32,022 nt of DNA, taken from contig RECR01000035.1 of assembly GCA_007693955.1 (NCBI GenBank), forward strand, positions 1 through 32,022, read 5' to 3'. This DNA comes from Gloeocapsa sp. DLM2.Bin57 (GTDB taxonomy: Bacteria; Cyanobacteriota; Cyanobacteriia; Cyanobacteriales; Gloeocapsaceae). The position numbers and the translations under genes were made by a program. Position 1 is the stretch's first letter. Each line of letters begins with the position of its first letter. Below the pieces are notes generated by a model. The model was not told the DNA's origin and ran no database searches. It saw nothing but the letters and a program-made list of their open reading frames with translations. Below, one piece after another: positions 1 through 32,022 of this stretch.

Positions 1-82
1 CTGTAATAGGACCTAGTGTATCAGGAAAACCTTGTACCTCAATTTCTTGTTGACTGTTAGTAATAGTTGTGTTAATACTCAT
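1..82 (-). CDS. N-terminal fragment of an unknown protein (runs off the window)
   Basis: An ATG at 82-80 on the minus strand opens a frame that stays open for 27 codons to the window edge. The visible N-terminus is polar and rich in Ser, Thr, Asn and Gln, with no signal peptide or recognisable motif. The 356 bp upstream are AT-rich and contain a TATAAT hexamer on this strand at 205-200, which supports a real start here. No function can be inferred from so short a piece. Confidence 0.55.
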   Translation of the reverse strand, partial: MSINTTITNSQQEIEVQGFPDTLGPIT

Positions 83-438
83 GGTTCTACTTTTGGTAAA
101 TAAAAATTATCAATTCCTCTTATTTCTAGAATTCAACAATTTCTTAAATAAGTAAAAAGTAAGAACACTTGTTTTTTGGTTTTTTTGAGATATGCCGTGA
201 TTATACTTAAGTGAGGATAAGTATTAGTTGCCGATTTTAATTAATCAAAAAAAATATGATTGATTTTTTTAACTTAAATATTTAATTAAAATTATCAAAA
301 ATAAGTTAAACTAGGCTTTTTGTATTTAAATAAGAATAAATTTATTGCTTGGTTGTCTTGGTCGGTATTCTTTAACGCTTCTGTCTGATGCTTCGGTCCG
401 ACCATGACATGATTACTAATAGTACAAAGTTCACCCTA
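83..438. other. AT-rich intergenic region with two inverted repeats
   Basis: No open frame here looks like a gene. Two structures stand out. One is a 7-bp inverted repeat, ATACTTA (203-209) and TAAGTAT (218-224), overlapping a minus-strand TATAAT (205-200) that could drive the partial gene at 1-82. The other is GGTCGG (360-365) pairing with CCGACC (398-403) around a 32-nt loop; no T tract follows on either strand, so it is not an obvious terminator. The remainder is homopolymer-rich A/T sequence. Confidence 0.5.
200..224 (-). promoter_or_regulatory. candidate promoter and operator for the gene at 1-82
   Basis: The minus strand reads CTTAAGTATAAT at 211-200, giving a perfect -10 hexamer (205-200). 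The ATACTTA/TAAGTAT inverted repeat (203-224) overlaps it, which is a common place for a repressor to bind. The same 12 bases occur on the minus strand at 8589-8578 in front of the blaI-type gene. No convincing -35 box is visible. The 5' leader would be about 110 nt. Confidence 0.35.
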
Positions 439-873
439 TTAAGGGCGATCGCCTATTTTCGCTAATTCCCATCCTCCAAAAATTGCCTCTGCATGACGAT
501 AATATTTAAACTCTAGGAGGTTATAGAAGGGATCTTCTAGGAAAAAGGTACGATGCTCGGTCAACTCTCCAGGAAACCTTAATTTAGGTTGTTCGTAAAA
601 AACTAAAGAGTTAGTCGTAGCTAAATCAAGAATAGTTGACCAATCATTCTCAGTGGTACAAATTAGACCAAAATGACGAGGATAAATCCCTCTTTGGGGT
701 GTTAGGGGTTGTTTAGTCATGTGAGCTACCAGTTGATGACCATAAAAATTAAAAATAATCGCTTGAGTATTTTCACGACCAATGGTACAACCTAATCCCT
801 GATGATAAAAAGTCTTAGCTTTAACAGTATCATTGATAGGTATAGCCAAATGAAACAAAACAGCAGAATTCAT
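439..873 (-). CDS. VOC (glyoxalase/dioxygenase-fold) family protein
   Basis: A 144-residue protein, the size of a single VOC module made of two paired beta-alpha-beta-beta-beta units. The first strand carries His8 (FHLAIPI). His67 (RHFGL) and Glu121 (NLLEFKYY) sit where the family places metal ligands, and the segment FLEDPFYNLLEFKYY is the usual VOC C-terminal signature. Family members range from lactoylglutathione lyase to ring-cleaving dioxygenases and resistance proteins, so the substrate cannot be read from sequence. The start codon lies only 2 bp from the divergent start at 876, so its promoter and ribosome-binding region must lie inside the neighbouring coding sequence. The family call is firm; the activity is unknown. 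Confidence 0.85.
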   Translation of the reverse strand: MNSAVLFHLAIPINDTVKAKTFYHQGLGCTIGRENTQAIIFNFYGHQLVAHMTKQPLTPQRGIYPRHFGLICTTENDWSTILDLATTNSLVFYEQPKLRFPGELTEHRTFFLEDPFYNLLEFKYYRHAEAIFGGWELAKIGDRP

Positions 874-875
874 AA

Positions 876-1655
876 ATGTTACCTAGAGACGAAATCTTAA
901 CAAGAGTAGAAAATCGAGAAGCGATCGCCCGTATCTTAGATAAAGCTGAACAAGCCTTAAAAACCTGGTCGGTGATGCTGACTGATTTCCTCTCTCCTGC
1001 TATTTTAGTAGAAGTATTGCCGATATTTAAAAATCTGACAGAGTTACAATGTTTAGCTTGGGGGGGATATCCACAAGCAGAGCGTCAAAGACTGGGTATC
1101 GCTAGACAAGAAGTACCATTAACTACAGAAGATTGGGAATTAGTGGTTTTAGAGATTGCGGGTAATTTTTTATTCGATGTAGCTACTCATAGAGACTTTT
1201 TAGGTGCAGCTTTAGGAACGGGTATAGTTAGAGATAAAATTGGTGATATTATCGTTTTAGGGGAAAGAGGTGCACAAATGATTATTACTCCAGATTTAGA
1301 AGAGTTTTTGTGTACTTCTTTATTACAAGTTCGTTCTGTACCCGTAGAAACTAAAGTCATTCCACTGAGTGAGTTAAAAATTAGACCACCCAAAACTAAA
1401 GAAATGAACACGGTTGAAGCTTCTTTACGTTTAGACGCGATCGCCTCAGCGGGATTTGGCTTATCCCGTAGTAAAATGGCAGAAGCGATTAACTCTGGTG
1501 ATGTGAGGGTTAATTGGAAAGAAATAAGCAGCGCGAGTCATTTACTGCAACAGGGAGATTTAATCTCTTTTCAGGGTAAGGGAAGATTAGAAGTAGGGGA
1601 AATACAAGTTACCAAAAAACAACGTTATCGTGTACAACTTACCCGTTATTTATAG
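876..1655 (+). CDS. photosystem II S4 domain protein (YlmH-like RNA-binding protein)
   Basis: A 259-residue protein with an N-terminal alpha/beta domain, a central YlmH-type block (residues 105-124, HRDFLGAALGTGIVRDKIGD) and a C-terminal S4 RNA-binding domain (about 184-245, from LRLDAIAS through the basic end). This architecture matches the cyanobacterial and chloroplast family annotated as photosystem II S4 domain protein, related to firmicute YlmH, which binds ribosomes or structured RNA. A direct role in photosystem II is family annotation, not visible here. The start at 876 keeps the usual family N-terminus (MLPRDE...VENRE), although it leaves no untranslated leader separate from the divergent VOC gene. 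Confidence 0.88.
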   Translation: MLPRDEILTRVENREAIARILDKAEQALKTWSVMLTDFLSPAILVEVLPIFKNLTELQCLAWGGYPQAERQRLGIARQEVPLTTEDWELVVLEIAGNFLFDVATHRDFLGAALGTGIVRDKIGDIIVLGERGAQMIITPDLEEFLCTSLLQVRSVPVETKVIPLSELKIRPPKTKEMNTVEASLRLDAIASAGFGLSRSKMAEAINSGDVRVNWKEISSASHLLQQGDLISFQGKGRLEVGEIQVTKKQRYRVQLTRYL

Positions 1656-1729
1656 TATTGCCGTCGATTAATTTCCCTAAAAATCCTCATCGAGAATCTG
1701 CTCAAGAGAAAAAAATAACCACAGAAGAA

Positions 1730-2218
1730 CTAAATATTATTACGTAATCCCCCAAAAGCAGCGTAGGCGATCGCGATCGCATCGACGGTATCATTAATCG
1801 GAAGATCCGGTAAAGTAAACAGAGATTGAATAGTTTCGGCGACCTCGGCTTTATTAGCTTTGCCATTACCTAGATAAGCCTTCCAGGAAGCTTGATGAAG
1901 AAAAATAGGGGTAATCTGAAGTTCACGATAACAAACAAGATTAATGATACCCACAGCTTGCAGTACTCCTCCTGCTGCTTTAATTTCTCGGGAAAAAAAA
2001 GGCATTTCTACCGCGACTAAATCTGGTTGTAATTCCGAGATTAAAGACACCATATCCCCTTCAATAATCGTTAACCTAGCTGGTGTAGAGAGACTCTTAT
2101 CGGTTTCAATTGTACCGTAGTCGTAGAGTTGGGGGTGTAAAGATTCCTTACCACCTAACAAAGCCCAACCAATAATAGCTAAACCTGGATCTAATCCTAA
2201 ACATTTTAACTGCTTCAT
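1730..2218 (-). CDS. ruvC: RuvC Holliday junction resolvase
   Basis: A 162-residue RNase H-fold endonuclease that cuts Holliday junctions symmetrically after RuvAB branch migration. The four acidic metal-binding residues are all present: Asp10 in LGLDPG, Glu71 in AVEMPF, and Asp143 and Asp146 in NDTVDAIAIAYAA. Length is normal for the family. The ATG overlaps the TGA of the upstream LD-carboxypeptidase gene as ATGA (2218-2215), so translation is probably coupled. It is the last gene of a long minus-strand string whose other members concern the cell envelope, an unusual setting for a DNA-repair gene. Confidence 0.93.
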   Translation of the reverse strand: MKQLKCLGLDPGLAIIGWALLGGKESLHPQLYDYGTIETDKSLSTPARLTIIEGDMVSLISELQPDLVAVEMPFFSREIKAAGGVLQAVGIINLVCYRELQITPIFLHQASWKAYLGNGKANKAEVAETIQSLFTLPDLPINDTVDAIAIAYAAFGGLRNNI

Positions 2219-3117
2219 GGATAGAGAGTTGTTAATAAACCTCGATCGCCATCTAATTCTACCCTTGAACCAACTATTAAAGCAGCATTAGCACTACCAT
2301 GACCAAAAGGTAAGTCAGACACTATGGGAATAGACAAATCAGTGAGGCGATCGCGCAATACCTGATTTATCTCCCAACTAGAGGTATTCTCTAAAGGTGT
2401 ACAACCACTAAAACTTCCTAAAGCGATTCCTTTCACCTGTTGTAATAATCCTAACATCCGCCAATGGGTCAACAGGCGATCGACGCGGTAGGGCAATTCG
2501 TTTACTTCTTCTATGGCTAAAATTACGTCATTTAAGGGAGGTTGAGAGGGTGTTTGCAAGAGATGAGTAGCTACGGTCAAATTACCTGCTAAAAGAGTTC
2601 CTGTGGTTTTACCTCCTCCCCAACCGCTACCCTCAAGGGGTGGTAATGGTTTTCCCTGTAACAAATCAAAGAGACGTTGTTGACACCAGTCTGGTTCAGA
2701 GGGTAGAGTAGTCAAGACAGAAGCGTGGATACTAGCTATTCCTACCTTAGTCAGACTCCACAATAAAGCGCTGATATCGGAAAAACCAATCAACCATTTT
2801 GGGGAAGACAAGTCGAGATTTGACCATGACCAATTTTCTAATAGTCTAGTACTCCCATAACCTCCCCTAGCACAGATAATCCCCCGACATTGAGGATTTA
2901 ACCAAGCTTGTTTTAGGGCTTGACGTCGTTGTTCATCTGTCCCTGCTAGGTAACTATGGCTATTATAACATTGAGGGTCAATATCTATTTGGTAACCCTG
3001 CGATCGCCAGATTTCTAACCCTTGAGTAAATATACTTAAAGAATTTAAACTACCACTAGGGGCGATTACCGTAAGATGATCACCAGGTTGTAACCAAGGG
3101 GGATAGATGATACTCAT
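2215..3117 (-). CDS. LD-carboxypeptidase (peptidase family S66)
   Basis: A 300-residue protein of the S66 family, which trims the terminal D-alanine from peptidoglycan tetrapeptides or processes related muropeptides. The family block ARGGYGSTRLL is at 83-93. The likely nucleophile is Ser113 in IGFSDISALLW, the glutamate is in AIEEVNE (203-204), and the histidine is His273 in FGHG, giving the Ser-Glu-His triad of LdcA. There is no signal peptide, consistent with cytoplasmic muropeptide recycling. Its ATG overlaps the upstream stop as TAATG at 3117 and its own stop overlaps ruvC as ATGA. MccF-type immunity proteins share the fold and are an alternative, less likely in this context. Confidence 0.88.
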   Translation of the reverse strand: MSIIYPPWLQPGDHLTVIAPSGSLNSLSIFTQGLEIWRSQGYQIDIDPQCYNSHSYLAGTDEQRRQALKQAWLNPQCRGIICARGGYGSTRLLENWSWSNLDLSSPKWLIGFSDISALLWSLTKVGIASIHASVLTTLPSEPDWCQQRLFDLLQGKPLPPLEGSGWGGGKTTGTLLAGNLTVATHLLQTPSQPPLNDVILAIEEVNELPYRVDRLLTHWRMLGLLQQVKGIALGSFSGCTPLENTSSWEINQVLRDRLTDLSIPIVSDLPFGHGSANAALIVGSRVELDGDRGLLTTLYP

Positions 3118-4370
3118 TAACTCCCTTCTAGACGTTTTTGTGATGCTTCTAGGGATGCAGTTGGACTAGATTTACCTAACCAAGAAGACTCAATAGCCCG
3201 ACCAAGATTTTCTGAGAGTATAGTATAATTGGAGATGAGAGGACGCGATCGCGCCCAATCCATTTGAGTTATAAACACCTTGAGGATAGGATTTTCATTC
3301 ACAAAAGCTTGATAAGATTCACTTTGTTCTGCTTGACTATTAATAGGTAGATAACCAGTTCCTAAAGCCCATTTAGTTTGAAATTCTGCACTCAATATAT
3401 ACTCTAAAAACTTAATTGCTGCTGCTTCTCTGGTGGAATTAGTCTTAAATAAGAAGACATTTTCTCCACCCAAGACAGCGGCTTTTGTTGCTAATTTTGG
3501 TATAGTAAAGGCATCATAATCGATACCAATTTGATTAAGTTGTCCTAAGGTCCATGGTCCAGTTATTTGCATCGCCACTTTTCCTGAGATAAACTGATCT
3601 AACTCATAACCTCTTTCTGGGGGAGAGAGAATAGCTACTCCTGAATCTATTAATTCTTTACCAAATTCTAAAGCTTTGATTGTTCCTGGGTTAACTAATT
3701 GGGGTTGATTATCTACTAATAAATCACCATCAGCGCTATAGATAAAAGGTAACCAAGTAAATACCGTCCATTCTCCTGTACCTAGGGGTAATAATAACCC
3801 ATGTTGGTCAATTTTGCCATCATTATCTACATCTTTAGTTAATTTTGTCGCTACTTCTTTTAATTCTGACCAAGTTTCTGGTAATTTAGTAATACCTGCT
3901 TGTGCAAATAAACTAGGACGATAAAAAATCGCAGCATTATTAGTAGCAAAAGGAATTGACCAAAGATGATCGTCTAATTCCATGGTACTAAACATTGTGG
4001 GAATAATTTCAGGTTGAAGACTACTTGTTTCTAACCAACTTTCTAGGGGTTTAATCGCGCCTAATTCTACTAGTTTTCCCGTCAATTGGGGTACGTACCA
4101 AAGTAAATCTGGTGGTTGATTTCCTACTACTGCTGAGATAATTTTCGGTAATTGTTGATCAGGTTGACCAATATAAATTGCTTCTACTTGAATATCAGTA
4201 TGATTATTATTAAACTCAGCTAAAAGTTGCTCAAAAACATCTCTATTTTCAGGTGGATTAATTCCATGCCAAAAAGTTATTTTAGTCACTCCTGGAGTAG
4301 AATTATTACCTTGACAACCACTCAAACAAACTACCAACATTAAAGTTAAGATTATTTTAACTAGATTCAT
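3117..4370 (-). CDS. ABC-type sugar-binding lipoprotein (solute-binding family 1)
   Basis: A 417-residue protein with a lipoprotein signal: a basic start, a hydrophobic stretch and the lipobox LSGC with Cys19 as the lipidated residue. The mature part begins with KITFWHG and contains blocks typical of family 1 carbohydrate-binding proteins (IPFATNNAAIFYRPSLFAQAG; GKVAMQITGPW; the C-terminal segment with EAAAIKFLEYILS). It should sit in the periplasm, tethered to the membrane, and deliver a sugar or polyol to a permease. No permease or ATPase gene is nearby, so it either uses a transporter encoded elsewhere or has another role in this envelope operon. It overlaps the SpoIIM-family gene by 14 bp. 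Confidence 0.87.
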   Translation of the reverse strand: MNLVKIILTLMLVVCLSGCQGNNSTPGVTKITFWHGINPPENRDVFEQLLAEFNNNHTDIQVEAIYIGQPDQQLPKIISAVVGNQPPDLLWYVPQLTGKLVELGAIKPLESWLETSSLQPEIIPTMFSTMELDDHLWSIPFATNNAAIFYRPSLFAQAGITKLPETWSELKEVATKLTKDVDNDGKIDQHGLLLPLGTGEWTVFTWLPFIYSADGDLLVDNQPQLVNPGTIKALEFGKELIDSGVAILSPPERGYELDQFISGKVAMQITGPWTLGQLNQIGIDYDAFTIPKLATKAAVLGGENVFLFKTNSTREAAAIKFLEYILSAEFQTKWALGTGYLPINSQAEQSESYQAFVNENPILKVFITQMDWARSRPLISNYTILSENLGRAIESSWLGKSSPTASLEASQKRLEGS

Positions 4371-5319
4371 GTTTACCCCTTTGACAGTAAAGTAATAATA
4401 AGATAAATATCCCTAATCCTAGGATATACTTTAAAATATCAGGAATCAGAGGACTAGGAGAGAAAAACCCTTCAATAATTCCCGCAATCACTAACATAGG
4501 AATAATACCTAAAACTAGTTTAGCAGCCAAAGAACTATAATATTTAATCGCGTCAAACCGACGATATCTACCTGGAAATAATAACCCTCTTGCTATTAAT
4601 AATCCTGCACCACCAGACCAAAAAATCGCGGGTAATTCTAAAGAACCATGAGGAAATACAAAAGCCCAAAAAGGCCAAGATAAATTATTTTGAGCGACAA
4701 AAGCAGCTATAGAACCAATATGTATGCCATTGAAAGCGAGGATATAAACAGTCAAAATACCTGCGGTTATGCCTCCTGCTACTGCATTAAAACTAACAGA
4801 AAGATTATTAATCATAATATTACTAGATGCGAGAGGTTCTGTCCCTATAATTGAACCCATCCATAACTTATTTTCATCTCTTACTAGAGTAATAATCTCT
4901 TGAGGAACTACTAAATTAACAAAAGTAGGATCTAGCCAAATATACCACCAAGCGATCAAAGCGGGTATAAAAAAAATAAGAGTTGCTAAGAGAGTATAAG
5001 GAAAAGTCTCTCTAACTATTGTGGGGAAAACATTGGCATAGAAATTTTTAGCTTGTTGCCATTCTTGCTGACGAGAACCTTGATAGATTTGGACATAACT
5101 TCTTGAGGTCAAATTTTGCAAATCCTGAGTAAGAATAGCATCGATTTGATAAGTTTTTGCCCTAGCTAAATCAGCGGATACAGAACGATATAAACTAGCT
5201 AATTCCGTAATTTCCTTAGCTGGTAAACTTTTTAAACCCTTGCTTTCTACTCGTTTTAACAGAGAATCTAAACGTCGCCAATCAGTTTCTCGTCTAGCGA
5301 TCCAGCGTTGAATATTCAT
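4357..5319 (-). CDS. SpoIIM-family (DUF95) integral membrane protein
   Basis: About 320 residues. An amphipathic N-terminal region rich in Arg and Lys (roughly 1-105) precedes several membrane helices (about 105-125, 175-200, 225-245, 260-285, 290-315). The phrase FVFPHGSLELPAIFWSGGAGLLIARGL, of which HGSLELPA is the diagnostic core, marks the SpoIIM/DUF95 family. In cyanobacteria, which do not sporulate, these proteins have no proven function; they often sit beside RDD-type membrane proteins. I choose the ATG at 5319 over a TTG at 5325 because it forms an ATGA overlap with the upstream oxidoreductase stop. The 3' end overlaps the lipoprotein gene. Confidence 0.85.
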   Translation of the reverse strand: MNIQRWIARRETDWRRLDSLLKRVESKGLKSLPAKEITELASLYRSVSADLARAKTYQIDAILTQDLQNLTSRSYVQIYQGSRQQEWQQAKNFYANVFPTIVRETFPYTLLATLIFFIPALIAWWYIWLDPTFVNLVVPQEIITLVRDENKLWMGSIIGTEPLASSNIMINNLSVSFNAVAGGITAGILTVYILAFNGIHIGSIAAFVAQNNLSWPFWAFVFPHGSLELPAIFWSGGAGLLIARGLLFPGRYRRFDAIKYYSSLAAKLVLGIIPMLVIAGIIEGFFSPSPLIPDILKYILGLGIFILLLLYCQRGKHESS

Positions 5320-7268
5320 CGCCAACTATCCCAATCCTCATTAAAAATAGACGTATCAGGAAAAGCCGTAGGATTACCACTAGTATTTAACTTCTCTTGT
5401 AATAGCTTTAACTCATCACTAGGTCTAGGCATACTTTCGATTAATTGATAAGGTATAATGTCATTATTAAGGGCAAAAACCGCGGTTATTCCAGCAGCAG
5501 CGCCACTAGACCACTCAAAAGAATGGACACGATAAGCAGCAGCAGCAATATGACTAGTCGCGATACTTTTACCCGCTATTAATAAGTTATCAATTTTTTG
5601 CGGAATCATCGCCCTTAAGGGAATTTGAAAAGGGAAAGCTTCTCCACCTGCGCGTCTTTCTCCGTCTCTTTCGCGGTTACCGTGTTTTTCAGCGGGACTA
5701 TATTGCATACAGGGGTGAAAATCAATACTATAATGACCTATTCCCACTGCATCAGGATAAATAGTCGATCGCCAACGACTAGATCTCGGTGTTCCTTCTA
5801 ACCCTGCGATGAAGTTTTGTAAACGTCGATAAGTTTCAGGAGAAAGAGTCTGCTGATAATAAGGATCTTGATAATTACGTCGAGAAATATCAACCTCGCG
5901 AATCGTAAAACCGTCAGGATAACCAAAAGAAGGACGTCCAATAATTCTTCTTCCCTCACGGATATAGGGATATTTCGATAACCCGTGACTAGTTCCCATG
6001 GGAGAGTCTAAACCATCAAGAAAGCGATAATAGGGAAAGGGTTGCTTAATTCCTGAACCTAGTTGAGAATCTGTCGTCCCCATCACTAGCCAATAGAAAA
6101 AACCTAAAGCGTGTTCTTCTCCTCTCTCTAAGGTTTCGACGCGTAAACCCCCTAACCAACCCCCTGGATCTAATTGACCTGTAGCTTTTAATTGTTCCCT
6201 GGTATAAACTAAGTTATCTTCAGGATTACCGGGACGATAGTCATTACCCCATGTCCAATTTTGCAGAGAAATATCTCCAGGGGTAGGGGTAGAAAACTCA
6301 AGTCCCCCTACTGTTTTTAATTCTCCTGTGGTTGGACTCAGGATGCGACGATAAGTAAAGAGTAAATCTAGATCGGCAAAACGAGTTAATTCATAACTAT
6401 AATAATGAGCATGACGCAAATACCACTCGGGCAATTCGTAACTCTGTTTCGTCTCGGTTTGTTCCATCGCAAAGGTATAGGTAAACCCTTGGGTACAATA
6501 AGGATAGGCTGTCTCACTCGATGAAGTAGGTTCAAAGTGTGAACGAGGATCTATTCCTAAACGATAGGGAACATCAGCTAAAGCGATGATTTCTCCTGTT
6601 TCAGTAGCTTCGATGACATACCAGTGAGAAGGTTGCTGCTTCGGTGGAGTGAAACTAATTACCTTCTTACTAAATAAGGGAGAATCATCATAATCATACC
6701 AATCAGCGATAGTTTGAGATAAAGGGAAAGTGTTTAACGGTGGTGCGTCAGGTTGGGGTTGATGTTGAATAGCGATCGCTTCTTGAATCCAATTTCCCTC
6801 CGAGGAGATAACTAAGTCTTTGATTACTGTAGAAGGAAACCAATGGAGTGTTCCTCCACCCTGTTTAGCCGCTTCTTCAAGTTGTGTTAAGAGTAGTTTA
6901 TGACCATCAGAAGGTAAAAAACAAGATTCACTTACCCAACAATCCCCAGGATTAAGTTTACCATAGTGGTTCTCAATTCTTGAGCGCAATTCTAGATAAC
7001 CACTTGGGTAAAAAAGCAACGATCGCTGTGTTCCCTGTTCATCTAATGCTGATGTTCCCTGGGAGGAAATTTGTCCCCCTACCCAGTCGGTTATTTCGGT
7101 TAAACAGACGGTTTTTCCCGCTAATAAGGCTTCATAGCTCGCCGCTACTCCCGCTAATCCTCCTCCCACTACGAGAATCTCGCATTCTACTGTTTCCTCA
7201 ATCTCAGGTGTTGGAGAAGCTAAACTACCTAGAGTGATTAACAGTAACCAAAGACTTTGTTTGCCCAT
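5316..7268 (-). CDS. exported FAD-dependent oxidoreductase (FAD_oxidored family)
   Basis: A 650-residue flavoprotein. Residues 1-18 look like a secretion signal (MGKQSLWLLLITLGSLAS). A Rossmann dinucleotide-binding motif follows: ILVVGGGLAGVAAS at 31-44, with Glu58 ending the second strand as the usual ribose ligand. The C-terminal third has LLIAGKSIATSHIAAAAYRV, typical of the FAD_oxidored group in which FAD is held by the far end of the chain. The substrate is unknown. The signal has no twin arginine, so if the protein is exported by Sec it would have to bind FAD outside the cytoplasm, or the N-terminus could be a membrane anchor. Only 3 bp separate it from the peptidase gene upstream. Confidence 0.83.
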   Translation of the reverse strand: MGKQSLWLLLITLGSLASPTPEIEETVECEILVVGGGLAGVAASYEALLAGKTVCLTEITDWVGGQISSQGTSALDEQGTQRSLLFYPSGYLELRSRIENHYGKLNPGDCWVSESCFLPSDGHKLLLTQLEEAAKQGGGTLHWFPSTVIKDLVISSEGNWIQEAIAIQHQPQPDAPPLNTFPLSQTIADWYDYDDSPLFSKKVISFTPPKQQPSHWYVIEATETGEIIALADVPYRLGIDPRSHFEPTSSSETAYPYCTQGFTYTFAMEQTETKQSYELPEWYLRHAHYYSYELTRFADLDLLFTYRRILSPTTGELKTVGGLEFSTPTPGDISLQNWTWGNDYRPGNPEDNLVYTREQLKATGQLDPGGWLGGLRVETLERGEEHALGFFYWLVMGTTDSQLGSGIKQPFPYYRFLDGLDSPMGTSHGLSKYPYIREGRRIIGRPSFGYPDGFTIREVDISRRNYQDPYYQQTLSPETYRRLQNFIAGLEGTPRSSRWRSTIYPDAVGIGHYSIDFHPCMQYSPAEKHGNRERDGERRAGGEAFPFQIPLRAMIPQKIDNLLIAGKSIATSHIAAAAYRVHSFEWSSGAAAGITAVFALNNDIIPYQLIESMPRPSDELKLLQEKLNTSGNPTAFPDTSIFNEDWDSWR

Positions 7269-7271
7269 TGT

Positions 7272-8105
7272 TTAATGATGTAACAGTATAGTTAGAATCG
7301 GTAGTAAACTGGCGATAATCCCGCTAAGATACCATTTTAATTGTCCTTCTCTGGGATAATCACTCAATAAAGCATCGATTCTTTGTTCTAAACGTTGGTT
7401 ATTACCATCGCTTAATTCTACAGAAAAAGTTAACTGTGGTTTACTCAAGAGATAATTATGCACCTTTTGGGCGACTTTGAGTAAAGCTTCGGCGATAGCT
7501 AAACCTCCCACCTGTTGGACTCCCCAAGCATCAGCCCTTAATTCTCTCCACAATAGTAACTCTTGCCATAAACTTTCACCATGGGGTAACCAAGGGGTAG
7601 AATTGCGTAACCAACTTAACCAAAAAAACCAGAAATTATCATGATATAATTGGTGGGCTTGTTCGTGGGCTAATACCGCTTTTAATTCTTCGGGATTGAG
7701 TAAGTCTAGTAAACCTTGAGTTAAGATTATCTGCGATCGCCAAACCCCTATTTGAGCACAATAAGGAAAGTCTGTCTCAAGCAGATATACTGGTTGATTA
7801 AATAGATAGATTTGGGGATAAGTACTAATTTTTTGGGTTTGTACCCAAGCTTGATAGCCTAGTTTAATTAGTAAACTCATGACTATTAATAAATAAGCAC
7901 AAGCTAAATAGTAACTAAACCAAGTCGCTTGTAACCCCAACATCTTACCATTAGGTCCCATAGAAGCGATCGCCACTGCGGTAGTTAATAACAGTAAAGG
8001 AGGAAATAAAAAGTTAAAAAAGGCTAACTTCCTAGTCACTGTTGGTGCTAATTGACGTACAACATAAGCTATTGTTAGGGTGAGTAAAATCATCAAAAAG
8101 TGCAT
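7272..8105 (-). CDS. M56 (BlaR1-like) membrane metallopeptidase
   Basis: A 277-residue membrane zinc peptidase. Hydrophobic helices lie near 1-18, 31-49, 62-82 and at the C-terminus (260-275). The catalytic motif is HEQAH (His147, Glu148, His151), and the third ligand is Glu188 in RELRADAWG, all as in the M56/M48 group. It lacks the penicillin-binding sensor domain of true BlaR1. Being 9 bp downstream of a BlaI-type repressor makes a sensor-protease/repressor pair the natural reading: the peptidase would cleave or trigger loss of the repressor on an envelope signal. Both the signal and the cleavage are inferred. Confidence 0.87.
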   Translation of the reverse strand: MHFLMILLTLTIAYVVRQLAPTVTRKLAFFNFLFPPLLLLTTAVAIASMGPNGKMLGLQATWFSYYLACAYLLIVMSLLIKLGYQAWVQTQKISTYPQIYLFNQPVYLLETDFPYCAQIGVWRSQIILTQGLLDLLNPEELKAVLAHEQAHQLYHDNFWFFWLSWLRNSTPWLPHGESLWQELLLWRELRADAWGVQQVGGLAIAEALLKVAQKVHNYLLSKPQLTFSVELSDGNNQRLEQRIDALLSDYPREGQLKWYLSGIIASLLPILTILLHH

Positions 8106-8114
8106 GGGTATTTC

Positions 8115-8528
8115 TCAGGATTGTTTACGGCGAAAAGCTTCGAGACGAGAAGCGATCGCTTCTAGTTGCTCTAAACTTGAAGTATCTAAACTATCGGCAA
8201 AAGATGCTACCACGTCGGGATTACTGATGGCTAAGAACTTTTGTAATTGTTCGTAAGCTAAAATACCTTGAGCTTCTTGACGAGTAAGTAGGGGACGCCA
8301 ATAAAAGGCGCGTTTTTCTTTGATACAGCTTAACCATCCTTTTTGGGTTAAACGATGTAAAATAGTCGTTACTGAAGCGTAGGCTAATTCCCGTTCAGGA
8401 TCGCTTAAAATCTTCTCGTGTACATCTTTAACCGTGACAGTGCCTAATTCCCAGATTATATTGAGAATTTCTGTCTCTAATGGTCCTAGAGATGTTTTAC
8501 GAGGGCGATATTCTGGTAAAGGAGTCAT
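8115..8528 (-). CDS. BlaI/MecI/CopY-family transcriptional repressor
   Basis: A 137-residue regulator with the family winged-helix domain (about 13-85: LGPLETEILNIIWELGTVTV..., then ELAYASVTTILHRLTQKGWL as the recognition helix region) and a short C-terminal helical part for dimerisation. The family binds dyad operators in front of its own operon and is inactivated by proteolysis. It is the first gene of the string that continues through the M56 peptidase to ruvC, and candidate operator repeats lie in the upstream spacer. The inducer is not known; beta-lactam is only one possibility, since no beta-lactamase gene is visible. Confidence 0.9.
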   Translation of the reverse strand: MTPLPEYRPRKTSLGPLETEILNIIWELGTVTVKDVHEKILSDPERELAYASVTTILHRLTQKGWLSCIKEKRAFYWRPLLTRQEAQGILAYEQLQKFLAISNPDVVASFADSLDTSSLEQLEAIASRLEAFRRKQS

Positions 8529-8565
8529 AACTATTGATTATTTGAATTGTTTATGGGATCGTTTT

Positions 8566-8630
8566 AGTGTAAATATTATTATACTTAAGGCTTATGAAGA
8601 TCATTTTAATTCATACTTAATGGTTACACT
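8566..8630 (-). promoter_or_regulatory. candidate promoter and operators of the BlaI-type operon
   Basis: A minus-strand TATAAT lies at 8583-8578 within CTTAAGTATAAT (8589-8578), leaving a leader of roughly 40-45 nt to the repressor ATG. AGTGTAA (8566-8572) and TTACACT (8624-8630) are exact inverted copies on either side of the promoter, and ATACTTAA occurs at 8581-8588 and 8613-8620. Such paired sites around a promoter suit autorepression by the BlaI-type product, but no binding has been shown. Confidence 0.4.
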
Positions 8631-8660
8631 TGACTAACAGTTTAATTTACATAATTTTCT

Positions 8661-9389
8661 ATGACAACTTTTTTCATGTCTAATACTAAAAACGAGCAAC
8701 TCACTGAACAAATACCTAATCAAGAATCAATCCCTAATGAGCATCTAGAAGAAGAAGGTAATAAACCCTTTTTTCAAGCCATTACTACTCTTCACGGTAA
8801 GATTTACAAAGATGAGAAATTGGGTTACGCTATTAAAATAGGTAATTCTCTCTATCGTTTATTTATTTTTCCCGCTAAGTATAGAGGTTGGTTGAAACAA
8901 TTAGAAAAAGGTCCAGATACCCCTCTCTACTTGAGAGCTTATCCTAAATACCAAATTATCCCTCGTCAACCAGCTGAAATTTATTTTCAAATAGTAGCTT
9001 GGGGTGAAGAAAATCAATGGACAGAGCCAGGTATTTATATCTTTAGGGGTATATGGCAATTTGTTCCTCAAGTGAAAACACCCGTCATCTCTGTTTATCG
9101 CAATAAAGAAAGTACAGACTATACCGAGAAATTTAAAGCTACTCACCTTCCTATTTTAATGCGCCGTGAAGATGAAGCTGCTCCTTTTCGCTTTAACCCT
9201 AAAATGAGTAAGGAGGATTTACCCCCTCGATGGTTTATTCAAGCTAAATTTAAATTTATTCCCTCGAAAAACTGTTGGGGATGGGTGGAAGATATTGAAC
9301 CACCTACCCAAGCAATACCCCGTTATAAAAAACCCATCAAAGCTGATCCTAAAGCTAAAGAAAAGCCAGCCAAACCAACGACTAAATAG
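8661..9389 (+). CDS. conserved-looking cyanobacterial protein of unknown function
   Basis: A 242-residue soluble protein that I do not recognise. The first ~30 residues are acidic and polar. The core (about 38-215) is rich in aromatic residues and predicted strands ([48 protein letters not shown]). The end is a basic Lys-Pro-Ala tail. The alternating strand pattern recalls a beta-barrel such as an OB fold, but this is only an impression. A second ATG in frame at 8676 is an alternative start; neither has a clear ribosome-binding site. The 3' end overlaps the convergent purQ gene by 8 bp. It diverges from the BlaI-type operon. Confidence 0.7.
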
Positions 9390-10062
9390 CTAAATACTCA
9401 AATAGTGACCTACCATCTATATTACCCAAGATAGCATCAGCAGCTCTTTCAGGATGGGGCATCATACCTAGGACGTTTCGAGTTAAATTAGTGATACCAG
9501 CTATACTATTGACAGAGCCATTGGGGTTATAAATATCTTCAATTTCCCCATGGCTACTACAATAGCGGAACACAACTTGATCATTGTCTTCTAAAGCTTT
9601 GAGAGTATCAGCATCGGCGTAATAACGACCTTCTCCATGGGCGATAGGGAGGGTTAATACTTGTTGGGAAGTATAACCTTTAGTCCAAGGGGTTTGATTA
9701 TTTTCTACCCGAATTGGTAAGCGATCGCAAATAAAGTGTAAATTACGATTACGAATTAAAGCACCCTGGAGTAAACCCACTTCTGTTAAGACTTGAAAAC
9801 CGTTACAAATACCTAAGACTAATTTACCCTGTTTGGCGTGTTCAAGCACACTATTCATCACAGGAGAAAAACGGGCGATCGCTCCACAACGTAGATAGTC
9901 GCCATAACTAAAACCACCAGGAATCACAATGACGTCAATGTCGTTAATATCGGTATCCTGATGCCAAACTAAACGGGTAGGTTGTGAGAGTATCCCCTCG
10001 GTGACAGTAACCACATCGCGATCGCAATTAGAACCAGGAAAAACTATGATACCAAATTTCAT
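9382..10062 (-). CDS. purQ: phosphoribosylformylglycinamidine synthase, glutaminase subunit PurQ
   Basis: A 226-residue class I glutamine amidotransferase that supplies ammonia to PurL in the fourth step of purine synthesis. The triad is Cys86 (LGICNGFQ), His203 and Glu205 (MMPHPERA). [13 protein letters not shown]-like and [16 protein letters not shown] blocks are diagnostic for PurQ. Length is that of the small stand-alone subunit, which acts with PurS and PurL; no purS is adjacent here. It follows the sugar-phosphate transferase gene by 18 bp and may be read from the same transcript. The 3' end overlaps the convergent gene at 8661-9389. Confidence 0.95.
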
Positions 10063-10080
10063 TTATACTTAAAATAAGAT

Positions 10081-11115
10081 TTACTTGAGACGATTACGCC
10101 AAACTTGCCAAGCTAAATAGGCTAAAAGCAAGGTTGCACCAATCGCATAAGCTCCCCCACTAGGAATACCCGCCCAAACCAAGGCTAAGCTACCTAACCA
10201 AAGAGTAAGAGCATAAATAAATAATACCGTTAAACGTTGAGAAACTCCCGCTTTTAGTAAACGATGGTGTAGATGACTATTATCGGGTTTAAAAGGGGAC
10301 TTTTTTTTCAATATACGGGAAATAATCACCAGAGACATATCAATAATTGGTACAGCCAAAGTCAGCATAACCGCTGTCAAAGCATAGGTTTTTACCAAGC
10401 CAATTACGCCTACTCCTGCTAGGGTAAAACCCATAAAATAAGCTCCCCCATCCCCCATAAAAATCTGAGCTGGGTTAAAATTATAACGCAAAAAACCCAA
10501 AGCTCCTCCAGCTAAAGCCGCAGCAACCAAAGCCGCAGCAGGTTGATTCATAAATAAACTCACGATCAACATTACTACCGCAGCGATTCCTGAGACTCCC
10601 GCGGCTAAACCGTCAACCCCATCAATCCAGTTAATCGCGTTAGTCATTCCTACTAACCAAAACAGAGTTATCGGTAAACCCAACCAACCTAGATGCACTA
10701 TCCCAGAAAAAGGAATCGAGAGAAAATCAATTCTGACTCCTACCCACCAAGCAAATGTCGCTACCGCTGTCTGCATAAATAAACGCGACATCGCTGATAA
10801 ATTAAATAAATCATCGGCTAAACCGACTAAAAATAATAATAAACCACCAATGGTTACCCCCCAGATTTCCCATTCTTTCTCTGGTGATAATATGCCAAAT
10901 CCACCTAACCACCAAACGATTAATAAGGCGCTTAGACTACCAATAAAGATAGACACACCCCCAATTCTGACTATAGGGCGTTTATGAATTTTCCGTTCTC
11001 CTGGTAAATCGACTTTACCGCTTTTAATGCCAATGGTTTTGACAACTGGTGTACTCCACAGCACTACGCTAATGGAAACCAGAAAAGCGATAATATGATA
11101 TTGCTCCTCTAGCAT
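10081..11115 (-). CDS. polyprenyl-phosphate sugar-1-phosphate transferase (WecA/TagO-like)
   Basis: A 344-residue membrane protein with about ten helices, of the MraY/WecA superfamily that loads a UDP-sugar phosphate on undecaprenyl phosphate to start a surface glycan. Conserved motifs in order are DD at 101-102 (GLADDLFNLS), NWIDGVDGL at 162-170, GDGG at 221-224 (IFMGDGGAYFMG) and the HLHHRL histidine motif at 281-286. The histidine motif and the overall size match WecA/TagO rather than MraY. The likely product is lipid-linked GlcNAc-1-phosphate for O-antigen or other wall polysaccharide; the actual sugar is uncertain. A hairpin separates it from glyA upstream. Confidence 0.88.
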   Translation of the reverse strand: MLEEQYHIIAFLVSISVVLWSTPVVKTIGIKSGKVDLPGERKIHKRPIVRIGGVSIFIGSLSALLIVWWLGGFGILSPEKEWEIWGVTIGGLLLFLVGLADDLFNLSAMSRLFMQTAVATFAWWVGVRIDFLSIPFSGIVHLGWLGLPITLFWLVGMTNAINWIDGVDGLAAGVSGIAAVVMLIVSLFMNQPAAALVAAALAGGALGFLRYNFNPAQIFMGDGGAYFMGFTLAGVGVIGLVKTYALTAVMLTLAVPIIDMSLVIISRILKKKSPFKPDNSHLHHRLLKAGVSQRLTVLFIYALTLWLGSLALVWAGIPSGGAYAIGATLLLAYLAWQVWRNRLK

Positions 11116-11140
11116 CTGGGTTTTATTAGTAACTACTAAA

Positions 11141-11175
11141 TAGGGTAGTAGAAAGTTGGTCTATCTACTACCCTA
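11141..11175 (-). terminator. hairpin downstream of glyA, probable terminator or attenuator
   Basis: TAGGGTAGTAG (11141-11151) and CTACTACCCTA (11165-11175) form a perfect 11-bp stem with a 13-nt loop in the 77-bp gap between glyA and the transferase gene. On the minus strand the stem is followed by only three T residues, so termination may be partial and some transcripts may read into the transferase gene and purQ. Confidence 0.6.
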
Positions 11176-11192
11176 GTTTAACTAAAAAATTT

Positions 11193-12476
11193 TTAGACTA
11201 AAGAAGGTACAGGAATTTGTAGGTGAGGGTAGAGAGGAAAGCGTTCACATAATTTAGCTACACGCTGTTGACAATCACTCTTAACCTCTTCATTGTCAGG
11301 ATTTAACAAGCGATCGCTGATAATTTGTCCAATCTCTGTAAATTCTGTCTCTTCCATTCCCCGAGTGGTCATCGCTGGTGAACCTAAGCGTAATCCACTG
11401 GTTACAAATGGTGATTCCGTATCAAAGGGGACGGTATTTTTATTAGCTGTAATATTAATCCCACTGACTAGTTGATCAGCTCGTTTACCCGTCATACTAA
11501 TACAACGTAAATCCACTAGGATTAAATGGTTATCAGTTCCTCCTGAGACTAATTTAAAGCCATTATTAGTTAAACTACTACCCATAGCTTGAGCGTTAAG
11601 AATTACTTGTTGAGCGTAGGTTTTAAACTCAGGTTTTAAGGCTTCTCCAAAGGCTACCGCTTTAGCTGCGATTACGTGCTCTAAAGGTCCTCCTTGTGTT
11701 CCAGGGAAGACGGCTTTATCTAATTTTTTGCCTAACTCAGCATCCCGACAGAGAATTAAACCTCCTCTTGGTCCTCTGAGAGTTTTATGTGTAGTCGTCG
11801 TAACTACGTCGCAATAGGGCACAGGGTTAGGATGCTCTCGGGCTGCGACTAAACCTGCGATATGAGCAATATCTGCTAATAAATATGCTCCTACTTCATC
11901 GGCGATCGCTCTAAATTTCTCAAAGTTAATCACCCGAGGATAGGCTGAATAACCACAAATAATCAGTTTAGGACGCTCTTTAAGAGCTATGGCTCTGATT
12001 TCCTCATAATCAAGACTTTCTGTCTCTTTACTTACCCCATATTGAGACACGTTAAACCATTTTCCTGATACATTCACAGGAGAACCATGAGTTAAATGTC
12101 CTCCATGGGATAAATCCATCCCGAGAATTTTATCTCCAGGTTGCAGTAAGGTTAAAAATACCGCAAAATTAGCTTGTGCTCCTGAATGGGGTTGGACATT
12201 AGCACTAGCTGCACCAAATAGCTGTTTAGCGCGATCTATGGCTAGTTGCTCTACTTCATCGATATGCTCACAACCACCGTAATAGCGTTTACCTGGTAAA
12301 CCTTCAGCGTATTTATTAGTTAATACTGAACCTTGGGCAGCTAAAACCGCAGCTGAAGCGAAGTTCTCACTAGCAATTAATTCTAAATGACTTCTCTGAC
12401 GCTGTAATTCTCTATCTATAATCTCAGCTACCAGAGGATCTGTTTGCCTTAACAAGTCTAAGTTAGTATCAGTCAC
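11193..12476 (-). CDS. glyA: serine hydroxymethyltransferase
   Basis: A 427-residue PLP enzyme that interconverts serine and glycine while charging tetrahydrofolate with a one-carbon unit. The PLP lysine is Lys231 in [15 protein letters not shown]. Other family blocks are LELIASENF (31-39), [14 protein letters not shown] (55-68), and the cofactor aspartate and histidine in [10 protein letters not shown] (201-210). The full length is present. The start is GTG at 12476-12474, giving [14 protein letters not shown], the usual cyanobacterial N-terminus. It is read alone or with the genes beyond the 11141-11175 hairpin; the upstream spacer is shared with the divergent small-protein gene. Confidence 0.96.
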
Positions 12477-12541
12477 TGCTTTTCTATCAATTGAAATTAA
12501 TCTATTGTAACAATTTTAACGGCTGAACAGAAAAAATGTGA

Positions 12542-12582
12542 TAGAATAATAACCATAAGCTACAGATGTACGAGGTACAATC
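12542..12582 (+). promoter_or_regulatory. candidate promoter and ribosome-binding site for the 65-aa gene
   Basis: TAGAAT at 12542-12547, preceded by TG with a two-base gap, can serve as a -10 box. GAGG at 12572-12575 lies 7 nt before the ATG at 12583, good spacing for a ribosome-binding site. GTAC occurs twice at 12568-12571 and 12575-12578, forming a small repeat around it. No strong -35 is seen. Confidence 0.4.
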
Positions 12583-12780
12583 ATGTTTGTAGTTATTACT
12601 GAAAATAAACTTTTAAGCGCAGAACATATCTGTCAAGGCTGCTTACTCGCCGATCAGAGTGGTTTACCCCGTTGGCGTCAAGGTAAATTAGGTTGTGGTC
12701 AATCCCTCGGTAAATCTCCAGACAACCAAACCACCGTTTATCAATGTCAAATGGGCTTCCGTGTTGCTAATATTGAGTAG
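12583..12780 (+). CDS. small four-cysteine protein of unknown function
   Basis: A 65-residue protein with four cysteines: a CxxC pair at 17 and 20 (HICQGCLLAD), then Cys38 (LGCGQSLG) and Cys55 (YQCQMGF). The spacing could bind one zinc ion, but no known zinc-finger signature fits exactly. The composition and the good ribosome-binding site support a real gene. It is 29 bp upstream of the Tic20-family gene on the same strand and probably shares its transcript. I do not recognise a function. Confidence 0.72.
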   Translation: MFVVITENKLLSAEHICQGCLLADQSGLPRWRQGKLGCGQSLGKSPDNQTTVYQCQMGFRVANIE

Positions 12781-12809
12781 GAATTGTACTTACTCACGAG
12801 GAAAATTAA

Positions 12810-13298
12810 ATGTCTTGGCGTGGTTCAACTGATTTTAAAGATCGTCTCTTTGGGGCTTTGGTTTATTCACTCCCCCTTATCTACGTTTTACCCTATAGTG
12901 AGGGTGTTTTAACACAATTCCCCCAACTTGGCTTTATCTATGTCTTGATTTCACCTCTATTGCGTCTCTATTTTGGCTTAAATTCCTTGCTTCCTTTTGG
13001 CGGATTAATTATTTTCTTCGCCCTCTGGTTAGGAGTGGTCAGAAATGAACGCATTAGTCATTTTATCCGTTTTAATACCCTACAGGCGATTTTACTCGAC
13101 TTGTTGATTATTCTCTTCGGTTTGATTATCCGAACTCTCTTTGCTAACGCTGGTTTAGGCTTGTTGGTTCAATTATTTAGTAACTTTATCTTTTTAGGAG
13201 TTCTGATTGTCTGTCTCTACTCTATCATTCAATCTGTTTTAGGTAAATACGCAGAAATTCCTACTCTCTCTGATGCTGTTTATGCTCAAGTACGATAA
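12810..13298 (+). CDS. Tic20-family membrane protein
   Basis: A 162-residue membrane protein with four predicted helices (about 15-32, 40-75 in two parts, 90-112, 118-142). The opening WRGSTDFKDRLFGALVYSLP and the segment VRNERISHFIRFNTLQAILLDLL match cyanobacterial Tic20 homologues, the relatives of the chloroplast inner-envelope import channel. In cyanobacteria there is no import from outside, so the bacterial role is unsettled. GAGG at 12798-12801 sits 8 nt before the ATG. The 3' end overlaps the convergent RDD gene by 13 bp. Confidence 0.87.
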   Translation: MSWRGSTDFKDRLFGALVYSLPLIYVLPYSEGVLTQFPQLGFIYVLISPLLRLYFGLNSLLPFGGLIIFFALWLGVVRNERISHFIRFNTLQAILLDLLIILFGLIIRTLFANAGLGLLVQLFSNFIFLGVLIVCLYSIIQSVLGKYAEIPTLSDAVYAQVR

Positions 13299-14062
13299 AT
13301 CTTTTGGTACGCTAGATAAATAGCTTCTAGAAATAATTCGGGGTTATTATCCCTGATTGTTTCTAAATTTATTCTCTCTTTAAGGCGATCGCTTATTTTC
13401 ACACTCACTTGATTTCTAGCTTCAGGAGTCATCATATATCTCCTCTGTAAATATTCTCTGACTAAGGCAAAATCATCGGGTAATAAGTTAGTGATTTCTG
13501 CTTCTTCTTGGATTTGTCGGGCTAATTTTTGGGCTTGTGGAATAACATTTAACTCAGTGTTTACCTTCTTTTCTTGTTGTCTAATTACTACTGTACCAGC
13601 TAATAAATCCCCTAAACGTTTTTCTTTGGGAGTAAAGATAATTAAAAATGCTCCCATAAAGAAAATATCATCAATTGGTCTCAATAATGCTCTTAAGACA
13701 ACCTGAGTTAAACTAACAACAGTTCCATCATCACTAATTACTCTAATATTAACCCATTTTTTCCCTGGTGTTTGTCCTTGCCAAAGTGTCTCAAAAAAGA
13801 CAAAATAACCGACATAAATAACAAATGTGATTATTAGTTGAATAGCGAATAACCATAAACCTAATACTTGACCAACCCTAGGATTTAAAGTATCTATAAA
13901 TAGATAAACAAAAGCCCAAATAATCAAGATAATAACTAAAACAAAACCTAGGATAAAATAGTCAAGACATAAAGCATAGGCGCGATTCCCTATACCCGCT
14001 AGATTAAATTCTAACTCTACACTTTCTGGAGTCTCTAATTTTATCCTATTAAACAACCCCAT
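13286..14062 (-). CDS. RDD-family membrane protein
   Basis: A 258-residue protein with an RDD-type core: GNRAYALCLDYFILGFVL (a helix with the family aspartate), a second helix pair, then the motif GQTPGKKWVNIRVISDDG and the region RPIDDIFFMGAFLIIFTPKEKRLGDLLAGTVVIRQ. The last ~90 residues are cytoplasmic and helical. RDD proteins are implicated in small-molecule or ion transport, with function unproven in most cases. Its ATG overlaps the stop of the upstream membrane-protein gene as TAATG at 14062, and its 3' end overlaps Tic20. Confidence 0.85.
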   Translation of the reverse strand: MGLFNRIKLETPESVELEFNLAGIGNRAYALCLDYFILGFVLVIILIIWAFVYLFIDTLNPRVGQVLGLWLFAIQLIITFVIYVGYFVFFETLWQGQTPGKKWVNIRVISDDGTVVSLTQVVLRALLRPIDDIFFMGAFLIIFTPKEKRLGDLLAGTVVIRQQEKKVNTELNVIPQAQKLARQIQEEAEITNLLPDDFALVREYLQRRYMMTPEARNQVSVKISDRLKERINLETIRDNNPELFLEAIYLAYQKIYRT

Positions 14063-14841
14063 TACATTAAATCTATCCCCTCACGTTGACTTCTTAAGTC
14101 ATAATAAATAGCGGCTTTGATTGATTGCCAAAAAGGCATCATTATGCCAATAGATAGTAAATTAATGGCTAGAGAAATCAGGGATTCTAATAGTTGAAAA
14201 ATATCTGAATCTGCTCCAAATATTCCTTCTAAAATTACTTGAAAGATTCCTAAAATAAAATTACTAGCGAAAGAAATAGGTAAACTAATTAAACCAGCAA
14301 TAAAGTATATTAATGCTAATCTACCGACAAATTGTTTAGTTAATTGCCAAGAACGCCCAATAGCTCTAGTAGGCTCAGAAATATCTTCTATTGAGATCAT
14401 TAATTCTACTAGAGATAGGCGCGTAAAAAACCAAAAGAATAGAATAAATATCCCAATCAATAGAGGAACTATTATTAAAAATAAAGCGGGAGTGTTTGTA
14501 CCCGTAGCTATAGCAGTTAATATACCGACAACCAAAAAACTAACGAACAACACACCAAAGACAATTAAGCTAATTAATAAACTAGCTAGGAAAAATGTCC
14601 ATAAACGCGGTTGAACTCTATTTCTTGCTTCATAGACACTCTCGGGTTTTTCGATGATCTCCCCAAAAGCTAAACGGGAAATTAAACCTGTGGCTTGACC
14701 ATACTTTGCCCAACCATAAATAGGTACAATAGACCAAAGACCAGCAATTATAGCTAGAGGAAAATAAGTCTTAAAGCGATCGCGGTATATCCTTAATCCT
14801 GCGCTGACGACATCTCCAACTCCGAGAGAACTACTATTCAT
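14062..14841 (-). CDS. multi-pass membrane protein, possibly of the glycerophosphodiesterase membrane-domain type
   Basis: A 259-residue protein with about six helices (centred near 33, 92, 125, 145, 185, 230). The N-terminus (SLGVGDVVSAGLRIYRDRFK) and the mid-segment EPTRAIGRSWQLTK resemble a family of uncharacterised membrane proteins often labelled as glycerophosphoryl diester phosphodiesterase membrane domain, although no catalytic phosphodiesterase domain is present. It sits between two RDD genes, coupled to the downstream one by a TAATG overlap. A role in membrane or envelope homeostasis is a guess from context. Confidence 0.7.
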   Translation of the reverse strand: MNSSSLGVGDVVSAGLRIYRDRFKTYFPLAIIAGLWSIVPIYGWAKYGQATGLISRLAFGEIIEKPESVYEARNRVQPRLWTFFLASLLISLIVFGVLFVSFLVVGILTAIATGTNTPALFLIIVPLLIGIFILFFWFFTRLSLVELMISIEDISEPTRAIGRSWQLTKQFVGRLALIYFIAGLISLPISFASNFILGIFQVILEGIFGADSDIFQLLESLISLAINLLSIGIMMPFWQSIKAAIYYDLRSQREGIDLM

Positions 14842-14899
14842 AATAAAATATGGTTATTGTTTACTTTATTTTAAACTACATTTCCCTGAGAAAATAAGC

Positions 14900-15445
14900 T
14901 TATTTCTGGCGTTGACGTAAACTTTTTTTAACTTCCCAATACAGACGTCTGAGACGTACATCTAGAGAAAAACCGCGTTTAGTTGGGATAATCACCGTTT
15001 CTGCGAGGCGATCGTGAAAAGCTTGGTTAGATTCTTCATTTGTTAAAGCTAAGCTACACTCTCCTAAAAGGGGAGAAACCAAAATTAAGGTAGAAAAAGG
15101 ATTGATAAAGGTTAGATTTAAACCAATCATTGCTAAAAAAGCAGCAAAACCTAAGACACCTTCTCGTTTAGCTAAATTAAGTACACTAGGAAGACGTCTA
15201 AACCGAGTATCTATAACCTTTAAATCCATACACCAGCGCCCTAAACTTTGACCACTGTTAGCAGCAACTACAAAGATTCTAGATATTAACCAACCCACAC
15301 CAAAAATGAGCAATTGTAAGAAAAAATTATTACCACCAAAAATAGAAGCGATTAACCATACTATGACATAATCGATTAAGAAAGCATAAGCGCGGCGATC
15401 TAATGGTACTTTAGGAAATCGTTGACGAGAAGGTTCAATATACAT
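14900..15445 (-). CDS. second RDD-family membrane protein
   Basis: A 181-residue protein. DRRAYAFLIDYVIVWLIAS (16-34) is the RDD helix with its conserved Arg and Asp; NSGQSLGRWCMDLKVID (63-79) is the second family block; FHDRLAETVII (143-153) is the third. A basic tail ends the protein. It is a different, shorter paralogue of the RDD gene at 13286-14062, from which it is separated by one membrane-protein gene. Five bp separate it from the DUF456 gene upstream. Confidence 0.85.
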   Translation of the reverse strand: MYIEPSRQRFPKVPLDRRAYAFLIDYVIVWLIASIFGGNNFFLQLLIFGVGWLISRIFVVAANSGQSLGRWCMDLKVIDTRFRRLPSVLNLAKREGVLGFAAFLAMIGLNLTFINPFSTLILVSPLLGECSLALTNEESNQAFHDRLAETVIIPTKRGFSLDVRLRRLYWEVKKSLRQRQK

Positions 15446-15450
15446 ATTTT

Positions 15451-16095
15451 TTAAGAAGGATAATTTAAGCGAAAATTACTTAACTTCTCTGCGGTATCCT
15501 GTATTAAATATTTAACCTGTTCAAACTCAGGAAAGTTAAAATTAAGCGACACAGTCTGAAAATCAGGAAGGGTTGACCAAGTTGTTAAGACAAAAACAAT
15601 TACCGCGGTTAGAGCTAGTAACGCTTTAATAATATTACCAACTACTGAACCTACCACAATACCTAAACATACTTTAGCCGAGGTTTGTAGTCTAGGAATT
15701 AAAGCTAATTCACGACGATAAGCAAATTCTCCAATAAAAGCGCCCAATAAAGCGCCCAATAAAATACCAATAATTGGTCCACCGATAGGTAAAGCGGGTA
15801 ATAAACCCAACATCCCCACCACTAAACCAACAATACTACCAATTTGACTCCAGGAACTAGCCCCAAATTTTTTAACTCCCCAATAAGTAGCGAGAAATTC
15901 TACTGCTATACTAATCAACAGGATAAACAGAGTTACGATTAAAGATAACGCCATACCCTGAAATTGAGTAACCAATCCCCAGATTAAAATCGCTATTAAA
16001 ATCAAACCAACTCCAGGTATTGCGGGTAAGAGTGCGCCTAAAACACCAACAAGCATTACCGCAATTAAAATAAAATAGAGAATAATTAAACTCAT
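15451..16095 (-). CDS. DUF456-family membrane protein
   Basis: A 214-residue protein of glycine-rich helices: an N-terminal pair (about 4-24 and 24-62) with LGALLPAIPGVGLILIAILIW, and the repeat-like LGLLPALPIGGPIIGILLGALLGAFIGE (about 96-123), the hallmark of DUF456. Function is unknown; the two GALLPAIPG/GLLPALPIG-type segments suggest an internal duplication forming re-entrant loops. It follows murJ by 31 bp and precedes the RDD gene by 5 bp. Confidence 0.85.
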   Translation of the reverse strand: MSLIILYFILIAVMLVGVLGALLPAIPGVGLILIAILIWGLVTQFQGMALSLIVTLFILLISIAVEFLATYWGVKKFGASSWSQIGSIVGLVVGMLGLLPALPIGGPIIGILLGALLGAFIGEFAYRRELALIPRLQTSAKVCLGIVVGSVVGNIIKALLALTAVIVFVLTTWSTLPDFQTVSLNFNFPEFEQVKYLIQDTAEKLSNFRLNYPS

Positions 16096-16126
16096 TGAGG
16101 TTTCTGGTTAAAGGTTTAAATCTATT

Positions 16127-17713
16127 TTAACGCTTAATTTTGGCCAGTAGAGTATTAGTTAACATCTCTAACTCAGGTAATTTTAAAGTAGAAGCGATCG
16201 CCATAAACACTCCGATAGATACCAAACTAGAAACTATCACCGTTAGTAATAATAACCAGAAATTCTCAACCCCCAATAAACTATGTAAACCCTGATAAGT
16301 CAACCAAGCAATTAAACCAGATCCTAGGGTTGCTGCAAATAAACTCAGAAGGGTAACTCCCCAACTCAGCAAGGGTAAACCAGAGAGACGACGATCTAAA
16401 ATCAATAAAAATACCATCATCGAGACTATATTTACACCTACAGTAGCTAAAACGATACCAGGAATACCGAATAAATTTACTAAGACATAATCTAAGACAG
16501 CGTTTAACAAAATATTCGCTAAACTAATCCGAAAGGGTGTTTCTCCGTCTCCTAACCCGTAGAAGACTCTCACCAAAACATCCCTTCCTAGATAGAAAAA
16601 CATCCCTAAACCATAAACCATCAAAACTGGAGCTACTAATCTAGAAGCATCAACCCCAAAAGCGTATCTCTGGTAGATTAACTGTACAATGGGTAAAGCT
16701 AAAGAAACAAAAATAGCCGTTAAAGGTAACATCGTCAGAGCGGTTAAAATTAATCCCTGACGAATACGTAATTTTAGCTCTTCTCTACTTTCAGGTGCGC
16801 TTAAACGAGATAATCTCGGTAACAGGGGGACTAAAATCATATTAGAGATAATCCCCAAGGGAGTAAGCACAATAAAATTAGCGTAGCGCATCGCAGCTGC
16901 TGCACCATCTAGATAAGAAGCAAAAAATAAATCAGTATAAACATTAATATATAAAGCACCAGATGAGAAAGTCGCTGGAATCATGACTTTTAATACTTCT
17001 GTAACTCCAGGTACACGCCAGTTAAAACTTAATCTGAATCTCCCCATACCCGCTTTTAATTGGGCGAATAATTGGGCTAACCATTGTAAAATACCCCCTA
17101 GTAAAGTTCCTCCCGCTAAAACAATAGTTCCTAATTGCAGGTATTCTGGTGCGTTGATTGATTCCCCTAATTGCCAAATTAAATAAACCATTCCAATGAC
17201 AATAGTAATACTAGAAAAGAGTGGGCTAATACTTGGTAACCAGTATTCTTCTGCTGCATTAAGAGTACCAAAACCAATACCAATTAACCCCGCTAACAAT
17301 GCTAAAGGAGACATAATCCTGAGTTGTTGAATCGCCATCTCTCTTACCGTTTCCGTTAAACCAGGAGCAAGTAAATCAATACATAAGGGTGCGGCGATCG
17401 CTATAACAAAGGTTACCAACAATAAACAACAACTCACCAAAGTTGTTACCGTCTCCACCAGGGGTCCTGCTGATTGACGATCTTTTTTAGCTAAAACACT
17501 CAATAAAGCACTATGAAAAGGTCCATTAATCCCTCCTAATAAAATCAAGAGAAACCCTGGAATCACGTAAGCGTAAGCGTAAGCGTTGACAATTGGACCT
17601 ACCCCAAAAGCTGCAGCTATTAATTGTTCTCTAACTAAACCAAATACTTTACTAATCAGAGTTGCTAAAGCGACGATTCCCGCTATACCTGCAAATGAGG
17701 TTTTTTTGGTCAT
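16127..17713 (-). CDS. murJ: lipid II flippase MurJ (MviN)
   Basis: A 528-residue MOP-superfamily transporter with about 14 helices that moves lipid II across the inner membrane for peptidoglycan synthesis. The N-terminus (TLISKVFGLVREQLIAAAFGVG), the segment GGINGPFHSALLSVLAK, and the repeats with LRIMSPLALLAGLIGIGFG and YASYLD-like LFFASYLDGAAAAMRYANF are characteristic. Arg residues of the central cavity (first-helix Arg28 and the later RYANF Arg) are present. It lies 19 bp downstream of the DUF3084 gene and so may be on the ntcA transcript. Confidence 0.94.
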   Translation of the reverse strand: MTKKTSFAGIAGIVALATLISKVFGLVREQLIAAAFGVGPIVNAYAYAYVIPGFLLILLGGINGPFHSALLSVLAKKDRQSAGPLVETVTTLVSCCLLLVTFVIAIAAPLCIDLLAPGLTETVREMAIQQLRIMSPLALLAGLIGIGFGTLNAAEEYWLPSISPLFSSITIVIGMVYLIWQLGESINAPEYLQLGTIVLAGGTLLGGILQWLAQLFAQLKAGMGRFRLSFNWRVPGVTEVLKVMIPATFSSGALYINVYTDLFFASYLDGAAAAMRYANFIVLTPLGIISNMILVPLLPRLSRLSAPESREELKLRIRQGLILTALTMLPLTAIFVSLALPIVQLIYQRYAFGVDASRLVAPVLMVYGLGMFFYLGRDVLVRVFYGLGDGETPFRISLANILLNAVLDYVLVNLFGIPGIVLATVGVNIVSMMVFLLILDRRLSGLPLLSWGVTLLSLFAATLGSGLIAWLTYQGLHSLLGVENFWLLLLTVIVSSLVSIGVFMAIASTLKLPELEMLTNTLLAKIKR

Positions 17714-17732
17714 GTGTCAAGATGTTTTTAAT

Positions 17733-19145
17733 CTATGTGCTGATTATTATTTTGCCATTGACTAGAGCAATTAAACGTAATTTCAATGGACCTGATGTAT
17801 AAGCGTCTTCACTAATCAGGGCTTTGATTTCATCAGGTTTTTGTCTAGAGTTACTTACTGCGTCTAAAAAGTTAACTAGGGTATTAATCCTACCATCTTC
17901 TACCTGGATATCCCCTAAAATACCCGCTCGACGTGCGCGAAATTCTGAAGCTGCTAATAACCAGTCAATTCTAGCTTGTATCTGTTCCTCACCTACTAGA
18001 TCAGCATCAATAGATACAGAGGCTAATTCTTCTTCTTCTGCAAAAACTTTTTGATTAATCGCTACATCAGCAAATACTCTGACTTCTTTTTCTCCGATGA
18101 CATAGTTACCCGCAGAAAGTACCCTAATTATATACTCTTCACCGTCGCTAATTTGTATAGCTAATTGCTCTACTTGAGATTTGGTAATCTGTACCAGACG
18201 TTGGTTAGATTGCGTCTCAGGAGTGGGATTTAACGCTTTAATCGCACTTTGATTGGCTTCTCTGAGTAAATAGTCGATTACTTCTGTTACCGCTGCTGGT
18301 TCAATAATTTGCACTAGATTAAAAGCGAGAACTTGTCCTCTGACTATGGCTATTTTTTGCGCTCTTAGTTCCTGATAATTGCGATAATATTCTTCTAAGA
18401 TGGCTACTTCTCTATTTAAAAAGCGGATTTGATCCTCTAAACTCTCTACTTGGGTTTGTTGTAAGGCTAATTCTTCGTTTTTGAGGGCGATCGCCTCGTC
18501 TAACTCATTAATTTTTGTATCTCTGTTGGTAATAATCTGCTGTAGAGTCTCTTGTTGTTGTTGCAGTTGTTCAATTTCGGCTTGTTTATTGCCTAATATT
18601 TGGTTTTGTTCGCTGATTTTGGTGGTTAAATTCTCGATTTGGCTTTTTAGTTCATCTCTTAACTGTGATAATTCTGTTCTTTCTATCTGAAGGGATTCTA
18701 CCTCTTGCTCTAAAAGGTTCGCTTGTTGGGATACTAACTCTAATTGAATATTAGCATCTTGGTAATTTTGGTTTAATTGATTTAAACGCTCTCTAATCGC
18801 TGTTTGCTCTCTTCTAGCTCTTTCTAATTCTTGTTCTACTCTGATTTTTTCGTCTGATACCCTATTTAATTCTATTCTTGCTTGACGTTCTTGTGCTCTG
18901 ATTTCGTCAATCATAAATACACCCTGACGCAAGTTTTTACTTAAAGCGAATAAAATACTTAAAGTAGAAGCAGCGATTAATGTTCCTGTTAATACCGTCA
19001 CTACTACCGCTGTTTGACGTGGACGCAGGTTAAACAATCTTAGCCTAGCTTTACCTACTTTTGTCCCTAGGCGATCGCCTAGGGCTGCAATTAGACCACC
19101 TAAGAGCAATACTGCTAAAATTAAAATAATTGCACTGGTGGTCAT
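17733..19145 (-). CDS. DUF3084 membrane-anchored coiled-coil protein
   Basis: A 470-residue protein with two N-terminal membrane helices (about 4-24 and 47-68) separated by a basic loop (KVGKARLRLFNLRPRQ). A long coiled coil follows (about 75-260, very rich in Gln, Glu, Leu and Arg), then a C-terminal alpha/beta domain. This is the cyanobacterial DUF3084 family; function is unknown. The coiled coil suggests self-association or a scaffold at the membrane. It is 10 bp downstream of ntcA, probably co-transcribed. Confidence 0.87.
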   Translation of the reverse strand: MTTSAIILILAVLLLGGLIAALGDRLGTKVGKARLRLFNLRPRQTAVVVTVLTGTLIAASTLSILFALSKNLRQGVFMIDEIRAQERQARIELNRVSDEKIRVEQELERARREQTAIRERLNQLNQNYQDANIQLELVSQQANLLEQEVESLQIERTELSQLRDELKSQIENLTTKISEQNQILGNKQAEIEQLQQQQETLQQIITNRDTKINELDEAIALKNEELALQQTQVESLEDQIRFLNREVAILEEYYRNYQELRAQKIAIVRGQVLAFNLVQIIEPAAVTEVIDYLLREANQSAIKALNPTPETQSNQRLVQITKSQVEQLAIQISDGEEYIIRVLSAGNYVIGEKEVRVFADVAINQKVFAEEEELASVSIDADLVGEEQIQARIDWLLAASEFRARRAGILGDIQVEDGRINTLVNFLDAVSNSRQKPDEIKALISEDAYTSGPLKLRLIALVNGKIIIST

Positions 19146-19155
19146 AATCTTGGGT

Positions 19156-19833
19156 TTAGGTAAATTGTTGACTGAGAATTACAGGATTATGCACCGTAAT
19201 TTTTTTCTTGTATATTGAGATCATTTCTTCCTGTTTGAGTTCTCCCAATAACCTAGTTACCGTTACCCGGGTTGAACCGATTGCCTCGGCGATCGCCTGA
19301 TGAGATAACTTGAGATCTATTCTAATCCCTTCGGGAGTTGGTAAACCAAAATCTCGACACAGAATTAATAAAAAGCTTACCAATCTTGAACCCATATCGC
19401 GGTGTGCGAGAGTTTCAATCATCATTTCTGTTTGTAAGATTCTTGACGAAAGTCCCTGTAACATTAACATCGATAGTTCGGGATTATCCTTAAGGGATTG
19501 CTTAAAATGATCTATGGGAGCGCTCAATAATTCTACTGGTGTGAAAGCAACAGCGTGGTAAAACCGGTCTGATTTTTCTCCCGTAATTAGAGATAAAACC
19601 CCAAAAACGCTGTTTTCTCTCAATAAAGCCACGGTTATTTCTTCTCCCGCTTCATAGACTCGGGATAATTTTACTGCACCTTTTAATAGAAAATACACTC
19701 TTTCTGCGGGATCACCAGGGAAAAAAACTGTTTTTCCACGATCAAATGTTTCTACTACTGGTGGATATAGTCCGCCACCAATTTGACGAAATACAGCAGC
19801 TAAAGATTTATCTTGATTTACGGATAGTTCCAT
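19156..19833 (-). CDS. ntcA: global nitrogen regulator NtcA
   Basis: A 225-residue CRP/FNR-family regulator. The N-terminal cupin-like domain (about 28-140) binds 2-oxoglutarate in NtcA; the C-terminal helix-turn-helix (about 170-200, [25 protein letters not shown]) is the invariant NtcA reading head for GTA-N8-TAC sites. The long helix [24 protein letters not shown] is also characteristic. It activates ammonium-repressed nitrogen-assimilation genes with PipX when 2-oxoglutarate is high. The upstream spacer has a consensus NtcA-activated promoter, so the gene is probably autoregulated. DUF3084 and murJ follow at 10 and 19 bp. Confidence 0.97.
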
Positions 19834-19884
19834 TCTATTTTAATTATGATTAAAGCTTTAGGCTTATTAGTTTTAAAGCTAGAG

Positions 19885-19926
19885 ATTTTACAGTATCTCT
19901 AGGGGAGATTTGGTATTATTCAGTAC
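19885..19926 (-). promoter_or_regulatory. NtcA-activated promoter of ntcA
   Basis: GTA (19913-19915), 8 bases, TAC (19924-19926) is a perfect NtcA box. On the minus strand it is followed by 22 bases and then TAAAAT (19890-19885), exactly the GTAN8TAC-N20-24-TAN3T layout of NtcA-dependent promoters. A start of transcription about 7 nt further would place the box centre near -41.5 and give a leader of roughly 45 nt. Confidence 0.85.
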
Positions 19927-19930
19927 TTTT

Positions 19931-19959
19931 TTGTTTAGATTTCTCTTATCTGATATACT
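19931..19959 (+). promoter_or_regulatory. sigma70-type promoter of fabI with extended -10
   Basis: TTGTTT (19931-19936), a 17-bp spacer and TATACT (19954-19959) preceded by TG-A make an extended -10 promoter pointing at fabI, with a leader of about 54 nt. The -35 begins 4 bp from the NtcA box (19913-19926), so NtcA bound for its own gene could also touch fabI transcription; its centre would lie near -46 for fabI, not the canonical activator position. Confidence 0.65.
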
Positions 19960-20019
19960 TAGTTTTTAGCCAAATCTTGGTTTATCTATATTTTATCAAG
20001 AAACTGTTCCAAAAATTCT

Positions 20020-20796
20020 ATGTTAAATCTCTCTGGAAAAAAAGCTTTAGTCACTGGAATCGCTAACAACCGCTCTATAGCTTGGGGTATAGCTCAACAA
20101 TTAGCCCAAGCAGGAGCCGAATTAGGGGTTACTTATCTACCTGATGAAAAAGGACGCTTCGAGAAAAAAGTTAAGGAATTAGTAGAGCCTCTTAATCCTA
20201 CCCTGTTTCTACCCTGTGATGTGCAAAATCAAGAACAAGTTAACGATCTTTTCAGTCAAATCGAAGCACAATGGGGAAAACTAGATATTCTCATCCACTG
20301 TTTAGCTTTTGCTAATAAAGACGACTTGACAGGAGATTTTAGTAATCTTTCTCGCGAAGGTTTCCAAACCGCTTTAGAAGTTAGTGCTTATTCTTTAACT
20401 TGTTTAGCTAAAGGAGTAAAGCCCTTAATGACATCTGGCGGTAGTATCGTTACTCTTACCTATCTAGGGGGAGTGCGAGTCATTCCTAACTATAACGTCA
20501 TGGGTGTAGCTAAAGCTGCTCTAGAAATGAGTGTGCGTTATCTAGCTAGTGAATTAGGATCATCAAATATTCGCGTCAACGCTATTTCTGCAGGTCCAAT
20601 CCGCACTCTAGCTTCTTCTGCTGTTGGGGGAATTCTTGATATGATTCATCACGTAGAAGAAAGAGCACCCCTGAGACGCACGGTTACGCAAACCGAAGTA
20701 GGTAATACTGCTGCTTTTTTATGTAGTGACTTATCTAGTGGTATCACAGGACAAATTATCTACGTAGATGCAGGTTATGAAATCATGGGGTTATAG
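20020..20796 (+). CDS. fabI: enoyl-[acyl-carrier-protein] reductase (NADH) FabI
   Basis: A 258-residue short-chain dehydrogenase fold enzyme that performs the last reduction of the fatty-acid elongation cycle. The modified nucleotide motif VTGIANNRSIAWGIA (11-25) is specific to FabI; the active site Tyr148, Tyr158 and Lys165 (TYLGG; YNVMGVAK) match the E. coli FabI Tyr-Tyr-Lys set. The C-terminal GITGQIIYVDAGYEIMGL is also typical. It is complete, read alone, and diverges from ntcA. Confidence 0.96.
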   Translation: MLNLSGKKALVTGIANNRSIAWGIAQQLAQAGAELGVTYLPDEKGRFEKKVKELVEPLNPTLFLPCDVQNQEQVNDLFSQIEAQWGKLDILIHCLAFANKDDLTGDFSNLSREGFQTALEVSAYSLTCLAKGVKPLMTSGGSIVTLTYLGGVRVIPNYNVMGVAKAALEMSVRYLASELGSSNIRVNAISAGPIRTLASSAVGGILDMIHHVEERAPLRRTVTQTEVGNTAAFLCSDLSSGITGQIIYVDAGYEIMGL

Positions 20797-20835
20797 ACGT
20801 ATATATAGTTGCACCTTGATTAGGAGAAATTAATC

Positions 20836-20883
20836 ATGATTTTTATCCGCTCTCATGTACTTTGGATGATGGGAGTTGGGTAA
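20836..20883 (+). pseudogene. relic of the N-terminus of a DUF697-type gene
   Basis: An ATG with GGAG upstream (20823-20826) opens 15 codons ending at TAA (20881-20883). The peptide reads MIFIRSHVLWMMGVG. Its core RSHVLW and the following MG.G match residues 12-22 of the intact protein encoded at 26294-26854 (RSHVLWAMGGG), and 15 consecutive bases are identical (TCTCATGTACTTTGG). The identity extends into synonymous positions, so this is common descent and not a chance motif. The rest of the gene is missing. It sits on the far side of the defence-like cassette from the intact copy. Confidence 0.7.
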
Positions 20884-21066
20884 GCTGCTATTCATACGAG
20901 ATTGTTATCAAAAAGACTAAGTAGATAATCAGCAACTCTTTACAAAAGTTTACAAGTTATGTTGATAATTATTTATTTTTAGCTGACTATCTAGAGAGTA
21001 CAGTAGTTGCGACACTCTGCGCAAATTTTTTAGAGCATTATTTATAATCTGATTTTAATTTTAGTA

Positions 21067-21094
21067 CACACAATTGTGATTTGTGTGCTATAGT
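21067..21094 (+). promoter_or_regulatory. candidate promoter and operator of the accessory operon
   Basis: CACACAA (21067-21073) and TTGTGTG (21081-21087) form a 7-bp inverted repeat; inside it CACAATTGTG (21069-21078 region) is itself a perfect 10-bp palindrome. The right arm runs into TG-C-TATAGT (21086-21094), an extended -10 box. A regulator on the repeat would block the promoter. The leader to the ATG at 21184 would be about 80 nt. Confidence 0.45.
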
Positions 21095-21111
21095 CGATTT
21101 ATCAACATTTC

Positions 21112-21132
21112 CTATTCTCTATTCCCTATTCT
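21112..21132. repeat. short tandem heptamer repeat, left side of cassette
   Basis: Three 7-bp units in a row: CTATTCT, CTATTCC, CTATTCT. Such short tandemly repeated heptamers are a known class of intergenic repeat in cyanobacteria. A different heptamer array flanks the other side of the cassette at 25967-25994. Confidence 0.65.
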
Positions 21133-21183
21133 AAAAACGCGTAAAGCTATAGTAACTTGTACTTGAACTCGATTTTCTCATTT

Positions 21184-21516
21184 ATGGTAATTCAACCCAC
21201 TCTCGAAGAACTTATAGAGCAAATATTTGCCCTTAATCAAGCTTGGAAACAAGCTTCTAACGTCTTATTAACTCCCAATGCAGGTTTAGTTATATCTCTC
21301 AAAGAGCTTAAAACTACTCTACAAATTCGTTTATTACGTAGTTATCCCACACGAGCTTATCTCCAAATCGATGCAGAAACAGAAAGTGAAGAGCCTCTCT
21401 ACGGTGTGATTATCTCTCCTCCCCTTGGTAAATATAGCAATGCAGCTCATCTACCCGTGCGCGTCGCTCAAACAAGATTAACTCCAACCGAATTAACTCA
21501 ATTAGTCCGTAATTAA
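21184..21516 (+). CDS. unknown 110-aa protein at the head of the Zorya-like operon
   Basis: I do not recognise this protein. From the ATG at 21184 it has 110 residues; the frame extends 27 bp upstream to a TTG at 21157, which is a poorer start. The N-terminal half is helical (PTLEELIEQIFALNQAWKQ); the second half looks alpha/beta (TTLQIRLL, PTRAYLQID, PLYGVIISPP). It has no membrane segment, signal peptide or zinc motif. It lies 24 bp upstream of the zorA-like gene on the same strand, downstream of the candidate promoter at 21067-21094. It may be an accessory or regulatory part of the system, or an unrelated conserved gene that shares the transcript. Confidence 0.65.
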   Translation: MVIQPTLEELIEQIFALNQAWKQASNVLLTPNAGLVISLKELKTTLQIRLLRSYPTRAYLQIDAETESEEPLYGVIISPPLGKYSNAAHLPVRVAQTRLTPTELTQLVRN

Positions 21517-21540
21517 ATATTATAGGAGTCTTTTTACTTG

Positions 21541-23709
21541 ATGTTTAGTAACATTATGACCCCACTTATTAACTCACTTAACATATTTTTTATTATTGGT
21601 GTTTGTGTTTTATTTATTGTTAGTTTGTTGATAGAAATAATAATTACTTATAATTATTACATTAAAATCAATAAAAGTTCTCAAGATGATATCAGAAATA
21701 ATTCTATTTTAAACAAGAGTAATGTACGTAGTCAACTTCACTTCATACCTACCTTACTAACTGCCTTGGGTATTTTAGGAACTTTTTCGGGTATTTTTAT
21801 CGGTTTACAAGGTATTAATTTAAATACTATTAACAGCAGCGATTCTCTGCTAGAAAATAGTATTGAATTATTGAAAGGCATGCAAACTGCTTTTGCAACC
21901 TCTCTTTGGGGATTAGGATCTGCAAGTTTATTTATTTTTATTTTAGCTATTAGTGAGACAATACGACGCCAAGAACGAAGTAAATATATTAGTAAAATAA
22001 AATCTACTCCACAACATACTAATGATCCTTTCCTCAACTATTTAACAGAAATTGCTAATAACACTGCTAAATTGAACACTTTTAATACTCAAGCTATTGG
22101 TCAAGAAGTTGCTGCTTCAATTAGACCAATTTTTTCTGAACTTAGTACAACTATCGTAGAACAACAAGCGCACTTGATTCAGGAACTAGACAGAAAGTTA
22201 ATGACAACAATTGAAACTACTAGAGAACAAAACAGAGAACAACAAAAACACTTGATTCAGGAAATAGATAGAAAGTTAATTAGACCAATTGCGGTTAGCT
22301 TAAACGAAAGTAATGCAGTGAATAGAGAATCATCCCAAGCAGTGTTAGAACTAAAAAATGAACTAGTAGGCTTCTCCTCTAATACTCAAGTTATTGGTCA
22401 AGAAGTAGCTGCTTCAATTAGACCAATTTTTTCTGAACTTAGTACAACTATCGTAGAACAACAAGCGCACTTGATTCAGGAACTAGACAGAAAGTTAATG
22501 ACAACAATTGAAACTACTAGAGAACAAAACAGAGAACAACAAAAACACTTGATTCAGGAAATAGATAGAAAGTTAATTAGACCAATTGCGGTTAGCTTAA
22601 ACGAAAGTAATGCAGTGAATAGAGAATCATCCCAAGCAGTGTTAGAACTAAAAAATGAACTAGCTGGCTTCTCCTCAAGTTTAACCACCTCTATTCAAAC
22701 TATTGAAGAATTCCAAACCGAAACCCTGACAAAATTACAAGATTTTGCGGCAAATCTCCAGGAAATATTAGCTCAGTTTCGCACAGATACTAAAGGTGTC
22801 ATGAGACAAGTAGCAGCAAAAATAAATCAGGGAGTACAAGAAAGTATCATAGCAATGGAAGCTCAAAGAGTAGCCTTTGCAGATAGTGCGCAACAAGCTT
22901 CAGATACTTTTAGGGGTATCAGAGAGGATTTAGAAGAAGCCCTAACTAATCAAGGAGAAAGACAAGCAAAGATGCTAACAAAGGTACAAGCTTCTACTGA
23001 AAGTATTCTAGAAAAAGCTAATCAGGCTTTTGTGGAACAATCTACTACCCTAACTACAGTAGGGAGAGAAGCATCAGATTTAATGCTTAATGCTAATCAT
23101 AACCTTAGTCAAACTCTTGGTAACATTGATAATATGCTTCAAAATACCCGCCAAACCGTCCAAGAGGAATTAGAGAGATTCAGAGACAATTATCAAACTT
23201 CCTTACAAGACTTTTTTGAACAACAAAATAATCTGTTAGAAGGAACTCTCGGACAACAAAGAGATGAGTTACGTGATGTAGTTAGGGAGTTGCAAAAAGT
23301 CTTTAGAGAAGATGCCCAAGCTATGGCAGAACAAGTTATTAACAGTATGGATAAAATTCAAACAACCACTGAAAGCGTGCAAACTTTAGCTAATACTATT
23401 GGTTTAACTTCAGGAGAACGTTTAGCACAAATGCAGGAAATTGCCCAAACTTTAGGTAGTGAATCCGTGAAAATTAATAACGCTTACGAAAGTTTAGTTA
23501 CTCGTTTTAACCAAGGTTTAGATACTTGGAATAACCACTTAACTAACTATTTTGAACAAGCTAATCAAACTTATAACCAAGGAAGACAAGATTCAGAAGC
23601 AGCGGTTACTTTAGTGTGTGAAAAACTTAATGAAACTTCTCAGGGTTTAATGGGAGTAGCAGAGTATTTGGTAACAGCTACTAGAGATTTAAATAATAAT
23701 GGTAAGTAA
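21541..23709 (+). CDS. zorA: ZorA-like motor protein (MotA/TolQ/ExbB domain with long coiled-coil tail)
   Basis: A 722-residue membrane protein. Helices lie at about 11-36, 66-92 and 116-143; the segment PTLLTALGILGTFSGIFIGL, followed by ELLKGMQTAFATSLWGLGSAS, is the MotA/TolQ/ExbB proton-channel domain in the form seen in ZorA. From about 165 to the end the chain is a Gln/Glu-rich helical, coiled-coil tail, as in type I ZorA, where the tail projects into the cytoplasm and is needed for defence. Residues 182-280 and 281-379 are nearly identical tandem copies. GGAG at 21525-21528 precedes the start; a TTG at 21538 is the alternative to the ATG at 21541. zorB follows after 2 bp. The assignment rests on domain layout and gene order. 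Confidence 0.85.
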   Translation: MFSNIMTPLINSLNIFFIIGVCVLFIVSLLIEIIITYNYYIKINKSSQDDIRNNSILNKSNVRSQLHFIPTLLTALGILGTFSGIFIGLQGINLNTINSSDSLLENSIELLKGMQTAFATSLWGLGSASLFIFILAISETIRRQERSKYISKIKSTPQHTNDPFLNYLTEIANNTAKLNTFNTQAIGQEVAASIRPIFSELSTTIVEQQAHLIQELDRKLMTTIETTREQNREQQKHLIQEIDRKLIRPIAVSLNESNAVNRESSQAVLELKNELVGFSSNTQVIGQEVAASIRPIFSELSTTIVEQQAHLIQELDRKLMTTIETTREQNREQQKHLIQEIDRKLIRPIAVSLNESNAVNRESSQAVLELKNELAGFSSSLTTSIQTIEEFQTETLTKLQDFAANLQEILAQFRTDTKGVMRQVAAKINQGVQESIIAMEAQRVAFADSAQQASDTFRGIREDLEEALTNQGERQAKMLTKVQASTESILEKANQAFVEQSTTLTTVGREASDLMLNANHNLSQTLGNIDNMLQNTRQTVQEELERFRDNYQTSLQDFFEQQNNLLEGTLGQQRDELRDVVRELQKVFREDAQAMAEQVINSMDKIQTTTESVQTLANTIGLTSGERLAQMQEIAQTLGSESVKINNAYESLVTRFNQGLDTWNNHLTNYFEQANQTYNQGRQDSEAAVTLVCEKLNETSQGLMGVAEYLVTATRDLNNNGK
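22084..22677 (+). repeat. 297-bp in-frame tandem duplication within zorA
   Basis: Copy 1 is 22084-22380 and copy 2 is 22381-22677. By eye they differ at about five bases, all near the ends, with roughly 270 central bases identical including synonymous positions. The period is exactly 99 codons, so the frame is kept and the coiled-coil tail is lengthened. Within each copy the peptide HLIQE-L/I-DRKL occurs twice, 26 residues apart, so an older and smaller repeat is nested inside the recent one. Confidence 0.95.
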
Positions 23710-23711
23710 TT

Positions 23712-24443
23712 ATGAAGCAATTTGAGCAATTTAACCCTGATTTTGACCTGGAAGATGAACAGGAACAAGAATCAAATATTTGGCTATCTATTAGCGATTT
23801 AATGTCAGGATTATTACTGTTTTTTGCTTTACTGTTTATTGCTACTCAAGCACAATTGCAACAAAGAACAGAAGAATTGCAACAAAAAACAGAAGAGTTA
23901 CGAAAATATCAAGAAGCGATGAAAAATCTACCTCTGATGATTTTAACTGAAATTCAAAAGGGGTTAGGTGGTAATAGTATTGATGTAGATACCGAAACAG
24001 GTGATGTTAGTTTAGATGATAAAATTCTGTTTGATGAAGGTCAATCCCAACTTAAACCAGAAGGAAAAGCTTTTCTGAATCAATTTATTCCTCTCTATAG
24101 TGAAGTTATCTTTTCTAAGCCTGAATTTGAGCAAGAAATTGTGAGAGTTATTATTGAAGGACATACTAGTTCTCATGGTCCTGCTGAATATAATCGTTCC
24201 CTCAGTTTAGCTAGGGCTTTAGCTGTAACTGATTACATTTTTCAACTCGATTTCCCCGACAAAGATCGTTTTGAACAGAAAATATTAATCAGTGGTCGAG
24301 GAGAAATTGATGCTAATCAACAAATAGATGATCCTAAAGATAGAAAGGTAGTTTTTCGTTTTCAATTGCACCGTCCTGATTTGAGTCAGTTTTTAGTAGA
24401 AAGGGAAGAAGAAATACAACAAGAGATTAACCAAGAAAACTAA
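23712..24443 (+). CDS. zorB: ZorB-like protein (MotB/OmpA-type peptidoglycan-binding stator subunit)
   Basis: A 243-residue protein: an acidic cytoplasmic N-terminus, one membrane helix (about 24-44) and a periplasmic OmpA/MotB-like domain (about 95-220). The helix carries Asp29 (ISDLMSGLLLFFALLFIA), at the position of the ion-carrying aspartate of MotB and ZorB. The periplasmic domain has VRVIIEGHTSSHGPAEYNRSL, LARALAVTDYI and DPKDRKVVFRF, the peptidoglycan-binding elements. With the ZorA-like protein it should form an ion-driven complex anchored in the wall. Size matches E. coli ZorB. The start codon is 2 bp after the zorA stop and zorC follows after 3 bp, so the three are one operon. Confidence 0.86.
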   Translation: MKQFEQFNPDFDLEDEQEQESNIWLSISDLMSGLLLFFALLFIATQAQLQQRTEELQQKTEELRKYQEAMKNLPLMILTEIQKGLGGNSIDVDTETGDVSLDDKILFDEGQSQLKPEGKAFLNQFIPLYSEVIFSKPEFEQEIVRVIIEGHTSSHGPAEYNRSLSLARALAVTDYIFQLDFPDKDRFEQKILISGRGEIDANQQIDDPKDRKVVFRFQLHRPDLSQFLVEREEEIQQEINQEN

Positions 24444-24446
24444 ACC

Positions 24447-25952
24447 ATGAACAAGATAAGATTTACCTCCATCGTTACTCCTCCTCCTCTTGAGGTAAAA
24501 CCAACGCAATTAACTGAACTAGCCAGAGGAATTACCACTAATCAGTGGTTACCTCCTGAATTGCCTCCAGGAATTACTATCGATAAATATTCTCTCCCTC
24601 GTTCATTAACTGAAATTCTTCAGGATTTAACAGACAACCGACAGACAAACATTACATTACTAGAGTGGATTCATTGTATTTATAATAAACAACATTGGGA
24701 TGAAAAACAACCACAGACTAAGCAAATCGTCACTACATCTAAGCGTATTTGGCGAGAAGCTAATGTTAATAGATTTCTACTTAAAATTTTATGCTCTTTG
24801 CTAATTACTGATTATGAGCATAAGAGAGAAAGATTGGCTCAGTCTTTAAGAAATACTTTTCCTACTTTAGTAAACCTTCAACCTGAAAACTTAATTGTTC
24901 AAATAACTAATTATCGCAAACAGGAACAATTTGATAAAATTGCGCAATTATGTCAGCAACATTGCCTCACACCTAAACAAATATTAAGCCAAGCTGAATT
25001 ACCCCTACGTCTTCCTAATCTTTTAGACAAGACTTATAACTATATAGCATCTAATCTGACTATCTGGAAAAGTACCAGTCAAGAGCAAGTAAATTGGTTT
25101 TTAGCTTGTCTTGATGAGATGGAAGTAACCCAAGAAATAAAAGCAGTAGAAAGTTTACTTAACAATTTTTCTACCTCGATTGATTCTCAATTCCTTCAAT
25201 CCATCAGAGAATGGCTAAGTAATAATTATAATTCTCAAGCAACTGGTTCTAAATATTATCAACTTTCTACGACTGCTAAACAAAATCTCAGAAAATTATT
25301 AGGTTTAGCTAATTACCGTGACTTTAAAACTTTAGTAGATATTATTTTAAATAAATTATCTTTAGAACATTGGGAAGCTAATCAACTAGAAGCACGTAAA
25401 TATTTTTGGTCTCACTATTCCGATCGCTTTGAAAATATTAGGATACTTTTGCCTCAGTCATCTTTAAATGCAATTGGTGATAAACTACAAAAAAAAGTTG
25501 ATATTCTTGAGGATGATGGTAGCGATCCTACAGAAGTTTGTATTTTTGATTTTGGCGATTGGTTTGTGGTAGAATTTTTCCGTAGTAGCGGTAGTGAAAC
25601 TCGCTTATTTAATCGATTTAAACATTTAGATATTAAAACAAAACTATTTGATTCAGCTAGTTTGTCTATCAAAAAATTACGTAGATTGGGTGGACATGTA
25701 CAAGATCATGTATTTTTTTGGCAATATTACTGTGAGCAATCTTTGCGTCAAAAAGGAATTCTACCTAACGAAGGAATCACTAAATTTAGAATTAACTCAA
25801 CAACGTCTAGAGATTATAAAAAACAGAGAGAAGGATTACCACCCCCGAATGGCCAACAAATAGCAGACAGAGAAAGAAAGTTAAAAAGATGGCAAGAAAA
25901 GATTAATAGTCTTGAAGCAGAAGCATTCTTATGGGAGCAATCGTATCAATAG
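24447..25952 (+). CDS. zorC: ZorC-like EH-signature protein
   Basis: A 501-residue soluble protein. The N-terminal two thirds are helical. The segment FWSHYSDRFENIRILLP (320-336), then FDFGDWFVVEFFRSSGSETRLF (367-388) with Glu376, and DHVFFWQYYCEQSLRQKGI (420-438) with His421, fit the EH_Signature domain named for its conserved Glu and His and found in ZorC of type I Zorya. In that system ZorC binds DNA and acts with ZorD after ZorAB signals phage entry. Here zorC is the last gene; no ZorD helicase-nuclease follows. The start is 3 bp after zorB. Length is somewhat shorter than E. coli ZorC. The family call is from motif memory and gene order. Confidence 0.78.
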   Translation: MNKIRFTSIVTPPPLEVKPTQLTELARGITTNQWLPPELPPGITIDKYSLPRSLTEILQDLTDNRQTNITLLEWIHCIYNKQHWDEKQPQTKQIVTTSKRIWREANVNRFLLKILCSLLITDYEHKRERLAQSLRNTFPTLVNLQPENLIVQITNYRKQEQFDKIAQLCQQHCLTPKQILSQAELPLRLPNLLDKTYNYIASNLTIWKSTSQEQVNWFLACLDEMEVTQEIKAVESLLNNFSTSIDSQFLQSIREWLSNNYNSQATGSKYYQLSTTAKQNLRKLLGLANYRDFKTLVDIILNKLSLEHWEANQLEARKYFWSHYSDRFENIRILLPQSSLNAIGDKLQKKVDILEDDGSDPTEVCIFDFGDWFVVEFFRSSGSETRLFNRFKHLDIKTKLFDSASLSIKKLRRLGGHVQDHVFFWQYYCEQSLRQKGILPNEGITKFRINSTTSRDYKKQREGLPPPNGQQIADRERKLKRWQEKINSLEAEAFLWEQSYQ

Positions 25953-25966
25953 CTACACTTTTTCTT

Positions 25967-25994
25967 CTGAATCCTGAACCCTGACTCCTGATAT
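25967..25994. repeat. short tandem heptamer repeat, right side of cassette
   Basis: Four consecutive heptamers, CTGAATC, CTGAACC, CTGACTC and CTGATAT, the last one degenerate. This is the classic CTGA-type heptamer repeat of cyanobacterial intergenic DNA. It lies 14 bp after the zorC stop. Confidence 0.7.
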
Positions 25995-26002
25995 TATAAG
26001 TT

Positions 26003-26201
26003 TTACTTATACAAGTACACCGAGAACCCATAACATACCTCTGCAGTAGCTAAGACGCGTTCACGAATACGATGGTTAAGAGATTTGAGGGTAACTAAAT
26101 CAATGGTTCGTCCATCGAATAAAGACCAGTTTTTGAATATGCCAGTATTGACACAGGTTTGATATTTCTTCTTTGGGAATTTTGATATTTTTAAGTTTCA
26201 T
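26003..26201 (-). pseudogene. decayed MNT-type nucleotidyltransferase (antitoxin-like)
   Basis: On the minus strand an ATG at 26201-26199 begins MKLKNIKIPKEEISNLCQYW, the typical start of a minimal nucleotidyltransferase (MNT, MntA-like). After about 25 codons the frame is lost; in the +1 frame the sequence resumes as SLFDGRTIDLVTLKSLNHRI, then RERVLATAEV, the typical C-terminal part, ending at TAA (26005-26003). The middle is deleted, including the GS-x9-DxD active site, so the product cannot be functional. MNT proteins are antitoxins of HEPN toxins, often on mobile or defence loci; no HEPN gene remains here. Confidence 0.82.
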
Positions 26202-26252
26202 GATCAGCACTTAGTTAAGTACACTTGACAAGAGATTATAGCAATCTAAGCA

Positions 26253-26261
26253 TGATATAAT
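26253..26261 (+). promoter_or_regulatory. extended -10 promoter of the DUF697 gene
   Basis: TG-A-TATAAT is a perfect extended -10 box, 32 bp before the ATG at 26294. TTGACA at 26225-26230 is a perfect -35 hexamer but is 25 bp away, too far to pair with it, so the extended -10 probably works without a -35. Confidence 0.55.
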
Positions 26262-26293
26262 ACCAGTAAACTTGAAAAAGTAGAGATATCATC

Positions 26294-26854
26294 ATGAGTC
26301 GCCTCACTGAAGCTAATGCTATTATTCGTTCTCATGTACTTTGGGCTATGGGAGGAGGATTGATTCCTATTCCCTTGGTAGATTTTGCTGCGGTAACAGC
26401 TATTCAATTGGAAATGTTGCAACAGTTAGCCGCTCTTTATGGAGTTGATTACACCAAAGATACTGCTAAAGCTTTTGTCTCTGCTCTGACTGGAACAACG
26501 ATCGCTCGTATTGGCGCAAGTATGCTTAAAGCTATTCCAGGTTTAGGAAGTATTATTGGTGGAGCTTCTATGTCGGTTATGTCGGGAGCTTCTACTTACG
26601 CTGTAGGACAAGTAGCAATCAATATGTTTTCTGCTTCTAGAAGTTTTAATGACTTAAATCCTGAAGATCTTCATAACGCTTATGAGCAAGCTTATGAGCA
26701 AGGTAAAAGCTATGTTTCAGGTTTACAAAATCGTGAAGACGAAGCAGCTAATATTTATCAATCTTTAGAGAAATTAGGTAAATTAAAAGAGCAAGGAATC
26801 TTATCAGAAGAAGAATTCCAAGCTAAGAAAAAAGAGTTGTTAGATCGTCTTTAA
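26294..26854 (+). CDS. DUF697-like membrane-associated protein with C-terminal SHOCT domain
   Basis: A 186-residue protein. Residues 1-125 form a hydrophobic, glycine-rich helical domain (RSHVLWAMGGGLIPIPLVDFAAVTAIQLEML; KAIPGLGSIIGGASMSVMSGASTYAVG) of the DUF697 type, often attached to or encoded near GTPases. The last ~30 residues (LEKLGKLKEQGILSEEEFQAKKKELL) are a SHOCT motif, a short helical oligomerisation unit. It probably associates with the membrane. Its function is unknown. A fragment of the same gene lies at 20836-20883. Its stop codon overlaps the convergent DUF29 stop. Confidence 0.83.
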   Translation: MSRLTEANAIIRSHVLWAMGGGLIPIPLVDFAAVTAIQLEMLQQLAALYGVDYTKDTAKAFVSALTGTTIARIGASMLKAIPGLGSIIGGASMSVMSGASTYAVGQVAINMFSASRSFNDLNPEDLHNAYEQAYEQGKSYVSGLQNREDEAANIYQSLEKLGKLKEQGILSEEEFQAKKKELLDRL

Positions 26855-27279
26855 TCGGGAAACCATTCACTATCTAAGGCTTGCTCTAAAGAAATATTAG
26901 CATCATTAGGGAGAGGAAAAAGCTTAGAAACGGATTTTTTAGCTACAATTAAACTTTCTTGATAAATTGTTGCTAAGCTAGGTTTTAAACTTGGGGAATC
27001 CTCTAGTCTTTTCTGAATTTGATAACGAAAATTAACGATTTCAGCAGCCCAATGATTACCAGAATTAGGTTTTTCTGATTCCCAATAAGCTAACTTTAAC
27101 AAGTGCTCCAGAAGACGGGTAAAATAACTTTCTAACGCCCGTCTCTGGCTTTTACCTATATCTTCGATCTCTTCGATAAGATGATCCCAATCCACCTCAT
27201 TAAATCGTTTTAAGCGTAGTTTTTCTACTGTTTGTCCTAACCATTGATAATAATCGCGATCGTATAAATTACTTGACAC
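26851..27279 (-). CDS. DUF29-family protein
   Basis: About 142 residues. The opening YDRDYYQWLGQTVEKLR, then DWDHLIEEIEDIGKSQRRALESYF and LLEHLLKLAYW, are the core of DUF29, a small helical family widespread in cyanobacteria and of unknown function. I prefer the GTG at 27279-27277, 4 bp after the yajQ stop; the frame also extends to a TTG at 27312 inside yajQ, which would give 153 residues. DUF29 genes are often present in many copies and move between genomes. It appears to be the last gene of the string starting at 28293. Confidence 0.83.
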   Translation of the reverse strand: MSSNLYDRDYYQWLGQTVEKLRLKRFNEVDWDHLIEEIEDIGKSQRRALESYFTRLLEHLLKLAYWESEKPNSGNHWAAEIVNFRYQIQKRLEDSPSLKPSLATIYQESLIVAKKSVSKLFPLPNDANISLEQALDSEWFPD

Positions 27280-27283
27280 TTTC

Positions 27284-27775
27284 TTATCTATAGTTAGTAA
27301 ACTGTAACTCAATCGTCCAATCTTCCTGCTTGAGCATTTGAATCACCGTCTGTAATTCGTCTTTTGATTTAGCAGAAACTCGCACAGCATCTCCTTGAAT
27401 CGATGCTTGTACTTTTTTACAGTTATCTCGAATCATTTTAGTGATTTTCTTAGCTATTTCTGCATTAATACCTCTTTTCAGGGTGATTTCTTGACGCAGA
27501 CGATTACCGCTTACTTCTTCAGGATTTCCATAATCAAAAATTTTCTGAGAAAGGTTACGTTTAGCGGCTTTAGTGCGCAAGACATCTTGTACCCCTTGTA
27601 GAGTTAAATCACTAGAGGTATTGATGATTAATTTATCATCTGTTAACTCTAGAGTCGTTTTAGTATCTTTGAGATCATAACGACTTTTGATTTCTCTAAG
27701 AGTTTGATCAACAGCGTTGACTAACTCCTGTCTATCAAAATCACTGACAACATCGAAAGAATAATTACTAGCCAT
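27284..27775 (-). CDS. YajQ-family nucleotide-binding protein
   Basis: A 163-residue protein of the YajQ (DUF520) family, with two ferredoxin-like halves. The start ([31 protein letters not shown]) and the segments [21 protein letters not shown] and [21 protein letters not shown] are the family hallmarks. Some members bind cyclic di-GMP and others were reported to bind RNA or nucleotides; which applies here is unknown. It is 14 bp downstream of the DprA-like gene and 4 bp upstream of the DUF29 gene, consistent with one transcript. Confidence 0.93.
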
Positions 27776-27789
27776 ACCAACACATAAAT

Positions 27790-28293
27790 CTAGTCAAAAT
27801 AAAACAGAGTCACTACTTTTCGTTGTTCTTCTGCTTCGGCACAAGTTTGTAACAAAGTATGACTATCATGAAAAGCAAAGCAGATTAATTGTTGACATCG
27901 AGAGATAATCTCTCGGTTACATAAAGTACTAGCTTCTCCCAAGGGTAAATGATCATTCTCAGGATTTTCTACCAGATGCAATACTTGACTTAATTGCTCT
28001 TGGGATTCTTTGGGTTGTTTTTTCAGGCTTTGGGGTAAGATAACCGTTAATAAACCAGGATCTGCTCGCATTGCTCCTTTGATAGCTGCTGCATTTGTCC
28101 CGGTTGCACCGGAGGTGAGTAAACGATTTCCCGAAAGTACCAAAGCATAACTCATCATTTCAATAAGGTGTTGATGAGTAATCGGAACGTGACGCGAACC
28201 TAGCAAGGCTATACGTTTAGAACTAGTTTGCTGAATGGCTGCTAGTTCTTGTGCTAGGGTATCTAAATTATTTATCTCTACTGATTGACTCAA
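27790..28293 (-). CDS. DprA-like Rossmann-fold protein (DNA recombination-mediator protein A type)
   Basis: A 167-residue protein resembling the short cyanobacterial proteins annotated as DNA recombination-mediator protein [15 protein letters not shown] (27-40) is the first strand and loop; [17 protein letters not shown] (58-74) is the DprA-like nucleotide or DNA-binding loop; [28 protein letters not shown] ends the fold. Full DprA is longer and loads RecA on incoming single-stranded DNA; whether this short form does so is unproven. The frame has no upstream ATG; the best start is TTG at 28293-28291, since the residues after it ([18 protein letters not shown]) fit the family and the next ATG is 45 codons inside. 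Confidence 0.82.
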
Positions 28294-28505
28294 AGACTTA
28301 TACTTTGTTTCAAAAATGTTAATGATTTACTCTCAACAAATCGAGAGCATATATATCATATCAGTTAACTAGTACTTTGGCTAGAGTCACAAAAAAGTTA
28401 AAAAAAATTTAAATTCGTTAAGCCTAGTACATTATTCAACCAAAAATTAAGTACAATAGAAAGATAAACAATCAAGATTAATCAAAAGTCTAACCAGCAC
28501 ATCAT

Positions 28506-28694
28506 ATGGAATCAAGTGGCCCGTCGAGCAATCCCTCTCATCACCCGAAACAGGGATGGGCAGAACTATTCGGCACAATTATCGCACTATTAACCCTAAC
28601 TCTACCAATACTCGCGACTACTTATTTCTCCAAAGACGTAGAATTAGAAAGACTACCTCAGACAACCATACAGAATTGGCAAGAAAAGGATTGA
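28506..28694 (+). CDS. small single-pass membrane protein
   Basis: A 62-residue protein: a polar N-terminus rich in Ser, Pro and His (1-16), one hydrophobic helix (about 19-41, LFGTIIALLTLTLPILATTYF), and a charged C-terminal tail. I do not recognise a family. Small one-helix proteins of this kind are common around photosynthetic and respiratory complexes in cyanobacteria. It is 59 bp upstream of the pyrophosphatase gene and diverges from the DprA-like gene across a 212-bp AT-rich spacer. Confidence 0.65.
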   Translation: MESSGPSSNPSHHPKQGWAELFGTIIALLTLTLPILATTYFSKDVELERLPQTTIQNWQEKD

Positions 28695-28753
28695 TGAGGA
28701 GACCAAATATGTGTAGAATGCTTGACTAGATTAATCTATATTGGAGAAAGTTT

Positions 28754-29263
28754 GTGGATTTATCCCTAATTCCAGCTCAACCTAAACCAGGTTTGGTAAA
28801 CGTTTTAATAGAAATTCCTGGTGGAAGTAAAAATAAATACGAGTTTGATAAAGAATTAAACGCCTTTAGCTTGGATCGTGTCCTCTATTCTTCCGTTGCT
28901 TATCCCTATGATTATGGCTTTATTCCGAATACCCTAGCAGATGACGGCGATCCTCTCGATGGTATGGTGATTATCGATCAACCAACTTTCCCAGGATGCG
29001 TAATTACCGCAAGACCAATCGGAATGCTAGAAATGATCGATGGAGGCGATCGCGATGAGAAAATACTTTGTGTACCAGCCAAAGATCCCCGCTATACTCA
29101 AATAACCTCTCTCTCTAGTATTTCTGAACATCGTTTAGATGAAATTGCCGAATTCTTTAGAACTTATAAAAATCTCGAGAAAAAAGTAACCGAAATTTTA
29201 GGCTGGAAGGATGTACATGAGGTAAACTCTTTAGTAGAAGCTTGCATTAAAGCAGCTAAGTAA
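28754..29263 (+). CDS. ppa: inorganic pyrophosphatase (family I)
   Basis: A 169-residue soluble enzyme that hydrolyses pyrophosphate and so drives biosynthetic reactions. The family I signature DGDPLDG lies at 64-70, with Asp64, Asp66 and Asp69 as metal ligands; YPYDYGFIP (50-58) and the later KDPRY (94-98 region) are also conserved. The start is GTG at 28754 with GGAG (28743-28746) 7 nt upstream, so the GTG is well supported. A hairpin terminator follows at 29295-29338. Confidence 0.95.
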
Positions 29264-29294
29264 AACCTAAGTACAATCAGCTATACAAATAATC

Positions 29295-29338
29295 AGCATC
29301 GTGAGCTATACTAAACGATAGTCATCGCGATGCTTTTT
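29295..29338 (+). terminator. intrinsic terminator after the pyrophosphatase gene
   Basis: AGCATCG (29295-29301) pairs with CGATGCT (29328-29334). Inside, TGA with TCA and CTAT with ATAG extend the stem with small bulges. The right arm runs straight into a run of T residues (29334-29338). It lies 31 bp after the ppa stop and before ndhM. Confidence 0.75.
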
Positions 29339-29360
29339 GATAAAAAATATAGAAAAAACT

Positions 29361-29714
29361 ATGTTACTAAAATCCACAACTCGCCATATCCGCATTTTCG
29401 CCGCAGAAATAAAAGATAATGACTTGGTAAAAAGCGATAATGTTCTGACCTTAGACGTAGATCCAGATAATGAATTCAATTGGACAGAAGAATCTCTACA
29501 GGCGGTCTATCGAAAATTTAATGAACTAGTAGAATCCTACAGTGGCGAAGATTTGACAGAATATAATCTGCGCAGAATTGGTTCAGATTTAGAACATTAT
29601 CTGGGTGAATTGTTAAAAAATGGACAACTAAACTATAATCTCGATGCTAGAGTACTAAATTATAGTATGGGATTACCAAAAGTAGATAATCCTGCTAGTG
29701 AAGGAAAATATTAA
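29361..29714 (+). CDS. ndhM: NAD(P)H-quinone oxidoreductase subunit M (NdhM)
   Basis: A 117-residue peripheral subunit of the cyanobacterial NDH-1 complex, which carries cyclic electron flow around photosystem I and respiration in the thylakoid membrane. The block TTRHIRIFAAEI (6-17), TLDVDPDNEFNW, and YNLRRIGSDLEHYLGELLKNGQLNYNL-type C-terminal region (core RRIGSDLEHYLRELL-like) identify it. NdhM has no counterpart in E. coli complex I. I use the ATG at 29361; the frame extends upstream to a TTG at 29337 that lies in the terminator T tract and is unlikely. A small membrane-protein gene follows after 6 bp. Confidence 0.93.
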   Translation: MLLKSTTRHIRIFAAEIKDNDLVKSDNVLTLDVDPDNEFNWTEESLQAVYRKFNELVESYSGEDLTEYNLRRIGSDLEHYLGELLKNGQLNYNLDARVLNYSMGLPKVDNPASEGKY

Positions 29715-29720
29715 GTAACG

Positions 29721-29954
29721 ATGAATCCCTGGGAATATAAACCATGGTGGTGTCAACCTTGGTCAATTGTTCTAACTGGTATAATAGTAATAGTCAGTAG
29801 CTGGCAATTGGGTCAAAAAATCTGGTTAACCCTTGGGGTTAGTTTGTTAATTTTATCCTGGTGGTATTATTTTTTGATAATTTGGCCCAAACTCCTCCAA
29901 GAATATTATCATTCTCAGAGTGCAGAAACTGAAAAAAACAAGACGTCATCTTAA
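29721..29954 (+). CDS. small two-helix membrane protein (DUF6737-like)
   Basis: A 77-residue protein. After a tryptophan-rich start (MNPWEYKPWWCQPWSI) there are two hydrophobic helices (about 15-32 and 33-56, the second with WWYYFLIIWP) and a polar tail. It resembles the cyanobacterial small membrane family DUF6737, recalled from its N-terminal motif and not verified. It lies 6 bp after ndhM, so it is probably co-translated with it and might relate to the NDH-1 complex; this is inference from position only. Confidence 0.72.
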   Translation: MNPWEYKPWWCQPWSIVLTGIIVIVSSWQLGQKIWLTLGVSLLILSWWYYFLIIWPKLLQEYYHSQSAETEKNKTSS

Positions 29955-29971
29955 CAGTAGGAGGATGTTTA

Positions 29972-32022
29972 ATGAGAAATACTGGGGCAAAAATTCAATG
30001 CACAAATCCCAATTGTCAGGTATTTAATCTCGAATCGGAAAACTTCTGTTCTCAATGTAGAACACCAGTCATAAAACGATATCTGTGGGGAATGGGAACA
30101 ACAGCAGCTAGTTTTAAAACCGGTGAACTAGTGGGCGATCGCTATTTAGTTAAACAACCAAGAATATTTTTAGATATCAAACCAGGTCAAATACCAGATT
30201 TACCAGAAGATCTACCCGCAGAAATAGCACCCTACCTGTTATTATTCCCCTATCGGTTACATCTTCCTCAAATCTATGGACTCCTCCCTAACCCATTAGG
30301 TGAGGTGATCTGGTTATTAGAATATAATTACTTACCACTGAGTAAAGAATCTATATTAAAAAATGGGGAGTTATTCTCTCCCCTAACAGAAGTTTGGTCA
30401 GAAGCATCAGGATTACGTCAGTTAAACTGGTTGTGGCAAATGGCTACATTGTGGCAACCTTTATTCAGTCAAAAAGCAGCCTGGAGTCTCTTAAATCCCT
30501 CTCTGTTAAAAACCAAAGGACAGATGATCCAATTACAAGAATTAGATCTAAATCCAGAACCAGAACCACAATTAGCAGATTTGGGGAATCTCTGGACAGA
30601 ATGGGTAAAACAAAGTTCTCCGGAAATTAAAGATTTTTTAGCCCAATTATGTACAGAATTACAAACAGGTCAAATTAAACGAGTTAAAAAACTAGTATCT
30701 ATTCTAGACCAAGCTATTTACAAATTAGGAAAAGAACAACAGCGTAATTATCAGGTTTTCACTCTCACAGATGCAGGACCTAGCCGAGAACATAACGAAG
30801 ACAATTGTTATCCATCCTCGGGAAGTTTTGTCAAAGAACCCTCAATGGCGATCGTCTGTGATGGTTTAGGAGGACAAGAAGGAGGAGAAATAGCCTCTAG
30901 ATTAGCGGTGGAAATTCTCGAAGAACAACTAAATCAGCTTAATTTTGAGGAAAAATTATGGCGACCTGAAGCTAATATCAAGGAATTAGATAGAATCATT
31001 CGGGAAGCTAACGACAAAATCAGCGAACGCAACGATCTAGAAAAAAGAAAAGAACGTCAACGCATGGGCACAACCCTAGTGATGACTGTAGCTCAAGCTC
31101 ATGAACTTTACTATCATTATATCGGTGATTCGCGGATTTATTTAATTACTAAAAATGGTACTTATCAACTTACGGTTGATGATGATTTAGCCTCCCGAGA
31201 AGTCAGACTAGGATATTCGCTATATAGAGATGCTCTACAATATCCTAACTCAGGAGCATTAACTCAAGCCTTGGGGATGGCATCTTCTGGTGGTTTACAC
31301 ATCAATCACAGACGTTTAATTCTCGATGAAGATTGTTTATTATTACTGTGTTCCGATGGTTTGAGTGATTACGATCGCATAGAACAATATTGGGAAAATA
31401 AGATTTTACCCGCTTTGACTCAAGGTATTAGTTTAGCTACTATTGGTAGTCAGTTAATCAATATGGCTAATGAGAAAAACGGTCACGATAACGCTACTAT
31501 AGCTTTATTACACTGTCAAGTTACCCCCCTAGATCAGACGACTAATTTAGTCTGGTCAGAGATTCAACCCTCTATCCCCACTATTCCTCCTGAGGATAAT
31601 AGCGAGGATCTTTCCCTAGGAGAAATGCCTACTGTACCAGTTAAGCTGGTTTCTCCCCCAGAAAATATTGAGCCTTTACTTCAGTCTAAAGCAACTCAAG
31701 AAGTAGCTCAACCTCAGACTACTACCAAATCTTCTCCATTTAAGCCATTAGTTGCCTTACTTTCTCTACTGTTATTAGGGGGATTAGGGGGATTGGGTTG
31801 GTTTGTCTATAAAAATGTTTTAACAACCACTCAGAATGCTTCTGATCCTGTAAATATTCCTAATCCTATTAACCCAGATCCCACTCCAGAATCACCTCAG
31901 GATCTTAAGGAAGGAGATATTATTCAAATCACTGATAATCTTCCTACAGTTGATTCTAATCCCGAAGCAGAAGCAACTCCAGAAACTGATAATCCTTCTA
32001 CAGTTGAACCTAACCCTCAACC
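29972..32022 (+). CDS. PP2C-type protein phosphatase with zinc ribbon and degenerate kinase-like region (3' end outside the window)
   Basis: AGGAGG (29959-29964) sits 7 nt before the ATG, and the frame stays open for 683 codons to the edge. Residues 1-31 form a four-Cys zinc ribbon (CTNPNC and CSQC). Residues about 50-240 follow the order of a protein kinase (GELVGDRYLV; IWLLEYN; LLNPSLLKTKGQMIQLQELD) but lack the catalytic Lys, HRD and DFG residues. Residues about 265-520 are a complete PP2C domain: EHNEDN, VCDGLGGQEGG, MGTTLV, YIGDSRIYL, LCSDGLSDY and GHDNATIALL. A membrane helix (about 590-612) and a Pro/Glu/Asn-rich outer part follow. It is likely a membrane-bound Ser/Thr phosphatase in signalling; its substrate is unknown. 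Confidence 0.88.
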   Translation, partial: MRNTGAKIQCTNPNCQVFNLESENFCSQCRTPVIKRYLWGMGTTAASFKTGELVGDRYLVKQPRIFLDIKPGQIPDLPEDLPAEIAPYLLLFPYRLHLPQIYGLLPNPLGEVIWLLEYNYLPLSKESILKNGELFSPLTEVWSEASGLRQLNWLWQMATLWQPLFSQKAAWSLLNPSLLKTKGQMIQLQELDLNPEPEPQLADLGNLWTEWVKQSSPEIKDFLAQLCTELQTGQIKRVKKLVSILDQAIYKLGKEQQRNYQVFTLTDAGPSREHNEDNCYPSSGSFVKEPSMAIVCDGLGGQEGGEIASRLAVEILEEQLNQLNFEEKLWRPEANIKELDRIIREANDKISERNDLEKRKERQRMGTTLVMTVAQAHELYYHYIGDSRIYLITKNGTYQLTVDDDLASREVRLGYSLYRDALQYPNSGALTQALGMASSGGLHINHRRLILDEDCLLLLCSDGLSDYDRIEQYWENKILPALTQGISLATIGSQLINMANEKNGHDNATIALLHCQVTPLDQTTNLVWSEIQPSIPTIPPEDNSEDLSLGEMPTVPVKLVSPPENIEPLLQSKATQEVAQPQTTTKSSPFKPLVALLSLLLLGGLGGLGWFVYKNVLTTTQNASDPVNIPNPINPDPTPESPQDLKEGDIIQITDNLPTVDSNPEAEATPETDNPSTVEPNPQ

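What the first reader, a model, noticed from the sequence alone, without database searches (positions are those of the whole stretch)
21184..25952. Zorya-like zorABC operon without the zorD effector
Three genes packed 2-3 bp apart encode a MotA/TolQ-type motor with a long tail, a MotB/OmpA-type partner with the channel aspartate, and an EH-signature protein: the A-B-C order of type I Zorya anti-phage defence. In described systems ZorC comes with ZorD (type I), or ZorAB comes with ZorE (type II) or ZorF-ZorG (type III). Here nothing resembling ZorD, ZorE, ZorF or ZorG follows; instead there is a repeat, a dead MNT gene and a DUF697 gene. It may be a reduced variant, a system using a distant effector, one that recruits the small 110-aa protein at its head or the DUF697-SHOCT protein, or a decaying locus.
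Basis: partly seen in the sequence, partly recalled or inferred. Interest (0 to 1): 0.85.

Follow-up and report, generated by a model that had tools for sequence, protein, structure and literature searches.

The report
Cyanobacterial Zorya with small ZorD-less partner
A motor-driven anti-phage system (Zorya) in cyanobacteria has no ZorD helicase-nuclease gene; in nearly every copy it carries a small 110-residue protein of no known family instead, which gives a new variant to test and a new candidate immune protein.

Summary
Window genes 21541-23709, 23712-24443 and 24447-25952 are ZorA, ZorB and ZorC by PADLOC profiles (E 8.5e-215, 1.4e-77, 5.8e-165). The ZorC model best matches the solved ZorC structure 8r68 (Z 12.7). 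No ZorD, ZorE, ZorF or ZorG was found among the window proteins scanned and no ZorD-like helicase in the operon position of any relative.

It is not a decayed three-gene leftover. The 110-aa gene at its head (21184-21516, here 'ZorX', a placeholder) is a fourth component. ZorX and ZorC occur in 23 and 28 of the same 386 cyanobacterial genomes and overlap in 22 (Fisher p 2e-29). In a separate scan, 55 of 62 ZorX loci, all cyanobacterial, have it directly before zorA or after zorC. Its distances track those of ZorA/B/C (r 0.87-0.93), and it moved once, as one clade, from front to back of the operon. It has no family in Pfam, NCBIfam, PADLOC or PHROGs and no clear fold match.

Best reading: a ZorD-less Zorya I variant with ZorX as obligate partner. 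Its exact role is inference.

The parts
21184..21516 (+). 'ZorX' (placeholder): 110-aa protein of no known family, first gene of the operon; predicted fold helix-helix-three strands-helix-helix
   Evidence: no hit in PADLOC, Pfam, NCBIfam, PHROGs or Pfam over 47 members; conserved next to zorABC; AlphaFold2 pLDDT 94.7
21541..23709 (+). zorA: MotA/TolQ-type motor subunit with about 600-aa cytoplasmic tail, 722 aa
   Evidence: PADLOC ZorA1 PDLC00597 8.5e-215; motifs; tail length
22083..22676 (+). in-frame tandem duplication inside the zorA tail: 2 x 297 nt (99 aa), 99% identical (22083-22379, 22380-22676)
   Evidence: the repeat finder D1; translation
23712..24443 (+). zorB: MotB/OmpA-type stator, 243 aa, channel Asp D29 at 23796-23798
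   Evidence: PADLOC ZorB1 1.4e-77; Pfam OmpA 1.2e-12; alignment
24447..25952 (+). zorC: EH-signature protein, 501 aa
   Evidence: PADLOC ZorC1 5.8e-165; Pfam EH_Signature 4.1e-20; model pLDDT 84 best matches 8r68 ZorC, Z 12.7 over 345 residues, next 6.3
25140..25685 (+). EH_Signature domain match within zorC (residues 232-413); invariant E363, E376, E384, R412, D420, H421 in 27 ZorC (last two just beyond the match)

Best explanation
A four-gene variant of Zorya type I (X-A-B-C) found in cyanobacteria. By analogy with studied Zorya: ZorA and ZorB form the inner-membrane, peptidoglycan-anchored ion-driven motor with a long cytoplasmic tail; envelope disturbance by an injecting phage activates it; the tail then recruits or switches on the soluble ZorC, which acts on the incoming DNA. 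Type I systems studied in the laboratory also need ZorD. Here ZorD is missing and the small, probably cytosolic ZorX is an obligate partner that makes ZorABC work without it, most likely as an adaptor or regulator of ZorC or of the ZorA tail, less likely as the catalytic effector itself. Shown here: identity of ZorA/B/C, absence of ZorD, conservation, linkage and co-variation of ZorX with the system. Inferred: anti-phage function in cyanobacteria, physical interaction, and the role of ZorX.
For: Same 386 genomes: ZorC in 28, ZorX in 23, overlap 22, Fisher p 2e-29. Species-wide scan: 62 ZorX loci, 50 directly 5' of zorA (usually 9-31 bp), 5 directly 3' of zorC; 43 with A, B and C all detected. 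The 3' position is one clade in both the ABC tree and the X tree (support 1.000 each), so the gene changed ends once and stayed. The one ABC locus of the first set without ZorX (L042) keeps the start of a ZorX-like gene before zorA (MELNPSLETLVIEINTIN, read, then broken), and its zorA tail is also shortened. Pairwise-distance correlation of ZorX with ZorA 0.93, ZorB 0.87, ZorC 0.91, 0 of 999 permutations reach it. Apart from the shared Zorya genes, no gene cluster occurs in more than 6 of 28 neighbourhoods. ZorX is under strong constraint: 14 of 110 columns invariant in 47 sequences, eight of them polar (N18 K22 K43 Q47 D63 E70 H89 R93), confident fold. In Serratia type I Zorya deletion of each component, ZorD included, abolishes protection (PMC11890865), so a ZorD-less system probably needs something in its place.
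Against: No experiment on any cyanobacterial Zorya was found in the held library, so defence itself is inferred from homology. Three genomes of one genus (G039, G201, G352) have zorAB and zorC on different contigs and no detectable ZorX. Several ZorX remnants lie alone. Distance correlation partly reflects shared inheritance of one operon. A trans-acting helicase is not excluded.
Confidence: 0.7

Rival explanations
1. ZorX is itself the effector: a small new nuclease (or other enzyme) that replaces ZorD's DNA-degrading activity and is recruited by the ZorA tail.
For: Eight invariant polar residues (N18, K22, K43, Q47, D63, E70, H89, R93) in a 110-aa protein are more than a plain scaffold needs; ZorD is absent.
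Against: No similarity to any nuclease family and no convincing fold match of any kind; ZorC with its invariant E and H residues could be the catalytic part.
Confidence: 0.25
2. A genome-encoded helicase acts in trans as ZorD, and ZorX is a bridge to it.
For: The genome holds a 1020-aa SNF2 protein matching ZorD profiles (PDLC00633 5.7e-140) and DpdE/DrmD/HmaA-type helicases; Nostoc sp. HK-01 has a DpdE/DrmD-like helicase just downstream of its zorC.
Against: The SNF2 match covers only the helicase part of ZorD, scores equally with DpdE, lies next to a trpF-like gene, and is present in 20 of 20 relatives searched, including the Zorya-less same-genus genome G121.
Confidence: 0.12
3. The locus is a decaying type I Zorya that lost zorD; zorX is a passenger.
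For: Truncated and split copies exist (L042, L043, L051, L063, L065, L066).
Against: All four window genes are intact; 34 further operons have all four genes at near full length; no zorD was detected in any; ZorX stays with the operon through a change of position.
Confidence: 0.06
4. The motor serves a housekeeping or envelope function rather than defence.
For: ZorB-like genes are also carried by most small genomes of family f31 in the sample, so MotB-like pairs can have non-defence roles.
Against: Those genomes have no detected ZorC or ZorX; X-A-B-C is patchy (about 6-7% of genomes), with variable neighbours, and sits next to other defence-type genes on a Nostoc plasmid.
Confidence: 0.1

Closest known systems
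Zorya type I (ZorABCD)
   Same: ZorA, ZorB and ZorC, in that order, with the channel Asp, OmpA domain, long ZorA tail and EH-signature protein
   Different: no ZorD; an additional small protein ZorX; ZorA is far from the E. coli-type profile (NCBIfam ZorA1 1.5e-3, ZorB1 3.6e-14, both far under cut-off)
Zorya type II (ZorABE)
   Same: ZorAB motor
   Different: no ZorE-like HNH protein found; ZorC present instead
Zorya type III (ZorABFG)
   Same: ZorAB motor
   Different: no ZorF or ZorG found; ZorC present

Membership tests
Zorya (any type): ZorAB core | MotA/TolQ-like ZorA with long cytoplasmic tail | tested here: met
   PADLOC ZorA1 8.5e-215; tail about 600 aa
Zorya (any type): ZorAB core | MotB-like ZorB with channel Asp and OmpA-type peptidoglycan-binding domain | tested here: met
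   PADLOC ZorB1 1.4e-77, Pfam OmpA over cut-off, Asp kept in all 22 sequences
Zorya type I | ZorC, EH-signature protein | tested here: met
   PADLOC ZorC1 5.8e-165, Pfam EH_Signature over cut-off, fold match 8r68 Z 12.7
Zorya type I | ZorD (SNF2 helicase with Mrr-like nuclease) in the operon | tested here: not met
   none in the window proteins scanned; a SNF2 probe that finds 8qy7 (1080-aa helicase, E. coli ZorD by my own knowledge) at 2.5e-71 finds none in the operon position of 27 + 62 loci
Zorya type I | phage protection by the system | not testable with these tools
   no experiment possible; no cyanobacterial test found in the held papers
Zorya type II | ZorE HNH effector next to ZorAB | tested here: not met
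   no ZorE profile hit
Zorya type III | ZorF and ZorG next to ZorAB | tested here: not met
   no ZorF/ZorG profile hit

The most novel reading that the evidence does not exclude
A separate, cyanobacteria-specific Zorya type in which a small protein of a new fold replaces the ZorD helicase-nuclease, as a new kind of effector or as a switch that turns ZorC into the sole DNA-acting enzyme.
Probability: 0.4. Interest if true: 0.8.

Novelty: new variant of a known kind. Interest (0 to 1): 0.62.

Why it matters
The studied type I Zorya loses protection when any one of its components is deleted (PMC11890865). A recurrent natural ZorABC without ZorD, nearly always joined to one small protein, gives a minimal system in which to ask what ZorC does and how the ZorA tail passes its signal to soluble partners. 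It would also add a family of no known kind to the list of immune proteins, and profile-based annotation that calls these loci by ZorA1/B1/C1 alone would overlook it.

Tried and rejected
DUF697-SHOCT gene (26294-26854) as effector: no homologue in any of 27 other Zorya neighbourhoods, and the same-genus genome G121 has it without Zorya: rejected. Empty-site comparison with G121 and G386: homology stops just after the fabI-like gene at about 20.80 kb in G121; G386's contig ends inside that gene, and in G121 the right flank was not found there, so no clean empty site. Fold search for ZorX: Foldseek best E about 0.1-0.2, VIA Z 5.2 at most, to unrelated small helical pieces; no ZorC or ZorD chain appeared among the rows shown, which excludes nothing. 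ZorX in viral contigs: none. ZorX and ZorC in plasmids: only Nostoc sp. HK-01. ZorC by sequence against the PDB: no ZorC hit; the match came only from the model. A comparison set of canonical ZorABCD was not obtained: the record named Tatlockia (L078) led back to the same cyanobacterial set. zorAB loci without zorC (L184-L186) are flanked by metabolic or transport genes, with an Uma2 protein near one: no alternative effector established. The Nature 2025 Zorya paper is not held.

Full report
Observation. The four ORFs are intact and co-directional: 21184-21516 (110 aa), 21541-23709 (722 aa), 23712-24443 (243 aa), 24447-25952 (501 aa), with gaps of 24, 2 and 3 bp. PADLOC assigns ZorA1 (8.5e-215), ZorB1 (1.4e-77) and ZorC1 (5.8e-165) and nothing to the 110-aa protein. 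Pfam finds OmpA in ZorB and EH_Signature in ZorC over cut-off. NCBIfam's E. coli-type ZorA1/ZorB1 profiles match only weakly, so this is a distant lineage. The ZorC model (pLDDT 84) has as best VIA match the solved ZorC 8r68 (Z 12.7, rmsd 9.2, 345 aligned; next row 6.3), although no sequence search reaches it.

No ZorD. The window proteins scanned with PADLOC give no ZorD, ZorE, ZorF or ZorG (a few ORFs, among them those at 8115-9389, 11193-12476 and 15451-16095, the fabI-like gene at 20020-20796 and the small ones past 29.3 kb, were not scanned). In the whole genome the best SNF2 protein (G000:C54) matches ZorD only over the helicase part, lies beside a trpF-like gene and is present in 20 of 20 relatives searched, including the Zorya-less G121: a housekeeping gene. 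The other large helicases best match HmaA, DpdE and DrmD.

The fourth gene. ZorC occurs in 28 of 386 cyanobacterial genomes. Clustering of 27 of their neighbourhoods plus the window shows that, apart from ZorA, B and C, one family recurs: the 110-aa protein, in 21 of 28; no other cluster reaches more than 6. ZorX was then sought on its own: 23 of the same 386 genomes, 22 of them ZorC carriers, Fisher p 2e-29. A scan of one genome per bacterial and archaeal species found 62 loci, all from records named as cyanobacteria except one labelled Tatlockia, whose phylum-mates are the same cyanobacterial set. Of the 62, 50 have ZorX directly before zorA, 5 directly after zorC, 5 alone (contig end or truncated in several), and 2 have no ZorX ORF by the threshold (one of these, L128, lies before an intact A-B-C). 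The pattern-based scan reaches only moderately close relatives, so distant ZorX elsewhere are not excluded.

Evidence for function within the system. The loci with ZorX at the 3' end form one clade in both the concatenated A-B-C tree and the ZorX tree (support 1.000). ZorX distances follow those of ZorA, ZorB and ZorC (r 0.93, 0.87, 0.91). The only A-B-C locus of the first set that is not at a contig end and lacks ZorX, L042, has the first 18 codons of a ZorX-like gene before zorA, then a break into repeats, and its zorA lacks part of the tail. A real exception is one genus (G039, G201, G352) with zorAB and zorC on separate contigs and no ZorX found.

What ZorX looks like. AlphaFold2 gives a confident model (pLDDT 94.7, pTM 0.86): helices 7-28 and 34-53, strands 58-63, 72-81, 84-91, helices 92-98 and 101-107. 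In 47 sequences I14, N18, W21, K22, K43, Q47, L50, L51, L60, D63, E70, H89, P91 and R93 are invariant. Median pI is 5.7 and the average hydropathy is about 0, so a soluble protein is likely. No family or clear fold match.

Mechanism. In Serratia marcescens type I Zorya, deletion of each component abolishes protection; ZorB peptidoglycan binding and the ZorA tail are needed, and ZorAB is proposed to recruit ZorCD (PMC11890865). The channel Asp, OmpA domain and tail are kept here, so the same sensing and signalling steps are the economical inference. With ZorD absent, ZorC is the only known soluble Zorya protein left, and ZorX is the only additional conserved partner. I favour ZorX as an adaptor or regulator of ZorC or of the tail (about 0.5), then ZorX as effector (0.25), then a trans helicase (0.12).

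Status. The ZorABC part is already within reach of PADLOC's Zorya profiles, so finding Zorya in cyanobacteria is not new. I found no paper in the held library that describes a ZorD-less type I system or the small protein; the main mechanistic paper in Nature is not held, so novelty is claimed with that limit.

Noticed in passing
window 22083-22676: The zorA tail carries a 99-aa in-frame tandem duplication, 99% identical at DNA level (2 x 297 nt). 99 = 9 x 11 residues, and the tail's hydrophobic period is about 3.6 (hendecad-like), not 3.5; a recent lengthening of the tail in register.
   Followed up: partly
window 20843-20893 and 26322-26372: A 51-nt stretch left of the operon is 75% identical to the start region of the DUF697 gene right of it; it may be a remnant of a second DUF697 copy and a trace of how the operon arrived.
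   Followed up: partly
L181, L182, L183 with L055, L056, L058: Three genomes of one genus (G039, G201, G352) carry zorAB and zorC on different contigs, with no ZorX found.
   Followed up: partly
L190 and the f31 rows: Most small (about 1.6-2.3 Mb) genomes of family f31, probably marine picocyanobacteria, carry one to three ZorB-like genes, in L190 next to a short ZorA-like gene and without ZorC: a possible core motor of unknown role.
   Followed up: no
L193 (Nostoc sp. HK-01 plasmid2): X-A-B-C on a plasmid predicted mobilizable, followed by a DpdE/DrmD-like helicase and a DrmMI-like methylase gene.
   Followed up: partly
L078 (record titled Tatlockia sp. MGR_bin123): The record's genome (G393) has the cyanobacterial set as its phylum-mates, so its label appears wrong or the bin is mixed.
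   Followed up: partly
L042 13200-13450: A zorX-like gene broken after about 18 codons by a run of short repeats, before an intact zorB and zorC and a zorA with a shortened tail.
   Followed up: partly
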